Shown: positions 1 to 64,000 of the stretch, one piece after another
Layout: every line of letters begins with the position of its first letter
How positions within the stretch are numbered: the first letter of the stretch is position 1
Origin: Streptomyces alanosinicus
Lineage (GTDB): Bacteria; Actinomycetota; Actinomycetes; Streptomycetales; Streptomycetaceae
Assembly: GCF_014650595.1 (NCBI RefSeq)
Contig: NZ_BMVG01000005.1
Span: 186,001-250,000 of the forward strand
Length of the DNA stretch: 64,000 bases
Reading direction: 5' to 3'
Notes under the pieces: generated by a model
The model's database searches: none
What the model saw: only the letters and a program-made list of their open reading frames with translations
Told to the model about the DNA's origin: nothing
Position numbers and translations under genes: made by a program

Positions 1-2
1 AG

Positions 3-137
3 GTGGTGCGGGACGCGTTCGAGCGGTACGCCTTCTACCGTTCCGGTCACGAGGTGGACCTGACCCTGTCCGGCCCGGTCAACGCCGACAACGTCGACCC
101 CTGGCGGATCGTCAGCGACTCCTTCACCTGGCAGTGA
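3..137 (+). CDS. C-terminal end of an unidentified protein (cut by window edge)
   Basis: An open frame enters from the left edge and ends in TGA at 135-137, giving the last 44 residues of a protein whose start lies outside the window. The piece is charged and aromatic (it ends near DPWRIVSDSFTWQ) and I do not recognise a family. Its stop overlaps the GTG start of the next gene as GTGA, so it is probably the first visible member of the ABC-transporter operon that follows. It could be a substrate-handling or sensor protein of that system, but this is only inferred from position. Confidence 0.6.
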   Translation: MVRDAFERYAFYRSGHEVDLTLSGPVNADNVDPWRIVSDSFTWQ

Positions 138-904
138 CCACCATGGCCGCCAACATCTCCCACGAGATGCGCACCCACGCCCCCGGCGAGGACGTCCTCA
201 CCGCCCGCGAGCTGTACCGCTTCTACCGGGCCGGGGAGGAAGAGACGCTCGCGCTGCGCGGGGTCTCGCTGCGAGTCGGGCGCGGCGAGACGGTCGCGGT
301 CGTCGGACCGTCCGGGTCGGGCAAATCGACCCTGCTGGCGTGTCTGGCGGGGCTGGACGAACCCTCGGGCGGCGAGGTCCGCGTCAACGGGGTGCGCATC
401 AGCCACCGGCCGGAGACCGAGCGCGCCCGGCTGCGCGCCCGGTACGTCGGCGTACTCCTGCAGACCCGCAACCTCCTGCCCCATCTGAGCCTGCGGGACA
501 ACATCCGCCTGGCACAGCGGGCAAAGGGCCGCGGCCCTGCCACCTCGCCACGAGAGCTGCTGAGCCAGGTCGGGCTCGCCGAGCGGGCCCACGCCCTGCC
601 CAGGCAGCTGTCCGGAGGGGAACTGGCGAGGGCCGGACTCGCCGTGGCGCTGGCCAACTCGCCCGCCGTGCTCCTGGCCGACGAGCCGACCGGGGAACTC
701 GACAGCGACATCGAGCGCATGGTGCTCGCCATGCTGCGCGAAAGGGCCGCCGACGGCTGCGCGGTCGTGATCGTCACCCACAGCGATCAGGCCGTGCGGG
801 TGGCCGACCGGGTCATCGCCCTGATGGATGGAACAGCGACCGACGCCTCGGCCGCCCACGGCGGACGTCTTGAAGGGCAGGAGGTCCGCGATGCCACCGG
901 ATGA
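134..904 (+). CDS. ABC transporter ATP-binding protein (MacB/LolD-like), first of two
   Basis: This cytoplasmic ATPase subunit would energise the FtsX-type permease encoded two genes downstream. All ABC motifs are visible: Walker A GPSGSGKST at residues 58-66, a Q-loop Gln near 110, the signature LSGGE at 159-163, Walker B VLLADE followed by PTGELD at 179-190, and the switch His in VTHS near 215. The 256-aa length is normal for the family. The GTG at 134 overlaps the preceding stop; an in-frame ATG at 143 is an alternative. The ATPases of this class usually serve mechanotransmission or lipid/peptide export rather than solute uptake. The substrate cannot be told from sequence. Confidence 0.9.
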   Translation: MTTMAANISHEMRTHAPGEDVLTARELYRFYRAGEEETLALRGVSLRVGRGETVAVVGPSGSGKSTLLACLAGLDEPSGGEVRVNGVRISHRPETERARLRARYVGVLLQTRNLLPHLSLRDNIRLAQRAKGRGPATSPRELLSQVGLAERAHALPRQLSGGELARAGLAVALANSPAVLLADEPTGELDSDIERMVLAMLRERAADGCAVVIVTHSDQAVRVADRVIALMDGTATDASAAHGGRLEGQEVRDATG

Positions 905-1553
905 GGTCCTCGTCGCCTGCCAGGACGCAGCCCTCACCTTCGGCGAGGGTCCGCAGGCGGTCGTGGCCGTCCACGGAACCACCCTGGAGATCGGGACCGA
1001 CGATCGGCTCGCGGTTGTCGGCCCCTCCGGCTCGGGTAAGAGCTCGCTGCTGCACTTGCTGGCCGGGCTCGAACAGCCCACCAGCGGCATGGTCACCCGT
1101 TCCGCGTCACTCGGGCCGTACGACATCGGCCTCATCTTCCAAGGCGACAGCCTGATCCCCGCTCTGAGCGTGGTCGAGAACGCCGCCCTGCCCCTCGTGC
1201 TCGCCGGCCGGAGCGAACGGGAGGCACGGCAGGCCGCCCTTGCGGCGCTGGACCTAGTGGGCGCCGCCGATCTGGCCGACCGGCTGCCCGAGGAGATCTC
1301 CGGTGGACAGGCCCAACGCGTTGCCGCCGCCAGGGTCCTGGCCCAGGCCCCGCGGCTGATCCTCGCCGACGAACCCACCGGCCGCCTCGACCACGCCACC
1401 GGCGCCCATGTGCTGGACGCCCTGCTGGCCGCCGCCGACCACATCGGCGCCGCCCTCGTCGTCACCACCCACGACCCGGGCGTCGCCGCCCGACTGTCCG
1501 TGCGGCGCTCGATGCACGACGGCCGGCTGCTCGCCCCCGAGGAGGTCTCGTGA
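891..1553 (+). CDS. ABC transporter ATP-binding protein, second of two
   Basis: A 220-aa ABC ATPase with Walker A GPSGSGKS at residues 44-51, signature ISGGQ at 136-140, Walker B LILADE at 156-161 and the switch His in TTHDPG near 196. The start ATG at 891 was chosen because GGAGG lies about 8 bases upstream; an earlier ATG at 828 in the same frame would run 77 bases into the previous gene. With the first ATPase it makes a heteromeric pair for the permease, an arrangement common in actinomycete FtsX-type exporters. The gene overlaps both neighbours, and its stop lies inside the permease start as GTGA, indicating translational coupling. Confidence 0.9.
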   Translation: MPPDEVLVACQDAALTFGEGPQAVVAVHGTTLEIGTDDRLAVVGPSGSGKSSLLHLLAGLEQPTSGMVTRSASLGPYDIGLIFQGDSLIPALSVVENAALPLVLAGRSEREARQAALAALDLVGAADLADRLPEEISGGQAQRVAAARVLAQAPRLILADEPTGRLDHATGAHVLDALLAAADHIGAALVVTTHDPGVAARLSVRRSMHDGRLLAPEEVS

Positions 1554-4201
1554 TCACCGCCTGGGCGCGCGGCCTGACCCGTCACCGCGCCGGGCGGCTG
1601 CTGGCCGCCCTCGCCGGGATCGCGCTCGCGGTCGCTCTCATCGCCGCGCTCGGCTCCTTCCTGACCGCATCGAAGGCGACCATGACCCAGCGCGCCCTGC
1701 GCTCGGTCGCCGTCGACTGGCAGGTCCAGGTACAGCCCGCAGCCGATCCGAACACGGTCCTGTCCCTGGTCCGCACGACACCCGCAACCCGCGCCGCCCT
1801 GCCGGTCGGCTACGCCCACACCACCGGTTTTGCCGCCCGCGTCCAGGGCAGCACCCAGACCACCGGCCCCGGCATGGCGCTCGGACTCCCGGACGGCTAC
1901 CGCGCCCTCTTCCCCGACGCCATCCGCACGCTGTCCGGCTCCCCGAACGGTGTCCTGCTGGCCCAGCAGACCGCATCCAACCTGCACGCCGCCCCCGGCG
2001 ACACCATCGGTATCCACTTCCCCGGCATCGGAGTGCGGCAGGTGAAGGTGGACGGCGTCGTCGACCTGCCCCAGGCCGACTCCCTCTTCCAGACCGTCGG
2101 CGCCCCCGCCCAGTCCCAGCCGACCGCACCCCCGGACAACGTCGTCCTCCTGCCTGCCGGCAAGTTCGCCTCCCTCACCCACGGCGCCACCGGCGTCACC
2201 ACCCAGATCCACGTCGCCCGCGACAACGCCGGGCTGCCCTCCGACCCGGCCGCCGCCTTCACCTCGGTCACCGGCGCCGCCCACCACCTGGAGGCCCGGT
2301 CCTCCGGCACCGCACTCGTCGGCAACAACGTGGGTGCCGCCCTCGACTCCGCCCGCCAGGACGCCCTCTACGCCCAGATCCTCTTCCTCTTCCTCGGTGT
2401 CCCCGGAGCCGTCCTGGCCGCCGCGCTGACCGCATCGGTCGCCTCCGCCGGTGGCGAGCGCCGCCGCCAGGAACAGGGGCTGCTGCGCCTGCGCGGCCTG
2501 CGCCCCACCCAGATCACCGCCCTCGCGGGCCTGGAAGCCGCCCTGATCGGTCTTGCCGGTGGCCTGGCCGGACTGGGCATCGCGGCTCTGACCGGACGCC
2601 TCGCCTTCGGCGCCGCCTCCTTCGGGGCGAGCGCGGGCACCTTTGCCGTCTGGTACGGCATCGCCTTCGTCCTCGGCGTCGCCGTCGCCGCGGGCGCCGT
2701 CCTGATACCGGCCCTGCGTGACCTGCACACCGTCACCGTCGCCGACACCCGCAAGGAAGCCGGCGCACTCAGCACCCGCAACCCCTGGTGGATGCGCTAC
2801 GGCTTGGACTTCCTCCTGCTGGTCTGCTCCTGGCTCATCTTCCGCGCCTCCTCCGGCAACCAGTACGCCCTCGTCCTTGCCCCGGAGGGCGTCCCCAGCC
2901 TCTCCGTGTCGTACTGGGCCTTCCTCGGCCCCGCCCTGCTGTGGATCGGCGCCGCACTGCTGGTGTGGCGGCTCACCCTCCTCGCCCTCACCCACGGCCG
3001 CCCCGCCCTGGCCCGGCTGGCCCGCCCGCTGACCGCCACCCTTGCCGGCACCACCGCCGCCGTCCTCGCCCGACGCCGACGCCCGCTCGCCCGCTCCGTG
3101 GTCCTGCTCGCCCTCGCCGTGTCCTTCGCCCTGTCCACTGCCGTCTTCAACGCCACCTACAAACAGCAGGCCGAGGTCGACGCCCGGCTGACCAACGGCG
3201 CCGACGTCACTGTCACCGAACCACCCGGCGCCCGCATCCCGCCCGCCGCCGCAGGCACGCTGAAGGTTTCCGGCGTCCGGCACGTCGAGCCCCTCCAGCA
3301 CCGCTTCGCCTACGTCGGCTCCGACCTGCAGGACCTCTACGGCGTCCGCCCGGACACCATCGCCCAGGCCACCTCACTCCAGGACGCCTACTTCGCCGGC
3401 GGCACCGCTCACCAGCTCATGCGGAAGCTGGCCCAGCGTCCGGACAACCTGCTGGTCAGCGTGGAAACCGTCAACGACTTCCAGCTCTCCCCGGGCGACA
3501 CCGTCAACCTGCGCATCCAGGACGCCCGCACCAAGGCCCTGCGCACGGTCCCCTTCCACTACGCCGGCATCGCCAAGGAATTCCCCACCGCCCCCAAGGA
3601 CAGCTTCTTCGTCGCCAACGCCTCCTACATCTCCAAGACCACCGGCAGCGACGCGGTCGGCGCCTTCCTCCTCGACACCGGCGGCACGCACCAGAAACAG
3701 ATCGCCGCACACCTGCGCCATCAGCTCGGCACCGCCGCCACCGTCACCGACCTCACCCAGACCCGCGGCACCGTCGGCACCAGCCTGACCTCCGTCGACC
3801 TGGCCGGACTCACCCGCATCGAACTCGCCTTCGCCGTCCTGCTGGCCGCCGGAGCCGGAGGACTCGTCCTCGCCCTCGGCCTCGCCGAACGCCGCCGCAC
3901 CTTCGCCATCGCCACCGTCCTCGGCGCCACGACACGCCAGCTGCGCGGCATGGTCCTCACCGAAGCCCTCATCCTGGCCGCGGCCGGTCTGGCCGGAGGC
4001 GCCCTCATCGGCTGGGCCCTGTCCGAAATGCTGGTCAAGGTCCTGACAGGAGTCTTCGACCCACCCCCCGCAAGCCTCTCGGTCCCCGGCTCCTACCTGG
4101 TGCTCACCGCGCTCGCCGCACTGATCGCCGTCACGGCAGCCGCGCTGAACGGAATCCGGCGCGCGAAGCGCCCGCCCGTGGAGGAGCTGCGTGACCTGTG
4201 A
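1550..4201 (+). CDS. FtsX-like ABC transporter permease
   Basis: An 883-aa membrane protein. Hydrophobic segments lie near residues 16-38, 275-300, 322-353, 363-388, 417-434, 455-480, 516-537, 757-780, 807-827 and 849-870. Large hydrophilic extracytoplasmic regions occupy about 40-270 and 540-755. This is the double-FtsX layout of MacB/BceB-like permeases, in which two core membrane blocks flank periplasmic-type domains. It is the membrane partner of the two ATPases just upstream. The start is the GTG at 1550 that overlaps the preceding stop. Its own TGA at 4199-4201 overlaps the GTG of the response regulator. The substrate is unknown; antimicrobial peptide detoxification and lipoprotein handling are possible. 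Confidence 0.88.
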   Translation: MITAWARGLTRHRAGRLLAALAGIALAVALIAALGSFLTASKATMTQRALRSVAVDWQVQVQPAADPNTVLSLVRTTPATRAALPVGYAHTTGFAARVQGSTQTTGPGMALGLPDGYRALFPDAIRTLSGSPNGVLLAQQTASNLHAAPGDTIGIHFPGIGVRQVKVDGVVDLPQADSLFQTVGAPAQSQPTAPPDNVVLLPAGKFASLTHGATGVTTQIHVARDNAGLPSDPAAAFTSVTGAAHHLEARSSGTALVGNNVGAALDSARQDALYAQILFLFLGVPGAVLAAALTASVASAGGERRRQEQGLLRLRGLRPTQITALAGLEAALIGLAGGLAGLGIAALTGRLAFGAASFGASAGTFAVWYGIAFVLGVAVAAGAVLIPALRDLHTVTVADTRKEAGALSTRNPWWMRYGLDFLLLVCSWLIFRASSGNQYALVLAPEGVPSLSVSYWAFLGPALLWIGAALLVWRLTLLALTHGRPALARLARPLTATLAGTTAAVLARRRRPLARSVVLLALAVSFALSTAVFNATYKQQAEVDARLTNGADVTVTEPPGARIPPAAAGTLKVSGVRHVEPLQHRFAYVGSDLQDLYGVRPDTIAQATSLQDAYFAGGTAHQLMRKLAQRPDNLLVSVETVNDFQLSPGDTVNLRIQDARTKALRTVPFHYAGIAKEFPTAPKDSFFVANASYISKTTGSDAVGAFLLDTGGTHQKQIAAHLRHQLGTAATVTDLTQTRGTVGTSLTSVDLAGLTRIELAFAVLLAAGAGGLVLALGLAERRRTFAIATVLGATTRQLRGMVLTEALILAAAGLAGGALIGWALSEMLVKVLTGVFDPPPASLSVPGSYLVLTALAALIAVTAAALNGIRRAKRPPVEELRDL

Positions 4202-4992
4202 GCACACCTGCGTTGGCAACCGAGCCGATCCCCGCGCGCCCTCCTACGCTGTCGACCATGCGCACCCCCGCCGCACCGGACCGCAGCCGCATCCGCGTCC
4301 TCGTCATCGAGGACGACGCCACCATCGGCCGCCACCTGGAAACCGGCCTGCACAGCAACGGTTACGCGCCCACCTGGAGCCGCACCGGCGCAAGCGGCCT
4401 GGCCGAAGCCGCCCACACCCCCTACGACGCCCTCCTCCTAGACCTCGGCCTTCCCGACATGGACGGCCTCGACGTCGCCCGCACCCTGCGCATCCGCTGC
4501 CCCGACCTGCTCATCATCATCCTCACCGCCCGCACGGACGACATCGATGTGATCGCCGGCCTCGACGCCGGAGCTGACGACTACCTCGTCAAGCCCTTCA
4601 GCCTCACCGTCCTGCTGGCCCGCCTGCGCGCCCACCTGCGCCGACACACCATCACCCCGGCTCCCCAGCCGGTACTCCGGCTCGACGACCTCATGGTCGA
4701 CACCACGGCGCGGCACTGCAGCCTCCACGGCGAAGAGGTCCAACTGCGCCCCAAGGAGTTCGAACTCCTCGTCCTCCTCGGCCGGCACATCGGCGAGGCC
4801 GTATCCCGCGAAACCCTCATGGCCGAGGTCTGGGACGAGAACTGGTTCGGATCCACCAAAACCCTCGACGTCACCATGGCCGGCCTGCGCCACCGCCTCG
4901 CCTCGGCAGCCGAAGCATCCGACCGTCCCTGCCGAGTGCCCCGCATCACCACCCTGAGGGGACACGGCTACCGTCTGGAGAGCCGCTCCTAA
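4198..4992 (+). CDS. OmpR/PhoB-family response regulator
   Basis: A 264-aa two-component regulator. The receiver domain spans about residues 32-145, with the acidic pair D39-D40, phospho-acceptor D82 in LLLDLGLPDMDG, T110 and K132. A winged-helix DNA-binding domain follows at about 165-262. The GTG at 4198 overlaps the permease stop and has GGAGG about 11 bases upstream; an ATG at 4258 would give a protein closer to usual family length. No histidine kinase follows, so the partner is either upstream of the window or elsewhere. Position at the operon end suggests that it controls the ABC system, as in other regulator-transporter loci; this is inference. Confidence 0.9.
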   Translation: MSTPALATEPIPARPPTLSTMRTPAAPDRSRIRVLVIEDDATIGRHLETGLHSNGYAPTWSRTGASGLAEAAHTPYDALLLDLGLPDMDGLDVARTLRIRCPDLLIIILTARTDDIDVIAGLDAGADDYLVKPFSLTVLLARLRAHLRRHTITPAPQPVLRLDDLMVDTTARHCSLHGEEVQLRPKEFELLVLLGRHIGEAVSRETLMAEVWDENWFGSTKTLDVTMAGLRHRLASAAEASDRPCRVPRITTLRGHGYRLESRS

Positions 4993-5314
4993 CACGCCGA
5001 GGGAGGGCCAAGCGTGGGGCAGGCGGCGACCAAGGGTGTCGTCCCCGGGCGGCGCCGACGGCGTTCCCATGACGGACCCTGCCTGGGTACCCGGCACGTT
5101 CACGGTTCGGCACTCAGGCGGCTTGGCCTAGGCCGACGGTGGTCAGGTCCTACTCGGGCAGCGGGCTGAACGGGCAGGCGTGGGAGGCAGTGGGCGAACG
5201 ATTCCGCTGTGCTGGTGCACCGACGCCGGACGCAACCGTGTTGGGGTCACCAAAGCCCACCCGTGCTGGGACGATGCACCTCATGCAGCCCCTGCCAGCC
5301 CCCTGCCCCGCTGA
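4993..5314. other. Intergenic stretch with no gene recognised
   Basis: About 320 bases follow the response regulator. Frames on both strands lack a recognisable protein and no strong hairpin followed by T residues is visible. The stretch leads into two relics at 5315-5995, so it may be decayed coding DNA. Confidence 0.4.
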
Positions 5315-5640
5315 TCTGATCCCGGACGTCACAGCGTCTCGTGCTACCGGGCAGCGAGTGTCCCCTGCAGCCGCTGCGAGACGCTCGCCAGAGCCGAGCG
5401 TCGCTGGCCGGAAGGCCCGGTCTGCTTGCCCTGCGTCGACGAGGTCCGCTTCACCCACGCCAACTGCCACCGATGCGGCCAGCTGGGGGCCGTCTTCCGT
5501 CAGGAGGAAGCAGGTCCGCTCTGTCCGGAGTGCGCCGGAGTCAACTTCGCCTACCGCTGCCCGACGTGCAGCGCGATGGGCAGACTTCTGCACGGTCAGT
5601 GCCTCCGCTGTCGGGCCGCTGGGGTACTCGCTCGCAGTCC
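5315..5640 (+). pseudogene. Relic of a zinc-ribbon integrase-like protein
   Basis: An open frame from about 5315 has no credible start. It encodes a series of CxxC pairs (PCSRCE, VCLPCV, NCHRCG, LCPECA, RCPTCS, QCLRC) with linking text such as ERRWPEGPVC and GRLLHGQC. This resembles the N-terminal zinc-ribbon region of streptomycete tyrosine-recombinase-like proteins, where such knuckles precede the catalytic domain. The catalytic domain is absent: homology stops near 5640 and the frame then runs into a different relic. I read it as a decayed integrase-family gene. The family assignment rests on the pattern of cysteine pairs and is moderately sure. Confidence 0.5.
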
Positions 5641-5645
5641 CCGCG

Positions 5646-5995
5646 ACCAGCCCCGGTTCGGGTGCCGGCCAGCATCCGTCCCACTACGCGCCGCGTGCGC
5701 GGGTCGTCCTGGTCGAGCCCGAGAAGGTCGTGGTGGAAGCGGAGATGGCGCAAGAGCTGGGCACCAGGTGGGCGTCTTTCTTCCCTCCTCCCTCGCCGGC
5801 GCTCCGTTGAAGGCACACACCGTGCTGACGGTCCCCGACTCGATGGCCGCCTACGCGCACGGGCTGTACAGGTTCCTGCGCGAGTTCGACCAGCGGGGAT
5901 GCGACCTCATCGTCGCATCCTTGCCGGTGGAGGAGGGGCTGGGACTGGCGATCGCCAACCGGCTCCGCCGCGCCGCGGGACCCCAGCCCTCCTAA
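5646..5995 (+). pseudogene. Frameshifted C-terminal fragment of a Sua5/TsaC threonylcarbamoyl-AMP synthase
   Basis: The reading starts with HPSHYAPRARVVLVEPEKVV, the linker and start of the Sua5 domain that follows the YrdC catalytic domain in Sua5-type enzymes of tRNA t6A synthesis. After the residues AQELG a single extra base near 5760 shifts the frame. Homology continues as HQVGVFLPSSLAG and ends with LYRFLREFDQRGCDLIVAS and EGLGLAIANRLRRAAGP before TAA at 5993-5995. The catalytic YrdC domain is missing altogether. The fragment is therefore non-functional for t6A synthesis. It abuts the integrase-like relic, which suggests a recombination junction. Confidence 0.65.
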
Positions 5996-6087
5996 GGCGT
6001 TCCAAGGTGGACGTCTCCTGCCTGATCGCGAGCCTCCTGGCCCGCCTGCGCGAAGGCATGCTCAGTACGAACTGAACCGGGAGCCTC

Positions 6088-8751
6088 TCATGGGGTAGCC
6101 GCCGCAGTGTCCTCTTTGGGGCAGGGGAAGGTGTCGGGAGGAGTGCCCCACTTCGCGGGGTTCTGCCGGTCGGGCAGGACTCCGCAGCTGAGCAGTGTGG
6201 CCGTGGTTCCGCCCGGTTGGGTGATCTCGCGGATGAACACAGCTTTGTCGGGCGGGTATTTGTTCTTGCCGTCCAGTTGCAGCACGCCGGAAGCGCCGGG
6301 GTACTGGGACACGCCGTGGGCGGTGAGCCACAGGTAGATGTCGTTGGGCTGGACGTCGTCGGACGTCGGCAGCAGGTCCTCGATGACCTTGCTGACGACA
6401 CCCACGGTGTCGAAGCCGCCGGCGGCGTCCGCATCCGCGCTGCGTCCGCCGAAGACGGTAGCGAAGTCCTGGGCGAACTGGGCGTAGGGATCCCGGGAGT
6501 CCGGGGTGGGGGCGTTCGTCGTCTCGTAGAAGAGCGTCATGTACGGGTAGGTGCGCGCCGTCTGTTCGGGATGAAGCTGGAAGTCGATGGGGGAGCTCTC
6601 GGTGATCATGGGGATGGTCGTGCCTTGTGGGGGCTGGCACTGACCGCCCGCAGTCTGCATCGCGTTGAGCAGGCTGGGAAGCACACCGGATCGGGCCAGG
6701 TAGACCACGATCCCGTGCGTCGCAGCGACCTTGTTGCACACTTCGCTCGCGATGTCCTCCGGCGTGTTCGCCCCGGGCTTCTCGCTGTACTTGATCTCGT
6801 CGATACCGCCGTGTCGGCGGTAGGCGGCGACGAACAGGTTCTTCAGGTCCGTGCTGAAGGCCGTGTCGGTGGGGTCGTACACGACCACGGCGTGCGGTGT
6901 GCCGCTGGTGAGTGAGCGGACCGCGGGCGAGTGGCGGATGAAGTCGGCGAGGACCGGCGCGACGCGTCCGTCCGGCGCCGAGATCTGGAAGTACCGCTGT
7001 GGCGAGTCGGGGCCGACCATGGTGCTGCCGGACACACCGTTCGCGATGACCGGGATGCCGGCCTGGTCCAGTTCCCGGACCGCGTTCAGCGACTCGGGAC
7101 GGCTCTGGGTGATGCCGATGACCGCGGCGATGTGGTCCTGCCGCTGACGGCTGATGATCATCCGTGCGACGTCCGGGTCCTGCGGCGCTGCGGCGCTGCG
7201 TGCGCCGTACTGGAAGTACTGGCCGGTGTTGGCGATGAGCAGGCGGATCGGCATCTTGTTCTGGCGGACCCCGGTGTTGAGCTTGTGCTGCTGGGCGATG
7301 GCGCCACGCAGAATCTGCAGGCCGATCGGCGGGTCGTCGTACACGCCGTTCTGCAGACTCAGGGGAGCGAGGAAGACCAGGGTGCGGTAACGCCCGTCCG
7401 GGATCTGGGCGTTCTCCTTCGCGACCTGGTGCTCCAGGTCCCGCAGTTCCCTTCCGCGGTCTCCCGGTACGGCCAGATCACATTGCCTGCCGTCGGTGAC
7501 GCCCACGCGCTCACCGGTCCTGACAGTGACACATGAGGGAGGCGCGGGGGGCGGAGTGGGCCAGAGGTAGTGCGGGACCAGGAGGATGCCCGCGGTCGCC
7601 GCGGCCATGACGGGCAGGGCGGCCGGACGCAACCAGTCGAGCGGGTGGTCCCGGCGAGCCATGACGCCCCAATGGGTGTCGATCTTCGTCTTGGCCGTGC
7701 CCTCCGTGTCGTCCTCGGCAGGCAGCGTGATGAGACGTACCGGCTCGTCACTGCCCTCGTTGAGGAACGTGAAGACCTTGTCGGCAACGCCGTTGGGCCG
7801 GTCGCAGTCGGCGCCCAGCGGCGCGGCGTAGTCCGGAGGCGGACCCGCGCAGGCGGCCAGGACGAGCAGCGGCTTGGACGGATGGTCACCGGCGAGCTCC
7901 TCGAACGTGCCGAGGAAGGCGCGGCCGGGGCCGTCCGCGTCGTCGATCTCGGGAATGAGGACGACGAAGGACCACCGGCGCCGTGCCCACAGATGACTCA
8001 GCCAGGTCCTTCTTCGGGTCGCTTGCCGCAGATCGGTCAGCAGCGCGCGCAAGAGGATACGTCGCACGCGCGGGTCCTCCCTGTCCAGCTCGCCGTCCTG
8101 ACAGAAGGCGAGCGCGGCGTCCAGGAAGCAGGTCACGTTCGCTTCGTCCGCGACCCAGCGCAGGCCCCAGTGCCGCAGGTGGAACCGGTAACAGAGCTTG
8201 GGAAAGCCGACGACCAGGGCTGCCACGAGTCCCTGCAACCAGCCGGTCAGGAGATGCTGACCCAGGAAGTCCGCGAGGCGAGCGCAGCCACGCAGCGTCT
8301 TCCGCCTTTTGAGCAGGGCTGCGTACAGGTCATCGAGGATCGGCTGCTGCTGGGCCTGGAAGTCGCCCGCGCCGCGTTCGCAGTCCAGGACGGCCCGGCA
8401 GGTGTGAAAGGCCGGCAACCGCAGCCTTCCCGACGGCATGGTGAGCTGGAACCGCAGTCCGACCCGGTCGATCGCGGCCAGGAAGCCTCCGCTCAGTTCA
8501 GCGTCGTCGATGACGGCGTGCGGTACCTGGAAGTGAGGGTTGCCCCGCCGTCGCGACAGCCGGTGCTCGTATTCCCGGACCATGAAGGCCGGCGCCCGGA
8601 CATCACCGCCGTCCTGCCTGCTGAGGATCAGGGCAGGCACCTTCTCGGCACGGGACCGCGTGGCCGCGAAGGTGTCGAGCTGACGTATGAGGCGGTCCGA
8701 CCACCTGGGGTATCGCGGCGCCGAGTCCGTCGGCGTAGGGAAGTTGGGCAT
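6088..8751 (-). CDS. Single-pass membrane receptor: degenerate ATPase-like inner domain plus periplasmic-binding-protein outer domain
   Basis: An 887-aa protein. The ATG at 8751 is preceded by GAGGGAGGAAC, a strong ribosome site, and so is preferred to an ATG 12 codons upstream. Residues 1-375 look like the inner NTPase-type domain of a streptomycete family, but the position where a P-loop is expected reads SRQDGGDVRAP, with no GKT/GKS. One membrane helix lies at about 377-397, followed by a Pro-rich linker. Residues about 455-880 resemble type-I periplasmic binding proteins of the branched-chain amino-acid receptor family (IGITQSRPESLNAV, AGIPVIANGVSG, AVVVYDPTDTAFS). It stands alone among relics, with no transporter genes nearby, so sensing is more likely than uptake. 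Confidence 0.7.
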   Translation of the reverse strand: MPNFPTPTDSAPRYPRWSDRLIRQLDTFAATRSRAEKVPALILSRQDGGDVRAPAFMVREYEHRLSRRRGNPHFQVPHAVIDDAELSGGFLAAIDRVGLRFQLTMPSGRLRLPAFHTCRAVLDCERGAGDFQAQQQPILDDLYAALLKRRKTLRGCARLADFLGQHLLTGWLQGLVAALVVGFPKLCYRFHLRHWGLRWVADEANVTCFLDAALAFCQDGELDREDPRVRRILLRALLTDLRQATRRRTWLSHLWARRRWSFVVLIPEIDDADGPGRAFLGTFEELAGDHPSKPLLVLAACAGPPPDYAAPLGADCDRPNGVADKVFTFLNEGSDEPVRLITLPAEDDTEGTAKTKIDTHWGVMARRDHPLDWLRPAALPVMAAATAGILLVPHYLWPTPPPAPPSCVTVRTGERVGVTDGRQCDLAVPGDRGRELRDLEHQVAKENAQIPDGRYRTLVFLAPLSLQNGVYDDPPIGLQILRGAIAQQHKLNTGVRQNKMPIRLLIANTGQYFQYGARSAAAPQDPDVARMIISRQRQDHIAAVIGITQSRPESLNAVRELDQAGIPVIANGVSGSTMVGPDSPQRYFQISAPDGRVAPVLADFIRHSPAVRSLTSGTPHAVVVYDPTDTAFSTDLKNLFVAAYRRHGGIDEIKYSEKPGANTPEDIASEVCNKVAATHGIVVYLARSGVLPSLLNAMQTAGGQCQPPQGTTIPMITESSPIDFQLHPEQTARTYPYMTLFYETTNAPTPDSRDPYAQFAQDFATVFGGRSADADAAGGFDTVGVVSKVIEDLLPTSDDVQPNDIYLWLTAHGVSQYPGASGVLQLDGKNKYPPDKAVFIREITQPGGTTATLLSCGVLPDRQNPAKWGTPPDTFPCPKEDTAAATP

Positions 8752-8909
8752 GCAGTTCCTCCCTCGGTGAAGCAGGGAGGCCAACATGCCATGTAAGGGA
8801 GATGTGAAAATGGGCTATTTCTGCCACTGACTCCTAATGAGTGATTCGGACCGTTCCAAGGCGACGGATGGCAGAACCGCGATGGGCAGGCGAGCCTCTC
8901 GCCGCGGAA

Positions 8910-9104
8910 GCGAGACGCGACAGGCGGGCCGCCCTCCCGCCAGGCCCGCTGCCACTGGCAGGCCGACATCATGCTCACCCACAGCCTGCGGGCGACCTCC
9001 GGAGGCTTGGCACCTTCGACAAACAACCCGGCCGCTTCCAGGCGTATCGCTTCGCGACGCTGACGTGCCCTCATCGTCAGCCCGCCCCCATCTGCATAAC
9101 GCAT
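8910..9104 (-). pseudogene. N-terminal fragment of an IS630-family transposase
   Basis: Reading from ATG at 9104 gives MRYADGGGLTMRARQRRE, then AAGLFVEGAKPPEVARRLWV and QWQRAWREGG. This is the helix-turn-helix head of IS630-type transposases, where MRYxxGGGLT and the helix pattern PPEVARRL-VS-S-YQWQ are typical. Similarity ends at about residue 65. The DDE catalytic domain is absent and the frame then drifts through unrelated sequence. It marks past insertion-sequence activity. It is also relevant to the CTAG-flanked miniature elements in this window, since IS630 relatives insert at TA. Confidence 0.65.
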
Positions 9105-9342
9105 ACCAATGCCATAGCGCCCAGGTGACCTGGCGCCCGAGCGGGGGAGAGTATCTGCTTGCGGCGCGGAGGGCATGCGTCTAGCCTGCGGGCAGGAATG
9201 GAGCCTGGGACAGCACCTGGGCCACCCCCGATCATCTTGAGGTACGGAGCGTCGGAAAACGCCCTCGCCACCACCTCCATCCACACTCCTACGCACCCAT
9301 CCTGCCCGGCTGTCGTCTGCCGGACAGACGAAAGGCGTTCCC

Positions 9343-10338
9343 TTGACCATCTACTCTCAGCACGCCAACCGTGGGAAGACTCAGATCCTGGCGACGTACC
9401 AGGGCTCGTACGGCGTCGTATCCAAGACTGTGACGAGTCTCGGCGACCCTCGCCTCGCGGCTCCGATCGTCGACGCCCTCAATCGGATCTCCGCCTTCGC
9501 TACTGTCCCTGTCAGCGTCCACGACCGCCGCGAGCGGCGTATGGACTACTACCCGCACAAGCACCTCGCGGCGCTAACGGACGCCGCTGCGCGAGCTGGT
9601 CTTCTCACCGGTGCCCACAGTCTGTGGTACGAGTACGTCTGCCTGCGGCTGTACCAGGCACTCGCCGATCTGGAATGTGCCTTGGCGGACGTGCCCGACA
9701 CGGTCAGCAGGGCGATCCGTGCCGAACTGGAAGCAGAGGCGAACGAGTTGCGCGTGGCACTCGACGATTTCTCGGCGACGTCCTCCGAGGATGAGCCGGA
9801 GATCGAACGTCACTGGGAGTTCGGTCATCCCTTCGTGAAGGACGACGACGGAATGGACACGCTGAGCGACAGGACGCGTGAGCAGTTCGATCGCCGCGAA
9901 GCAGGATTCACACCTGAGGAGCGGGAGAAGGCTGCCGCTGACCTCCGGGTGTTGGTCACGGCGCACTCCCTGAGTGGTGGGACGTGGGCTTCACTGGACG
10001 ATGCCGGCAGCGGGATCTTCGCGGAGCCGTATGACTCTGACGGTTTCTACATGACGGTGCACACACCGGAAGCGGGCGATGACGACGCTTCCTGGGAGAT
10101 CGAGGTCGGACGTTGGGAGCCGGACGACCCTGACGAGGAGTACGGAGACCACACCAGCGCGACGGGCAGCCCGGTCGTCGGGTGTGCTCTGTCGGTTGCA
10201 CCGAGCGCCGAGGTGATCGCCCAACTGCTGAAGTCCGTGGAAGAGAAGCCTCTGCTTCTTGCTGAGTGGGCGGACGCGCCGGTCGGAGCGGTCCTCACGG
10301 GGACGACGATGGTGGTGACCAAGCGCTACGACTCCTGA
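9343..10338 (+). CDS. Hypothetical acidic protein, TTG start
   Basis: A 331-aa protein of unrecognised family. Codon usage is clearly coding but less G+C-biased than the neighbours. The only plausible start is TTG at 9343, with AAAGG about 9 bases upstream; the first in-frame ATG would remove 66 residues. The protein is soluble, with no signal or membrane segment. It is strongly acidic in the middle (residues 145-180 and about 240-270, rich in D and E). A helical region lies at about 85-145, and the C-terminus ends in a short beta-rich stretch near GAVLTGTTMVVTKRYDS. It is isolated between the transposase fragment and the EACC1-caspase cluster. Confidence 0.65.
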   Translation: MTIYSQHANRGKTQILATYQGSYGVVSKTVTSLGDPRLAAPIVDALNRISAFATVPVSVHDRRERRMDYYPHKHLAALTDAAARAGLLTGAHSLWYEYVCLRLYQALADLECALADVPDTVSRAIRAELEAEANELRVALDDFSATSSEDEPEIERHWEFGHPFVKDDDGMDTLSDRTREQFDRREAGFTPEEREKAAADLRVLVTAHSLSGGTWASLDDAGSGIFAEPYDSDGFYMTVHTPEAGDDDASWEIEVGRWEPDDPDEEYGDHTSATGSPVVGCALSVAPSAEVIAQLLKSVEEKPLLLAEWADAPVGAVLTGTTMVVTKRYDS

Positions 10339-10908
10339 ACGGTTGCCCGGCAAGGCGTCGTGATGTCAGCGCGGCGGATCGGCCATGGCGATTTCTGCAC
10401 GCCTCGCCGGTGCTTCAGCCGCCGTGGTCACCCGGAAGGGGATGACCACGGCACCAGGCTGGTATGCGTGGCAATCCGGATAGGCTGGGGTTGTCCTAAC
10501 GGAGGTTGGCGGACACCAACAGAGACAATCCCGACCGGCAGGTGCGGCTGAGCTTCCTTGGCTGATCACATGTGGCGGGACTGTAGCGTCGGATTCCGGC
10601 CGCGCCGGATGTCCCTTGGCCCGTGCGGGATCAGCCCGTGAGCTGCATCTTGCCGGCGCGGGTCGGGTGGCGGCGTTTGAACGTGCGACCTCTTCGCGCG
10701 TGATCGCCGGTCGCCAGGTGGACCAGTCGGAAATCTGATCCGTGCGAGGGAGCGTCGGAGGTCTTCGGGCAGGTCGCGGAAGGTTTCCACCGGCCACCTC
10801 GGCCCTGCTCCCGCCTCCGGCGTACGGCCGTAACGATTGTGAAGCGCTTGGGGAAGGACCGGACCGAGCCCTCCCGGGTGGCCAACGGCAATGCCATGAT
10901 GAGGAGTT
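10339..10908. other. 570-base stretch without a convincing gene
   Basis: Neither strand gives a product with recognisable motifs or a good ribosome site. The stretch between 10480 and 10880 has mixed codon character and may hold decayed coding DNA. The last bases before 10909 carry the ribosome site GAGGAG of the EACC1-like gene. A promoter for that cluster should lie here, but I cannot point to a clear -10/-35 pair. Confidence 0.35.
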
Positions 10909-11271
10909 ATGGCTGAGGGGGATGGTGTGGCCTGCCGGGAGATCCGTGTGCGCCTGGACGGGACCGCGAGCGAACGGGACGTCGCGGCGCTGAAGAAGTG
11001 GCTGGAGCGCGAGCCACCGCTTGAGATGCGGGTGCACGAGGGCCTCTTACAGATCCATGAGCGGCCCCGTACGGACGGGGGCGGTGCCCCGATGGGCGTG
11101 GGCATGGACATCGTCCTCGCCCTGGTCGGCGCGGGGGCTAAGACAATCTTCGACGAGGTGTTGTCCCAGGTCAAGCAGGCGGTGGAGGCCTGGAGCAACA
11201 ATCGCCGCGAGGTGGAGGACGGCGATCCGCCGACCGGCAGCGTCGGACCGGTGCACCCCGACGCGAGGTAG
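10909..11271 (+). CDS. EACC1-like effector-associated constant component
   Basis: A 120-aa protein with GAGGAG five bases before its ATG. An N-terminal alpha/beta part (REIRVRLDGTASERDVAALK) leads through a Gly-rich linker to an amphipathic C-terminal helix (DIVLALVGAGAKTIFDEVL). This matches the layout of EACC1 proteins, small adaptors encoded beside variable effectors such as caspases, CHAT proteases and STAND NTPases in actinomycete conflict systems. The next gene is a caspase-like protein starting 5 bases after its stop, which fits that role well. In that family it is thought to couple a trigger to the effector. The assignment is by pattern and context, not by a profile search. Confidence 0.65.
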   Translation: MAEGDGVACREIRVRLDGTASERDVAALKKWLEREPPLEMRVHEGLLQIHERPRTDGGGAPMGVGMDIVLALVGAGAKTIFDEVLSQVKQAVEAWSNNRREVEDGDPPTGSVGPVHPDAR

Positions 11272-11275
11272 TCCG

Positions 11276-13879
11276 GTGAGCCCCTTCGACCCGCGCGGGC
11301 AGGTGAACCGGGCGCTGCTCGTCGGCGTGTCCGACTACGACAACACTGAGCCGCCGCACGGGGTGCCCGGCAATCTGCCGGCCGTCCGGCACAACCTGAC
11401 CGAGCTGAAGCGCGCGCTGCTGAGGGGTGGTGTGCTGGGCGAGGCGGAGATCGTCGTCTCCGACTCGCCCACCCAGGACGAGTTCGTCGACGCACTGCAC
11501 GCCGCCGTCGATGAGGCCAGAGGGCTGCTGCTGGTCTACTTTGCCGGGCACGGTGCCATCCCCAGTGCGGCGGACGAACTGTTTCTGCAGCTGCGCAACG
11601 CGCGTGTCATCGCGGGCGATCACGCCGTGTTCCGCAGCTCGGAGATGTTCACCGACGTCCTCGGCGTGCTGGGCAGCGCCAAGGCGCATCACGTGGTGGT
11701 GGTCCTCGACTGCTGCTTCGCGGGCAACGCGGCCCGGCTGTGGGAGGCCGAGGCCGGTCGACGGCGCGCTCTGCTGCTGATGAGCGTGCAGGCCAACCAT
11801 CGCGTGGACGCGGGCGACGACGCCTCCCCGACGCCGTTCACCGGCGAGCTCGTCCGACTACTGGACGAGAGCCGGGAGTGGGGTTTCCAGGACCTTGCCG
11901 AGGCAGTGCGGGCCAGGATGAAACAGGTGGGCCACCGGACGCTGCGCGACGCGAAGTGGGAGCCGCAGAGCAGGGCGGAACCGGAGGCGGACGTGCTGCT
12001 GGCGGCGGCCACAGGTCCGAAGAGGGAGCCGGACCCGAAAGAGGAGCCCAAGTCCGGATCTTCTCGCCTGCCGTGGTGGCGCAGACTCCTCGACGCCATC
12101 CGCAACGCCGGCGCCGCCGTCCTCGCCACCCTGGCAGTCTGGGCACGCGGCGCCCGGACCTGGTTCCTCGGCCGCGGCGTCCTCGGGCGTATCACCGCCG
12201 TCGCCACCGCACTCGGCGTGCTCGTCGGCCTCGTCCTCGGCGGTGTCACCGTCTTCGGCGCAGCCCGCGTCTCCTGCGCCCCGCCTCTGGAAGTGCGCGT
12301 CCTGACCGACCCGGACCTGGAGACGACCGTACGCGCGGCCGCGAACGCCTATCTGACGGCGCCGGAAAACACGACCGATGAGGGTTGCCGTCGTACCGGC
12401 ATCACCGTCTACAGCGCCCGTGCCGCCGACGCGGTCACCGCGTTGCGCGAGCAGACCGACGCGTGGCAGCAGCCGCGTGACGAGGACACCAACCCGCAGC
12501 GGGACGTGGGTCCGCAGCCGGACGTCTGGATTCCGGCCGCCGCCACGGACGTCGCCCGGGTCACCGCCGAACAGGACACGCGCGCGTACGCCCAACTGCT
12601 GCCGGACACCGGCCCCTTCGCGTACTCACCGCTCGTGCTCGCCGTGCCGAAGAAACTCGCTGCCGGTACGGCGGACGCCGACCGGGTCGGCAGCCCGCTG
12701 GTCCGTTTCATGAACGACCTGCACAACAAGGACAAGGCAGCCGAAGTACACCGCCCCGACCCGGAGTTCACCGATGCCGCGCTGCTGGCGACGGTCGGCC
12801 TGTACGGTACCGGGACGGTCGACGCGGCGGCGGCTGAGCAACGGGTCGCCCAGGCCGGACCGCCCTCGTCCACCGCCGCCGACTTGTTGTGCACGCTCCC
12901 CGACGACAACGCGGTCGACAATCGCACCGCCGCCCTGGCCCCCGAGTTCCTGATGAAGAGCGGTGTGGGCTGCGACCGTACGACGCGGGTGCCGCGTGTC
13001 GCCGAGTACCCCGACGACGTACCCGGCCTGACCCCCATCTTTGTCCGGGTCCGCTGGCGGGAGGCAGACCGCGACACGCAGGCCCGCGACGCGGCTGTCG
13101 CCGGCTTCCGCGCCTGGCTGACCGGCAGGCAGGGCCTCGCCGCGTTCGCAGACGCCGGCTTCCGCTCGACCGGGGAGGGCCACGCCCTGCTCGACACCAA
13201 GCACGTCGGCAGCGGGCTCGTGAGCCTCCCCGGTCCGCTGCCCGCGACGACCGGGCAGCAGACGATGGACACGGTGCTGACGGAGTACCGCGGCGCCGAC
13301 GGACCCGGCCGGGTGCTGTTCCTGCTTGACAGTTCGGGTTCGATGGGTGCCTGGTGGGACGGCCCGAGCGGCGGCCCCGGCCTTGTGAAGCAGTCGCTTG
13401 TCGGACTCGGTGACCAGGACGAGTACGGCGTGTGGGCGGTGGCCGGCATCGAGGGCGCGGCCAAGCACACCGACCTACTGCCCTTCGGCCGCCATCGCCG
13501 TACGGACGCCGAGCGCACCATCGACAGCAGGGTCGGCGTGCAGGACGCCGAGGCCGACCCGCACGCGGCGCTGCTGGCCGCGCTCGACGACATGGCGCAC
13601 CGCGGCATCGACGACGACCATCCCCAGCTCATCGTCTACATCACCGACGACGAGGACAACAACCGCCTCACGGGCGCCAACCTCGACGACGTACTGAAGA
13701 AGGCACGCGCGGTGAACGTGCCGGTCGCCATGGTGTCCCTCGCGGGTGGCGGCTGCGCCGCGGGCAAGGCCGACGCGAGGGTCTCCCAGGCGAGCGGTGG
13801 GCGGTGTCTGGACGCCGGCGGCGAGCTCGGGGCCGGCCTCAAGGACGAAGTGGCGCGCACCGGGACGGGTGAGGGCTGA
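11276..13879 (+). CDS. Caspase-like protease / TM / solute-binding / VWA fusion protein
   Basis: An 867-aa protein. Residues about 8-240 form a C14 caspase-like domain: start RALLVGVSDYDN, catalytic His92 in YFAGHG, and the Cys146-Cys147 pair in LDCCFAG (Cys147 the likely nucleophile). A basic juxtamembrane stretch precedes a single helix at about 306-330. Residues about 340-650 resemble an extracellular solute-binding fold (VRVLTDPDLE, PDVWIPAAATDVARV). From about 680 to the end lies a von Willebrand A domain with the MIDAS start D685-S687-S689 in LLDSSGSMG. The topology implies the protease inside and the SBP-VWA part outside. GTG at 11276 starts 5 bases after the EACC1-like gene; the stop overlaps the next ATG as TGATG. 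Confidence 0.85.
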   Translation: MSPFDPRGQVNRALLVGVSDYDNTEPPHGVPGNLPAVRHNLTELKRALLRGGVLGEAEIVVSDSPTQDEFVDALHAAVDEARGLLLVYFAGHGAIPSAADELFLQLRNARVIAGDHAVFRSSEMFTDVLGVLGSAKAHHVVVVLDCCFAGNAARLWEAEAGRRRALLLMSVQANHRVDAGDDASPTPFTGELVRLLDESREWGFQDLAEAVRARMKQVGHRTLRDAKWEPQSRAEPEADVLLAAATGPKREPDPKEEPKSGSSRLPWWRRLLDAIRNAGAAVLATLAVWARGARTWFLGRGVLGRITAVATALGVLVGLVLGGVTVFGAARVSCAPPLEVRVLTDPDLETTVRAAANAYLTAPENTTDEGCRRTGITVYSARAADAVTALREQTDAWQQPRDEDTNPQRDVGPQPDVWIPAAATDVARVTAEQDTRAYAQLLPDTGPFAYSPLVLAVPKKLAAGTADADRVGSPLVRFMNDLHNKDKAAEVHRPDPEFTDAALLATVGLYGTGTVDAAAAEQRVAQAGPPSSTAADLLCTLPDDNAVDNRTAALAPEFLMKSGVGCDRTTRVPRVAEYPDDVPGLTPIFVRVRWREADRDTQARDAAVAGFRAWLTGRQGLAAFADAGFRSTGEGHALLDTKHVGSGLVSLPGPLPATTGQQTMDTVLTEYRGADGPGRVLFLLDSSGSMGAWWDGPSGGPGLVKQSLVGLGDQDEYGVWAVAGIEGAAKHTDLLPFGRHRRTDAERTIDSRVGVQDAEADPHAALLAALDDMAHRGIDDDHPQLIVYITDDEDNNRLTGANLDDVLKKARAVNVPVAMVSLAGGGCAAGKADARVSQASGGRCLDAGGELGAGLKDEVARTGTGEG

Positions 13880-15285
13880 TGAGAAACGCAGGTTCGTCGA
13901 TGGTTCGCCGTCTGACCGTCCTCCTCGCGTTGCTGCTGCCGGCCGCCTGTACGAGCGGCCGCGGGAACGGGACGACCGCGACGCCCGCCGACACACCCGG
14001 TGAGATCGTGGTCGCCAGCGGACGGGACGTCACCGGCAAGAACGGCATCCGCCAGCAGCTCATCGACGCCTGGAACCGGCAGCAGGAGAAGGAGGGCAGC
14101 AACTACCGGGCCCGCCTGGTGGAGCTGCCCGGCTCCAGCGACGAACAGCGCAGCCAGCTCCTGGGCGCCCTGCAGTCGGGCAGCGCCCGCTATGACGTCG
14201 TCAACCTCGACGTGACCTGGGTACCGGAGTTCGCCGAGGCCCATCTCGTGCGCGCGCTGCCCGACTCGGCGATCGACACCGGTGATGTCATCAAGTCCGT
14301 GGCGGACACGGCACGTTGGGACGGCCGGGTGTACGCGGTGCCGTTCAACAGCGACGTCGGACTGCTCTACTACCGCCGCGACTACCTCAGCGAGGCCGGA
14401 GTCCAGCAGACCGACCTGAGCCGCGGGCTCACCTGGGACCGGTTGCGGGAGCTGATCGACAGCATCGAGGGCCATCCGCCGAAGGGCTACGAGAAGGGCT
14501 GGACGACGCAGCTCGCCGGGTACGAGGGCCGCACGGTCAACGGCATCGAGGCATTCGCGTCGGCCATTCCCGACTTCGCACTCACGAACTCCTCCGGCCA
14601 CTACACCGCCACCGTCGACCAGCTGGCCGCCGGGGTGGCCGAACTGCGCCGCCGAACCGAGCGGGCGTACACCCTCGACAACGCCGTCCACTCCGACGAG
14701 GCCACCTCGCTCAGCGACCTCGTCGACGGCAGGACGGCCTTCCTGCGCCACTGGCCATATGCCTACCGCACGCTCTACCAGACCTTCGACACCGGGCAGC
14801 TCGGCGTGGCCCCGTTGCCCGGGCGTGCCGTGCTCGGTGGCCAGAACCTGGCGGTGACGCAGGCGTCGGAGCGGCCTGGCAAGGCGTCCGAACTGATCAG
14901 TTTTCTCACCGGCAAAGAGAGCGAACGCTGCTTGCTGGACGCCGGTTTCGCCGCCACGCGGCAGAGTGCGTACGTCGACGACGGCGTGACCTGCGCGTCC
15001 GCGAGGTCCTCGGGCGCCGGCCCGACGACCACGCCCTCGGCCTCGCCGACCGGCGAGCAGACCGACCGCATGCCCCGCGACACCGCCGGCCGCCCCGCCT
15101 ATGCCCGCATCATCCTCCTCCCGGCCCTCCAGCACGCCGTCCAACGCCCCCGCACCCCGCTGTACGGCGCCTTCACCCAGACCTTCGACGCCCAACTCGG
15201 TCCTCTCTTCGGCTCCAGTCCGCCGAGTGATGCGGAACTGGCGAAGAGTCTGGACCGGGCGTTGCGGAGGGCATTGCCGAACTGA
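13879..15285 (+). CDS. Exported extracellular solute-binding protein (probable lipoprotein)
   Basis: A 468-aa family-1 type solute-binding protein. The N-terminus has a basic start, a hydrophobic core and LLPAAC, with Cys24 followed by a Ser/Gly-rich tether. This is nearly a lipobox, although Pro sits at -3. The body shows sugar-binder features: LGALQSGSARYDVVNLDV, GRVYAVPFNSDVGLLYYRRD, a tract around LPGRAVLGGQNLAV, and a C-terminal helical tail. Its ATG overlaps the stop of the caspase-SBP-VWA gene by one base, so the two are translationally coupled. No ABC permease or ATPase is nearby. A ligand-presenting role for the caspase receptor is therefore more likely than nutrient uptake, by inference. 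Confidence 0.85.
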   Translation: MRNAGSSMVRRLTVLLALLLPAACTSGRGNGTTATPADTPGEIVVASGRDVTGKNGIRQQLIDAWNRQQEKEGSNYRARLVELPGSSDEQRSQLLGALQSGSARYDVVNLDVTWVPEFAEAHLVRALPDSAIDTGDVIKSVADTARWDGRVYAVPFNSDVGLLYYRRDYLSEAGVQQTDLSRGLTWDRLRELIDSIEGHPPKGYEKGWTTQLAGYEGRTVNGIEAFASAIPDFALTNSSGHYTATVDQLAAGVAELRRRTERAYTLDNAVHSDEATSLSDLVDGRTAFLRHWPYAYRTLYQTFDTGQLGVAPLPGRAVLGGQNLAVTQASERPGKASELISFLTGKESERCLLDAGFAATRQSAYVDDGVTCASARSSGAGPTTTPSASPTGEQTDRMPRDTAGRPAYARIILLPALQHAVQRPRTPLYGAFTQTFDAQLGPLFGSSPPSDAELAKSLDRALRRALPN

Positions 15286-15298
15286 GAGACACGCGTGT

Positions 15299-15328
15299 GC
15301 CGGCGCCGGCGCCGGCGCCGGCGCCGGC
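15299..15328. repeat. Five tandem copies of GCCGGC
   Basis: Five perfect 6-base units (GCCGGC) begin 14 bases after the solute-binding gene. The unit is self-complementary, so either strand can fold. The tract is flanked by ACGCGTGTGCC and GTGTGCCACGCGT. It may act as a transcription stop for the cluster or be a slippage-prone tract. Confidence 0.8.
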
Positions 15329-15357
15329 GTTGAGCGGTGTGCCACGCGTGCGCGGGC

Positions 15358-15945
15358 GCCTCACCGCCACTCAGCCACCTGCCGGCACACCTCCGTGTGC
15401 CCCCCGCCAGCGGCCGCCGGCCGCCCACGCGGCGCCACGCGACCGCGTACCGGTCGGGGCCGATGCCGCGGGCCGAGGGGGGTGACGCCGCGCAGCGTGA
15501 TCAGCGGGGCGTTGCCCCTGGCCACGAGGCAGACACTGAGGTCGACGAGAGGGGCCTCGTACGTCCCCTCGGTACTGGCGGTCTCCGCGGCGTACGCCCC
15601 GCGCGGGTGTCCAGGGCGAGTCAGTGGTCGCGCAGCGGGGCGCTCGGTGGGAGGGCGAGGAACGGCTCGTCGACGGGGTCGGCGAAGTCGACCTCCGCGC
15701 GCTGCGGGCGGAGGGGTCTCCGGGAGGGCGACGAGGTGCGGCTCCTCGGTGAGCACCGCGCATATGCGGCGATTCTGGTTGGGCAGCGGCAGCAAGACGA
15801 AGGCGACCTCCGTGTCGGCGTCCGCCAGGCCCGTGGTCGGGTCGTCCCAGCCGACCCGGCACGGGCGTACGGCCGCCTCGGGGTGAGCGGTCGCGAAGCG
15901 AGAGCGGATCGCGGGCAGCAGGCCCCCGATGGCCCGGGCCGGTGC
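15358..15945 (-). pseudogene. Frameshifted effector-binding domain of a LysR-type regulator
   Basis: On the minus strand the reading GGLLPAIRSRFATAHPEAAV, VGWDDPTTGLADADTEVAFV, LLPLPNQNRRICAVLTEEPH follows the LysR substrate-binding domain closely. It then changes frame near 15705 to EVDFADPVDEPFLALPPSAP and meets TGA. It resumes in the first frame with ASTEGTYEA and CLVARGNAPLIT, ending near CRQVAEW. The N-terminal helix-turn-helix is missing. At least two frame changes and an internal stop show that it is dead. It lies just downstream of the THEP1-like gene on the same strand. Confidence 0.7.
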
Positions 15946-15985
15946 TCATGTCGACGACCAGAGCGGCAGGCCGAAGGCCGGTCTC

Positions 15986-16543
15986 TCATCCGTGAGAGGG
16001 AGGCCTTCCGTGCGTCCGGGGCTGCTGCAGCCGGACCGCGAGCTCCCCCGGCAGGACGTCTCGGTTTGCCGGAGTGAGCTGGACGACCTCGATGTCGGCG
16101 CGCTGCTTGAGGGCGTCGGTGAACGGATCGCGGTGCGTGTGGACCGTGGCGACGACGTCGACTTCCGCGACGAACAGCGCGTCGACCGCGTGCCGGAACG
16201 CCGTGCACGCCAGCTCCATCCGCCCCAGCTCGTCGATGAGCACCAGCCGCCTTGCCTCCTCGGTTGCCGCCGGCCGAAGCGACGGCAGCGCCAGTCGTTC
16301 CATGACGCCCGGGTCGACGCCGTATTTCCCTACCCGTGGCGGACCGGGCAGGTCGACATGGGCGAGCACTTCCCGTCGGCCTGCCAGGGTCTCCAGGGCG
16401 AAACCGACGCGGACGCCGGAACGCCGGATCTCCTCCGTGGTGAAGCCGGTGGCCGCGTGAGTGGGCAGCAGCGCGGCGAGCCGCCGCAGGGCGGTCGTCT
16501 TGCCCGCGCCAGGGCGGCCCTCGAGGAGGATCCTTGTCGGCAC
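15986..16543 (-). CDS. THEP1-family nucleoside triphosphatase
   Basis: A 185-aa P-loop protein. Walker A EGRPGAGKTT lies at residues 8-17 and Walker B with its acidic residue, RLVLIDELGRMEL, at about 99-111. A conserved internal stretch THAATGFTTEEIRRSGVRVG matches THEP1 NTPases, which slowly hydrolyse NTPs in vitro and whose cell role is unclear. The start is GTG at 16543. It is divergent from the PEBP gene, sharing a gap of about 110 bases. The C-terminal 15 residues are basic and low-complexity, and the gene runs into the LysR relic, so the tail may be altered by decay next door. Confidence 0.8.
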   Translation of the reverse strand: MPTRILLEGRPGAGKTTALRRLAALLPTHAATGFTTEEIRRSGVRVGFALETLAGRREVLAHVDLPGPPRVGKYGVDPGVMERLALPSLRPAATEEARRLVLIDELGRMELACTAFRHAVDALFVAEVDVVATVHTHRDPFTDALKQRADIEVVQLTPANRDVLPGELAVRLQQPRTHGRPPSHG

Positions 16544-16654
16544 ACTGCCATCTTCACCCCAGCTTCCGGAGGCGGCCCGGGTTGGCTCGGCCGAGCGGCG
16601 GTTTTGGAGTGCATACCGGTGCCGATGCCGTCGCCCGCGGGTAGGGCAGCGCGC

Positions 16655-17107
16655 ATGAGCGGAATCGAACTCAGCAGCAACGCGTTTGACGACAAAACGG
16701 TGATCCCCCGTCGGTACAGCGGGGAGGGCGAGAACATGTCACCGCCCCTGACCTGGTCGGGGGTGCCCCACGAGGCCACGGAGCTGGTGCTCCTGTGCGA
16801 GGACCCGGACGCGCCGGGGACGACCTTCCTGCACTGGCTGGTGACCGGCATCGATCCGGGGACCACCGGGGTGGCGGAGGGCCAGAAACCCCAGGGGGGC
16901 CTGCCGTGGCCGAACGGCTTCGGCCGCATGGGCTGGGGAGGGCCGATGCCTCCACCGGGGCACGGGCCGCACCGCTACTTCTTCCGTCTGTACGCCCTGT
17001 CCGAGCCGCTGCCGCTTCACGGCCACCCGGGCGCCCAGGACGTGCACCGTGCCCTGAAAGGCAGAGAGCTGGCCTCCGGCACCCTGGTCGGGACCTATCA
17101 GCGATGA
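16655..17107 (+). CDS. YbhB/YbcL-type PEBP family protein
   Basis: A 150-aa phosphatidylethanolamine-binding-protein family member. It shows the diagnostic DPDAP motif in CEDPDAPGTTFLHWLVTGI, an N-terminal IPRRYSGEGENMSPPLTW, and the second signature GPHRYFFRLYAL. These residues form the anion pocket in the family. There is no signal peptide, so it is cytoplasmic. ATG at 16655 is the only start consistent with family length, and the ribosome site (GTAGGG) is weak. The bacterial role of PEBP proteins is poorly defined. The gene is divergent from the THEP1 gene. Confidence 0.88.
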   Translation: MSGIELSSNAFDDKTVIPRRYSGEGENMSPPLTWSGVPHEATELVLLCEDPDAPGTTFLHWLVTGIDPGTTGVAEGQKPQGGLPWPNGFGRMGWGGPMPPPGHGPHRYFFRLYALSEPLPLHGHPGAQDVHRALKGRELASGTLVGTYQR

Positions 17108-17363
17108 GCGCGTCATCGCTGGTCATAGCCAGGGGCGCCGTACAGCCGGACGAACCGGGCCGCGGTGACCGTCCTGCGGTGCACCAGGTTGCAGGCCCTC
17201 CGCTCGTACAGCTCGACACGCCCCCCTGTCCAAGTGCCCCATCCGCCGCTCATGTGCCGCGCTGCCGCTCCAGCCCGGTGTCGGCATGTCCCGCGCGCGG
17301 CGTGATTCGGGGCGGTCGGGCGCAAGCGGCGGCCCGTGATCCGGGAGGCGCAACGCGTGGGCG

Positions 17364-18461
17364 TCAGGACGGGGTCCCCGGGTCGGTGTACCGCAGCAGG
17401 GCGCCCACGCCTTCGTACAGCCTCAGCTCGCTCTCCGGCACGACGACCAGCTCGGCACCGGTGCCGACGAGGGCCCGGACGAGGGCCTCGTCGGCGCGTT
17501 CCTCGCGTGGGGCCCGCACGCCGAAGGACATCAGCTCCGCCTCGGTCAGGGCGAGCTGAGTGGGCTGGGAGCCCGCCCAGAGGCGCAGCGAAGACCCTGG
17601 CGGCCGGTTCAGCAGCAGTGCCGCGACCTGGCCACGCTGGAGAGCGGCGACGGTGGCGGTCAGCCCGTCCGTCATGGGTCCGTCCACAGCACGCCGGCCG
17701 ATGAAGGTGTCCACGAGTTCCCGGTCGTGCGCGGCCATGCGGCCGCGGAAGACGCCGTCGAGCTGTGGCTCCAACAGGGCGCGTCCGGTGTCGGTGGGGG
17801 TCCTGCCGCCCACGCGTACGACCTTGTCCCGCAGGGTGTGCGGCAGGCGGCGGATCAGGACGTTGCACGCCCACTCGTCCCCGCCCACCACGACAGCGTC
17901 GGCGTGAGCGCGCCGCGCCCGTTCGTCCAGCCGGTGACCGAGCCGGAGGGAGGCGCGGTGCCAGGTCGCCACCGCAACCCTGTGGTGCAGCCGCTCACCC
18001 GGGGTCACGGTCGACGCGGGCCAGGTGCCGGTCTCCGCCTCCAGAGTTACCCAGCCGTGCGTCTCGGCGGTGGGAAGGCCGCCGTAGTGGACGACTACGG
18101 CCATGTAGGGGATCTCCGGAACGTGCTGGGTGACCAGCGGCATCGCGTCCGGCAGGGTGCTGTAGCGCGCGGAGTCGTGCTCGGGCGGCCTGGGCAGCTC
18201 CCCGTCCAGGACGAGCGTGCCGTGGGCGGCGAAGATGGCCTGGCCGTGCGCCCCTGGCACCTCTGCGTCGGTGCCGACCACCTTCTCCAGTACGTTCAGC
18301 AGCGCCCGGTCCGAGCCCTGACGGGACAGACTCTCGCGCAGCCGCCGCCAGCGCAGCGCTATCGCCCGGTCGGGATGCTCGACGTTTCGGGAGGTGTCCA
18401 GGTACACGGAGGCGAACGGGCCCGGCTCCGCGTAGAGGGGTTCAAGGAACGACAACCTCAT
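17364..18461 (-). CDS. Rv2629-like protein (baeRF2 / Vms1-related eRF1-fold family)
   Basis: A 365-aa cytoplasmic protein starting MRLSFLEPLYAEPGPFASVYLDTSRN. That N-terminus and the ending LRYTDPGTPS are characteristic of the Rv2629 family, which shares the eRF1/Vms1 fold. The start ATG at 18461 has GAGGAG 7 bases upstream. Conserved blocks include HGQAIFAAHGTLVLDGELP, VVVGGDEW, VRVGGRTPT and AALLLN near the end. Homologues are linked to stress and dormancy in mycobacteria and may act on stalled ribosomal complexes. The Gln of peptide-release GGQ motifs is not seen at an obvious place, so catalysis is uncertain. It appears monocistronic. Confidence 0.8.
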   Translation of the reverse strand: MRLSFLEPLYAEPGPFASVYLDTSRNVEHPDRAIALRWRRLRESLSRQGSDRALLNVLEKVVGTDAEVPGAHGQAIFAAHGTLVLDGELPRPPEHDSARYSTLPDAMPLVTQHVPEIPYMAVVVHYGGLPTAETHGWVTLEAETGTWPASTVTPGERLHHRVAVATWHRASLRLGHRLDERARRAHADAVVVGGDEWACNVLIRRLPHTLRDKVVRVGGRTPTDTGRALLEPQLDGVFRGRMAAHDRELVDTFIGRRAVDGPMTDGLTATVAALQRGQVAALLLNRPPGSSLRLWAGSQPTQLALTEAELMSFGVRAPREERADEALVRALVGTGAELVVVPESELRLYEGVGALLRYTDPGTPS

Positions 18462-18849
18462 CGCCACTCCTCGTCGATGGTCTCCCCTCCTTTGATGATG
18501 CGCGTCCCGGGGGGCGGTGGAGCTCGACGAGCGCACAGCGGTGTGGAACGCGGGGCGGTCAGGCGCCGGCCGGCAGCAGCCGGCCCATCGTGACCATGGT
18601 GGCGGCGACCAGGCCGTCCAGCACCGCCAAGCCGCGGGCCGGACAGCAGGCCCCTGAGCAACCAGGCTCTGTTGCCGGATGAAGGAGCAGTCTGCGCGGG
18701 AGCACCAGATCGCGGCGGGGGCCGCCTTGCCTCACGCGAATACCGGTTTCTGGATCGTATCGGCAGCCCGGAGGGGCTCGTGAGCTGCGGATCCAGCACG
18801 GGCCCACGGGGGGGGGCGGCCGAGGTCGCCCGCCGCATCGCGGAGCGGG
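18462..18849. other. Intergenic stretch of about 390 bases, possible decayed coding DNA
   Basis: No complete gene is recognised. On the minus strand a frame from about 18640 down to 18559 ends in a hydrophobic tail (LAVLDGLVAATMVTMGRLL) that looks like a membrane helix without the rest of a protein. The ribosome site of the Rv2629-like gene is at the left end. Confidence 0.3.
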
Positions 18850-19062
18850 TCACCCGGTGGGTTCGGGTGCGCCTGAGCGATAGGTGTGGACGAACTGGGT
18901 CCATGTCTCGGCGCGGAAGACGATCATCCGGCGATGTGGGTCTTTCGAGTCACGTACAACGGCTTTACCCAGCGGGGGGGGGCTGAGAAATTCCATGCAG
19001 TTGTTGTTGTGGCCGCTGTAGCTGCTCTTGATCCATATGCGGATCGGCGCGGTGTCTCTCAA
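18850..19062 (-). CDS. DUF397 domain protein
   Basis: A 70-aa protein with the DUF397 hallmarks: IKSSYSG, then CMEF, VVRDSKDP, and a closing FRAETWTQFV. DUF397 proteins in actinomycetes are small partners of XRE-type (WhiJ/BldB-related) regulators. Here the start is a TTG at 19062 that overlaps the TGA of the NB-ARC gene as TTGA, so it is read only after that gene and is probably coupled to it. No XRE regulator is adjacent, which is unusual. A loop of Asn residues (GHNNNC) replaces the usual Gly run. Confidence 0.8.
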   Translation of the reverse strand: MRDTAPIRIWIKSSYSGHNNNCMEFLSPPPLGKAVVRDSKDPHRRMIVFRAETWTQFVHTYRSGAPEPTG

Positions 19063-21467
19063 CGCTGCACGTCCTTGTCATGTCCAGTCTCAGGCGTTTC
19101 GTCATCGTGGGGGATCGGCCCGAAGACGTCAAGGCACGCCTGCCGGCAGGCGTGTGTATCGGGGTGTTCGTCGCCCAGCACGCGGATGCACGCCTCGCGG
19201 TTCAGCACGGCCAGTGGACGCGCGGCCGTCAGATCGCCTGCCCCGGTCAGGATCCGGATCAGTTCGGTGCGCATGGCCAGGGTGTGCGGGTGGTCGGGAC
19301 CGAGGACCTCTTCGCGAATGGTGAGGACGCTGCGTGCTGCGGCTTCTGCCTCGGCCCAGCGCTCCTGGCCGCGCAGGATGCCGGCGAGCAGGTCCCGGAC
19401 GACCAGTGTGCGCGGGTGGGTGGAGCCGAGGGATTGTTCCCGCTCGGTGAGCGTGGCGGAGGCCAGGGCCTCGGCTTCGTCGAGGCGTCCCAGCTGGTAC
19501 AGCGCCCAGGCAAGTGTGTGGCGCGCCGCGAGCGTGTACGGGCTGGTCGGGCCGTGGGCTGTTTCGCTGGTGGCGAGGTTGGTCCGAGCCAGGGCCTCGG
19601 CCTCGTCCCAGCGTTGTTGTTCACCGATGGCCTCGGCCAGGCAGGCGGTGCTCATGATCGTGTCGGGGTCGGCCGGTCCGAGGACCCGGGTCCGGCCCTC
19701 GACGGCTCGGCGCAGCTGCCGCTCGTCCTCCGCCCATTCGCCGAGCCCGTACAGCGCGAGGCCCAGCGCATGGGCGCTGGCGAGGGTCTGCACATGGTCG
19801 GGGCCGAGCCGTGCCTCGCGGGCGTGCAGGACTTCGCGGTGCTTCTCGACGGACTCGGCATAGCGTCCCAAGTCCGCGAGGGTGCAGGCGAGTTCGTATC
19901 GGTCGTCGAGCAATTCGGCCTCCGTGGCAGCGGACACGGACGGGGAAACGCGCACGGCGGCATCCGCCAGGAGATGTGCGGGCGCGTAGTCACCGCGTTC
20001 GCGGTTCTGGTCGCGAAGGTAACGGACCAGGTCGAGAGCCTTCGGTACGGCGGCTGAGTGGGCCGTGGCGGTGCGGTGCAGCAGGCTCAGTGTGTGGGGC
20101 GTGAACAGCCGCAGGGTCTGCGGGTCGAGGTAGGTGTCCTCGGCCTCGCCGTCGTGCAGCAGGTCGTCCAGCAGCCGGGCCGCGGCGGCCAGGATGCCCT
20201 CCCGCTGGTCGAGCGGGATGCGGGCCGCCACGGTGTCCAGGAGCAGGGCATGCGCCTGGACGGAGGGGACGGCGGGTCGGCCGACGTCCCCGGGGACCTT
20301 CAGGCCGGCCACCATGGACTGCGACATCAGACCCTGGAGGGCGCTGTCCGCTCTCCGGGTGGGGAGCGGCGGTTCGGTGCGGGCGAGGCCCGTGAGTTCG
20401 AGCCGCTGGGCATGGAGCAGGCCGAGGGGCAGGGGATCGGGTGCGTAGCAGGACAGCAGCCACATCAGAGTGGTGGCCTCGGGGATGCCACGGTCGGCCA
20501 GGGTGTCCAGCGAGATCTGCCAGGTGGAGCTGATCAGTCGGCGCAGGTCGCGTTCGTCGGGGTCGGCGGCCTCGTCCAGGGTGCCGTTCGGATCGTCACG
20601 CAGACGCTGGAGGAACTCGTCCACGGTGACGGGATCCAGGAGCCGTTGGCCGAGGTAGGTGCCTGCCAGGGTGAGCGCGAGGGGATGGCAGCCGAGGCCG
20701 TTCGCGAGTCTCTCCAGTGCCGCCTGGTCGTAGCCGGTCACGTTGAGGTCGCGCAGGACGTGTACGGCGTCGTCCAGACCGAGGACGTCGAGGCGGCGCC
20801 GCTCGGCGTCCTGCCAGGGGGGCGCGCTGCCGTGCCGTGTGGTGACGAGCACGGTGCCGCGCCGAGAGCGGCGCAGCCAGACGCCGTCACCGAACACGCT
20901 GGGGTCGTCGGCGTTGTCGAGGACGAGGAGCCAAGGTTCGGCGGAGGACTGAAGGCGCTGCCAGACGAGATCGGCGGCGGGGCGCCGGCCGGCGCGCGCC
21001 GCCTCCACCTGGCCCGGGTCGGCTCCACGGTCGAGGGCGACGGCCAGCATGCCGGCGCGGAACGCGACCTCTGTGGCGGCGTTCACCCACAGTCCCACCA
21101 CGCCCCGTGTCACGGCTTCGTCGAAGACGTCCTGGGCGAGGGCGGTCTTCCCGCTGCCGGCGGTGCCGTGGAAGACGAACGCCTCGGGCGAGTCGCCGGG
21201 ATGACCGACGGCGTGCAGCACGTCCCGTCGTAACTCATGACGGTCCCGGAGGGGAGACGGCGACCGCGCGGCGAGCGGCACGCGTACCGAGTCAGGCCCC
21301 GACCGGTCGGACCGGGTGGAATCGGGCCTCGCGTCGTGGTGGACGACGTACTGCCCGATCTCCACGATGTACTGGTCCCGGGAGGCACTGTTCCAGCGAG
21401 CGTGATCCCGCAGGACGACTTCGCCGTCAGCCGGATCCGGCATCGCGGGCCTGCGTGGTTCGACCAT
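19059..21467 (-). CDS. NB-ARC/TPR (STAND-type) signalling ATPase
   Basis: An 802-aa cytoplasmic protein. The P-loop GTAGSGKT is at residues 101-108 and Walker B LLVLDNADD near 178-186. Sensor-like VTTRHGS and a GxP-like GCHPLALTLAG follow. A helical region leads to five or more TPR units of kinesin-light-chain type at about 560-780 (ELACTLADLGRYAESVEKHR, and several ALYQLGRLDEAEALA-like units). Such proteins are molecular switches that oligomerise after the TPR part meets a trigger. No catalytic effector domain is visible; the N-terminal 70 residues may instead contact a partner. M9 at 21443 is an alternative start. The stop overlaps the DUF397 start. Confidence 0.87.
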   Translation of the reverse strand: MVEPRRPAMPDPADGEVVLRDHARWNSASRDQYIVEIGQYVVHHDARPDSTRSDRSGPDSVRVPLAARSPSPLRDRHELRRDVLHAVGHPGDSPEAFVFHGTAGSGKTALAQDVFDEAVTRGVVGLWVNAATEVAFRAGMLAVALDRGADPGQVEAARAGRRPAADLVWQRLQSSAEPWLLVLDNADDPSVFGDGVWLRRSRRGTVLVTTRHGSAPPWQDAERRRLDVLGLDDAVHVLRDLNVTGYDQAALERLANGLGCHPLALTLAGTYLGQRLLDPVTVDEFLQRLRDDPNGTLDEAADPDERDLRRLISSTWQISLDTLADRGIPEATTLMWLLSCYAPDPLPLGLLHAQRLELTGLARTEPPLPTRRADSALQGLMSQSMVAGLKVPGDVGRPAVPSVQAHALLLDTVAARIPLDQREGILAAAARLLDDLLHDGEAEDTYLDPQTLRLFTPHTLSLLHRTATAHSAAVPKALDLVRYLRDQNRERGDYAPAHLLADAAVRVSPSVSAATEAELLDDRYELACTLADLGRYAESVEKHREVLHAREARLGPDHVQTLASAHALGLALYGLGEWAEDERQLRRAVEGRTRVLGPADPDTIMSTACLAEAIGEQQRWDEAEALARTNLATSETAHGPTSPYTLAARHTLAWALYQLGRLDEAEALASATLTEREQSLGSTHPRTLVVRDLLAGILRGQERWAEAEAAARSVLTIREEVLGPDHPHTLAMRTELIRILTGAGDLTAARPLAVLNREACIRVLGDEHPDTHACRQACLDVFGPIPHDDETPETGHDKDVQR

Positions 21468-21652
21468 GGGTCACCGCCGCGTCGATGCGTCAGGCGTCGT
21501 GTGTGACCGCGGTGAACAGCCCGCCGTCATCCGGTCGCTGGGGGCCATGGCTGACGAACTCACCTCGCTGCGGGGCTTGGACGAAGGACACTCACGAGAC
21601 CTGGTGACAGCCCGCAGGATCCGGGCCGTTCGCGGAGTGCCGGGGTGCTCGG

Positions 21653-22072
21653 TCATCGCTCGACGATGTGCTGGTCCCGGCCGGCCTGGTAGATCCGCGC
21701 GCTTCCGGACGCGTGCGCCTGCAACCGCACAGAGGGAACAGGGGGTCGTTCGTTCTCCGGCAGAGACGCCCGCGCCTCGGCGAGAACCTCTTCAAGCTCC
21801 CGTGCGACGGACGGGTCGGCGGCCAGCAGTCGCAACAACCTGCGACGCCAGTCCCGCTCCAGGTCGTTGGCACCCGCCGAGTCGCCCTCGCGCCGGGCTG
21901 TGAGGATCTCCTCGCGCGTCTCCTCCAGCGCCGTGTCGACCTCGTCGGCCTGTGCGGGGCGGACCCGACGCCACAGCGCCACCACGCCCTCGCGCGTGCG
22001 CTGCCACGCGTCGGTGGCCATCAGCGCGACGACCGTCGTTCCCGCGGTCTGCGCCAGCACTTCCGGATCCAT
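21653..22072 (-). CDS. Small conserved protein associated with NB-ARC/TPR genes
   Basis: A 139-aa protein. An N-terminal segment VLAQTAGTTVVALMATDAW precedes a long charged helix (RREGDSAGANDLERDWRRRL) and an acidic segment. It ends in SGSARIYQAGRDQHIVER. Proteins of this layout are common in streptomycetes just upstream of NB-ARC/TPR genes, and the YQAGRDQxI tail recurs in them. GGGGGAAG lies upstream of the chosen ATG at 22072; an ATG nine codons earlier is possible. It is followed after 185 bases by the NB-ARC gene, whose N-terminus carries the related SRDQYIVE. The function is unknown; a partner or sensor role is inferred. Confidence 0.7.
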   Translation of the reverse strand: MDPEVLAQTAGTTVVALMATDAWQRTREGVVALWRRVRPAQADEVDTALEETREEILTARREGDSAGANDLERDWRRRLLRLLAADPSVARELEEVLAEARASLPENERPPVPSVRLQAHASGSARIYQAGRDQHIVER

Positions 22073-22256
22073 GACCACTTCCCCCGCACCTCGTGACATG
22101 TGATGACGATGATAGGCAGCGCTCTGCCTGTCGAGAGGATGATCTGCCGCGTCGGTGCTCAGGAGGCGCCCATCTTGGCTGAAACGCACGCCTGGGGAGT
22201 TGCGAGAGGGACCGAGCGGCAGGCCAGTGACGGGAACAGTAGGGCAGAGCGCCGAC

Positions 22257-22282
22257 AACGCCCTCCGGAGCCGGAGGGCGTT
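22257..22282. terminator. Perfect inverted repeat, probable terminator of the DUF5997 gene
   Basis: AACGCCCTCCGG and its exact complement CCGGAGGGCGTT are separated by two bases. The hairpin lies 86 bases beyond the stop of the minus-strand DUF5997 gene and before the ATG region of the next minus-strand gene, the expected place for a terminator. There is no T run, as is usual in streptomycetes. Several GAGGAAG-type direct repeats fill 22318-22366. Confidence 0.75.
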
Positions 22283-22367
22283 GTGGAGAAACGGTCCTCG
22301 AAGCATCGAGAGGAACCCGAAGAGCCGAGGAAGAGCCGAGGAAGGGCTGAGGAAGTGCCGAGGAGGA

Positions 22368-22781
22368 TCAGTCGCGCCCGGCGGCGCGCTCCTCCGCCTT
22401 CTCCTCCTTCTCCAGCTTCTGCTGCTTGATGCGGGCGGTCTCCTTGCGGACCTCGGCCTGGGTGGCGCGCTCCTTCTCCAGCCACTCGGGCCGCTCCTGC
22501 TTGAGCGCCTCGATCTGCTCGGTGGTCAGCGGTTCGGTGACCCCGCCGCGCGCGAGCCCGGCGATGGACACACCGAGCTTCGCGGCGACCACCGGACGCG
22601 GGTGCGGGCCGTTGCGCCGCAGCTCGCTCAGCCACTCCGGCGGATTCGCCTGCAACTCGTTCAGCTCGGCGCGCGTGACGACGCCCTCCTGGAACGAGGC
22701 GGGGGTGGCGGGGAGGTACACACCCAGCTTCTTCGCCGCGGTCGCGGGCTTCATCGTCTGGGGGCTCTGCTGCGAACTCAT
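22368..22781 (-). CDS. DUF5997 family protein
   Basis: A 137-aa soluble protein starting MSSQQSPQTMKPATAAKKLG, with repeated short motifs LPATPASFQ and NPPEWLSELRRNGPHPRPVV, and a Lys/Glu-rich helical tail. This is the streptomycete DUF5997 family, usually encoded divergently from a LysR-type substrate-binding protein exactly as here. The motif AAKLGVSIAGLARGGV suggests a helix-turn-helix-like segment, so a regulatory role is possible. The function is unknown. The shared gap of 82 bases must hold both promoters. Confidence 0.8.
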   Translation of the reverse strand: MSSQQSPQTMKPATAAKKLGVYLPATPASFQEGVVTRAELNELQANPPEWLSELRRNGPHPRPVVAAKLGVSIAGLARGGVTEPLTTEQIEALKQERPEWLEKERATQAEVRKETARIKQQKLEKEEKAEERAAGRD

Positions 22782-22863
22782 GAGGTCAAGGGTATCGGCC
22801 ACGTCCGCCGTCGCCGACCACGGCCGGTGCCGACGGGCAGGCCGCGGCCGGTAACCTGGCCTG

Positions 22864-23682
22864 GTGACAGGCTCGGAGGAATCACCGTCGTTCCGGCTCG
22901 CGTACGTACCCGGAGTGACGCCCGCCAAATGGGTGAGGCTCTGGAACGAACGCCTGCCGGACATCCCGCTCACCCTCGTCCAGGTCCCGGCCGCGCAGGC
23001 GCCCGAGGTGCTGCGGGCGGGTGAGGCCGACGCGGGGTTCGTACGGCTCCCCGTGGACCGTGCGTACTTCAGCGCGATCCCCCTGTACACCGAGACCACG
23101 GTGGTCGTCGTACCCAAGGACCACCTGATCACGGCCGCGGACGAGGTGACCCTGGCCGACCTCGCCGAGGAGGTGCTCTTCCACCCCCTGGACGATGTCC
23201 TCGACTGGGACAGCCCGCCCGGCGAGCCCGCCTTCGAGCGGCCCGCGACGACTGCGGACGCGATCGAGCTGGTGGCGGCGAACGTCGGCCTCCTGGTCGT
23301 CCCGCAGTCCCTGGCCCGCCTTCACCACCGCAAGGACCTCACCTACCGCCCGGTCACCGACGCCCCCCAGTCGGGCATCGCCCTGTCCTGGCCGGAGGAG
23401 GCCACCACCGACCTGGTGGAGGACTTCATCGGCATCGTGCGCGGCCGCACCGTCAACAGCACCCGGGGCCGCGCCAAGGCTCCGGCCGAGCAGGACCAGC
23501 AGCGGTCCGATCCGAAGCGTTCGGAATCCAATCCGAAGCGTTCCGAATCCAAGGGTGCGCGGCAGAAGCCGGCGGCCAAGTCCACGGGCCGCAACCCCCG
23601 CGCCCGCGCGGCGGGCGGCAACACGCGCACAGCGGGAGCCAAACAGACCCCCAAGCGCGGCAAGCCACGCCGGAGGTCGTGA
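22864..23682 (+). CDS. LysR substrate-binding domain protein lacking the DNA-binding domain
   Basis: A 272-aa protein. Residues 10-200 form a LysR-type effector domain (FRLAYVPGVTPAKWVRLWNE, ADAGFVRLPVD, VVVVPKDHL, GLLVVPQSLARL) without any N-terminal helix-turn-helix. The last 70 residues are a basic, Lys/Arg/Ala-rich tail, perhaps a nucleic-acid-binding region. It contains a 21-base tandem duplication (two units from 23512 to 23552, coding the repeated peptide PKRSES). GTG at 22864 is the start. Conserved pairing with the divergent DUF5997 gene suggests that the two act together. Confidence 0.85.
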   Translation: MTGSEESPSFRLAYVPGVTPAKWVRLWNERLPDIPLTLVQVPAAQAPEVLRAGEADAGFVRLPVDRAYFSAIPLYTETTVVVVPKDHLITAADEVTLADLAEEVLFHPLDDVLDWDSPPGEPAFERPATTADAIELVAANVGLLVVPQSLARLHHRKDLTYRPVTDAPQSGIALSWPEEATTDLVEDFIGIVRGRTVNSTRGRAKAPAEQDQQRSDPKRSESNPKRSESKGARQKPAAKSTGRNPRARAAGGNTRTAGAKQTPKRGKPRRRS

Positions 23683-23720
23683 GTCCCCCCACACTCACAC
23701 CCACCCACCCCCACCTGCCC

Positions 23721-25184
23721 CTACGCCTCCTGCCGCGCTGCCTCCCGCTTCTGTTCCGGCTGGGGACGGGCGCGGCGTTCGTGGAGGTCGGCGAAGGCCA
23801 GGCAGAGGGCCAGCAGGATGATGCCGATGGAGGTGAGCAGGCCGTACTGGAGGGCGGCCGCCGGCCGCGCATGGTGGGCCAGACGGGCGAAGTACACCGA
23901 GCCGACCACGGCGACACCGGCCGCCGAGCCGATGCGCTGCGCGGTCTGCAGCACCCCGCCCGCCGCTCCGCCGCGCCGCACGGGCACCAGGGAGAGCGTG
24001 AGAGTCGTGTTGGGGGAGATGGTCAGGCCCGAGCCGATGCCGGCGACGAGCAGCGGGAGCGCGGCTGCCCAGGCCACGCCCCGCCCCGGTGTCCAGTGCA
24101 CGGCCGCGACGACGCCGAGCATCCCCGCCGTCACCGTGCACAGCCCGGCGATGACCAGCTTGCGTCCGAAGCGCACCACCAGGCGTCCGCCGGCCGCGGC
24201 GCCCACCGCCGACCCCGCCGCGAACGGCATGGACGACAGGCCCGCCGCCAGCGCGCCGTAGCCCAGGCCGTTCTGCAGGAACAGCGTGTAGACGAAGAAC
24301 AGCGTCGTGAAGCCGCCGAAGTACACGAGGCTCAGCAGCGCGCCGAGCGAGAAGGAGCGCAGGGAGAAGAGCCTGAGGTCGACCAGCGGTGCGCGGCCGC
24401 GCCGCCCCTGGCGTCGCTCCCATGCCCAGAAGGCCACCAGCAGCCCGGCGCCGATCGGGAGCAGGGCCCACTTCAGCCGCCCCTGCCACTGCTGTTCCTG
24501 CACCAGGGGCAGCATCAGGGCGAGCACACCGGAGCCGAGGAGCAGCACGCCGGGTACGTCGAAGCACTCGCGTGTGCCGGCCGAGCCGGGGGCGCGGGGC
24601 AGCAGCCGCAGGCCCGCGCAGAGCACGGCCGCCCCGATGGGCAGGTTGACGTAGAACACCCAGCGCCAGGCGTCGGGGCCGCCGGCCGCCTGGATCAGGA
24701 GACCGCCCGCCAGCGGTCCGACGGCCGTGGAGATGCCGATCGTGCTGCCCATCAGGCCGAACGCGCGGGCCCGCTCCGCCCCCTGGAACATCTGCTGGAT
24801 CAGCGCCGAGGTCTGTGGTGCGATCAGGCCCGCCGACGCCCCCTGCAGCAGCCGGAACAGCACCAGCCAGGTGGCGCCGGAGGACAGTCCGCAGGCCGCC
24901 GAGGTGAGCGTGAACAGCGCGAGCCCGGTCAGGAAGGTCCGGCGCCGCCCGCGCATGTCACCGAGGCGTCCCGCCGGGACCAGGACCAGACCGAGGGTGA
25001 GGGCGTAGCCGGACATCACCCACGACAGGTCGGCCGTGGTGGCGTGCAGTCCGCGCTCCATCGAGGGCAGCGCCACGTTCACGATCGATGTGTCGAGCAA
25101 CGTCATGAAGGCCGCGGTGAGACAGACGGCGAACGCTTGCCACCGGCGGTCGTGCCGGTCCGGCCCGGCTCGGTCTGGGGTCAT
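23721..25184 (-). CDS. MFS drug/metabolite exporter, DHA2 (EmrB/QacA) type
   Basis: A 487-aa polytopic membrane protein with about 14 hydrophobic segments. It has the DHA2 signature LDTSIVNVALPSM near residues 30-42 and motif A GRLGDMRGRRR near 72-82. Motif C-like glycine patterns appear in the fifth helix (GSTIGISTAVGPLAGGLL). Proton-driven efflux of drugs or secondary metabolites is the family role. The start ATG lies at 25184. The C-terminal tail is charged and short. Its 3' end converges on the LysR-like gene with a gap of only 38 bases. No regulator is adjacent, so its control is unclear. Confidence 0.9.
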   Translation of the reverse strand: MTPDRAGPDRHDRRWQAFAVCLTAAFMTLLDTSIVNVALPSMERGLHATTADLSWVMSGYALTLGLVLVPAGRLGDMRGRRRTFLTGLALFTLTSAACGLSSGATWLVLFRLLQGASAGLIAPQTSALIQQMFQGAERARAFGLMGSTIGISTAVGPLAGGLLIQAAGGPDAWRWVFYVNLPIGAAVLCAGLRLLPRAPGSAGTRECFDVPGVLLLGSGVLALMLPLVQEQQWQGRLKWALLPIGAGLLVAFWAWERRQGRRGRAPLVDLRLFSLRSFSLGALLSLVYFGGFTTLFFVYTLFLQNGLGYGALAAGLSSMPFAAGSAVGAAAGGRLVVRFGRKLVIAGLCTVTAGMLGVVAAVHWTPGRGVAWAAALPLLVAGIGSGLTISPNTTLTLSLVPVRRGGAAGGVLQTAQRIGSAAGVAVVGSVYFARLAHHARPAAALQYGLLTSIGIILLALCLAFADLHERRARPQPEQKREAARQEA

Positions 25185-25277
25185 GGGATCACGCTAGGCA
25201 GCCACCGAGCCCCGCGCACGGCGGGAACGGCCCGCTCCTCCGGCACCGGGCGGGTACGACACACCCTCAGGGCGCGC

Positions 25278-25314
25278 ATGACACCTCCCGCAGACGACGT
25301 ATGACACCTCCCGC
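25278..25314. repeat. 14-base direct repeat in the MFS upstream region
   Basis: ATGACACCTCCCGC occurs at 25278-25291 and again at 25301-25314, a spacing of 23 bases. It lies about 95-130 bases upstream of the MFS start on its coding strand, in a 340-base gap (25185-25524) that holds no gene. Two turns of DNA apart, the copies could bind a regulator. Chance duplication is also possible. Confidence 0.5.
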
Positions 25315-25524
25315 GCTGTCCGCCGCACCGCCGCACCGTGCGCCCGTCCCGGCGGGCCGCCCGTCCCCCACGCGTCCACGACGCCTCCGACGTGCGCGAG
25401 CAGACCCCCTTGCTCCGGAAGGGTGCCCCGGCCGGGGAAAAGCGCGCCGGGTGGCCGTGACGTCCCGCAGGCGACAAGGGCGTGCCGCAGGAGCCTCGGC
25501 GAGGCCGGTGGACACGGGTGTCGC

Positions 25525-26214
25525 TCAGGCCGATGTCGCTCGAAGCCACGCGTACGCCGACTGTGCCGTGAACTCCGTCTGGCCGCCGCGCAGCAGCAGG
25601 CCGGCGGTGGCGAACTCGGGTGCGGCGGCCTGCGCGGCCACGTACGGGATCGCGATGCACCGCATCCCGGCCGCGTGGGCGGCGGCCGCGCCCGGTGCCG
25701 CGTCCTCCAGGACCACGCAGTGCGCGGGGTCCGCGCCGAGCCGGCGGGCCGCCTCCAGGAAGACGTCGGGGGCGGGCTTGCCGTGCGGGACCTCGTCGGC
25801 CGAGACCACCGTGCGCAGGAAGGCGTCCAGACCGGTGCCCGTCAGGATCGCGTCGATGGCCTGCGCGGACGAGCCGGAGGCGACCGCCATCGGGACGCCC
25901 TCGGCCGCGAGCAGCTCCACGAACTTCCGCATCTCCGGGTACGCGCGCGTGCGGGTGCGGGCCAGTTCCAGATAGCGCCGGTCCATCGCGGCCAGCAGCT
26001 CCTCGACCGAGGCGCGCAGACGGTAGCGTTCCCGCAGGCTGATCACCGTCTCCAGGGTGCTGATGCCGACGTAGCCCTCGTGGTCCGCCCAGCCGAAGTC
26101 CCGGACGCCGTGCTCGGCCAGGGTCTGCCGGCTCGCCTCGTAGTAGTTCGGCTCGCTGTCCACCAGCGTTCCGTCGAGGTCGAAGATGGCCGCGAGGCTG
26201 CCCGGTTCGCTCAT
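25525..26214 (-). CDS. HAD-superfamily phosphatase, beta-phosphoglucomutase-like
   Basis: A 229-aa HAD hydrolase. Motif I FDLDGTLVDSE has nucleophile D12 and acid D14. Motif II is AVASGSS (about residues 112-118), motif III Lys is in HGKPAPDVF, and motif IV is VVLEDAAPG. A helical cap lies between motifs I and II, as in subfamily IA. Such enzymes dephosphorylate small sugar phosphates, and the exact substrate cannot be told. The start at 26214 (MSEPGS) is preferred over an ATG four codons earlier. The gene is 28 bases downstream of the Lrp-type regulator on the same strand and may be co-transcribed. Confidence 0.85.
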   Translation of the reverse strand: MSEPGSLAAIFDLDGTLVDSEPNYYEASRQTLAEHGVRDFGWADHEGYVGISTLETVISLRERYRLRASVEELLAAMDRRYLELARTRTRAYPEMRKFVELLAAEGVPMAVASGSSAQAIDAILTGTGLDAFLRTVVSADEVPHGKPAPDVFLEAARRLGADPAHCVVLEDAAPGAAAAHAAGMRCIAIPYVAAQAAAPEFATAGLLLRGGQTEFTAQSAYAWLRATSA

Positions 26215-26242
26215 GCCGTCCAGCATGCCAAGGGCCCAGTCC

Positions 26243-26719
26243 TCAGGCGCGGACCGCCCGGCCCACCGACTCCACCAGGGGCAGCAGTCGGTACGGGACC
26301 CGCTCGCGCAGCGCGACCTCCGTGCGGGTGCGCACCACGCCCGGCAGGCTGATCAGCTTCTGGATGACGTCCTCCAGATGGGCGTTGTCCCGGCCGACCA
26401 CCCGGGCGAGCAGATCCCCGCCGCCCGTGATCGAGAACGCCTCCACGATCTCCGGTACGGCGGCCAGCGCGTCCCCCACGTCGTCGAGGTGGCCCTGGGT
26501 GACCTCGATGTGCACGAACGCCAGCACCGGATGACCCAGGGCGGCGGGGGACAGGGAGGGGCCGGTGCCGGTGATCACACCGTCCCGCTCCAGGCGGTCC
26601 AGCCGGGCCTGGAGCGTGCCGCGGGCGACGCCGAGGGTGCGGGCGTACTCGCGCACGCTGGTGCGCGGCTGCTCCAGGAGGAGCCGCAGGATGCGGGTGT
26701 CGAGTTCGTCCACGGCCAT
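26243..26719 (-). CDS. Lrp/AsnC-family transcriptional regulator
   Basis: A 158-aa protein. An N-terminal helix-turn-helix (LDTRILRLLLEQPRTSVREY, then ARTLGVARGTLQARLDRLER) leads to a RAM ligand-binding domain with the typical GHLDDVGDALAAVPEI and SITGGGDLLARV. It probably binds an amino acid or related metabolite. ATG at 26719 (MAVDELDT) is preferred to one 6 codons upstream because it matches the family start. It is divergent from the FUSC gene across 230 bases, so it may regulate that gene as well as itself; this is inferred from the layout only. Confidence 0.88.
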   Translation of the reverse strand: MAVDELDTRILRLLLEQPRTSVREYARTLGVARGTLQARLDRLERDGVITGTGPSLSPAALGHPVLAFVHIEVTQGHLDDVGDALAAVPEIVEAFSITGGGDLLARVVGRDNAHLEDVIQKLISLPGVVRTRTEVALRERVPYRLLPLVESVGRAVRA

Positions 26720-26949
26720 GATGAACGACTGTACCAATGGCTCAGCCGCGTCACGTCGGGGTGCGCCGCCCGACCTGGTCCGTTGGCATTTCTGTGAGCC
26801 TGGCTTGATGGCGAACTCTATGCCAATGGCCCAGTGATTCGGGGATCACTTGAGCCAGTGAGCCTGGTGATGCTCTCATGGACCCGTCGATGGCGCTGCG
26901 GGTCTCCGCGGCGCCTTTTCCGTGCCGGTGTTCCAAGGGGAGGGCAGCA

Positions 26950-28446
26950 GTGCTGAAGAGGGTGTTCGTGGCTCCGGATCCAGGCCGGGCGCGGTTGCGT
27001 TTCGCCGCGCGGGCCGTCCTCGGCATCGGGCTCGCGGTCGTCGTCTGCCTGCTGGCCGGACACTCCCTCGTCGGCGCGGTCACCGGCGGCCTCGCCGCCC
27101 TGCTCACCCTGTTCACCGTCGCCGACCCGACCGTGCGCGGACAGGCGGTCACCACCGCGCTGCTGCCCGCCGTGGGCGTGCCGGTGCTCGCGGCCGCGGC
27201 CGAACTGCACGCCGCCCCCGTCGCGCGCGATCTCGCCTTCCTCGCCGTCGTCGGCGCCGGCGTGTACGCGCGCCGCTGGGGGCCGCGCGGCCACAGCCTC
27301 GGCGTGTTCGCCTTCATGACCTTCTTCGTCGCCCAGTTCCTGCACGCCACGCCGGACCGGCTGCCCGAGCTGTACGCCGCCGTCCTGCTGTCCGTGCTCA
27401 GCGCGGCCGTGGTGCGCTTCGGCGTGTGGTGCTACGAGCGTCGGCTTCCCCCGGCCGCCGCAGCGGCGCCGCCCGCCGGGACGGGCCTTGCCCGGGTGAC
27501 CACGCGGCAGGCCGTGCAGGCGACCGCCGGTGCGGGGTTCGCGCTGGTCGTGGGCCAGCTGGTGTCCGGACAGCGCTGGTACTGGGCCGTCGGCGCCACC
27601 TGGTGGATCTTCGTCAACACCGCCTCGCGCGGCGAGACACTGGTCCGTGGCTTCCGCCGGGTCCTCGGCACGGTGATCGGCATCTGCCTGGGCTTCCTCG
27701 TCGCCGTGCCCGTGCACGGCGCGCCGCTCCCGACGGCCGTCCTCATCGCCGTCGCCGTCTTCGGCATCTTCTACACGGCCGCCGTCTCCTATACCTGGAT
27801 GATGCTCTGGGTGACCCTGCTCGCCGAACTGCTCTACGGCCTCCTCGGCGTCCTGAACCCCGGTCTGCTCGCCCTGCGCCTCGCCGAGACCGGCGTGGGC
27901 GCGCTCGGCGCCGCGCTCGCCGTGCTGTTCGTGCTGCCGGTCACCACCCACGCCATCACGGACGCCTGGATCCAGCGCGCCCTGCGCTGCGTCCACGCCT
28001 GTACGGCCGAGGCCGCGGCCCGGCTCGCGGGTTCCACGACCGCCGACCCGGCGCCGCGCGTGGCCGAACTGGAGCAGCTGCTGGGCCGCGTCCGGCTCGC
28101 CGTCGCCCCGCTCGTGCACCCGCTGCATCCGATGCCGGCCCGCAAACGCCGCGCCCGCCGCGTCCTCGCGCTTCTCGACGACTGCGCCCACGAGGTGCGG
28201 GGCCTGGTGGCGGTCGCCGCCGATCCCGAGGCCTCGCACGACGCCCGCCTGGCCGCGGCCTGTCGGCGCGTGGAGGCGGCCGTCGAGGCGCTCACCACGA
28301 GCCGGCCGGAGCCCCTCCAGCACCCCGCCGAGTCGCCCGCCGAGCCCGCCCTGGCCCATCTGCACGGTCTGGAACGCGCCCTCGCCGACCTGGCCGAACC
28401 CCTGCGTGCGGGGTCGGGCTCGGGGGCACGGCTGGTGGGGGCCTGA
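26950..28446 (+). CDS. FUSC-family inner-membrane protein (aromatic-acid exporter-like)
   Basis: A 498-aa protein. Hydrophobic blocks occupy residues about 17-135, then a second set lies at about 190-345 (WYWAVGATWWIFVNTASRGE, and a tract near FYTAAVSYTWMMLWVTLLAE). A soluble C-terminal helical domain follows at about 350-480. The repeated six-helix block and the TLVRGFRRVLGTVIG signature fit the FUSC/YccS/AaeB family of putative exporters. GTG at 26950 follows GGGGAGGG by 5 bases; an ATG at 26878 lacks such a site. It is divergent from an Lrp-type regulator. Confidence 0.82.
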   Translation: MLKRVFVAPDPGRARLRFAARAVLGIGLAVVVCLLAGHSLVGAVTGGLAALLTLFTVADPTVRGQAVTTALLPAVGVPVLAAAAELHAAPVARDLAFLAVVGAGVYARRWGPRGHSLGVFAFMTFFVAQFLHATPDRLPELYAAVLLSVLSAAVVRFGVWCYERRLPPAAAAAPPAGTGLARVTTRQAVQATAGAGFALVVGQLVSGQRWYWAVGATWWIFVNTASRGETLVRGFRRVLGTVIGICLGFLVAVPVHGAPLPTAVLIAVAVFGIFYTAAVSYTWMMLWVTLLAELLYGLLGVLNPGLLALRLAETGVGALGAALAVLFVLPVTTHAITDAWIQRALRCVHACTAEAAARLAGSTTADPAPRVAELEQLLGRVRLAVAPLVHPLHPMPARKRRARRVLALLDDCAHEVRGLVAVAADPEASHDARLAAACRRVEAAVEALTTSRPEPLQHPAESPAEPALAHLHGLERALADLAEPLRAGSGSGARLVGA

Positions 28447-28623
28447 CGGCGGTCGGCCGGGGCACGCACACGGGTCCGCCGGGGCCCGCGCACGCCGGGC
28501 GGCGCGAGGTCGCGCGAGCGGACACCTGAAGACACCCGCCGACCACACCCGCCCCTTGGTCTAGACCGCCTTGATCGACTGCTACCGTCGGCCCCGGACG
28601 GGCTCGACCGAGAGGGGACAGCG

Positions 28624-29661
28624 GTGGCACAGGACGGCAGGCCCGGCAGGCGCCGGGCGTTCATCGGCTCGTTCACGGCGGCGGGCGGACCCGGCCTCGT
28701 GACCGCCGAGGTCGCGCCGGACGGCGGCGCCCTCACCCTCGGCACCGCCGTGAACGACGTACGCGACCCGTCCTATCTCGCCCTCTCGCCGGACGGCGCG
28801 ACGCTCTACGCGGTCAGCGAGATCGCCGAGGGCACCGTCGCCGCCTACCGGGTCCACGGCGAGCGCCCGGAACTCGCCGGGCCGCCCGTGCCGGTGGACG
28901 GCAGCGGACCGACCCACCTCGGCCTGTACGGCGGGCACCTGCTCACCGCCAACTACGGCTGCGGCAGCGTCACCGCCGTACCCCTGCGCCCGGACGGCAC
29001 GCTCGCCGCCAAACCCTCCGGCCGGCTCCAGCACACCGGCTCCGGCCCGCACGACCGGCGGCAGCGCGGCCCGCACGCCCACCAGGTGCAGGCCGACCCG
29101 AGCGGCCGGTGGGCCGTCAGCGTCGACCTCGGCACGGACTCGGTACGGGTGTGCACCCTCGCGAACGGAGCACCCGCCCTGCACCGCGAGTTCGCCCTGC
29201 GCCCCGGCTCCGGACCGCGCCACCTGGCCTTCCACCCGGACGGCACGCACGCCTACGTCGTCAACGAACTCACCCCGACGGTGACCGTCTGCCGCTGGGA
29301 CGCCACGACGGGGTCCCTCAGACCGCTGGCCGAGGTCCCCGTGCTGCCCGGCGCCCCGGCCGGCGACGCCTACCCGTCCGGGATCGTGGTCGCGCCCGAC
29401 GGCCGTTTCGTGTGGACCGCGACCCGTGGCGAGGACGTCCTGTCGGTCCTCGCCGTCGAGGGTGACGGGCTCCGGCTGATCGCCACGGTGCCCTGCGGCG
29501 GCCGCTGGCCGCGCGCGCTCGCCGAACATCGCGGCTTCCTCTACTCGGCCAACGAGCGCTCCGGGGACGTCTCGTGGTTCGCCGTGGACGAGCCGACCGG
29601 GCTGCCCCGCTACGACGGCGCGGTACGGGTCCCCGCCGCCTCCTGCGTCGTCTTCGGCTGA
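28624..29661 (+). CDS. Lactonase-family seven-bladed beta-propeller protein
   Basis: A 345-aa protein of the 6-phosphogluconolactonase (YbhE-like) propeller family. Evidence: FIGSFTAAGGPGL at the start, repeated blade motifs such as DPSYLALSPDGATLYAVSE, GPHAHQVQADPSGRWAVSVD, GPRHLAFHPDGTHAYVVNEL and YPSGIVVAPDGRFVWTATRG. Family members hydrolyse 6-phosphogluconolactone, although many act on unknown lactones. No secretion signal is seen. GTG at 28624 is preceded by GAGAGGGGA. The gene is followed by a strong hairpin shared with the convergent gene. Confidence 0.85.
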   Translation: MAQDGRPGRRRAFIGSFTAAGGPGLVTAEVAPDGGALTLGTAVNDVRDPSYLALSPDGATLYAVSEIAEGTVAAYRVHGERPELAGPPVPVDGSGPTHLGLYGGHLLTANYGCGSVTAVPLRPDGTLAAKPSGRLQHTGSGPHDRRQRGPHAHQVQADPSGRWAVSVDLGTDSVRVCTLANGAPALHREFALRPGSGPRHLAFHPDGTHAYVVNELTPTVTVCRWDATTGSLRPLAEVPVLPGAPAGDAYPSGIVVAPDGRFVWTATRGEDVLSVLAVEGDGLRLIATVPCGGRWPRALAEHRGFLYSANERSGDVSWFAVDEPTGLPRYDGAVRVPAASCVVFG

Positions 29662-29732
29662 GCCCGGCCCGCCCGGGCAAGCCTCCCGGGCAGCCTCCTG
29701 AGCCGGCTCCCGGGCAGGGTTCCGGGCAGGAC

Positions 29733-29767
29733 GAAGGGCCCGCTCCGGGGTGTGGAGCGGGCCCTTC
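29733..29767. terminator. Bidirectional terminator hairpin
   Basis: GAAGGGCCCGCTCC at 29733-29746 is exactly complementary to GGAGCGGGCCCTTC at 29754-29767, with a 7-base loop. It lies between the convergent lactonase and sirohydrochlorin-chelatase-like genes and can serve both strands. Confidence 0.88.
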
Positions 29768-29807
29768 ACCGTACGGGCGCCGTGTCGTGGCGGCGGGCGG
29801 CGGCTCG

Positions 29808-30734
29808 TCAGCGGACCTGCATGCCCTGTGCCTGCTGCGGGGCGATGCCCAGCGCCGTCGTGTACTTGGCGAGGGCGAGCTTGCCGATCGTCGGGTACGC
29901 GCCCAGCGCCTCGGCCGTGGCACAGCCCGCCTCCTCGGCGGCGGCCGCGAGCAGCCCAGGGTCGATCTCCGGGCCGATCAGGTACGGCGCCAGCGCCAGC
30001 TGCTGCGAACCCGAGGAACGCAGCTGATCGGCGACCGAGGCGATCGAACCGTCCTGGTCCAGGGCCGCGGCCATCACCGGCACGGCCAGACGCGCGGCGA
30101 GCAGCATGCCGGTGATCCCGGCGGCCTGCACGGCCTCCTCGCCCCCCACGGACGCCAGGATGATGCCGTCCGCGGCGGTGGCCACGGTGAACAGGCGCGC
30201 GCGGTCGGCACGGGCCAGACCCGCCTCGGACAGCCGCACGTGCAGCGCCTCGGCGAGCAGCGGGTGCGGACCGAGGACGTCGGTCAGGTCGGCGGCGACC
30301 CGGCTGTCCATCACGGACTGGCGGATGTGGCGCAGCATGGCGCTGTCCGGGCCGGCCAGCAGCGGGACGACGACGGCGACCGGGCCGTCGGGCTCCTTGA
30401 TCCCCTCGATCCCGGCGGCCATGGCCTGCTCGTAACGGGCCGCCCGCTCCTCGGCCGCGCGCACCAGCACGGACCGGAGCGTCGGGAACTCGGTGTCGTC
30501 CCCGTCCAGGTACCCGATCCGGACGTCCAGGCCGGGCAGCTCGGAGCGGGCGATGCTCACGACCTCCTCGGCCAGGCCGCGCGTGGCGGCGCTGGGCGCA
30601 CCGGGCACCGCGAGGGCGAGCGCGGGCGCACCCTCGGGCGCCACCAGCGGTTCCGGCCGGCGGTGCCGTCCGGGCTGGCGGGGTCGCGGCATTCGTACTG
30701 GCAGGCCGGACTCGGGCCCAGTGGGGGTGCTCAT
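29808..30734 (-). CDS. Sirohydrochlorin chelatase-family (CbiX/SirB-like) protein
   Basis: A 308-aa protein of the class II chelatase fold, with duplicated half-domains. It contains VVVPLLAGPDSAMLRHIRQ and the LGPHPLLAEAL motif carrying one conserved His. The first metal-binding motif, usually AHGS near the N-terminus, here reads AVPGAPSAA and lacks the His. The enzyme family inserts Fe or Co into sirohydrochlorin for siroheme or B12. Loss of one ligand suggests either a structural paralogue or another metal geometry. The N-terminal 35 residues are Pro/Arg-rich. The gene looks monocistronic and shares a terminator with the lactonase gene. Confidence 0.75.
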   Translation of the reverse strand: MSTPTGPESGLPVRMPRPRQPGRHRRPEPLVAPEGAPALALAVPGAPSAATRGLAEEVVSIARSELPGLDVRIGYLDGDDTEFPTLRSVLVRAAEERAARYEQAMAAGIEGIKEPDGPVAVVVPLLAGPDSAMLRHIRQSVMDSRVAADLTDVLGPHPLLAEALHVRLSEAGLARADRARLFTVATAADGIILASVGGEEAVQAAGITGMLLAARLAVPVMAAALDQDGSIASVADQLRSSGSQQLALAPYLIGPEIDPGLLAAAAEEAGCATAEALGAYPTIGKLALAKYTTALGIAPQQAQGMQVR

Positions 30735-30991
30735 GGCGCCGCATGTTACTGGCTTAGCGGGTTCCTCCGTTCGGGGAGGGTGCAGGTGAGCGGTTTCCGT
30801 CCGGTTTTGTCTGATGAGTTACGCGCCCAGGACACGTGTTCCGGGCACGTGCCGAGCACATCGGACGACAAAGGCGCCGCAAGGGGAGCAAGGGGGAACG
30901 AGGGGGAACAAGAAGGGGCAAGAAGGATCAAGGAGGAGCGAGGGGGTGGCAAAGGGGAACGATCCGCTTGTGCGAGAAGCGGATACCGCAC

Positions 30992-31966
30992 TCAATCCCG
31001 TTGTACGGAGATCACATGCAGCATGGTCGGTTCACCCGGCAGGGTGAGCCGGCCGGCCGCGAGGTCGGTCGCGATGCGTACCGAGCCGTGCAGCGGGTCA
31101 CCCTCGGCCGGCACCTGCCGGGCGTGCGGCAGCCGGGCCGCCAGTTCCTCGCGCAGGGGACCGAGCAGCGGGGCGCCCAGCCGGAACAGGCCACCGGTGA
31201 GCGCCACTCGGGGCGTGCCGTCCGCCGGGCACACGGCCGCGGCGGACTCGGCCATGTGCCGGGCCGCGGCCCGCAGGATGCCCGCGGCGACCGGGTCGTC
31301 CGCGGCGCACGCCGCCACCTGGGGCGCGAAGGAGGCCAGTACGGCGGGTCGGTCGGGGCGGGGATAGAGCTGCCCCGGCAGGCCGCGCACCGGGCCGAAC
31401 TGCTCCTCGGCGCGGCTCAGCAGCGGTGCGCAGCCGCCGTCCCGGCCGTCGTGGGCGCGCAGCGCCGCCTCCAGACCGGCCCGTCCGATCCAGGCACCGC
31501 TGCCGCAGTCGCCGAGCAGATGTCCCCAGCCGTCGGCCCGCCGCCAGGACGTCAGATCGGTGCCGACGGCGATCAGCCCGGTGCCCGCGGCGAGCACCGC
31601 ACCCGGACGCGGCCCGAGGGCGCCGACGTAGGCGGTGACGGCGTCGGCGGCGAGCGCCACGCGCCGTACGCCCAGCTCCCGGGCGAGGGCGTCCGGGAGC
31701 TGGGCCCGCAGGTCGTCACCCAAGGACGCGAACCCGGTGGCACCGACGACGGCCGTGTCCAGCGCGCCCACTTCGGCCTCGGCGGCCAAGGCGCGGGCCA
31801 GCGGGACGAGTTGGGCGATCAGATGCGCGGCGTCGATGCCCCGCGCACCCGTGCGGACCGGTTCCCGCGACTCCCGCTGGGCGGCCGGTGCCTGGCCCGG
31901 CACGCCGACGGCGACCCGGAGACCGGAGCCGCCGGAGTCCACCGCGAGATAGCCGGGGGCGGTCAC
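30992..31966 (-). CDS. BadF/BadG-type ATPase, N-acetylglucosamine kinase-like
   Basis: A 324-aa ASKHA-fold kinase. Phosphate-1 motif LAVDSGGSGLRVAVG is at the start, and phosphate-2 AVLAAGTGLIAVG and ADGWGHLLGDCGSGAWIGRAG in the middle. An adenosine motif VALTGGLFRLG occurs near the end. These match N-acetylglucosamine kinase-like proteins of actinomycetes, which phosphorylate GlcNAc during chitin or peptidoglycan amino-sugar recycling. GTG at 31966 gives the family N-terminus; frames extend further upstream through low-complexity DNA that holds promoter repeats. No sugar transporter is adjacent, so the substrate is not fixed. Confidence 0.8.
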   Translation of the reverse strand: MTAPGYLAVDSGGSGLRVAVGVPGQAPAAQRESREPVRTGARGIDAAHLIAQLVPLARALAAEAEVGALDTAVVGATGFASLGDDLRAQLPDALARELGVRRVALAADAVTAYVGALGPRPGAVLAAGTGLIAVGTDLTSWRRADGWGHLLGDCGSGAWIGRAGLEAALRAHDGRDGGCAPLLSRAEEQFGPVRGLPGQLYPRPDRPAVLASFAPQVAACAADDPVAAGILRAAARHMAESAAAVCPADGTPRVALTGGLFRLGAPLLGPLREELAARLPHARQVPAEGDPLHGSVRIATDLAAGRLTLPGEPTMLHVISVQRD

Positions 31967-32041
31967 GGCAGTCGCCGGCCGGCCGAGATCGGCGAGGGAT
32001 GCGCCGGGTGCAAGGAGCTCGCCTCCTTCCCGCTGACCGAT

Positions 32042-32075
32042 CGCGCGATCTGGTCGACCGCGCGATCTGCTCGAC
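32042..32075. repeat. 17-base tandem repeat between the GlcNAc-kinase-like gene and ung
   Basis: Two adjacent copies of CGCGCGATCTGGTCGAC (second copy with C for one G) are followed by more TCGAC units to about 32100. They lie in the 233-base divergent gap, so they may be operator sites for either gene. Confidence 0.6.
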
Positions 32076-32199
32076 CGCCTCGACTCGACCGTCTCGACGA
32101 GCTTGACGAGGAGGAAGGGTAGCGCCCGGAACGGGCCTCCGCCGGCGGAGGGCTTCGCCTCGTCCGTGCACCGTCCGTGCACCAGTAGAGTGGCATCCC

Positions 32200-32877
32200 G
32201 TGGCACCACGACCCTTGGATGAACTTGTTGAAGCAGGCTGGGCGAAGGCTCTTGAACCCGTGGCCCAACGCATCGCGGCCATGGGGGACTTCCTCCGGAC
32301 CGAGATAGCGGAGGGCCGGACCTACCTCCCGTCCGGGGCGAATGTCCTGCGGGCCTTCCAGCAGCCCTTCGATGACGTCCGCGTCCTGATCGTGGGCCAG
32401 GATCCCTACCCCACGCCCGGTATGGCCATCGGGTTGAGCTTCGCTGTCTCGCCCGAGGTGCGGTCGTTGCCGGGAAGCCTGGAGAACATCTTCCGCGAGA
32501 TGCACTCCGACCTCGGGCTGCCCAGGCCGTCCAACGGTGATCTGACTCCGTGGACGCAGCAGGGTGTGCTGTTGCTCAACAGGGCTCTCACCACTGCCCC
32601 GCGCAAGCCCGGCGCTCACCGGGGCAAGGGCTGGGAAGAGGTGACCGAGCAGGCGATCCGGGCGCTGGCGGCGCGCGGCAAACCGCTGGTGTCCATCCTG
32701 TGGGGGCGTGACGCGCGTAATCTGCGGCCGCTGCTGGGCAGCCTGCCGGCGATCGAGTCCGCGCATCCGTCCCCGATGTCGGCGGACCGGGGCTTTTTCG
32801 GCTCCCGGCCGTTCAGCCGGGTCAACGACCTGCTGGTCCAGCAGGGCGTCCAGCCGGTGGACTGGCGACTGCCGTAG
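32200..32877 (+). CDS. ung: Uracil-DNA glycosylase, family 1
   Basis: A 225-aa DNA repair enzyme that removes uracil from DNA. The water-activating motif GQDPYPTPG contains the catalytic Asp68. The uracil-binding NRAL stretch (LLLNRALT) is at about 125-131, and the Leu-loop [17 protein letters not shown] carries His189. The length is typical for bacterial Ung. The start is GTG at 32200; the upstream spacing is poor but the next in-frame starts would remove conserved residues. It is divergent from the sugar-kinase-like gene and convergent with the BNR-repeat gene. Confidence 0.95.
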
Positions 32878-33017
32878 CGCATGCCGCGCCGGGCCCCACC
32901 GGCACGATCGCAAGCCGGTCGCGGACCAGGTGAAGCACCCGCTGACACTCCGACGGCGAGTGGCCCTGCCCGCTGGGAACGGGCCGGGCCACCTTGTGAC
33001 CCTCCAGCGAGCGTTTC

Positions 33018-34106
33018 TCAACCGATCACCGCCGCCCGTACACACAGCACGTCCGGCAGATGCCCGGCCAGTTGCTGCCAGCTGTCGCCGTCGTCGGCCG
33101 AGGCGAACACCTCGCCATTGCGGTTGCCGAAGTACACGCCCGCGGGGTCGGCGTCGTCTGTGGACAGGGCGTCCCGCAGCACCGTGCCGTAGTGATCCTC
33201 CTCGGGCAGTCCCTTCGACAGCGGTTCCCAGGTCCGGCCCGCGTCCGTGGTGCGGAAGACCCGGCAGCGGTGCTCGGCGGGCACCCGGTCCGCGTCGGCG
33301 TTGATCGGGAAGACGTACGCGGTGTCGGCCCGGTGCGGATGGGCGGCCACCGCGAAGCCGAACGTGGACGGCAGATCCGCGCCGATGTCGGTCCAGTGCG
33401 CCCCCGCGTCGTCGCTTCTGTACACCCCCCAGTGGTTCTGCAGATACAGCCGGTCAGGGTCGCCCGCGTCCCTGGCGATCTTGTGCACGCACTGGCCGAA
33501 CTCCGGGTTCGGATCCGGCAGGAACACCGCGGACACCCCGGAGTTGGACGGCGCCCAGCTCGCGCCGCCGTCGGTGGAGCGGAACACCCCGGCCGTCGAG
33601 ACGGCCACGGTCACCGTCCTGGGGTCGCGGGCGTCGGTCAGCACGGTGTGCAGGCCCTCACCGCCTCCGCCCGGCACCCAGCGCGAGCGCGTCGGATGCT
33701 CCCACAGCGGCCTGACCAGCTCGAAGCTCTCGCCGCGGTCCTCCGAGCGGTACAGCGCCGCTGGTTCCGTGCCCGCGTAGACCACGTCGGGCTCGGCGGC
33801 GGCCGGGTGCAGCTGCCAGACGCGCTCCAGGGAAGCGCCGGTGTCCTGGGGGAACTTGACGGCCGGCCGGGGCGGTTCGGTCCAGGTGCGGCCGAGGTCG
33901 TCGGAGTGGAAGACCGACGGGCCCCAGTGGGCGCTGTCGCCGCCGGCCAGCAACCGCGGCCGGTCCTGCCGGGTGTCGATCGCGATCGAGTAGACGGCCT
34001 GTGCGTTGAAATACGGGCTGTCGTCGAACTCCCAGGCGCCGCGGGCCCTTCGCCGCCCGATGAACAGCCCTTTGCGGGTGCCCACCGCCAGCAGTACCTC
34101 GGTCAT
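33018..34106 (-). CDS. BNR/VPS10-type beta-propeller protein
   Basis: A 362-aa cytoplasmic protein with repeated Asp-box units: SDDLGRTWT, SEDRGESFE, STDGGASWA, SDDAGAHWT, TTDAGRTWE and SADDGDSW. These build a six- or seven-bladed propeller. It starts MTEVLLAVGTRKGLFIG, the usual start of a conserved bacterial exo-sialidase-like (BNR) family whose activity is not known. The ATG at 34106 has a nearly ideal ribosome site, GGAGGTGATC, six bases upstream. Despite the sialidase-like repeats, the catalytic Arg triad of sialidases is not recognisable and there is no signal peptide. Confidence 0.85.
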   Translation of the reverse strand: MTEVLLAVGTRKGLFIGRRRARGAWEFDDSPYFNAQAVYSIAIDTRQDRPRLLAGGDSAHWGPSVFHSDDLGRTWTEPPRPAVKFPQDTGASLERVWQLHPAAAEPDVVYAGTEPAALYRSEDRGESFELVRPLWEHPTRSRWVPGGGGEGLHTVLTDARDPRTVTVAVSTAGVFRSTDGGASWAPSNSGVSAVFLPDPNPEFGQCVHKIARDAGDPDRLYLQNHWGVYRSDDAGAHWTDIGADLPSTFGFAVAAHPHRADTAYVFPINADADRVPAEHRCRVFRTTDAGRTWEPLSKGLPEEDHYGTVLRDALSTDDADPAGVYFGNRNGEVFASADDGDSWQQLAGHLPDVLCVRAAVIG

Positions 34107-34392
34107 GCCGATCACCTCCGGGACGTCTTCGTCCAGGTAGTCATGAGACACGTAGTCGTCGGTTATCGGCCAGTCTGCACCCCACCACTGACAGTCCCCC
34201 TTGGACCGCGCGTTTTCGCAGGTCACAGCGGTGTCGTCGGGATGTGACGAAGACCGGCCGCGGCTCGTTGTGGCATGCGCCTGCGCGAACGGGGTGTCTC
34301 GTGCGACCGTCGGGGAGACGGCTTCGTGAGCAACGGCGCGATCTCCCGCGTATGGGAGGGCGTTCCGGCCGGTCGGTGCGCTCGTGAGGAGG

Positions 34393-35004
34393 ATGCCTTT
34401 GAAGGTGTTCCGTGGTCCGAAGGTGCGGTTGTGGCGCTGGCGCCGTAACCCGCTCAGACGCCGGGCCGACGTGGTGGAGGCCTGGGTGGTGCTCGGCGCC
34501 TGGCTGCTGACCGTCCTGCTGGGGATCTCGGCTGGCCTGGTGGCGGCCCGGTCGGTGGAGCACGGACTCGCCGAGGAGCGGGCGGACCGGCGCCCCGTCG
34601 TGGCCCGTGTGGTGGGACGGGCGCCGGCAGCCTCCCCCCGGCGCGACCACGCCTCAAGCGGCGCACGGGTCTGGGCCACGGTGCGCTGGACCGTCCCCGA
34701 CGGCTCCGCCCACACCGGTCAGGTCCGGGTGCAGCCCGGCAGCAAAGCCGGCACACCGGTCACCGTCTGGACCGACCCGCGGGGCCGTCTCGTCGGCCGC
34801 CCCACCTCGGTCTCCGAGGCCGCCTTCCGCGGCACCCTGATCGGCTGCCTGGTGGGCCTGAGCGCGGGGGCCGTCCCCTTCATCGGCGGCCTCGCCCTGC
34901 GCGCCCGTCTGGAACGCCGCCGCATGGACGCCTGGGACGCGGAATGGGCGCGGCTCGGACCACAGTGGGGCGGATGGTCCGACCACGGCCGCAGGTCCGG
35001 CTGA
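34393..35004 (+). CDS. Rv1733c-like membrane protein with two helices
   Basis: A protein of about 203 aa with hydrophobic segments at roughly 28-53 (AWVVLGAWLLTVLLGISAGL) and 145-170 (LIGCLVGLSAGAVPFIGG). They flank an extracytoplasmic domain with WATVRWTVPDG and GTPVTVWTDPRGRL. This layout is shared by Rv1733c-like actinobacterial proteins of unknown role. The start is uncertain: GAGGAGG directly abuts ATG 34393, so a TTG at 34399 fits the ribosome site better, and a GTG at 34384 is also open. The gene ends 53 bases before a miniature inverted-repeat element. Confidence 0.72.
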   Translation: MPLKVFRGPKVRLWRWRRNPLRRRADVVEAWVVLGAWLLTVLLGISAGLVAARSVEHGLAEERADRRPVVARVVGRAPAASPRRDHASSGARVWATVRWTVPDGSAHTGQVRVQPGSKAGTPVTVWTDPRGRLVGRPTSVSEAAFRGTLIGCLVGLSAGAVPFIGGLALRARLERRRMDAWDAEWARLGPQWGGWSDHGRRSG

Positions 35005-35057
35005 GCCCGGCGCACGCCCGGCTCGGGCCTGCTCCGCCGAGCCCGGCGCGGCCGCCC

Positions 35058-35328
35058 CTAGGGCCTGTCGTCAAACTCCCTCCCCCACTGCCTTGAGGGC
35101 GTGGGAGGTGCCCCCAGCCCGGCGGGGTGTGGCACGCACTCCCCCAGAGGGGGTACCCCCGGCGGCGTTGTCGTCGGTCGCCGACGCTACCCCGCGCTCG
35201 GCTGTGCTCGCGCGGGGGCATCCGGCATCCCCACCGTCGACTCCTTCCTCCGCCTTGCAGCTGCACGCGCCAGTCCCCGCCGGGCCCGCCCTCCGGGCGG
35301 ACGACGGGAGTTTGACGACAGGCCCTAG
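35058..35328. mobile_element. MITE-like element A with CTAG ends
   Basis: CTAGGGCCTGTCGTCAAACT opens the element and the exact complement AGTTTGACGACAGGCCCTAG closes it. The match extends to 23 bases on each side. The 271-base body has no gene and shares blocks with element D at 54176-54403 (GCGGCGTTGTCGTC, CTCGCGCGGGGG, TCCTCCGCCTTGC). CTAG at both ends suggests target duplication of TA, as with IS630/mariner relatives. Its right end forms the TAG stop of the neighbouring HEAT-repeat gene. Confidence 0.85.
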
Positions 35329-37310
35329 ATCGCCGCCAGCGCCGTCCGGCACGCTCTCAGCAGCGCCTCGTCCTCGGGTATGAGCCGGCCGCCGTATTCC
35401 CCCGGGCGGACCGGATGGCGGCGCGGGGCGGCCAGCTCCGCCGCCACCAGGTGCCGTAGGGGCGCGCCGGCCGGGCCCATCGTGGTGAGGCAGCGGGCGA
35501 TCGGGCCGCGGGTGCGCGGGTCCTCGGCCCACGCCGCCCGGAACACCGGCAGCACCGGCTCCGGATCCGCGTCGACACGCCACAGCGCGCACCCGGCCGC
35601 CACCCGCGCCCGCACGGGCCCCGAGCCGGCCGCCCGGCGCAGTGCGGGCCGCGCCCCGCGCGCCGTCGGCCCCAGCCTGCCGAGCTGCTCGGCGGCCAGG
35701 CACCGGCTCGCCGGCTCACCCTCGGTCAACTCCCGTAGCAGCAAGGGGAGTACGACCGTGGCGTCCCTGTGCGCCGACCAGAGCGCGCCGGCCGCGACGG
35801 CCGCGTGCCGGGTGTGCAGAAGCGCACGGAGCGTCGGCACCGCCCGAGCGGCGGCGCCCAGGGTCCGCAGGGTTCCGATGGCCCGGCCCGCGACCGCGTC
35901 CCGCGCCCCGAGCCCGTCGGGCGCACCCGACAGCAGCCGCAGCACCTCCGGGACCGCCTCCTCGTCCCCGGCCGCCGCGACCGCCGCCAGCAGCGGGGCG
36001 GCGAGCCGGTCCGCGGAGGGCGAGGCCAGGGGGATGCGGCCGAGCCGGTGCCGTAACGCGGGCACCAGCGGGGTCGCGGCGGCGCCCAGGTGAGCCAGTT
36101 CGAACCCCAGGTCCACCGGCGCCGCGGGGCCGGCCAGCAGCTGGGCCAGGGCCGGCAGCGCGCGCGGATCACCGCTCCTGGCCAGCGCCTTGAGCGGACC
36201 GCCCAGTGCCGGGGCGCCACGCTCGCCACGGTGCGTCCACAGATCGGGGCGGGCACACACCAGCGCGTGCAGGGCGTCGGCGGCGGGCCCGGCCGCGGTG
36301 AACAGCTCCGCCAGGACCGCTGCCGCAGCATCGCGCAACCGGTCCTGGTCCGCCGCCAGTTGGCTGCCGAGCAGCGCGACCGTACCGCTGTGGTCGCCGC
36401 GCCAGCCGCGCAGCAGTGTGGCCGCCATCCACACCCCGTTGCACCGGTCCAGCGGGTCGGGACTGGTCAACTGCCCGCCGAGCAGCATGGTCCGCTCGGT
36501 CACCCGGTCGCCGAGCGCGGTGTGCAGGGTGCGCAGCAGCCGCGAGCCCTCCTCGTCGGACGGACGGAGCCGCCGGATGCGCCCGACCAGGGTGTCGGCG
36601 GCGGCGGGACCGGGCGTCCGGGCTCGCTGCGCCGAGCGCTCCCGCAGCAGCCGGACCGCCGTGGGCACGGGATCGGCGGGCATCCGGGCGGGCGCGACGA
36701 GCGCGAGCTGTCCGAGCGCGCCGAGCCGCAGCCCCGGCGCGTACGGCGGCGCGCACTGCTCGGCCAGGAGGTCCACCGCGCCGTCGGCGTGCCCGGGGTG
36801 GCGGCGGACGAACAGGCCGAGCGCCTCCGTGAGGGCGAGCAGGACACGGTCGTCCCGCTCGGCCCGCAGCCGCTGCCGTAACAGCTCCAGGACCCGGGCG
36901 GGCGCGCCCAGGAAGTGCACGAGGGCCCCGGCGGCCGCGCGGCGCACCGCCGGGTCCGGGTCTCCGGCGAGCCGGACGAACACCTCGGCGCCCGCGCCCA
37001 CCGCCTCCCGTGCGCGCGGGTCCTCGTCCGCGCTCTCCGCGCCGATGCCGACCAGCAGTTCCACGATGCCGCCCCGGTCCGGCAGCTCCTCGCGGGCCGC
37101 GAGCGAGAGCAGGAACGGGACGCAGGCCAAGGTCGAGTCGTACACACACCCCTGGTGGTGCAGTGCGCCGTACATCCCGTCGAGCGCGGTCGCCCGCTCG
37201 ACGGTGTCCGCGGACGCCAGTGACCGCAACCAGCCGGGCACGTCCTCCGCGCTGCCGTGCGCGTGCCGCAGCGAGGCCCAGTCGACCTCGTCGATCCCCG
37301 TGAACACGTT
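35325..37310 (-). CDS. HEAT-repeat protein
   Basis: A 661-aa all-helical protein. The N-terminus VFTGIDEVDWASLRHAHGSA is shared by streptomycete HEAT-repeat proteins, and many repeats of 30-40 residues follow (for example DPDPAVRRAAAGALVHFLGA and LAAEQLGRLGPTARGARPAL). HEAT solenoids serve as protein or phycobilin-lyase-like binding scaffolds; no catalytic domain is present. GTG at 37310 has GGGGAGGG 5 bases upstream and starts at the conserved residue. The stop TAG lies in the CTAG end of MITE-like element A. The insertion appears to have regenerated the original stop, because the palindromic target has TAG on both sides. Confidence 0.8.
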   Translation of the reverse strand, partial: NVFTGIDEVDWASLRHAHGSAEDVPGWLRSLASADTVERATALDGMYGALHHQGCVYDSTLACVPFLLSLAAREELPDRGGIVELLVGIGAESADEDPRAREAVGAGAEVFVRLAGDPDPAVRRAAAGALVHFLGAPARVLELLRQRLRAERDDRVLLALTEALGLFVRRHPGHADGAVDLLAEQCAPPYAPGLRLGALGQLALVAPARMPADPVPTAVRLLRERSAQRARTPGPAAADTLVGRIRRLRPSDEEGSRLLRTLHTALGDRVTERTMLLGGQLTSPDPLDRCNGVWMAATLLRGWRGDHSGTVALLGSQLAADQDRLRDAAAAVLAELFTAAGPAADALHALVCARPDLWTHRGERGAPALGGPLKALARSGDPRALPALAQLLAGPAAPVDLGFELAHLGAAATPLVPALRHRLGRIPLASPSADRLAAPLLAAVAAAGDEEAVPEVLRLLSGAPDGLGARDAVAGRAIGTLRTLGAAARAVPTLRALLHTRHAAVAAGALWSAHRDATVVLPLLLRELTEGEPASRCLAAEQLGRLGPTARGARPALRRAAGSGPVRARVAAGCALWRVDADPEPVLPVFRAAWAEDPRTRGPIARCLTTMGPAGAPLRHLVAAELAAPRRHPVRPGEYGGRLIPEDEALLRACRTALAAI

Positions 37311-37484
37311 GCCCTCCCCAGACGAGTGCCACCTGATCGCGAGTGTGCACCACGGCACTGACAACGGACCGGAACCACGCGCTGACTGTGTGCGATCCGT
37401 CGGCTGTCACCGGCCAGGGTGCGAGCCGCCCGTGCCCGGCCGGCGGGCGTGGCGCGGGCGGCCGGCACTCTCCCGGGGAAGGGG

Positions 37485-39212
37485 TCAGTTCAGGCCGGGC
37501 AGCGCACGCTCCAGGATCGCGTCGAGGCCGGCCCCGGCGGGCAGCGTCCCGAACGCGTGCCCCCAGTCGCCGCCGAGCCGGCTCGCGCAGAAGGCGTCCG
37601 CGACCGGGTGCGGGGCGTGCCGGACCAGCAGCGAGGCCTGCAGGGCGAGCGCCATCCGCTCGACCAGCCGGCGGGCGCCCACCTGATCGGTTTCGGCCAA
37701 CTGGTCCTTGAGCGCGGCCACGGCCGAGTCCAGCCGGGCGTCGGCGCCCCGCGCGAGGGCGAGTTCGCCGAACAGCGCCTCGGCGGTGTCCGGTTCGCGG
37801 CCGAGGGCGCGCAGCACGTCGAGCGCGTTGACGTTGCCCGAGCCCTCCCAGATCGACAGCAGCGGAGCCTCCCGGTAGTGCCGGGGCATCCCGGAGTCCT
37901 CGACATAGCCGTTGCCGCCCAGGCATTCGAGCGCCTCCGCGGTGAACGCCGGGCCCCGCTTGGTGACCCAGTACTTGCCGACGGCGGTGGCGATGCGCCG
38001 GAAGGCCCGCTCCCCGGCGTCCCCGCGCACCGCGCGATCGGCCGCGCCGGCCAGCCGCAGCGTGAGTGTCGTCGCCGCCTCCGACTCCAGCGCCAGATCG
38101 GCCAGGACGTTGCGCATCAGCGGCTGCTCGATCAGCCGGGCGCCGAACGCGCTGCGGTGTCGGGCGTGATGGCCCGCCTCGACCAGGGCCTTGCGCATCA
38201 GCGTCGCCGAGGCCATCACACAGTCCAGCCGGGTGCAGTTGACCATCTCGATGATGGTCTTCACGCCCCGCCCCTCGGCACCCACCAGCCAGGCCACGGT
38301 CCGGTCGAACTCCGGCTCCGAGGAGGCGTTGGAGCGGTTGCCCAGCTTGTCCTTCAGACGCTGGATGCGGAACGTGTTGCGGCTGCCGTCCGGCAGCACG
38401 CGCGGCACCAGGAAGCACGACAGGCCCGCTGGGGCCTGCGCGAGCACCAGGAAGACGTCGCACATCGGCGCCGACGTGAACCACTTGTGCCCGCGCAGCG
38501 TGTACACCCCGGCCTCGCCGGTGGGTGTGGCCACGGTGGTGTTCGTACGGACGTCGGAGCCGCCCTGCTTCTCGGTCATGCCCATCCCCGCGAGCAGGCC
38601 CGGCTTCTCGGTGGGCACGCGCAGCCGCGGGTCGTACGCGCGGCTGGTGAGCAGCGGTTCGTAGATCTTGGCCAGATCCGGCTGGGCGCGCAGCGCGGGC
38701 ACGGCGGCGTACGTCATCGATGTCGGGCAGCCGTGCCCGGCCTCGGTGTGCCCCCACACCAGTCCGCCCGCGGTACGGGCCACATGGGCGCCGGGCCGCT
38801 CGTCCGCCCAAGGCGCGCCGGCCAGCCCCTCTTCGACCGCCGTGCGCATCAGGTGGTGCCAGCTGGGGTGGAAGTCGACCTCGTCGACCCGGTGGCCGTA
38901 TTGGTCATGGGTGCGCAGCACCGGCTCGTACCGGTTCGCCAGCTCACCCCACTCCTGCGCCTCCGCGCTCCCGGCGCGCGCCCCCAGCCGCCGGAGGCCG
39001 TCCTCGGCCCACCCCGCGCCCTCCCGGCGCAGCCCTTCCAACAGGGCCTGGTCGTCGGAGGCGTCGTACGGGGCCGACGGCGGGGCCTGGTTGGTGACGT
39101 CGTGGGTCGCGTCGTGGGCGGCGTGCGGCGGCAGAGGCTGCGACTGCGAGGGCGACTGAGCGGGCGTCCGGGTGGGCGTCTGGGTGGGCGACTGCGCGGG
39201 AATCGAGACCAT
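37485..39212 (-). CDS. Acyl-CoA dehydrogenase family protein, AidB-like
   Basis: A 575-aa flavoprotein. It has the acyl-CoA dehydrogenase core: TEKQGGSDVRTNTTVA near 225-245, YTLRGHKWFTSAPMCDVFLV, NTFRIQRLKDKLGNRSNASS, and the C-terminal LECLGGNGYVEDSGMPRHYR with SIWEGSGNVNALDVLRAL. The latter two blocks and a C-terminal extension are typical of the AidB group, which binds DNA and helps resist alkylation. The first 45 residues are a low-complexity Ser/Thr/Pro/Gln tract of repeated PAQSP/PTQTP units. ATG at 39212 is divergent from a PaaX-type regulator across only 72 bases, suggesting that the regulator controls it. Confidence 0.88.
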   Translation of the reverse strand: MVSIPAQSPTQTPTRTPAQSPSQSQPLPPHAAHDATHDVTNQAPPSAPYDASDDQALLEGLRREGAGWAEDGLRRLGARAGSAEAQEWGELANRYEPVLRTHDQYGHRVDEVDFHPSWHHLMRTAVEEGLAGAPWADERPGAHVARTAGGLVWGHTEAGHGCPTSMTYAAVPALRAQPDLAKIYEPLLTSRAYDPRLRVPTEKPGLLAGMGMTEKQGGSDVRTNTTVATPTGEAGVYTLRGHKWFTSAPMCDVFLVLAQAPAGLSCFLVPRVLPDGSRNTFRIQRLKDKLGNRSNASSEPEFDRTVAWLVGAEGRGVKTIIEMVNCTRLDCVMASATLMRKALVEAGHHARHRSAFGARLIEQPLMRNVLADLALESEAATTLTLRLAGAADRAVRGDAGERAFRRIATAVGKYWVTKRGPAFTAEALECLGGNGYVEDSGMPRHYREAPLLSIWEGSGNVNALDVLRALGREPDTAEALFGELALARGADARLDSAVAALKDQLAETDQVGARRLVERMALALQASLLVRHAPHPVADAFCASRLGGDWGHAFGTLPAGAGLDAILERALPGLN

Positions 39213-39284
39213 GAGAGCATGTTGCGCTCTCTGTGCGACTGTAGCAATAGTGCAATACGGAACCGCCACGTACAGTGCGTGTCC
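39213..39284. promoter_or_regulatory. Divergent promoter region between the acyl-CoA dehydrogenase and PaaX-type genes
   Basis: This 72-base gap is AT-richer than its surroundings and contains two direct GCAATA units (39244-39249 and 39252-39257) plus a facing TTGC at 39219. It must hold both promoters and probably the PaaX-type operator. The exact -10 and -35 boxes are not clear. Confidence 0.5.
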
Positions 39285-40043
39285 ATGCGCATGAACGTCT
39301 CGCCCGAGCCCGGGCAGGCAGGCCTGCGGCCGCTGTCCGCGCGGTCGGTCGTGCTGAGCCTGCTCCTCGGCGCGCACCCGGCGGAGCTGCCGGTGAAGGA
39401 CCTGGTCCGGCTGGTGGAGCCGTTCGGCGTCGGCGGCTCCACGCTGCGCGCCGCGCTGAGCCGGATGGTGACCGCCGGGGACCTGCGCCGCACCGATGCC
39501 GTCTACCGGCTCAGTGACCGGCTGCTGGCCCGTCAGCGGCGCCAGGACGCGGCGCTGATGCCCGGTACGCGCGCGTGGAGCGGTGACTGGGAGATGGTGG
39601 TGATCACGGCGACCGGCCGGGGCCCCGCCGAACGCGCCGAGCTGCGCGCCCGGTTGACCGCCCTGCGCCTGGCCGAACTCCGCGAGGGCGTGTGGCTGCG
39701 CCCGGCCAATCTCGAACGCGCCCTGCCGGACCCGCTGCACACCGTCGCCCTGACGTACGCCGCGCGCCCCGACGAACCCCCGCACGACCTGGTCGCCCGG
39801 CTCTGGCCGCTGGATGCCTGGGCGGCCGCCGCGCGGACGCTGCTCGCCCGCACGTCGGCCGCCCGGAGCCCGGCTGACCGCCTGACGGCCTACGCCGCCG
39901 CCGTACGGCACCTGCTCACCGACCCGGTCCTGCCGCCCGGACTCCTCCCCGCCGACTGGCCGGGGGAGACCCTGCGCACCGCGTACACCGGCTACCAGCG
40001 GGAGCTGGCCGCGACGGTGGGGCCAGGGGAGCGCGCCGCATGA
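39285..40043 (+). CDS. PaaX-family transcriptional regulator
   Basis: A 252-aa regulator. The N-terminal winged helix (LRPLSARSVVLSLLLGAHPA, GGSTLRAALSRMVTAGDL) leads to the PaaX-type middle and C-terminal domains (DWEMVVITATGR, LREGVWLRPANL, and a helical tail with LLTDPVLPPGLLPADWPG). Family members repress phenylacetate or fatty-acyl catabolic genes and are released by CoA thioesters. Divergence from an acyl-CoA dehydrogenase fits this. ATG 39285 or 39291 are both possible. The stop overlaps the next ATG (ATGA), coupling it to a decayed DUF6221 frame. Confidence 0.85.
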   Translation: MRMNVSPEPGQAGLRPLSARSVVLSLLLGAHPAELPVKDLVRLVEPFGVGGSTLRAALSRMVTAGDLRRTDAVYRLSDRLLARQRRQDAALMPGTRAWSGDWEMVVITATGRGPAERAELRARLTALRLAELREGVWLRPANLERALPDPLHTVALTYAARPDEPPHDLVARLWPLDAWAAAARTLLARTSAARSPADRLTAYAAAVRHLLTDPVLPPGLLPADWPGETLRTAYTGYQRELAATVGPGERAA

Positions 40044-40227
40044 CGCCGGTGCCCCTCGAAGCGTTTCTGCGGGCCCGGTTCGAGGAGTTCGAGGAGGAGG
40101 AACAGGTGGCCCGTGACGCGATCGCCGGTGCGACCCGGCCCGGGTGCTGCGCGAACTCCAGGCAGTGCCCCTGCTCGCCGTCCCGTTCGCCGGCCGTCCC
40201 GGGTACGACGACTCCTGGCGTCCTTAG
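40040..40227 (+). pseudogene. Truncated, frameshifted DUF6221-like gene
   Basis: It begins MTPVPLEAFLRARFEEFEEE, the DUF6221 start, with GATRPG soon after. The continuation expected in the family (RVLRELQAVPLLAVPFAGRP, then YDDSWRP) is in the next frame and ends with TAG at 40225-40227. A deletion and a one-base shift near 40140 therefore break it. A product read in the first frame would continue to a stop at 40270 with unrelated sequence. Its end overlaps the convergent helicase gene. Confidence 0.6.
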
Positions 40228-42647
40228 GCCGGAGAGGCCGGAGACGCCGGAGAAGTACGGTCGTCGCTGACTTCGGCGGGTTCGGCGTCGGTCGCGGAGC
40301 CGCCGGCGAAGCCCAGGCGGGTCTGTTCCTCCGCGACGATGAGGCGGGCCAGTGCCGTGTCCGACACGTCGAGGGCGTCCGGGGTCGCCTCCGCCATCGC
40401 GCTGCGGCGCGCGTACCGGTCGAACAGCCGGGCCTTCCGCTTCAGCATGGTCACCATCTGCTCGTCGACGCCGCCCGGAGCCAGCAGACGGTGCACCCGG
40501 ACCGGCCGCACCTGGCCCATGCGGTGGGCCCGTGCCACCGCCTGCTGTTCGATGGTCGGCTTGATCTGGGGCTCGCAGATGATCACGACGGAGGCGGCCT
40601 GGAGGTTGAGTCCGACGCCCGCCGCCAGGATCTGCGCCAGCAGCACCGCCGGACCGGAGACGGCCGCGAACTCGTCGACGAGCGCTTGGCGCCGCTCGGG
40701 CGACACGCTTCCGGTGAGCGGTCCGATCACCCGGCCGCCGGTCCGCGGCCCGGCGCCGAGGGCGTCCCGGACCACGCCGAGGACATCGCGGAAGGTGGAG
40801 AACACCACCACCTTCAGCCCGTTCTCGCCCGCCTCGTGCACGATCTCGCGGAGCCGGACCAGCTTGGCGGACTTCTCCGGGCGGGCGTACGCGGCCCTGC
40901 GCATCGCCATGAAGTTCCCGGAGAGCACTGCCTCGCGATACGCCTCCTCGTCCGAGGCGCTCGGTTCCTCCCACTCGTCCGTCTGCTGCAGGGCGGGCAG
41001 TTCGGCGAGCACGTCCACCTGGTTGCGGCGCAGGTAGACGGGCGCGACCGCGGTGCGGAAGGCCACGGAGCCGGGCAGTCCGGCCTGGTCGCCGACGCGG
41101 TCCGCCACGGCCTGGTCGAGCATCCGGACCAGGTTGCGGAACTCGGCCACCCGGTTCTCCATCGGCGTGCCCGTCATGAACAGGACCCGTTCGCATGTCG
41201 CGGCCCACCGGGTGACGGCCTGGGAACGCAGGGTCTTGGGGTTCTTCACGGCGTGCGCCTCGTCGACGACCAGCATCCCGATCTCTCCGCCGCCCGGGAC
41301 CGGGAATCCGCGCAGCGCGTCGAACGTCGTCACGGCGACGCCGCCCCGTCCCTTCCAGTACGCGAACGCTTCGTGCCGGTCCGGTCCGTGCAGGGGCGTG
41401 ACGTGGAGCGAGGTGCGCCCCTCGATCTCCCGCGTCCAGTTCACCAGGACGCTCGCCGGGCAGACGACCATGAAGTGGCTCTGCCCCTCGGCGGCCAGAT
41501 GGGTCAGCGCGGCCATGGCCTGCACGGTCTTGCCGAGCCCCATCTCGTCGCCGAGGATCACCCGGCGCTGCGTCAGGGCGAAGCGCGCGCCGAACGCCTG
41601 ATAGCCGCGCAGCGACACCCGTAGCCGGGAGTCGTCGAGCCGCTGGCCCCGCACCCGCTCGGCGATGCCCTCGGGCAGGAACCCCTCGGCGGCGGCCGTG
41701 TCCGGAGCGCGCCCGGAGATCTCGGCGAGCAGACCGTAGTACTCGGCGGAGCGCAGTTCGAAGTCCACCCAGGCGGCTAGTGCCCCGGCAGGCAACGTTT
41801 GCCCGTCAAGGAGCGGCGTCCGGTGCGTGCTCTGGGGGTCCCCCGGCCGGAGGCTGGGGGAGTGCCGGCCGGAAGTCCTCGTCCTGGGCGTACGTGGGCT
41901 TTCGGCCGGTGCGGCGAGAGGGCGTGCCGGGCGTCGCGACGGGGCGAACGTTGCCTGCCGGGGCACTAGGTCGGTGGACGGCCCGCGCAGCAGGTCCACC
42001 GACGCCTGGGCGAGCGCCTCGGCGGTGCCGGCCTGCTCCGCCTCGGCCACCAGCGCGCGCATCTCCTCGACCGCCGTCAGCGCGCGGGCCTTCCTGGCCT
42101 GCCCGGCCATCAGCATGCCCAGGCGACCGGCGGCGGGCCGGGCGTCGTCCAGCAGGGGGCCGAGCCGCCCGGTCAGCGCGCCGGCCGCCTCGACGGCGCG
42201 GCGCGCCCCGGGCCCCGCCTCGACGAGCACGTGCAGGGCCATGACGAGCGCGGTGGTCCGCGGCTCCGGACGGTCGACGTCGATGTGTACGGCGGTGCTC
42301 TCGTGCACGGCCTCGGACAGCTGCCGGGCGGCCGCGACGATCTGGTCCGCGGTCCGCTCGCCCACTCCCGGTATCTGCCGCAACCGGTACGGACCGGCGT
42401 CGAGTACCTGCCGGACCGTGCGCAGTCCGCTCCTGTCGACGCCGCCCAGCCGCAGCCGCCCGCCGGTGGCGTCCTGGAGGCGTGCCACCGGTATGGCGTC
42501 GAGCGCCTGCTCCACCGCCGCGTCCTGGATCGGCTTCAGCGCCGCTCGTACCGCCTCGACGGCCTTGCCATGGTCGCCGGCCAGCGACCGCGCCGCCTCA
42601 TGCAGCCGCGCCGCCCGCGCGACCGTCTCCCGCTCCCTGCGCCCCAT
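40224..42647 (-). CDS. SNF2-family DNA helicase/translocase with N-terminal HhH motif
   Basis: An 807-aa ATPase. A helix-hairpin-helix (LRQIPGVGERTADQIVAAA) lies near residues 89-107. Motor lobe 1 has Walker A GDEMGLGKTVQ (Lys at about 373), DEAH at about 461-464 and TGTPMENR. Lobe 2 has LKVVVFSTFRDVLGVVRDAL, and motif VI reads QQAVARAHRMGQVRPVRVHR. Residues about 228-290 are encoded by an in-frame inserted MITE-like element and are Pro/Arg/Ser-rich. The uninterrupted protein would be about 744 aa. ATG 42647 has GAGGGAGGG upstream. It probably remodels DNA-protein complexes; no specific pathway is indicated. Confidence 0.88.
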   Translation of the reverse strand: MGRRERETVARAARLHEAARSLAGDHGKAVEAVRAALKPIQDAAVEQALDAIPVARLQDATGGRLRLGGVDRSGLRTVRQVLDAGPYRLRQIPGVGERTADQIVAAARQLSEAVHESTAVHIDVDRPEPRTTALVMALHVLVEAGPGARRAVEAAGALTGRLGPLLDDARPAAGRLGMLMAGQARKARALTAVEEMRALVAEAEQAGTAEALAQASVDLLRGPSTDLVPRQATFAPSRRPARPLAAPAESPRTPRTRTSGRHSPSLRPGDPQSTHRTPLLDGQTLPAGALAAWVDFELRSAEYYGLLAEISGRAPDTAAAEGFLPEGIAERVRGQRLDDSRLRVSLRGYQAFGARFALTQRRVILGDEMGLGKTVQAMAALTHLAAEGQSHFMVVCPASVLVNWTREIEGRTSLHVTPLHGPDRHEAFAYWKGRGGVAVTTFDALRGFPVPGGGEIGMLVVDEAHAVKNPKTLRSQAVTRWAATCERVLFMTGTPMENRVAEFRNLVRMLDQAVADRVGDQAGLPGSVAFRTAVAPVYLRRNQVDVLAELPALQQTDEWEEPSASDEEAYREAVLSGNFMAMRRAAYARPEKSAKLVRLREIVHEAGENGLKVVVFSTFRDVLGVVRDALGAGPRTGGRVIGPLTGSVSPERRQALVDEFAAVSGPAVLLAQILAAGVGLNLQAASVVIICEPQIKPTIEQQAVARAHRMGQVRPVRVHRLLAPGGVDEQMVTMLKRKARLFDRYARRSAMAEATPDALDVSDTALARLIVAEEQTRLGFAGGSATDAEPAEVSDDRTSPASPASPA
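41777..41969. mobile_element. MITE-like element B inserted in frame in the SNF2 helicase gene
   Basis: CTAGTGCCCCGGCAGGCAAC at 41777 faces GTTGCCTGCCGGGGCACTAG at 41950-41969. The arms extend to about 31 bases with one substitution and one indel. The distance between the two CTAG copies is 189 bases, exactly 63 codons, and the helicase frame stays open throughout. The interior has GGGGGTCCCCC and GGCTGGGGGAGTGC blocks, the latter also found (inverted) in element A. Confidence 0.88.
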
Positions 42648-42826
42648 CCGCCCTCCCTCGCGCCACATCCTCGCATCGCGAGGGACGGACGCGGGGCGGA
42701 CCCGGAGCACGTACGGCCGGGCGGGGAGCGGACCGGGTGCGGCACGAACGCGTGGGCCCGGTGCCGGCGGGGCCGCGGATGCCGTCCCGTCAGGAGGGGG
42801 CCGCCGGCGCGGCTGTGCGGTCGTAC

Positions 42827-43906
42827 TCAGACCGACCGGTGGTACTGGTCCGGCACGTTGACCTCGCCGCCCAGCTCGCGGGCCGCGTGCCGGGCCCAGG
42901 AGGGGTTGCGCAGCAGCTCGCGGCCCAGCAGTACGGCGTCGGCCTCACCGTTGGCGAGGATCTTCGCCGCCTGCTCCGCCTCGGTGATCAGTCCCACCGC
43001 GGCGACGGGCAGCGGGGTCTCCGCCTTCACCCGGGCGGCGAACGGCACCTGGTAGCCGGGCCCGGTCGGGATGGTCGCGCCGGAGACGTTGCCGCCGGTG
43101 GAGACGTCGAGCAGGTCGACGCCGTGGGCGTGCAGATCGCGGGCGAAGCGGACCGTGTCGTCCGCGGTCCAGCCGCCGTCCTGGAGCCAGTCGGTGGCCG
43201 AGATACGGAAGAACACCGGCTTCTCTTCGGGCCACACCGCGCGTACGGCGTCCACGACCTCCAGGGCGAACCGGGTGCGGTTCTCGTACGAGCCGCCGTA
43301 GGCGTCGGTGCGCTGGTTGGAGTACGGGGAGAGGAACTCGTTGATCAGATAGCCGTGGGCGCCGTGGACCTCGGCGACGTCGAAGCCGGCGGCGAGCGCC
43401 CGGCGCGCCGCGTCGGCGAACTGGCCGACGATCTCCTGGATCTGATCCACCGTCAACTCGGTCGGCACGGGGTGGCGTTCGTCGAAGGACACGGCGCTCG
43501 GGGCGACCGGCTGCCAGCCGTGTGCCTCCGGTCCGACCGGGGCGCCGCCCCTCCAGGGCTGGTCGGTCGACGCCTTGCGCCCGCCGTGCGCCAGCTGGAT
43601 CGCCGGCACCACGCCCTGGGCGGTGAGGAAGCGGGTGATCCGGCGGAAGGCCTCCACCTGGGTGTCGTTCCACAGGCCGAGGTCGTAGGGGGAGATCCGG
43701 CCCTCCGGTGAGACCGCGGTGGCCTCCACGATGATCAGGCCGGTGCCGCCCGTGGCGCGCGCCCCGTAGTGCGCGAGGTGCCAGTCGTGCGGGACACCGG
43801 CGAGCGGCCCCTCCGGCTCGGCCGAGTACTGGCACATCGGGGGCATCCACACCCGGTTCGGGATGGTCACTTCGCGCAGGGTGATGGGCTCGAAGAGCGC
43901 GCTCAC
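42827..43906 (-). CDS. Old-yellow-enzyme family NADPH:flavin oxidoreductase (YqjM/NamA type)
   Basis: A 359-aa FMN enzyme. It starts MSALFEPITLREVTIPNRVW, with MPPMCQYSAEPEG, whose Cys at about 25 is the redox-sensing residue of YqjM-type ene-reductases. Other blocks are QLAHGGRKAS, EVHGAHGYLINEFLSPYSNQ, RTDAYGGSYENRTRF and VLLGRELLRNP. Such enzymes reduce activated C=C bonds of enals, enones or nitro compounds and respond to electrophile stress. It is divergent from an ArsR-type regulator, with a palindromic site between, so it is likely the regulator's target. Confidence 0.93.
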   Translation of the reverse strand: MSALFEPITLREVTIPNRVWMPPMCQYSAEPEGPLAGVPHDWHLAHYGARATGGTGLIIVEATAVSPEGRISPYDLGLWNDTQVEAFRRITRFLTAQGVVPAIQLAHGGRKASTDQPWRGGAPVGPEAHGWQPVAPSAVSFDERHPVPTELTVDQIQEIVGQFADAARRALAAGFDVAEVHGAHGYLINEFLSPYSNQRTDAYGGSYENRTRFALEVVDAVRAVWPEEKPVFFRISATDWLQDGGWTADDTVRFARDLHAHGVDLLDVSTGGNVSGATIPTGPGYQVPFAARVKAETPLPVAAVGLITEAEQAAKILANGEADAVLLGRELLRNPSWARHAARELGGEVNVPDQYHRSV

Positions 43907-43954
43907 GACGGACTCCGTTCGTCACGGGACTGCTGGTCGACTCGTACGATAACC

Positions 43955-43967
43955 CTCGTACTACGAG
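43955..43967. promoter_or_regulatory. Operator-like palindrome between ene-reductase and ArsR-type genes
   Basis: CTCGTA-C-TACGAG is a perfect 6+1+6 dyad. Extra CTCGTAC half sites occur at about 43940 and 43989. On the minus strand TTGACA (43976-43971) lies just upstream of the dyad and a TTATCG box 18 bases further, so a bound regulator would block the reductase promoter. On the plus strand TACAAT at 43993 is a candidate -10 box for the regulator. Confidence 0.7.
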
Positions 43968-44037
43968 ATCTGTCAAACTACGATGTCTCTCGTACAATGG
44001 TCGTGGTCGACGCGTTCCACGACGAAGGGCAGCCACC

Positions 44038-44406
44038 GTGACCGACACCGCCACCCCCGGCCGCGCACTGCCGCACCCGGAACGGGAGGAGATCCGCCTG
44101 GAGGGCGTGCTGCATGCGCTCTCCGATCCGATGCGGCTGCGGATCGTCCGGGAACTGGCCGCCGCGGAGGCCGAGTTGGCCTGTTCCCGCTTCGATCTGC
44201 CGGTCACCAAGTCCACCACCACGCACCACTTCCGGGTGTTGCGCGAGAGCGGGGTCATCCGGCAGGTCTACCGCGGCACGGCCAAGATGAACGCGCTGCG
44301 CCGGGACGACCTCGACTGCCTCTTCCCGGAGCTGCTCGACATCCTCCTCGCCGCCGCGGACCGGCAGTCCGTCCGCCTCGGCGACCGCGGCCGAAGCACG
44401 TCGTAG
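44038..44406 (+). CDS. ArsR/SmtB-type winged-helix regulator
   Basis: A 122-aa repressor. It carries LEGVLHALSDPMRLRIVREL, a recognition helix in VTKSTTTHHFRVLRESGVI and a wing with VYRGTAKMNALRRDDL. No clear metal-binding cysteine cluster is seen (only Cys in ELACSRF and DLDCLF), so it may sense electrophiles or redox through Cys rather than metal. GTG at 44038 is the start. It is divergent from the ene-reductase with a shared palindrome. Its 3' end is 40 bases from the convergent permease gene. Confidence 0.9.
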   Translation: MTDTATPGRALPHPEREEIRLEGVLHALSDPMRLRIVRELAAAEAELACSRFDLPVTKSTTTHHFRVLRESGVIRQVYRGTAKMNALRRDDLDCLFPELLDILLAAADRQSVRLGDRGRSTS

Positions 44407-44446
44407 GTCACGCCCGGGCGAGATCACCCAACGTGACGAAGTGCTG

Positions 44447-45796
44447 CTAGCCGGCCTCCTCCGCCTCGGGCAGGGTGCCGTAGTCCGAACCCGCCTTTGC
44501 GGGAAGGTGGTTGAAAAGCAGGTTCAGTACGATCGCGGACAGACAGCCCGCGCTGATGCCGCTGTTCATCACCGTCTGGAACCAGTCGGGGAACTTCGCG
44601 TAGACCGCCGGCACGCCCACCGGCAGCATGCCGATCGCCACCGACACGGCCACCACGGTCAGATTGTGGTTGCCCTGGAAGTCGACCCGGGCCAGCGTCC
44701 GCAGTCCGCTCGCCGCGACCGTCCCGAACATGACCAGTCCGGCGCCGCCCAGCACCGGCGCCGGGATCGCCGCGACCACCGCGCCCAGCTTGGGCAGCAG
44801 ACCCAGCAGCACCAGGATCCCGCCGGCTGCCGCGACCACCCAGCGGCTGCGCACCCGGGTCATGCCGACCAGGCCCACGTTCTGCGCGAACGCCGTGTAC
44901 GGGAAGGTGTTGAACACCCCGCCCAGCACCGTCGACAGACCGTCCGCGCGCAGCCCGTCGGCGAGCGAGGGCGGCTCGACCCTGCGGCCGGTCAGCTCGC
45001 CGACCGCGATCAGGTCACCGGTCGTCTCCGTCATCGTCACCAGCGCCACCACCAGCATGGACACGATCGCCGACGCCCTGAAGACCGGCGTCCCGAAGTG
45101 GAACGGCGTACTGATGCCCACCCAGTCGGCGTCGGCGACCCCGCCGAAGTCCGTGAACCCGAACGGCACCGCGACCGCCAGGCCCACCGCGATGCCGATC
45201 AGCACGGCGATCCGGCTGAGGGCGGCCGGCGCGAACCGCTGCACGGCCAGCACCACCAGCAGTACGAAGGCGGCCAGCGCCAGATTCCTCGGCTCCCCGA
45301 AGCCCTTCGCACCGACGCCGCCCGCCGCCCAGTTGCCCGCGACCGGCAGCAGCGAGACCCCGATGATGAGGATCACCGTGCCGGTCACCAGCGGTGGGAA
45401 GTAGCGCAACAGGCGGCCGAAGACCGGCGCCAGCAGCATGATCGCGAGCCCCGCGACGATCACCGAGCCGTAGATCGCGGGCAGTCCGCCGCCCGTCGTC
45501 CCGATGAGCACCATCGGCGACACGGCCGCGAACGTACAGCCCTGCATGATCGGCAGCCGGACGCCGAACCGCCAGAAGCCGACGCACTGGATCAGCGTGG
45601 CGATCCCGCACACCAGCAGATCGGCGGTGATCAGATAGGCCAGATCGGCGGGCGACAGCTTCAGCGCACCGCCCACGATCAGCGGTACGGCGACGGCACC
45701 CGCGTACATCGCGAGCACATGCTGCAGCCCGAAGGCGGCCAACTGCCGCGCCGGTGGCATCTCGTCGACGGGGTGGACGTCTGCGGGGGTGGCCAT
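44447..45796 (-). CDS. NCS2-family purine/xanthine permease
   Basis: A 449-aa polytopic symporter with about 14 hydrophobic segments. It has the nucleobase-ascorbate transporter signature QNVGLVGMTR near residues 300-310. The N-terminal FGLQHVLAMYAGAVAVPLIV and the MTETTGDLIAVGE block match the xanthine/uric-acid branch. It imports a purine base with a cation. ATG at 45796. Upstream is an AT-rich leader with an operator-like dyad. No purine catabolic enzyme is adjacent, so the substrate within the purines is inferred from motif similarity. Confidence 0.9.
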   Translation of the reverse strand: MATPADVHPVDEMPPARQLAAFGLQHVLAMYAGAVAVPLIVGGALKLSPADLAYLITADLLVCGIATLIQCVGFWRFGVRLPIMQGCTFAAVSPMVLIGTTGGGLPAIYGSVIVAGLAIMLLAPVFGRLLRYFPPLVTGTVILIIGVSLLPVAGNWAAGGVGAKGFGEPRNLALAAFVLLVVLAVQRFAPAALSRIAVLIGIAVGLAVAVPFGFTDFGGVADADWVGISTPFHFGTPVFRASAIVSMLVVALVTMTETTGDLIAVGELTGRRVEPPSLADGLRADGLSTVLGGVFNTFPYTAFAQNVGLVGMTRVRSRWVVAAAGGILVLLGLLPKLGAVVAAIPAPVLGGAGLVMFGTVAASGLRTLARVDFQGNHNLTVVAVSVAIGMLPVGVPAVYAKFPDWFQTVMNSGISAGCLSAIVLNLLFNHLPAKAGSDYGTLPEAEEAG

Positions 45797-45856
45797 GGGT
45801 ACTCCAACGGTGCCGGGCGGAACATGACATCAGAACAGGACGAGACCGTAAGCTTC

Positions 45857-45872
45857 TTGAACAGTTTGTTGA
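45857..45872. promoter_or_regulatory. Imperfect dyad upstream of the purine permease
   Basis: TTGAACAGTTTGTTGA has near-symmetric arms (TTGAACA / TGTTGAT) and lies about 60 bases upstream of the permease start in an unusually AT-rich patch for this genome. It is a candidate binding site for a purine-responsive regulator. The evidence is symmetry and position only. Confidence 0.45.
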
Positions 45873-45971
45873 TTTCCGGTCTGTTGCCGCTGTGTGTCAT
45901 GCCCGCCGGACCCCCGGGGAATCCCGGGCCGCCGGGCCCAGGGCGCGGCGGGGCCAGGGCGCGGCCGGGCC

Positions 45972-47306
45972 CTACGCCGACCGGGCGGCCGTGAGCAGCG
46001 CGTCCCAGTCGGCCAGCTTGACCACGCTCCGCCCGAGCCGCGCACCCAGTTCGGCCTCGGCCCGCTCGATCGCCAGCCATCCCGCCCACGGCACGGGCTC
46101 GACCCCGGCCGCGCGCAGCGCCACCACCGGATCCGCCGGCACCCGCTTCACCAGCAGCGCCGGAGCGTCCGCGAGCAGGGCGGCGACCGTCTCCTTGGCG
46201 CAGGGCCGATTGGTGCCGATGACACCCGTCGGACCACGCTTGATCCACCCGGCGACGTACTCACCGGGGGAGGGGACGCCCTCGCGCACGACGCGGCCCG
46301 CCGCGTTCGGCACCGTGCCGGTCGCCGAGTCGAACGGCAGCCCGTCCAGCGGCACTCCGCGATAGCCCACCGAACGCAGCACCACCTGGGCGGGCACGTC
46401 CTCGAACCGGCCCGTGCCCGTCACCCCGCCGTGCCCGTCCGGCGCCGTCCGTTCGAAGCGCACGGCGCCCACCCGGCCGCCGTCCGCGAGCACTTCCACC
46501 GGGCGCAGGAAGAACCGCAGCACGATCCGCCGCGCGGCATCGGCCGACGGCAGGCCGGCCCAGCCGCGCAGCACCTCCAGATTGCGGCGCTGCACGGTCG
46601 GCAGCGCGCCGGGATCGGCCGGATCCAGCGCCAAGTCGGCCGGATCGACGGTCACTTCGGTGCCGGGCAGCCCGCCCAGCTCGCGCAGCTCCTTGGTGGT
46701 GAAGCGGGCCTGCGAGGGGCCGCGCCGGCCCACCATGCGCACGTCGGTGATGCCGCTCGCCGTCAGCGTGTCCAGCGCCGCCTGCGGGATATCCGTCGGG
46801 CGCAGCTCCGCGGCGCCACGGACCAGCATCCGCGTGACATCCACGGCCACATTGCCCACGCCGATCACGACCGCCGAGCGCACTCCGCGCAGGAAGCCCG
46901 CGTCGGCCGCGTCCGGATGCGCGCTGTACCAGGCCACGAAGTCGGTCGCCGACCAGCTGCCGGGCAGTTCCTCGCCCGGTATCCCGAGCCGGCGGTCGGT
47001 GGCGGCACCCATGCAGTACACCACCGCGTGATACAGCTCGCGCAGCCGCTCCACCGGCAGCCCGCCGGGGCCGCCCACCCGGACGCCGCCCAGGAAGCGC
47101 ACCCGCTCGTGCTCCAGCACCGTCCTGAGGCTGCCCTGCAGGGACTTGATCTTCTCGTGGTCCGGCGCGACGCCGTAGCGGACCAGGCCGTACGGGCACG
47201 GCAGCCGGTCCAGGACGTCCACGCACACGTCGGGGTCCTGCTGGACCAGGCTCTGGGCGGTATAGCACCCGCTCGGCCCCGAACCGACGACGGCGACACG
47301 CAGCAC
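45972..47306 (-). CDS. FAD-dependent ferredoxin-NADP reductase (FprA/adrenodoxin-reductase type)
   Basis: A 444-aa flavoenzyme. It has the FAD motif VAVVGSGPSGCYTAQSL at the start, and the family signature CPYGLVRYGVAPDHEKIKSL. An NADP-binding VVIGVGNVAVDVTRML lies at about 145-160, and the C-terminal block reads YVAGWIKRGPTGVIGTNRPC. It passes electrons between NADPH and ferredoxin, supporting P450s or other oxidoreductases. GTG at 47306 has AAGGAG 8 bases upstream and gives the family N-terminus. No ferredoxin or P450 is adjacent in this window. Confidence 0.92.
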   Translation of the reverse strand: MLRVAVVGSGPSGCYTAQSLVQQDPDVCVDVLDRLPCPYGLVRYGVAPDHEKIKSLQGSLRTVLEHERVRFLGGVRVGGPGGLPVERLRELYHAVVYCMGAATDRRLGIPGEELPGSWSATDFVAWYSAHPDAADAGFLRGVRSAVVIGVGNVAVDVTRMLVRGAAELRPTDIPQAALDTLTASGITDVRMVGRRGPSQARFTTKELRELGGLPGTEVTVDPADLALDPADPGALPTVQRRNLEVLRGWAGLPSADAARRIVLRFFLRPVEVLADGGRVGAVRFERTAPDGHGGVTGTGRFEDVPAQVVLRSVGYRGVPLDGLPFDSATGTVPNAAGRVVREGVPSPGEYVAGWIKRGPTGVIGTNRPCAKETVAALLADAPALLVKRVPADPVVALRAAGVEPVPWAGWLAIERAEAELGARLGRSVVKLADWDALLTAARSA

Positions 47307-47499
47307 GGCGATGCTCCTTGCCCGAAGGAGGGCGTGCGGACGGCTCCAGCATGGCATCCTGACGCCTGTGTCGGCAGGGGCCGGCGGGGTGACGTCGGCG
47401 CGTGTCCGTTCGTATGGAATGCGATCATGCGGTTACGTTGCGTGTGTGCTAAAGGCATCCTTGCTTAATCTTTCTGATCGGAACACGGAGGACGGCGCG

Positions 47500-48375
47500 G
47501 TGTCCGTGTGGCCCGCGTGGAAGGTGCGGGAGCACGGCGGCACCACGTCCTGGTTCCAGGTCCGGCTGGCCTTCCCCGACGGCGCCCACGTCGACGCCCT
47601 GGCCGTCCTGCACGGCGGATGCGTGTCCATCGAGGACGTCAGCGCGCAGCCGGCCCTGTCCTTCGCCGACCTGACGGCCCTCGCGCGCTGGATCGAGGGC
47701 CCGCTCTTCGCGTCCTGCGGCGTGCCGGCGCGGCGGCCTGACGAGGAGGAGGGCGACCAGCGCCCGGCGGGGCGGGACGAGGGCGAGCTGCCGGCGGGGC
47801 GGGGCGAGGGCGAGCTGCCTGCGCGGCGGGACGAGGCCGAGTGGCCGGCGCGGCGCCTCGAAGACATGCGGCCGCAGGCGGCACCCGTAGCCGTACAGCC
47901 GACGGCCCCGCGCACGGACGGGCAGCTTCACGTCCCGTGCGCAGTAGGGCAGTTGGCGGACCTGCCTGCACACGAGCAGGTGACGGCACCGCGCACACAC
48001 GAGCAGGTGGCGGTACCTGGCGCGCCCGAGCAGGTGGCGGCACCGGGTGCACACGAGCAGTTGGCAGCCCCGCGCGCATGCGAACAACCGGCCCCGCGCG
48101 AAGCCGAGTGCCCGCAGGGGCGGCACGCACCGGAAGCCGGTGACACGGTGGAGGCCGTGTTCGGCGTGGGGCCCTGGCGCGCCCGCCCTGGCTGGCCGCG
48201 TGGTGTCGAGGGCCGCCGGCTGGTGGCGCGGGAGTACCGCGCCGCGCAGGCGGGCGGCGTCGACCCGGTGCTCGCGGTGATGACCGCGACCGGACGCAGC
48301 CGCCGCCGCTCGCTCCGGCTCATCGCCCAGGCCCGGGACGCCGGTTTCCTGACCCGGCACGCACGCCGCCGCTGA
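47500..48375 (+). CDS. DUF6214 family protein with a repetitive linker
   Basis: A 291-aa protein in three parts. The conserved N-terminus (SVWPAWKVREHGGTTSWFQV, then VSIEDVSAQPALSFADLTAL) is the DUF6214 domain. A variable linker at residues about 85-210 includes five 9-residue units and Glu/Arg repeats. The C-terminal segment (RPGWPRGVEGRRLVAREYRA, ATGRSRRRSLRLIAQARDAG) looks helical and basic, perhaps DNA-binding. GTG at 47500 has GGAGG 9 bases upstream; frames continue further upstream without a ribosome site. The function is unknown. The gene is divergent from the ferredoxin reductase. Confidence 0.75.
   Translation: MSVWPAWKVREHGGTTSWFQVRLAFPDGAHVDALAVLHGGCVSIEDVSAQPALSFADLTALARWIEGPLFASCGVPARRPDEEEGDQRPAGRDEGELPAGRGEGELPARRDEAEWPARRLEDMRPQAAPVAVQPTAPRTDGQLHVPCAVGQLADLPAHEQVTAPRTHEQVAVPGAPEQVAAPGAHEQLAAPRACEQPAPREAECPQGRHAPEAGDTVEAVFGVGPWRARPGWPRGVEGRRLVAREYRAAQAGGVDPVLAVMTATGRSRRRSLRLIAQARDAGFLTRHARRR
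47971..48105 (+). repeat. 27-base coding repeat, about five units, in the DUF6214 gene
   Basis: The units read HEQVTAPRT, HEQVAVPGA, PEQVAAPGA, HEQLAAPRA and CEQPAPREA. They show whole-codon period, with drift between copies. A shorter Glu/Leu/Pro repeat (DEGELPAGR-like) precedes it at about 47768-47860. Confidence 0.85.
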
Positions 48376-48410
48376 GACGATTCGGCACGCGCCGCCGAGG
48401 CGGCTCGGCG

Positions 48411-48464
48411 CCCTGGGTCCTGTCGTCGAACTCCCGCCTGCCCGGTGGTTCGACGACAGGACCC
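48411..48464. terminator. Strong hairpin between convergent genes; also a collapsed MITE relative
   Basis: CTGGGTCCTGTCGTCGAA at 48411-48428 is exactly complementary to TTCGACGACAGGACCCAG at 48447-48464, with an 18-base loop. It lies between the stops of the DUF6214 and TetR-type genes, so it can terminate both. Its left arm continues into ACTCCC as in element A (CTAGGGCCTGTCGTCAAACT), so it is probably an internally deleted copy of that element. Confidence 0.8.
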
Positions 48465-48472
48465 AGCGGTCC

Positions 48473-49141
48473 TCAGTCGCCGCTCGGGCGCTCCTCCGTG
48501 GCGAAGAACCGGGACAGATCCCGCTCCCGCCCTTCCGGGCGCGCCTCGCTCTCCGGCGGCACCCCGGCGTCCCAGTCGAGCCCGTACCGCTGGAACAGTT
48601 CGGCCCGCAGCACCGGGACGGGCATCGCCACCCCCGGGATCAGCGCCGCGTACACCGCGCCCATCAGCAGGGCCCGCAGCATCGGATAGTCGACGGTGAC
48701 GTTCTGGGAGCCGTACCGGGCGACGGTGTCGCCGAGCAGTTCGCCCAGCCTGCGCTGCTCCGGGCACTGCACGAAGCCCTCGGCCTGCAGCAGCCCCGCC
48801 ATGTGCTGCCGCATGAGCACCGGCCGGTCGTGGGCCAGGCCCAGGATCGCGTCGATGGCACGGGCCAGCCGCTCCCGGCCGTCCTCGGTGCGCGGCTCCC
48901 GCTCCAGCGCCTCCTCCAGCGTGCGGTGCATCAGCCGGTGCACGGCGGACTGCACCAGCTGACGCTTGCCGGGGAAGTAGTACGACACCAGTCCACGCGC
49001 CGAACCGGCCCGGTCCGCGATGTCGCCCAGTGTGGCCGCGTCGAAACCACGCTCGTCGACCAGTTCCACGGCGGCCTGCAGCAGCCGCTCCCGGGAACGT
49101 CGCCGCAACTCTTCATTGACCGAGGCGCTGCGCGGGGACAT
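48473..49141 (-). CDS. TetR/AcrR-family transcriptional regulator
   Basis: A 222-aa repressor. The helix-turn-helix domain spans residues about 12-60 (RERLLQAAVELVDERGFDAA, TLGDIADRAGSARGLVSYYF). The all-helical ligand domain follows, with a C-terminal hydrophobic stretch MLRALLMGAVYAALIPG. The protein is a likely autorepressor: a near-perfect dyad lies 15-35 bases before its ATG and overlaps a TATAGT box on its own strand. The regulated targets beyond itself are not clear; the neighbouring HAD gene is separated by 177 bases on the same strand. It shares a terminator hairpin with the DUF6214 gene. Confidence 0.9.
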   Translation of the reverse strand: MSPRSASVNEELRRRSRERLLQAAVELVDERGFDAATLGDIADRAGSARGLVSYYFPGKRQLVQSAVHRLMHRTLEEALEREPRTEDGRERLARAIDAILGLAHDRPVLMRQHMAGLLQAEGFVQCPEQRRLGELLGDTVARYGSQNVTVDYPMLRALLMGAVYAALIPGVAMPVPVLRAELFQRYGLDWDAGVPPESEARPEGRERDLSRFFATEERPSGD

Positions 49142-49155
49142 CCTGTAACTCCTGC

Positions 49156-49176
49156 GTTGACTGGCTGCCAGCCAAC
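49156..49176. promoter_or_regulatory. TetR-type operator dyad
   Basis: GTTGACTGG-CTG-CCAGCCAAC has 9-base arms with one mismatch. It overlaps a TATAGT box read on the minus strand and lies just upstream of the TetR-type gene, as expected for autoregulation. Confidence 0.7.
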
Positions 49177-49319
49177 TATACTCAACGCATCGGGCCCCGC
49201 CCTGCGTGGGTCCTGTCCAGGGCTGCCGTCCGTCTGGGGCGACGCGGGGGATCGTCTCAGGCGGACGGCGGGCAGGCGAGCCCTTTCCCCGCGGTCACGC
49301 GCTCTCCCGCTGTGCCGGC

Positions 49320-50009
49320 TCAGCCCACCAGGTCCAGTACCGGGAGCAGCGCGTCGGGCCGCTCCGTCACCGGCAGATGCTCGACGAAATGGACCTGGCA
49401 GCCGAGCGCGGCCGCGCCGCCGTCCGCCTCCTTGCTGTCACCCACCATCACCACCTGCCGTGGATCGGCGCCCAGCGCCGCGCAGGCGACCGAGAACAGC
49501 CGCGGGTCCGGCTTCTGCACGCCGTGTTCGTACGACAGCGCATACGCGTCCACATACCGGTCGAGCCCGTGGGCGCGGAACACCGGGCGCAGGTCCCAGC
49601 CGATGTTGCTGACCACGGCCACGCCGATCCCGCGCTCGCGCAGCGTGCGCAGCACCTCGGCGGCGTCCGGGTACGGAGCCCAGGCCTGCGGGTCCATGTG
49701 CCGCTCGTACAGCGCGTCGTACAGGCCGGGATCGGGCAGCGGCACCCGCCGGGTCAGGCCCGTGTAGGCGGCCCGGTGCAGCTCGGCGCTCTTGTCGCGG
49801 ACCGCCCAGAGCCCGGCCAGGTCCTCCGGCAGCTCCACGGGGTTCGCGCCGCCGGGCAGCGCGCCGGCCGCCTCCAACGCCGCGGCGGCTGCCTTCAGTC
49901 GGGGTTCCGGCAGGGCCTGGCCCGTGTCGTTCAGCGCCGCACGCAGCCAGGACTCGGTGGACTCGACGCGGAACAGCGTCCCGGAGAAGTCGAACAGCAC
50001 AGCAGTCAT
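49320..50009 (-). CDS. HAD-superfamily hydrolase with altered motif I
   Basis: A 229-aa protein. Motif I reads VLFDFSGTLF: the nucleophile D7 is present but the second Asp, normally the general acid, is Ser. Motif II is VAVVSNIGWD, motif III Lys is in VQKPDPRLFSVA and motif IV is VVMVGDSKEADGG. A helical cap at about 15-100 marks subfamily IA. Lack of the acid would slow phosphatase turnover, so it may be a phosphonatase- or dehalogenase-like variant, or a weak phosphatase. ATG at 50009 matches the family start. The next minus-strand sequence upstream is a decayed PAP2 gene. Confidence 0.82.
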   Translation of the reverse strand: MTAVLFDFSGTLFRVESTESWLRAALNDTGQALPEPRLKAAAAALEAAGALPGGANPVELPEDLAGLWAVRDKSAELHRAAYTGLTRRVPLPDPGLYDALYERHMDPQAWAPYPDAAEVLRTLRERGIGVAVVSNIGWDLRPVFRAHGLDRYVDAYALSYEHGVQKPDPRLFSVACAALGADPRQVVMVGDSKEADGGAAALGCQVHFVEHLPVTERPDALLPVLDLVG

Positions 50010-50059
50010 GCGCCCGACCCTATCGGCCGGCCGCCGGCCGGTGTATCGCGTCGGCCGGG

Positions 50060-50338
50060 TCACGGCCCCGCGTGGACCAGCACGGCGAGCGCCACCACCC
50101 ACGCCCCGGACAGCCGGCCGCCGAGCGCGTCCGAGGGCCGGTGGACGGCCGGCCACGCCCGCGTCGCGCCCACCCCCACCACCGAGACCACGGCCGCCGC
50201 CACGGCCGTACGCCACCGGCCGTGGCCCGCGCCGAAGCGGTGCGCCGCCCACAGCAGCAGGCCGCACACCACGGTGGCGGTCATCGCGCGGCCGGAGGGG
50301 AGGACCGCGTAGCGGGCGGAGTCGACCGGGTCCCACAC
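50060..50338 (-). pseudogene. Truncated PAP2-superfamily phosphatase fragment
   Basis: The frame gives DPVDSARYAVLPSGRAMTAT, then a hydrophobic helix (VVCGLLLWAAHRFG) and AVHRPSDALGG. This matches the C-terminal half of PAP2 phosphatases (usually PSGHAM and GVHxPSD), but the first catalytic His is Arg here and the N-terminal helices and KxxxxxxRP motif are absent. No credible start or ribosome site is present; the frame stays open upstream to about 50400. It is most likely non-functional. Confidence 0.6.
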
Positions 50339-50410
50339 CCAGTCCGTCGACTCGCCACCACCGCCCGCCTTCCCGGCCCGCGCGTGACCCCGCTCATGAG
50401 CGAGGAAACC

Positions 50411-50992
50411 TCACATGGTCAGCAGCATCGTGACCATGCCGATCCCCATGGACAGCCGGCAGGCCCGGGCCAGTTCCGGGCGGTCGCCCCAGCCGGCGGC
50501 ACCGGCCCGGATCCCGGCCGCGGCCGTGGACCCGCCCCCGCTCGCCGAGCCGGCGGCGGGCACCAGGCGGGCGCCGGCGAGCAGCACGTAACCCGCGAAG
50601 TACGCCAGCAGCACGCCGGTCAGCAAGGGCACCCCGATGCCGCCGTGCGCGTGGTGCGGGCCCGGCGGGGCCACGGCCATCGCCAGCGCCATGTAGACCA
50701 TCGCGGACGCGCCCACCAGATGGTGCAGATGACGCGGGGCGGCGCGCACGGCCCACAGCGTGCGCAGCGCCGCCGCGCCGAACACGGCCGCATACAGCGG
50801 CCACGCCCACCGCGGTGGGGTGAACACCGCCGTCGGTACGGCCATCACGGCCATGCCGAAACCCATCAGCGCCTCTCCGCCGGCGGAGAGGCGCTGCTCC
50901 TCGACGCCGCTGCGCATCCGCAGCAGACAGTAGGCGCCGGTCGCCGCGCACAGCGCGACCAGCAGCCACGCTGCCGACACCGGTCCGTGCAC
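50411..50992 (-). CDS. DUF5134-like integral membrane protein
   Basis: A 193-aa protein with about five hydrophobic segments: residues 5-22 (SAAWLLVALCAATGAYCLLR), 40-60, 65-85, 95-115 and 125-145. His-containing loops include RHLHHLVG and PHHAHGG, which could bind a metal. It resembles the DUF5134 family of actinobacterial membrane proteins of unknown role. GTG at 50992 has GGGGAGG 8 bases upstream. It is divergent from the FUSC-MarR operon with a gap of 144 bases. The His clusters echo copper-handling membrane proteins, but that is only a suggestion. Confidence 0.75.
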   Translation of the reverse strand: MHGPVSAAWLLVALCAATGAYCLLRMRSGVEEQRLSAGGEALMGFGMAVMAVPTAVFTPPRWAWPLYAAVFGAAALRTLWAVRAAPRHLHHLVGASAMVYMALAMAVAPPGPHHAHGGIGVPLLTGVLLAYFAGYVLLAGARLVPAAGSASGGGSTAAAGIRAGAAGWGDRPELARACRLSMGIGMVTMLLTM

Positions 50993-51102
50993 GCGCGCAC
51001 CTCCCCGCTCGACGGTCGGTCCAGGGATGCGATGCCCACGGCGGCCGGAGCGCACGCGAGCGCAAGGGTGTACACGGGGAGCATGCGGTGGAGCGCAGAG
51101 GA

Positions 51103-51118
51103 ATTTTACAAGTAAAAT
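51103..51118. promoter_or_regulatory. MarR-type operator: perfect 16-base palindrome
   Basis: ATTTTAC-AA-GTAAAAT is a perfect 7+2+7 dyad in an AT-rich island, 18 bases upstream of the FUSC gene. MarR-family repressors bind such A/T-flanked palindromes. The second gene of the operon encodes a MarR protein, so autoregulation is likely. Confidence 0.8.
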
Positions 51119-51136
51119 ACATGCTAAGTTGATGGC

Positions 51137-52876
51137 ATGAGCAGTGCGACCCGCCATCGACTTCCCCTCGCCGGAGTGCTCCGCCTCGGACGGCCCTCCG
51201 ACATCTGGTTCAAGCCCGCGCTGAGCGTGGTCGCCGCGGTCGCCCCGCCCAACCTGATCCTGCTGGCCCTCGGCCGTCTCGACCTCGCCATGTACACGAT
51301 GGCCGGATCGCTGTGCGCGCTCTACGGACACAACCGGCCCTACGCCGCCCGCGCCCGTGTCCTGGCCGGAGTGGTGCTCGGCATGGCCGGCGGCCTCACC
51401 GTCTCGCTGGTCACCGCGTCGCTCACCGGCGATGCCGTCGTCCTCGTCACGGTCGGCGCCGTCATGGCCGCCGTGCAGAAGGCCGTGTCCGACGCCACCC
51501 GGCTCGGACCGCCCGCGAACGTGGTCCTGACCTTCATCAGCTCCGCCTCGCTGTTCGCGCCGCAGACCCTCGGTCAGGTGCCCGGCCACATCGCGCTGGC
51601 CCTCGCGACCGGCACCTGGGCCTGGCTGATCGGCATGGCCCCCGGACTGCTGCGCCCGTACGGCCCCGAACGCCGCGCCACCGCCCAGGCGCTGAACGCG
51701 GCCGCCGCGTACGCCGAGACGCGCGGCGCCGCCGACGGCCACGCCCGTACCCGTTCCGCGAGCGCCGCCGCGATCCACGCCGCCTGGCAGTCGCTGCTCG
51801 CCGCGGGCGCCCGCCCCGACCGCACCCGCCGCGCCCTCGAACGGCTCCTCGTACGCGCCGAGGTCGCCCTCGCCGCCCCCGCCGACACCGACACCGACCC
51901 CGCACGGCTGCGCGCCTGGGCCCGCGAGCTGCGCGGCACCGGGCGGATACCGCGCGTCGACTCCCCGCGCGCGTGTGCGGGCGCACTCCTCCGTGCGGAG
52001 GACGCGGAGGACGACGAGCTCCTCGGCGTGCAGGCCGAACGCGCCCATCCGCGGCCGTCGGCGCGGCACCGTCTCGCCGCCCTCGCCCCGCTCGCCGCGC
52101 GCACCGCGATCGGCTGTGCCCTCGCCGGCTACGCCTCCCTCGCGCTCGGCGTCGGCCGCCCCTACTGGGCCCTGGTCACCGCGGCCTCCCTCTACCAGGC
52201 CAATGTCACCCTCACCTGGAGCCGCGGCGTCCAGCGGGTCGTCGGCAACGTCGTCGGCGTCCTGCTCTTCGCCGCCCTCGCCCCGCTCGCCCGTCTGCAC
52301 CCCGCCGCCCTGGTGCTGTGCGCCCTCGCCCTCACCTTCGGTGCCGAGGCGCTGATCAGCCGTAACTACTGGCTCGGCAGCGTCTGCGTGACCCCGATGG
52401 CGCTGCTCGTCACCGAGTTCGCCCGCGCCCAGAACCCGGCCGAGCTGATGACCGAGCGGGTCGCGGACACCGTCGTCGGCGCGCTGGTCGGCTTCGTCGC
52501 GGCCGTCGCGGTCACCAACCGGCGTGCGGGCGACCGCCTCGGCCACGCGCTGACCGCGGCGGAGCGCGCCCGCGAGCGGGCCGCCCGGCTGCTGGCCGAG
52601 CCGCACCCGGCGCCGCACGCCCTGGAGTCCGCCCGCCGAGCCCTCGCCGCCGCCCTCGTCGATCTGCGTGCCACGGCCGACGCCGCGTCCGGCGAGTGGT
52701 GGCAACGCGCCCTGCCCGAGGAGCGGGTCGTGCTCGCCGAGCAGTCCGGACACCGTACGCTCGCGGCGACGGTACGGCGCCAGGGGTTCGTACCGCAGGC
52801 CCGGGCCCAGGCCCAGGAGCAGGGCGAGAACCAGGGCCGGGGCCCCGGCAGGACGACGGAGGACATACGGCCATGA
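51137..52876 (+). CDS. FUSC-family membrane transporter, MarR-controlled
   Basis: A 579-aa protein. Two membrane blocks lie at about residues 25-165 (IWFKPALSVVAAVAPPNLIL, GVVLGMAGGLTVSLVTAS) and 315-455 (YWALVTAASLYQANVTLTWS, VVGNVVGVLLFAALAPL). A soluble helical region lies between and after them. This is the FUSC/AaeB-like two-block layout of putative aromatic or drug exporters. ATG at 51137 is 18 bases from the palindrome, implying a short leader. The stop overlaps the ATG of the MarR gene (ATGA). It is the second FUSC gene in the window and is not a close copy of the one at 26950. Confidence 0.85.
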   Translation: MSSATRHRLPLAGVLRLGRPSDIWFKPALSVVAAVAPPNLILLALGRLDLAMYTMAGSLCALYGHNRPYAARARVLAGVVLGMAGGLTVSLVTASLTGDAVVLVTVGAVMAAVQKAVSDATRLGPPANVVLTFISSASLFAPQTLGQVPGHIALALATGTWAWLIGMAPGLLRPYGPERRATAQALNAAAAYAETRGAADGHARTRSASAAAIHAAWQSLLAAGARPDRTRRALERLLVRAEVALAAPADTDTDPARLRAWARELRGTGRIPRVDSPRACAGALLRAEDAEDDELLGVQAERAHPRPSARHRLAALAPLAARTAIGCALAGYASLALGVGRPYWALVTAASLYQANVTLTWSRGVQRVVGNVVGVLLFAALAPLARLHPAALVLCALALTFGAEALISRNYWLGSVCVTPMALLVTEFARAQNPAELMTERVADTVVGALVGFVAAVAVTNRRAGDRLGHALTAAERARERAARLLAEPHPAPHALESARRALAAALVDLRATADAASGEWWQRALPEERVVLAEQSGHRTLAATVRRQGFVPQARAQAQEQGENQGRGPGRTTEDIRP

Positions 52877-53565
52877 CGGCGACGAACGGCGGGGCGCCGG
52901 TGGACGACGCGGCCGGCGCGGACCCCGCGGACGGACGCGGCGGGCACCGGCCGGCCGAGGGCGACCGAGCCGGCGGCGCGGCGCCCGCGACCGGCGGGGA
53001 CACCGACCCCGCCACGGCCGCCGGAAGCAGCGCCCCCACCGCTGACGGTGCCGACGGCGGCCGCCAGGACACCGTCGCCGCGGTGGTCCGGCAGTGGCGG
53101 ACCGTGCACCCCGAACTGGACACCGGGCCCATGGAGGTCATCGGCCGGATCAACCGCTGCGCCGCGCTGCTCCAGCAGGCCGAGGACGCGCCGCTGCGCC
53201 GGGCCGGCCTCAGCCGTCCCGAGTTCGACCTGCTGGGTGCGCTGCGCCGCACCGGCCACGAGCTGACCCCGGGGGAGCTGGCCCGGGAGACCTTCTCCTC
53301 CGGGGCCGCCGTCACCAAGCGCCTCAAGCAGCTGGCCGAACGGGGGCTGGTCGAGCGGCGCGGCGACACCCGTGACCGCCGGGTCGCCCATCTCCGGCTC
53401 ACCGACGCCGGCCGCGACCTGGTCGACGGCATCCTCCCCGAGCAGCTCGCCTACGAGACCGCCGTACTGTCCGTCCTCGCGCCCGAGGGCCAGGACGAAC
53501 TGGCCGTCCTGCTGGCCGAGTTGCTCGGCCGGCTGGAGGGCCGGATGGGCGCGCTGCGGGCGTAG
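52873..53565 (+). CDS. MarR-family regulator with disordered N-terminal extension
   Basis: A 230-aa repressor. The first 65 residues are Gly/Ala/Asp/Thr-rich and probably unstructured. The MarR winged helix follows: LRRAGLSRPEFDLLGALRRT, LARETFSSGAAVTKRLKQLA, ERRGDTRDRRVAHLRLTDAG. The ATG overlaps the exporter stop, so both are made together, and the palindrome upstream of the exporter is its likely site. MarR proteins of such operons are released by phenolic or drug ligands. The extension is longer than usual for the family, and a later start such as the V or M near residue 90 would cut into the DNA-binding fold. Confidence 0.9.
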   Translation: MTATNGGAPVDDAAGADPADGRGGHRPAEGDRAGGAAPATGGDTDPATAAGSSAPTADGADGGRQDTVAAVVRQWRTVHPELDTGPMEVIGRINRCAALLQQAEDAPLRRAGLSRPEFDLLGALRRTGHELTPGELARETFSSGAAVTKRLKQLAERGLVERRGDTRDRRVAHLRLTDAGRDLVDGILPEQLAYETAVLSVLAPEGQDELAVLLAELLGRLEGRMGALRA

Positions 53566-53771
53566 GGGGCGCGGGTGGCGACGAGCGGCTCCGGCTCCCG
53601 GCGGGAAGCCGTGCGGGAACGCCGTCCCGGTCAGCCGGGCATTACGGTGGGACACGAGGACGGCCGTGCGGTGCAGTCCTGGACAGCTCTCCACCACACC
53701 GGAGGTCTTCACCGGAGGTCTTCGCCATGATCAAGCCCGGCCGGCGTTGACAACGCTCGTGATCAATACAT

Positions 53772-54164
53772 CTAGATGCCCGGCCGATAGCGCATCGGAT
53801 GGTCCGCCGGGACCTCCACCAGGGCGATGCGGGTGCCGTCCGGGTCGGTGATCCACATCTCGATCAGGCCCCATGGCTCCTTCACCGGCGGCCGGACGAC
53901 GTCGACGCCCTTCGCGTCCAGTTCCTTGTGCGCGGCCGTGACGTCGTCGACCTGCAGCCACAGCCGGACCGGGGGCGAGGGCGGGGTCTCGGAGCGCCCG
54001 GAGACCTCCAGGAAGCCGCCGCCGAGGAAGTAGACCGTTCCGCGCTCGGGCCCCGTACCGAACTCGCGGTAGACGGACAGGCCCAGCTTCTCGCCGTAGA
54101 AGGTCCGGGAGCGCTCGGGGTCGGTGGGGGTGAGCAGCGTCCGGCTGCTGAGTACATGCACCAT
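53772..54164 (-). CDS. VOC-family (glyoxalase/bleomycin-resistance fold) protein
   Basis: A 130-aa protein with two beta-alpha-beta-beta-beta units: VLSSRTLLTPTDPERSRTFY, EKLGLSVYREFG, VRLWLQVDDVTAAHKELDAK, and the end LIEMWITDPDGTRIALVEVP. Fold members are metal-dependent lyases, dioxygenases or binding proteins. The metal ligands here would include the Glu of ALVEVP; the N-terminal His of VHVL is a candidate. No ribosome site precedes the ATG at 54164, because MITE-like element D begins only 12 bases upstream. Expression may depend on a promoter inside that element or on leaderless translation. Confidence 0.82.
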   Translation of the reverse strand: MVHVLSSRTLLTPTDPERSRTFYGEKLGLSVYREFGTGPERGTVYFLGGGFLEVSGRSETPPSPPVRLWLQVDDVTAAHKELDAKGVDVVRPPVKEPWGLIEMWITDPDGTRIALVEVPADHPMRYRPGI

Positions 54165-54175
54165 GCAGGCGGAGC

Positions 54176-54403
54176 CTAGGGCCTGTCCGGCGGATCCTGT
54201 CGCAGACGCGGGGGGCGGCGCGCCCCTCTGCGGCGTTGTCGTCACTCGCCGACTCCCCCACGCTCGACTCCGCTCGCGCGGGGGGACCCCCACCGCGTCG
54301 ACTCCCTCCTCCGCCTTGCCGCTGGACGCACCGACCCCCGCTCACCTGCGCCGATGAGGCACCGTCACTTTCCCGCGACCTGATCCGCCGGAAAGGCCCT
54401 AGT
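54176..54403. mobile_element. MITE-like element D with CTAG ends in a divergent promoter region
   Basis: CTAGGGCCTGTCCGGCGGAT at 54176 faces ATCCGCCGGAAAGGCCCTAG at 54384-54403, with one mismatch over 21 bases. The 228-base body lacks a gene and shares GCGGCGTTGTCGTC, CTCGCGCGGGGG, GTCGACTCC and TCCTCCGCCTTGC with element A. It fills most of the 292-base gap between the divergent VOC and GNAT genes. Confidence 0.85.
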
Positions 54404-54456
54404 GGCAGGGTTACTCTCGACCCTGGCTGAGCCACGCCGAGATCGGAGACCGCCGC

Positions 54457-54996
54457 ATGGAAACCCCCGCCACCGGACCCAGCTTCCGGGACGCCACCGA
54501 CGCCGACGTCGACGCGCTGGTCGCGCTGATCGAGTCGGCCTATCGCGGGGACGCCAGCCGGGCCGGGTGGACGACCGAGGCGGACATCCTGGACGGCCAG
54601 CGTACGGACCCCGAGGGCGTGCTGGAGGTGATCAAGGCGCCCGACAGCCGGCTGCTGATCGTGGAGCAGGACGGCCGGACCGTCGCCTGCTGCCAGCTCG
54701 AACACCGCGGCGACCACGCCTACTTCGGCATGTTCGCGGTCAGCCCCGCCCTGCAGGGCGCCGGCCTCGGCCGGAAGGTCATGGCCGAGGCCGAGCGCCG
54801 GGTGCGCGAGATCTGGGGCGTCACCGAGATGCGCATGACGGTGATCTCCGTACGGGAGGACCTGATCGCCTGGTACGAGCGCCGTGGCTATCGCCGTACG
54901 GGACAGATGTCGCCCTTCCCGTACGGTGAGGAGCGCTTCGGGATCCCGCGCCGCGCCGACCTGCAGTTCGAGCTGCTGGTCAAGAAGCTCGGCTGA
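54457..54996 (+). CDS. GNAT-family N-acetyltransferase
   Basis: A 179-aa acetyltransferase. It begins PSFRDATDADVDALVALIES. The acetyl-CoA-binding motif A is YFGMFAVSPALQGAGLGRKV at about residues 89-108, and motif B is VREDLIAWYERRGYRRTG. It transfers acetyl from acetyl-CoA to an unknown amine. GGAG lies 9 bases before the ATG. The promoter region immediately upstream was altered by MITE-like element D, which ends 53 bases before the start. A short stem (CAGGGT/ACCCTG) lies between the element and the gene. Confidence 0.9.
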   Translation: METPATGPSFRDATDADVDALVALIESAYRGDASRAGWTTEADILDGQRTDPEGVLEVIKAPDSRLLIVEQDGRTVACCQLEHRGDHAYFGMFAVSPALQGAGLGRKVMAEAERRVREIWGVTEMRMTVISVREDLIAWYERRGYRRTGQMSPFPYGEERFGIPRRADLQFELLVKKLG

Positions 54997-55031
54997 GGGT
55001 TCGCGGGTGACTGCCCGGCGGTGCGCGGCCC

Positions 55032-55715
55032 CTACGCCATGAAGCGGGCCGTGCGTTTGATCTCCGGGAAGTCGGTCGTCGCGCCGTCCAGCTCCAGGGC
55101 GCGCACCAGCCGCAGATGATCGTGGGTGTTGACGACCCACGCGATGATCCGCAGCCCGGCCGCGCGCGCCTGCTCGACGACCTCCAGGGTGATCCGGCGG
55201 ATGTCGAGGCAGACGGTCGTCGCGCCCACGGCGGCCGCGCGCTCGGCCACCTCCGGGCCGTAGCGGTCCGCGATCAGCGCCGTGCGCACGCCGGGCACCA
55301 GCCGGGTGATCTCGGTGATCGCCTCGTCGTGGAACGAGGACACCTCCACGCGCCCGACCAGATCGCGCTCGTGCATCACCGCCGCCAGCGCGCGGGCCAC
55401 CGCCACGTCCGTGATCCCGGCCTGCACCGGGAGCCGCACCGCGTCCAGGACCTCCTCGAACACCGGCACCCGCGCCCCGTGCCCCGCGTCCAGGGAGCGC
55501 AGCTCGGCGAGGGTCTTGTCGGCGATCGCCCCGGTGCCGTCGGTCGTACGGTCCACTTCCGCGTCGTGCATGACGACCAGGGCGCCGTCCTTGCTCAGCT
55601 GCAGATCGAGTTCGATGGCGTCGAGACCGGCCTCCTGTGCGGCGACGAAGGAACGAAGGGTGTTCTCGGGTGCGACGCCCATGACCCCGCGGTGACCGAT
55701 GGTAAGAAAGTTCAA
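55032..55715 (-). CDS. Glycerophosphodiester phosphodiesterase
   Basis: A 227-aa GDPD-family enzyme of TIM-barrel fold that hydrolyses glycerophosphodiesters to glycerol-3-phosphate and an alcohol. Catalytic and metal residues are visible: HRG at residues 8-10, PENT at 16-19, ELDLQLSKDG with Glu35 and Asp37, MHDAEVDRTTDG with His50, and the terminal block IIAWVVNTHDHL. There is no signal peptide, so it acts in the cytoplasm. ATG at 55715. It is convergent with the GNAT gene. Confidence 0.93.
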   Translation of the reverse strand: MNFLTIGHRGVMGVAPENTLRSFVAAQEAGLDAIELDLQLSKDGALVVMHDAEVDRTTDGTGAIADKTLAELRSLDAGHGARVPVFEEVLDAVRLPVQAGITDVAVARALAAVMHERDLVGRVEVSSFHDEAITEITRLVPGVRTALIADRYGPEVAERAAAVGATTVCLDIRRITLEVVEQARAAGLRIIAWVVNTHDHLRLVRALELDGATTDFPEIKRTARFMA

Positions 55716-56174
55716 GGTTCGACTCGCTTCCGTCGACGGCGGCTCGGCACGCGCGGGACGGGCGGACCCCGTCGTCCGTGCGAGCAGAGTCGCAGCCTAA
55801 TGGCCGGGACCCACGATGAACCCGCACGTGCATGAGGCATCCGGGGCGTGGCGGGCTCTCAGCTGGCCGATATGCGCCTCCATGTCACCCGGGCGTGGGC
55901 GCGTCCTCCTCGCCTTGACATCTGCCGGGCAACCCCTTGAACACGCCACGGCACCCGCGTGACCACCCCGCACCGAGGGCGTGACCGCTCGGGGGAGCGC
56001 CGCGCGTGAACGCGGGTCATCGCCGACGGAAGTGAGCGTCGTCACGGTAGACGGCAGGAAAAACATCGGTGACCAAGCGGCTCGGCAGAATATTTTCTCG
56101 TACAGCCTCTTGATGGCGGAAACCGGGTATGCATACGGTGTCCATACGCGAGGTTCTCCCGTGGAGGATGGGAC
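55716..56174. promoter_or_regulatory. Long leader and promoter region of the DUF6421 operon
   Basis: No gene is recognised in these 459 bases. Near the right end TTGATG (56110) stands 16-17 bases before CATACG, a plausible promoter. The 10-base palindrome GTATGCATAC (56127-56136) overlaps it. GGAGGA at 56163 is the ribosome site. An AT-rich patch, AGAATATTTTCTCG, lies at about 56089. Confidence 0.5.
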
Positions 56175-57572
56175 ATGACGGAAATTCTTGTGCAGGCGGC
56201 TACGGAGGGGCGGATTCCTTCGTCGACCAGGGTGGTCGAGCACCCGGCCTGGCCGGTGCTCAAGGATGCCGTGGAGCAGATCCGGCCATGGCAGTCGAAG
56301 GACGGATCGATCGACTTCGACGCCGAGGGCGCACCGGCCAAGGCGGACGCCGAGGCCGCCGTACGGCGTGTCGTCGACGCGGTGGAGCTGCTCTCGCCGC
56401 TGCTCCCGCACGACGAGGCCTACCACCGGGCCCTGGTGAAGGATCTGCGGCGCTGGGCCGAGGGCGGCTTCGAGGCGCCGGACTTCCTGGACTCCCTGCT
56501 GGCCTTCCAGCCCGCCGCGCAGCGCGCGGACGGCCTGCAGCACCTGGTCGTCTTCCCGATGTACACGCAGAACGGCAACCCGGACCGCAATCTGGAGGCG
56601 GTCGTGCTGCGCATGGTCTGGCCGGAGTGGCTGGCCGAGCTGGAGCGCACCCGCTACGACAACCCGCTGTTCTGCGGCATCACCTTCGAGGACTTCACGT
56701 CCGGCTATGACACCAACTCCGCGGTCCTGTTCCCGGAGACGATCGCCGTACGCGAAGCGCCGGAACGTTTCTCCTGGGGCGGCATCTTCTGCGACCGCGA
56801 GGCCGCCCGCTTCCGCCGGGTGACCGACGCCGCCGTGGACATCCTGGGCCTTGAGCTGCCCGAGGACATCGCCGCGATGGTCCACGACCAGAAGCGCTGC
56901 GAGGAGGCCTTCGTGCTGTGGGACATGGTCCACGACCGCACCCACAGCCATGGCGACCTGCCGTTCGACCCGTTCATGATCAAGCAGCGCCAGCCGTTCT
57001 GGATGTACGGCCTGGAGGAGCTGCGCTGTGACCTCACCGCCTTCAAGGAGGCCGTGAAGCTGCAGGGCGACGGTGTCCCGCAGGCCCGTGACGTGCAGTA
57101 CGCGGTGCTCTTCGACCGGATGTTCCGCTTCCCGGTCACCGGTGACCGCGTCCGCAACTACGACGGCCTCGGCGGCCAGCTGCTCTTCGCCTACCTGCAC
57201 AAGCACGACGTGCTGCGCTGGACCGACAACAAGCTCGCCATCGACTGGGAGCGCGCCCCGCAGGTCACCAACCAGCTGTGCGCCGAGATCGAGAAGCTCT
57301 ACAAGGACGGCATCGACCGCCCGAAGCTGGTGCACTGGTTCGCCGGCTACGAGCTGGTCGCGACCTACCTCTCCCCGCACCCCGGCTCCACCTGGGCCAA
57401 GGGCCCGGACGCCCTCGACCTGACCCAGCCGCCGCGCAAGCTCGTGGACGACGTGCTTCCGGACGAGTTTCCGCTCAGCATGTTCTACGAGGCCCTGTCC
57501 AAGAAGCTGAAGAATGTGATCGCCTCCACCAAGGGCATCACGGCGGACAGCGCCGAGCCGGTCGCCGCGTGA
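56175..57572 (+). CDS. DUF6421 family protein
   Basis: A 465-aa soluble protein. Conserved stretches include HLVVFPMYTQNGNPDRNLEA, NPLFCGITFEDFTSGYDTNS, EEAFVLWDMVHDRTHSHGDL and WFAGYELVATYLSPHPGSTW. The His-rich DMVHDRTHSHGD and HWF motifs suggest a metal-binding or catalytic site. It heads an operon with an SDR and a PLP-dependent lyase, a combination seen widely in streptomycetes, so the three probably share a pathway, perhaps oxidation then aldol cleavage of a small hydroxy compound. The reaction is not known. GGAGGA lies 7 bases before the ATG. Confidence 0.82.
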   Translation: MTEILVQAATEGRIPSSTRVVEHPAWPVLKDAVEQIRPWQSKDGSIDFDAEGAPAKADAEAAVRRVVDAVELLSPLLPHDEAYHRALVKDLRRWAEGGFEAPDFLDSLLAFQPAAQRADGLQHLVVFPMYTQNGNPDRNLEAVVLRMVWPEWLAELERTRYDNPLFCGITFEDFTSGYDTNSAVLFPETIAVREAPERFSWGGIFCDREAARFRRVTDAAVDILGLELPEDIAAMVHDQKRCEEAFVLWDMVHDRTHSHGDLPFDPFMIKQRQPFWMYGLEELRCDLTAFKEAVKLQGDGVPQARDVQYAVLFDRMFRFPVTGDRVRNYDGLGGQLLFAYLHKHDVLRWTDNKLAIDWERAPQVTNQLCAEIEKLYKDGIDRPKLVHWFAGYELVATYLSPHPGSTWAKGPDALDLTQPPRKLVDDVLPDEFPLSMFYEALSKKLKNVIASTKGITADSAEPVAA

Positions 57573-57610
57573 GCGACCGCGGCCGGAACATCAGTCAAGA
57601 GGGGAAGAAC

Positions 57611-58360
57611 GTGGCGAACAACGGGTCTCTCAGTGGTGCGGTGATCGCGGTGGCCGGCGCGGGCGGACCCGCCGGACGCGCGGCACTGATGCGCCTGGCC
57701 GAGGCCGGCGCGACCGTCGTCGGGGCGGACAACGACCCGCAGCGCCTGTCGGAGGCCGTGGACGCGGCCCGTTACGCCTCCGGTGGCGCCACCGTCACCG
57801 GTGACACGGTGGATCTGCTCGATCTGCAGTCCACCCGGGACTGGGCCGCCCACATCGAGAAGGACTTCGGGCGTGTCGACGGCCTCGTCCATCTGGTCGG
57901 CGGCTGGCGCGGCAGCGAGACGTTCACGAAGACCAGCCTGGACGACTGGGACTTCCTGGAGCTGCTGCTCGTCAAGACCGTGCAGCACACCTCCCTCGCC
58001 TTCCACGAGGCGCTGCAGCGCAGCGAGCGCGGCCGGTACGTCCTGATCAGCGCGGCGGGCGCGAGCAATCCCACCGCGAGCAACGCCGCCTATGCCGCGG
58101 CGAAGGCCGCCGCCGAGGCGTGGACGCTCGCCCTGGCCGATTACTTCCGCAAGGCAGGGGGTCCCGAGGGGCCGACGTCGGCGGCTGCCATCCTGGTGGT
58201 GAAGGCGCTGGTGCACGATGCCATGCGCGCCGAACGACCCAACGCGAAGTTCGCGGGCTTCACGGACGTCAAGGACCTGGCCGAGGCCATCGAGGGCGTC
58301 TGGAGCAAGACCGCCGCCGAAGTGAACGGACACCGCCTGTGGCTGACCGAGAAGCCGTGA
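57611..58360 (+). CDS. Short-chain dehydrogenase/reductase
   Basis: A 249-aa SDR. The cofactor motif VAVAGAGGPAGRAAL is near residues 11-25 (Gly-rich, variant GxGGPxG), acidic D-D at about 43-44 suggests NAD(H), and VHLVGGWRG replaces NNAG. The catalytic Ser is in LISAAGASNP and the Tyr/Lys motif is AYAAAKAAAE. GTG at 57611 has GAGGGGAAG upstream. It lies 38 bases after the DUF6421 gene, and its stop overlaps the GTG of the PLP lyase. The substrate is unknown; the operon suggests a hydroxy-acid or amino-alcohol. Confidence 0.88.
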   Translation: MANNGSLSGAVIAVAGAGGPAGRAALMRLAEAGATVVGADNDPQRLSEAVDAARYASGGATVTGDTVDLLDLQSTRDWAAHIEKDFGRVDGLVHLVGGWRGSETFTKTSLDDWDFLELLLVKTVQHTSLAFHEALQRSERGRYVLISAAGASNPTASNAAYAAAKAAAEAWTLALADYFRKAGGPEGPTSAAAILVVKALVHDAMRAERPNAKFAGFTDVKDLAEAIEGVWSKTAAEVNGHRLWLTEKP

Positions 58361-59427
58361 ACCCTCCCAGGACCGACGCGCGTCGCCATCACGACCCGCA
58401 CGTTCGCGGTTTCGCAAGCGACAACTACGCCGGAGCCCACCCCGAGGTGCTGGCCGCCCTGGCCCTGGCCAACGGCGGCCATCAGGTGGCCTATGGCGAG
58501 GACGAGTACACCGAGAACCTCCAGCGGATCATCCGCGGCCATTTCGGCTCCACCGCGGAGGCCTTCCCGGTCTTCAACGGCACCGGCGCGAACGTCGTCG
58601 CGCTCCAGGCGGTCACCGACCGCTGGGGCGCGGTGATCTGCGCCGAGAGCGCGCACATCAACGTCGACGAGGGCGGCGCGCCCGAGCGCATGGGCGGTCT
58701 GAAGCTGCTCACCGTCCCCACGCCCGACGGCAAGCTCACCCCCGAGCTGATCGACCGGCAGGCCTACGGCTGGGAGGACGAGCACCGCGCGATGCCGCAG
58801 GTCGTCTCGATCACCCAGTCCACGGAGCTGGGCACGCTCTACACGCCCGCGGAGATCCGCGCGATCTGCGAGCACGCCCACGCCCACGGCATGAGGGTGC
58901 ATCTGGACGGCTCCCGGATAGCCAACGCGGCCGCCTCCCTGAACGTGCCCATGCGGACGTTCACCAACGCGGTCGGCGTCGACATCCTGTCGCTGGGCGG
59001 GACCAAGAACGGCGCCGTCTTCGGTGAGGCCGTCGTGGTCATCAACCAGGACGCGGTGCGCAAGATGAAGCACCTGCGCAAGATGTCGATGCAGCTGGCC
59101 TCCAAGATGCGGTTCGTGTCGGTGCAGTTGGAGGCGCTGCTGGCGAAGGACCTGTGGCTGCGCAACGCCCGGCACGCCAACGAGATGGCCCAGCGGCTGG
59201 CCGAGGGCGTGCGCGCGGTGCACGGTGTGGAGATCCTCTACCCGGTGCAGGCCAACGGCGTCTTCGCGAAGCTTCCGCACGACGTGAGCGAGCGGCTGCA
59301 GCAGCGCTTCCGCTTCTACTTCTGGGACGAGGCGGCCGGAGTGGTGCGCTGGATGTGCTCCTTCGACACCACGGAGGAGGACATCGACACCTTCGTGGCC
59401 GCGGTCAAGGAGGAGATGGCGCACTAG
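58357..59427 (+). CDS. PLP-dependent threonine aldolase / beta-eliminating lyase family protein
   Basis: A 356-aa fold-type-I PLP enzyme. It has FASDNYAGAHPEVLAALALA at the start, GTGANVVALQA for phosphate binding, AHINVDEGGAPE stacking, DGSRIANA with the PLP Asp, and the Schiff-base Lys217 in LSLGGTKNGA. These match low-specificity threonine aldolases, which cleave beta-hydroxy-alpha-amino acids to glycine and an aldehyde. The GTG at 58357 overlaps the SDR stop (GTGA), so it is co-translated. In this operon the SDR could act on the aldehyde or the hydroxy group. Confidence 0.9.
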   Translation: MNPPRTDARRHHDPHVRGFASDNYAGAHPEVLAALALANGGHQVAYGEDEYTENLQRIIRGHFGSTAEAFPVFNGTGANVVALQAVTDRWGAVICAESAHINVDEGGAPERMGGLKLLTVPTPDGKLTPELIDRQAYGWEDEHRAMPQVVSITQSTELGTLYTPAEIRAICEHAHAHGMRVHLDGSRIANAAASLNVPMRTFTNAVGVDILSLGGTKNGAVFGEAVVVINQDAVRKMKHLRKMSMQLASKMRFVSVQLEALLAKDLWLRNARHANEMAQRLAEGVRAVHGVEILYPVQANGVFAKLPHDVSERLQQRFRFYFWDEAAGVVRWMCSFDTTEEDIDTFVAAVKEEMAH

Positions 59428-59444
59428 CGCCAGCCCCGAGCATT

Positions 59445-59502
59445 GCATAGGTATGCGGTCACCCGAAAAGTCATTGACTGTCGGGTGATCGCATTCCTAT
59501 GC
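59445..59502. promoter_or_regulatory. 21-base inverted repeat upstream of the transglutaminase-like gene
   Basis: GCATAGGTATGCGGTCACCC (from 59445) faces GGGTGATCGCATTCCTATGC (to 59502) around a 16-base loop, with two mismatches over 21-base arms. Each arm also contains a smaller GCAT..ATGC dyad. It starts 18 bases after the lyase stop and ends 9 bases before the next ATG. It could be a terminator-attenuator or a pair of operators. Confidence 0.7.
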
Positions 59503-59511
59503 TCTGCGGGC

Positions 59512-60105
59512 ATGGAGCTGATCCAGAACACCGCTGACCTTTCCGCCTACTTGGCTGCCGACGAGGCCATCGACCATCACCATCCCGTGGTGAGGGAAAC
59601 AGCCGCCAAGCTGGCCGCAGAGGCAGCCGACTCGTATGCCTATGCGCGGGCCGCCTTCGACTTCGTACGCGACGCCATCCCGCACTCCGCGGACGTCGGG
59701 GATCCGCGCGTCACCTGGCGCGCCTCCGACGTGCTGGCCCTGGGTACCGGTATCTGCTACGCCAAGGCCCATGCGCTGACCGCCCTGCTGCGCGCCGAGG
59801 ACATCCCCACGGCCCTGTGCTACCAACGGCTGGCGCACGACGACGGCGCCGGCCATGCCGTGCACGGTCTGGTCGCCGTCCGCTTCCACGGCGCCTGGCA
59901 CCGTCAGGACCCGCGCGGGAACAAACCCGGCGTGGACGCCCGCTTCTCCCTGGACGGCGAGCGGCTCGCCTGGATCCCCGACCCCGCGGCCGGCGAGGCG
60001 GACCATCCCGTCCTGTACGCCGCACCGCACCCGCGCGTTCTCGACGCGCTGAAGGCGGCCCCGGACCGGTCGCACCTGTGGAAGACGCTCCCCGACACGC
60101 TCTGA
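59512..60105 (+). CDS. Transglutaminase-like cysteine peptidase-fold protein
   Basis: A 197-aa protein. The transglutaminase-like core is GTGICYAKAHALTALLRAED with Cys82, then HAVHGLVAVRF with His118, and WHRQDPRGNK with Asp133, giving a complete Cys-His-Asp triad. It is cytoplasmic, without a signal. Family members act as peptidases or transamidases. ATG at 59512 was chosen because the inverted repeat ends just before it and it matches the family start (MELIQNTADLSAYL). It follows the DUF6421 operon on the same strand, but the hairpin suggests separate or attenuated expression. Confidence 0.85.
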   Translation: MELIQNTADLSAYLAADEAIDHHHPVVRETAAKLAAEAADSYAYARAAFDFVRDAIPHSADVGDPRVTWRASDVLALGTGICYAKAHALTALLRAEDIPTALCYQRLAHDDGAGHAVHGLVAVRFHGAWHRQDPRGNKPGVDARFSLDGERLAWIPDPAAGEADHPVLYAAPHPRVLDALKAAPDRSHLWKTLPDTL

Positions 60106-60188
60106 GGCCGGTCGGGCCGTCCCGGACGGGGCATGCCGTCCCCACCCCGCCTGTCGCCGTCCCGATCGCACTCGCTAATCTCCCCGCC

Positions 60189-61436
60189 ATGAGCAACGGG
60201 GGAGCGGAAGAGAAGGACGACGTCACCGGCACGGAGAAGACGCCGCATCCGGAGCGTACGGAGAAAAAGCCGGAGCCAGAGCGCGCGGAGAAGACGTCCC
60301 GGCCGGAGCCGACCGCCGCGCCGCGCAGACGCCGGGCGCTTGCCTCGGCGGTGGGGCTGGTCCTCGTGGCCGGCGGCGTCGCCGTGCCGTTCGCGCTCGG
60401 CGTGGGGGACGACACCTGCAAGCAACTGCCCGCCGGAATCCGCGCGTTGGCGAAGGACCCGGCGGCGGCGACCCGCGCCCTCGACCCCCGGGACGACATG
60501 TCCCGCTACGACGCCGTGCGCGCACTCCTGCCGTCCGGCACGCTGTGCGGCGACGGCGGCCGTGCGCTCGGCCGGGTGGTGGACGCCGCCACCGGTGCCG
60601 ACGCCGTCGGTACGGTCCACAGCACGGCCCAGGCCCGTGCGATGTACGCGGTCAGCGCGGTCTACGACGGGGCCCCTGTGCCGCCGGGCGCGGAGCCGGG
60701 CCTGGCCCGTGCCCTGGCCGGCTATGTCGCCGACACCACGGGCTTCGTCGTCGAGGACCCCGATGCCGCCACCCCGGCCGCCTCCGGCGCCGACGCCGCC
60801 CCCGACGAGGCCGGCTTCTCCCGCTTCGGCCGCTTCCTCGCGCCGGGCGAGGCACACCCGGAGTTCGGCTTCGACCACACCGGCACGGTGACCGCCGATC
60901 CGGCGCGGCTCTTCGGCGAAGTGGCCAAGGACCCGGAGGCGTTCGCGATCCTGTACGACGCCGAGCGCGCCTACCTCGCCCACTACCTGGAGCGGCTGAC
61001 CGCGCAGGGCACGGATCCCGACCAGCACCCCGAGAAGGAACCGGGGGAGGCGCGCATGCCCCCGACCCTCGGGCCCGACAACGATCTGCAGGACATCGCG
61101 CGCCGCGTCGGCACCCTCATGTACGTCAGGGCGGACGGCGCCCGCGACGGCGGCATCGACGATCTGTACGCCTTCGACGAGGCCGTGCTCCGGCACACCC
61201 GGGGCGCCTACCGGGCGGCGGCGGATCGGGTGACCCTCCGGCCGCCCATGAACGGCATCGCCCGCCGGCCGGTGAGCGGGGCCGTGCGCGGGCATCTCAT
61301 GGACGGGCGCGGTCAGCTGTTCCTGACGTTGGACGCCTGGGCCAAGGCCCGTAAGGTACCGGCCGGCCGGGCGTCGGCGGTCCGCCAGGTCCTGGACGAC
61401 GCCTACCTCAAGGGTTTCCACTACGGGGCCTCATGA
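60189..61436 (+). CDS. Hypothetical membrane-anchored extracytoplasmic protein
   Basis: A 415-aa protein of unknown family. Residues 1-48 are a charged cytoplasmic tail of imperfect repeats of Glu/Lys/Pro/Arg (TEKTPHPERTEKKPEPERAE). One hydrophobic helix at about 50-71 follows a tract of Arg residues, so the bulk is outside. The outer part is helical and carries AMYAVSAVYDGAPVPPG, FGFDHTGTVTADPARLFGEV, and a C-terminal AVRQVLDDAYLKGFHYGAS. No catalytic motif is recognised. ATG at 60189 lies 83 bases after the transglutaminase gene. Confidence 0.75.
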   Translation: MSNGGAEEKDDVTGTEKTPHPERTEKKPEPERAEKTSRPEPTAAPRRRRALASAVGLVLVAGGVAVPFALGVGDDTCKQLPAGIRALAKDPAAATRALDPRDDMSRYDAVRALLPSGTLCGDGGRALGRVVDAATGADAVGTVHSTAQARAMYAVSAVYDGAPVPPGAEPGLARALAGYVADTTGFVVEDPDAATPAASGADAAPDEAGFSRFGRFLAPGEAHPEFGFDHTGTVTADPARLFGEVAKDPEAFAILYDAERAYLAHYLERLTAQGTDPDQHPEKEPGEARMPPTLGPDNDLQDIARRVGTLMYVRADGARDGGIDDLYAFDEAVLRHTRGAYRAAADRVTLRPPMNGIARRPVSGAVRGHLMDGRGQLFLTLDAWAKARKVPAGRASAVRQVLDDAYLKGFHYGAS

Positions 61437-61474
61437 GGGTACGGGGCTCCATGGGGGTACGGGGTCCCATGAGG
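61432..61474. repeat. Imperfect 18-base tandem repeat at a convergent gene end
   Basis: CATGAGGGTACGGGGCTC is followed by CATGGGGGTACGGGGTCC and a partial CATGAGGG. The first copy covers the stop codon of the membrane-anchored protein gene. It lies between convergent genes with no other terminator visible. Confidence 0.65.
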
Positions 61475-61490
61475 GCGCCGCGGTCGGATG

Positions 61491-62498
61491 TCAGCCGGTC
61501 AGCCGCAGCCCCGAGCAGCCGCGCCGTGTGACCTGGTCCTCGGCGAAGGCCTTCAGCAGCCTGCGCAGGTCCGCCGTACGGACGCCCGGGATCTCGTCCG
61601 AGCCGCGGACCGCGAAGTTGGCCGCCTCGCCGGCACAGCGTGCGGTCGCGGTCAGGGGGCGGCGCACCCCGTCGTCCGAGACCAGACGGTTGCTCCAGTC
61701 GCCGTACCAGGCGCCGAAGTTCAGATACGCCGAGGACGGCGAAGTGTCGCGGTCCAGGTCGCAACGCCCGGCGGGAGCGCTGTCGTTCATCACCGGCTCG
61801 ACCCGCCACCGGGCTGCCTGGGGGAGCCGCGCACGAGCCACCCAGCCGCAGTCGGTGCCGTCCGCCTCGGTGACGGGCACCGAACGCCGCCTCGCGTCGG
61901 GACCCGGCTGCGCCGCACCGCCCTTCGGCACGGTCAGCGGCTCGGCGCCGCAACCCAGGTGCCGGGAGGCGGAGTTGACGAAGGGGATGACCGTCTCGTA
62001 CACGGCGTGGCTCGTGCGGACCGCGGCGTAGCCGACGTGGGCGCTCACCAGCATCCGGCGCGGCCGGCCCGGCACGCCCTTGGCGAGGGCCGGGCAGTGC
62101 AGCACGAACTGCGGATCACCGAACTTGTCGAAGAATCCCGGCAGACCCCGCGGCATGGGGTCCATGGGCGAGAAACCCTGGTCCTCGAAGGCATCGAGGA
62201 ACATGCTGTCCTGGTCGTCCCGCCCGAGATAGGCGGTCATCCGCACCACCAGCGTGGAATCGCCGCGCCCCTCGAAGGACAGACTGCAGCCGTAGTCGTC
62301 GAGCCCGGGGTGCTGCGTCGTGTCGGCCTTCGTGAAGTGGCCGCCGCCTGCCGCGAGTTCACGCACCGGTCCGGAGGGGAGCACGCCGTCGCAGGCGGTG
62401 CGCACCAGCCACCAGTCCTTCACATACGGCGCGCCGATCCAGCCGGCCAGCGCCAGCACGGCCGCAGCCGCCAACGTCACCTTCCACCAGCGCCGCAT
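61491..62498 (-). CDS. Hypothetical secreted or membrane-anchored protein
   Basis: A 335-aa protein. A basic start MRRWWKVT leads to a hydrophobic helix at about residues 8-26, then an extracytoplasmic region with several Cys (ACDG, DYGCSLSF, VLHCPALAK, HLGCGAEPL, TDCGWVARAR, RCDLDRD, ARCAGEA, RRGCSGLRL). The even spread suggests disulfides in two related half-domains. GGGGGC lies about 9 bases before the ATG at 62498. The family is not recognised. It converges on the previous gene across 54 bases. Confidence 0.75.
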   Translation of the reverse strand: MRRWWKVTLAAAAVLALAGWIGAPYVKDWWLVRTACDGVLPSGPVRELAAGGGHFTKADTTQHPGLDDYGCSLSFEGRGDSTLVVRMTAYLGRDDQDSMFLDAFEDQGFSPMDPMPRGLPGFFDKFGDPQFVLHCPALAKGVPGRPRRMLVSAHVGYAAVRTSHAVYETVIPFVNSASRHLGCGAEPLTVPKGGAAQPGPDARRRSVPVTEADGTDCGWVARARLPQAARWRVEPVMNDSAPAGRCDLDRDTSPSSAYLNFGAWYGDWSNRLVSDDGVRRPLTATARCAGEAANFAVRGSDEIPGVRTADLRRLLKAFAEDQVTRRGCSGLRLTG

Positions 62499-62683
62499 CG
62501 TCGAGCCCCCGTACAGCGGTCGGCACACGAGGGCCGTCCGGCCCTCCCGTCACGACCGCGAACCCTATCGGCCGGGCCGCCGCCGTAAGCCGCCGGGTGG
62601 GTGCGCGGACCGGTGCGCCCGGCCGCCCGAGGGCCCTGGGGCGCCTTTGGACCCCGCAGCGTCTGCGGTCGCCGCGCCGTGGG

Positions 62684-63412
62684 TCAGTGCGCCTCGGCCG
62701 CGCGCAACTGCTCGACCGTCGGTGCCGTGCCCCCCAGGTGGGCGGGCAGCCACCAGGAGTCCCCGGGGCCCTTGGGGCGGCCCGGGTAGGCGCGCTGCGC
62801 GGCCTCCAGCACCTCCTGGACGGCATCGCGCAGCCGACGGGTGATCGCGCCCGCGTACTGGTCGCGGGGTGCCTCGACCGCCTCGCCGACCCGGATGGTG
62901 ACGGGCAGGTGGTCACGCTTGAAGTTGCGGGCCTGGCCCTTCGTCCACAGCCGCTGGGTGCCCCACACCGCCATCGGGATCAGCGGGACGCCGGCGTCCT
63001 GGGCGAGCCGGGCCGCACCGGACTTGAAGCTCTTCAACGTGAACGACTGCGAGATGGTGGCCTCCGGGAAGACCCCGACCACCTCGCCGGAGCGCAGCGA
63101 GTCCAGCGCGTGCGCGTAGGCCGCCTCGCCCTGCTTGCGGTCCACCGGGATGTGCTTCATGCCGCGCATCAGCGGACCGGAGATCTTGTGCCGGAAGACG
63201 GACTCCTTCGCCATGAAGCGCACCAGACGCTTCTGCGGCAGGGCCGCCAGGCCGTTGAAGACGAAGTCCAGATAGCTGATGTGATTGCTGACGAGCACGG
63301 CGCCGCCCGAGCGCGGGATGTTCTCCGACCCCTGGCAGTCGATCTTCAGGTCCCAGGCCTTGAACAACGTCTTGGCGAGACCGATGACGGGACGGTAGAC
63401 CAGCTCTGCCAT
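62684..63412 (-). CDS. PlsC-type 1-acylglycerol-3-phosphate acyltransferase
   Basis: A 242-aa membrane-associated acyltransferase of phospholipid synthesis. The catalytic HxxxxD is NHISYLD with His44 and Asp49. The substrate-binding GVFPEATIS (motif III, here with Ala for Gly) and VPLIPMAVWG (motif IV) follow. The N-terminal region (MAELVYRPVIGLAKTLFKAW) is a membrane-binding helix. It esterifies lysophosphatidate or a related acceptor. ATG at 63412. It is divergent from a thioredoxin-like gene. Confidence 0.9.
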   Translation of the reverse strand: MAELVYRPVIGLAKTLFKAWDLKIDCQGSENIPRSGGAVLVSNHISYLDFVFNGLAALPQKRLVRFMAKESVFRHKISGPLMRGMKHIPVDRKQGEAAYAHALDSLRSGEVVGVFPEATISQSFTLKSFKSGAARLAQDAGVPLIPMAVWGTQRLWTKGQARNFKRDHLPVTIRVGEAVEAPRDQYAGAITRRLRDAVQEVLEAAQRAYPGRPKGPGDSWWLPAHLGGTAPTVEQLRAAEAH

Positions 63413-63583
63413 GGGCGGGACAGACCCTTTCTGCTCTGCTCGGGAAAGGGGGCTCCCGGCGGGAAAGTTACGCAGCCGTAGGTTTACGGCGTATCGCAGA
63501 TCGTGCCCGAAGAACGGACGGGTAGCCAGTCCTGGTGCCACGCGGCGGCGAGATCCTCGTCACGTCGGACCTCGGTCCCACCT

Positions 63584-63597
63584 CGATCTATAGATCG
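63584..63597. promoter_or_regulatory. Perfect 14-base palindrome CGATCTATAGATCG
   Basis: CGATCTATAGATCG is fully self-complementary. It lies in the divergent gap between the acyltransferase and thioredoxin-like genes, followed by TTTATACGTGATCC, which contains a -10-like TTATAC. It may be an operator. Confidence 0.55.
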
Positions 63598-63679
63598 TCT
63601 TTATACGTGATCCGTGGGTGACGGCGAGCCTTCCGCGCCCGGGATTCCTCCGTGCCCGGGAATCATTGGCGCCCGACGG

Positions 63680-64000
63680 GTGCTGGTGAAGGGTGACCGA
63701 CGGCGGCGGGACGGGAGAGTGCGGGTGCGCGGGCGGGACGACGGCAGGCGACTGGGAGCGGCCGAGCTGGGCGGTGAACTCGGCGAGCGGGCCACGCTGG
63801 TCCAGTTCTCCAGCGCCTTCTGCGCGCCCTGCCGGGCCACCCGACGGGTGCTCGGGGAGGTCGCCGGCATGGTGCCCGGGGTGACGCACGTCGAGATCGA
63901 CGCCGAGGCCCGTCTGGACCTCGTGCGCGACCTGGAGATCCTCAAGACCCCCACCGTGCTGGTGCTCGACGCCGCCGGCCGGGTGGTGCGGCGCGCCACC
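63680..64000 (+). CDS. Thioredoxin-family protein, cut by the right edge
   Basis: The frame contains GERATLVQFSSAFCAPCRATRR, a thioredoxin fold with the redox-active CAPC at 63821-63832. It continues as VTHVEIDAEARLDLVRDLEI, then LKTPTVLVLDAAGRVVRR with the cis-Pro after the Thr. It runs open to the window end, so the C-terminus is outside. The start is uncertain: GTG at 63680 or 63686 is used here and GTG 63719 is possible. Homologues usually have an N-terminal membrane helix before the basic stretch; none is visible in this frame, so the anchor may be lost or the start misread. The partner reductant is unknown. Confidence 0.7.
   Translation, partial: MLVKGDRRRRDGRVRVRGRDDGRRLGAAELGGELGERATLVQFSSAFCAPCRATRRVLGEVAGMVPGVTHVEIDAEARLDLVRDLEILKTPTVLVLDAAGRVVRRAT

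Follow-up and report, generated by a model that had tools for sequence, protein, structure and literature searches.

What kinds of mobile DNA are known to become part of bacterial proteins? Rickettsia palindromic elements (RPEs) are described as short palindromic mobile repeats of ~150 bp that contain an open frame and lie in frame in many unrelated genes, giving a similar peptide (PMC10969869, PMC2229807), and an RPE-bearing guanylate kinase is reported to be active, with an altered substrate affinity (PMC2229807). The latter source also presents ERIC/IRU, a 107-bp Neisseria element and a 168-bp Yersinia repeat as MITEs with an open frame and some in-frame host fusions. As to the mode of insertion, IS630-family elements are stated to insert at TA and to duplicate it (PMC2170065).

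The locus studied here lies in a 64,000-nucleotide stretch of a Streptomyces alanosinicus contig (NZ_BMVG01000005.1; this whole stretch is referred to as the window), in which a MITE sits in frame in the gene of a SNF2-family helicase. Like an RPE, this element is a mobile repeat that recurs in frame in proteins unrelated to one another and gives them a similar peptide, and with ERIC/IRU and the Neisseria and Yersinia repeats the element shares an open frame and some in-frame fusions. However, these likenesses are of description: RPEs have another host and sequence, the other elements belong to Enterobacteria and Neisseria and have other sequences, and the Streptomyces element has IS630-matching ends, a CTAG target and copies that mostly lie outside genes, many of them at TAG stop codons. 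With IS630/Tc1-mariner insertion sequences it has the ends and the TA (CTAG) target in common, but it is 193 bp long and carries no transposase gene. In-frame MITE fusions are already known as a kind, and the Streptomyces family is a new instance; among the titles and abstract openings listed by a literature search, none describes the Streptomyces element.

The element in the SNF2 gene and its empty site

An earlier note, made from the letters of the window alone, had described two CTAG-ended inverted repeats exactly 189 bases apart inside a SNF2 helicase gene, with a frame that stays open for 63 codons and flanks that rejoin once the insert is removed. This description was borne out: the CTAGs have their first bases at 41777 and 41966, the ends (CTAGTGCCCCGGCAGGCAACGTT) form perfect terminal inverted repeats identical at 23/23 positions, and scripted removal of 189 bases from the minus-strand frame, which is open across the added codons, restores ...STDL-AAWVD... 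(Table 1). The 63 inserted residues are composed of Pro (19%), Arg (16%), Ala (13%), Thr (11%), Leu (10%) and Ser (10%), among others.

Table 1. Coordinates of the element, its parts and its host gene within the window
Feature	Position	Strand	Remarks
SNF2-family helicase gene carrying the element	40224..42647	-	open frame; HHH_5, SNF2-rel_dom, Helicase_C
MITE copy	41777..41969	.	193 bp, net gain 189 bp; empty site in 29/29 homologues
Left terminal inverted repeat	41777..41799	+	23 bp
Right terminal inverted repeat	41947..41969	-	23 bp
TA of left CTAG, presumed target duplication	41778..41779	.	presumed from the 189-bp net gain and IS630-family behaviour (PMC2170065)
TA of right CTAG, other presumed target duplication	41967..41968	.	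presumed from the 189-bp net gain and IS630-family behaviour (PMC2170065)
C5 run	41840..41844	+	C6 in the other long own copies (own-copy alignment); C6 would shift the frame
Sub-repeat of ~25 bp, approximate edges	41834..41860	+	present in long copies, absent from 169-bp copies

Both the SNF2-related (PF00176, E = 1e-28) and the helicase C-terminal domain (PF00271, E = 1.5e-12) are present in the host gene, whose frame is also open from a GTG further upstream (42710), a possible longer start. Pfam places HHH_5 at residues 74–109 and the SNF2 domain at 350–589, with the insert at ~229–291, in agreement with its earlier placement between an N-terminal HhH part and the motor; matches to solved relatives of the protein start at residue 319 or later (best 60 of 83 listed). 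At the insert place, homologues have a short variable stretch (PSSD, PATD, PPSD or PESE) flanked by two conserved blocks, which makes it plausible that a linker is tolerated there.

The 681 N-terminal bases of the gene were searched against 295 genomes of the genus, 285 of which matched, many of them weakly, and the homologues of the best 29 relatives were compared at the insert site. All 29 are exactly 63 residues shorter and have an empty site, among them the best relative, G243, which aligns without the insert and with an intact frame. The insertion therefore took place after the lineages of the window and of G243 had separated, and the 29/29 empty sites support an insertion specific to the window lineage. 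At the empty site, the relatives read CTC, GTC or ATC plus GCC and not CTAG, the ancestral CTAG being one that we infer. Two further genomes, G146 and G255, are closer than G243 at some other loci, yet are uninformative on the insertion because the place is deleted in both; the breakpoint in G255 lies near the element's place, with no trace of the element there.

A single long hairpin (-118 kcal/mol, z -8.4) is the predicted fold of the element as single-stranded RNA, and a structure of such stability might hinder translation; in copies located at stop codons, it could have an effect on message ends. A reading of the element as a structured RNA family was rejected, given that Rfam returned no match at E ≤ 1 within positions 41000–43000 of the window.

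The copy family and its IS630 parentage

Is the element one of a family? In the S. alanosinicus genome (10.24 Mb, 177 contigs), a 206-base query gave 67 matches, with full-length repeats 95–98% identical, and the 21-base end with up to three mismatches was found 17 times in forward and 19 times in reverse orientation (36 in total) versus 1 + 1 for a reversed control pattern. Twenty regions were fetched: two-ended copies were present in 15, a single end in four and no end in one. Counting the window copy, there are thus 16 two-ended copies, which are 194 bp (eight copies), 195 bp, 193 bp (the window copy), 169 bp (three copies), 107 bp, 75 bp and 68 bp long and have CTAG at both ends without exception. 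Short (68–195 bp), multi-copy and free of a transposase gene, the family is of the MITE type that the earlier note had named. That note had also listed what would speak against it, namely relatives that all carry the segment and a lack of similar repeats elsewhere, and the findings are the opposite on both counts.

Next to the lone ends (L085, L087 and L088), no adjoining transposase gene was seen in the stretches read, although one of them, L087, lies near a split IS630 copy on contig C50. The genome also harbours a second MITE family (L089–L101, e.g., L089 at ~740–970) with different ends (CTAGGGCGTGTTGCGAAAGTCCCG), whose 13 copies have ~125 bp of interior in common with the window element at 88–92% identity, including the sub-repeat missing from the 169-bp copies; two MITE families have probably come to hold one interior by recombination. 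Copies of the window element (L117, L122 and L211) are common to G146 and Streptomyces sp. IMTB 2501.

As to the parent transposon, GTDB contigs scanned with the end gave at least 108 stretches, those listed all being titled Streptomyces. In one of them, L180, the 23-bp MITE end precedes the gene of a 395-aa IS630-family transposase, which matches NF033545 above the cut-off as well as Pfam DDE_3, and behind the gene the other end, correctly oriented, is matched over 14 inner bases and no further. Close relatives of this transposase (L222–L251) have a related end, e.g., CTAGTGCCGCATCAGGCAACGTT, with at most six mismatches of 23 at 30/30 loci—within 250 bases of the gene match in 25 and in both orientations in 22 of the 30—and more distant IS630 transposase loci (L216–L221) have such an end in 0/6 cases. 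Few loci of this set look like clean parent elements: the ends lie 1150–1350 bp apart at only two of the 30 loci (L222, 1237 bp; L249, 1235 bp), with L222 being a clean 1237-bp element whose left end differs from the MITE end at four positions. The IS630 argument is carried by L180 and L222, where the MITE and an IS630-family transposase gene have terminal inverted repeats in common. A duplicated TA within CTAG is in line with the CTAG at either end of all 16 own copies and with a gain of exactly 189 bp relative to the 29/29 empty sites; of the 79 two-ended copies among the GTDB matches listed, 53 have kept CTAG on either side. Tenzen and Ohtsubo (1991), going by the title, reportedly described a preference for TA in CTAG. 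We regard it as near certain that the element is a non-autonomous MITE of the IS630 type.

At most loci in L223–L251, one end adjoins the gene, with its counterpart hundreds of bases off, be it through cargo, decay or neighbouring copies. Two candidate parents were discarded: L206, with ends 1375 bp apart, consists of two short copies flanking other sequence with no recognisable transposase frame, and L140 is mostly N. The S. alanosinicus genome has a single close IS630 transposase gene, and this is interrupted by ~4.4 kb (L252; G000:C50:34500-41500) in which frames for a reverse transcriptase (RVT_1) and a maturase (GIIM) are found and which Rfam matches to a group II intron; splicing might restore the transposase message. 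The genome's more distant IS630 genes have 33–51% identity among the longer ones.

Landing sites and the shared peptide

Where do the copies land? According to gene calls by a simple, crude codon-usage gene finder trained on the window, ten of the 16 own copies sit on the TAG stop of a neighbouring gene, three in genes and three between genes; that they can land on such stops follows from CTAG containing TAG. The 53 CTAG-ended GTDB copies among the matches listed divide into 26 at stops, 23 between genes and four in genes, a count that leaves out 26 of the 79 distinct two-ended GTDB copies as lacking CTAG at both ends. For comparison, the same stretches (722 kb) contain 136 other CTAG sites, 30 of them at stops, which amounts to a stop-codon excess for the 53 listed copies (Fisher's exact test, P = 0.0006) and for the own 16 (P = 0.001). 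Since the gene finder is crude and the copies are related, this preference is only a lead. The in-gene share of the listed copies (4/53) does not differ from that of the CTAG sites (20/136; P = 0.23). Within the window, CTAG is very rare, with 13 sites outside the element ends versus ~160 expected from base composition, and four of these sites are the stops of predicted genes.

The element occurs in frame, and with a similar peptide, in several unrelated proteins. A 169-bp own copy (L078) adds 55 residues to a mannosidase, after a start that resembles a signal peptide and ahead of the GH92 domain; both sides of this site match in three of ten searched genomes (G146, G255 and G235), all three without the insert. 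Three of the four in-gene GTDB copies among the matches listed are open in frame—L129 at the end of a condensation domain and L150 inside one, each in an NRPS, and L198 between the domains of a molybdopterin oxidoreductase—and the fourth, L168, gains a stop. The peptide of 56 residues, used as query, finds matches (E ≤ 1e-8) in 79 of 392 genus genomes, S. alanosinicus among them. From such material, 47 copies were classified (L291–L337; many picked for long open frames, five overlapping the GTDB set), and six of them lie in predicted genes: the GH92 copy again, L327 (PKS), L306 (CbiX) and L297 (NAD_binding_9) are in frame, L311 and L324 are not. Having been found with the peptide itself as query, L297, L306 and L327 are uninformative on frame preference. 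The in-frame inserts are located between or beside Pfam domains, except for L150, and the in-frame copies found by DNA search are oriented alike in 5/5 cases, which is not significant (P = 0.06).

Both in-frame and gene-breaking insertions occur; one 194-bp own copy (L075, ~759-952; G000:C20:5758-5951) interrupts the gene of a MerR regulator and shifts its frame. In L327 (G101:C1:6624000-6629000), where the element spans ~2331-2499 within a PKS open frame of 3252 aa, both CTAG ends are lost (CCAG/CTGG) and the frame is open; judging by these lost ends, this copy is probably older, and L306 shows the same.

Selection on the peptide and the fate of the helicase

Has the peptide been put to use? 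Across 103 distinct copies of 150–240 bp, interior changes are spread evenly over the codon positions (50, 52 and 59), and in the frame used, 51 changes are synonymous versus 47.7 expected (P = 0.22), so that the significant synonymous excess of an exapted coding sequence was not found there. A coding sequence under selection was rejected for the other frames as well, the lowest P among all six being 0.09. Selection is not needed to explain why one frame recurs, because CTAG inside predicted genes mostly has the frame used by the in-frame copies (16/20). Selection for a length divisible by three was likewise rejected: 54 of the 79 GTDB copies among the matches listed have such a length, but 23 of them form one 169-bp class, and the pattern is mostly one of descent.

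The best overall explanation, which we would put at a probability of roughly 85%, is that an IS630-family (Tc1/mariner-type) MITE, presumably moved by an IS630 transposase acting in trans, inserted at a CTAG of the SNF2 gene, with duplication of the TA. Given a net gain divisible by three (189 bp) and a frame (CTA-GTG-CCC) free of stops, a helicase with 63 extra residues would be expected, in the form of a Pro/Arg-rich and probably unstructured loop between the HhH part and the motor. The segment is probably translated, and it is most likely neutral or nearly so, a tolerated passenger. Such tolerance is credible because the RPE-bearing guanylate kinase is reported as active (PMC2229807). The earlier note had spoken of a transposable element turned into protein sequence. 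The MITE, its frame and its lineage specificity stand, whereas domestication as a useful protein sequence is not supported, there being no codon-level selection on the element and a host gene that is broken or almost lost in relatives.

This last point lends some weight to a rival that we hold to be possible but doubtful, according to which the helicase gene is being lost in the clade, with the MITE among its first lesions and in frame by luck, and the protein unneeded or perhaps not made. In G146, the nearest relative encountered, the SNF2 gene is a pseudogene with stops and with residues ~46-458 gone (L274, 3848-5202), and in G255 only residues ~18-62 and 184-220 remain (L275, 2647-2990), with the neighbouring genes conserved in both; the SNF2 protein may therefore be dispensable in the clade. 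However, the window gene is otherwise intact. Its dN/dS relative to G243 is 0.28 (720 codons), and synonymous to amino-acid changes number 48:24 on the window branch, similar to 45:26 on that of G243. Since the split from G146 (385 codons), the ratio is 22:15 in the window line versus 17:26 plus one stop in G146 (Fisher's exact test, P = 0.08). The gene thus looks to have been under constraint until recently, with counts that span the time both before and after the insertion.

Alternatively, and compatible with a MITE as tolerated passenger, a 194-bp form may first have broken the frame by a net gain of 190 bp, to be repaired later by loss of a C in the homopolymer, a sequence of events that we treat as tentative. 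Among the ten long own copies, the window copy is the only one of 193 bp, having one C fewer in the C6 run; a 194-bp copy at the SNF2 site would cause a frameshift, as the 194-bp copy in the MerR gene does. Yet the six long copies in G146 measure 193, 200, 191, 195, 193 and 200 bp, and the two of 193 bp (L321 and L325) are both called intergenic, with L321 having the same short C run; a copy already 193 bp long may simply have jumped.

That the segment has acquired a use in the helicase, be it as linker or as regulatory loop, which its open frame and its position between domains would allow, is very unlikely in view of the absence of codon-level selection, the dispensability of the gene in relatives and the few differences from other copies, which leave little time to adapt. 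Least credible of all is an in-frame length caused by misassembly: the genome is a draft of 177 contigs with near-identical copies and the frame hangs on one homopolymer base, but the copy lies well within a 451-kb contig and is marked by a unique A-to-C change, and the short C run is present in another species too.

What does the finding mean for Streptomyces? If the stop-codon pattern holds, it suggests how the element persists in a gene-dense genome at low cost. Going further, and with little probability attached, the family might be a recurring donor of a ready-made disordered segment: the common form of 169 bp lengthens a gene by 165 bp, in frame and free of stops, and the CTAG target would direct it to TAG stops, where it is harmless, or to CTA-G leucine codons, where it is in frame, so that it would repeatedly lengthen host proteins, NRPS and PKS included, without breaking them, and occasionally change what they do. 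More immediately, backed by empty sites and by a parent transposon that can be traced, the family offers a clear case of mobile DNA adding a near-identical peptide to unrelated bacterial proteins and extends such peptide-adding elements beyond the previously known hosts. Its natural before-and-after pairs (SNF2, GH92, NRPS and PKS) make the effect of a sudden 55–63-residue insertion on an enzyme measurable.
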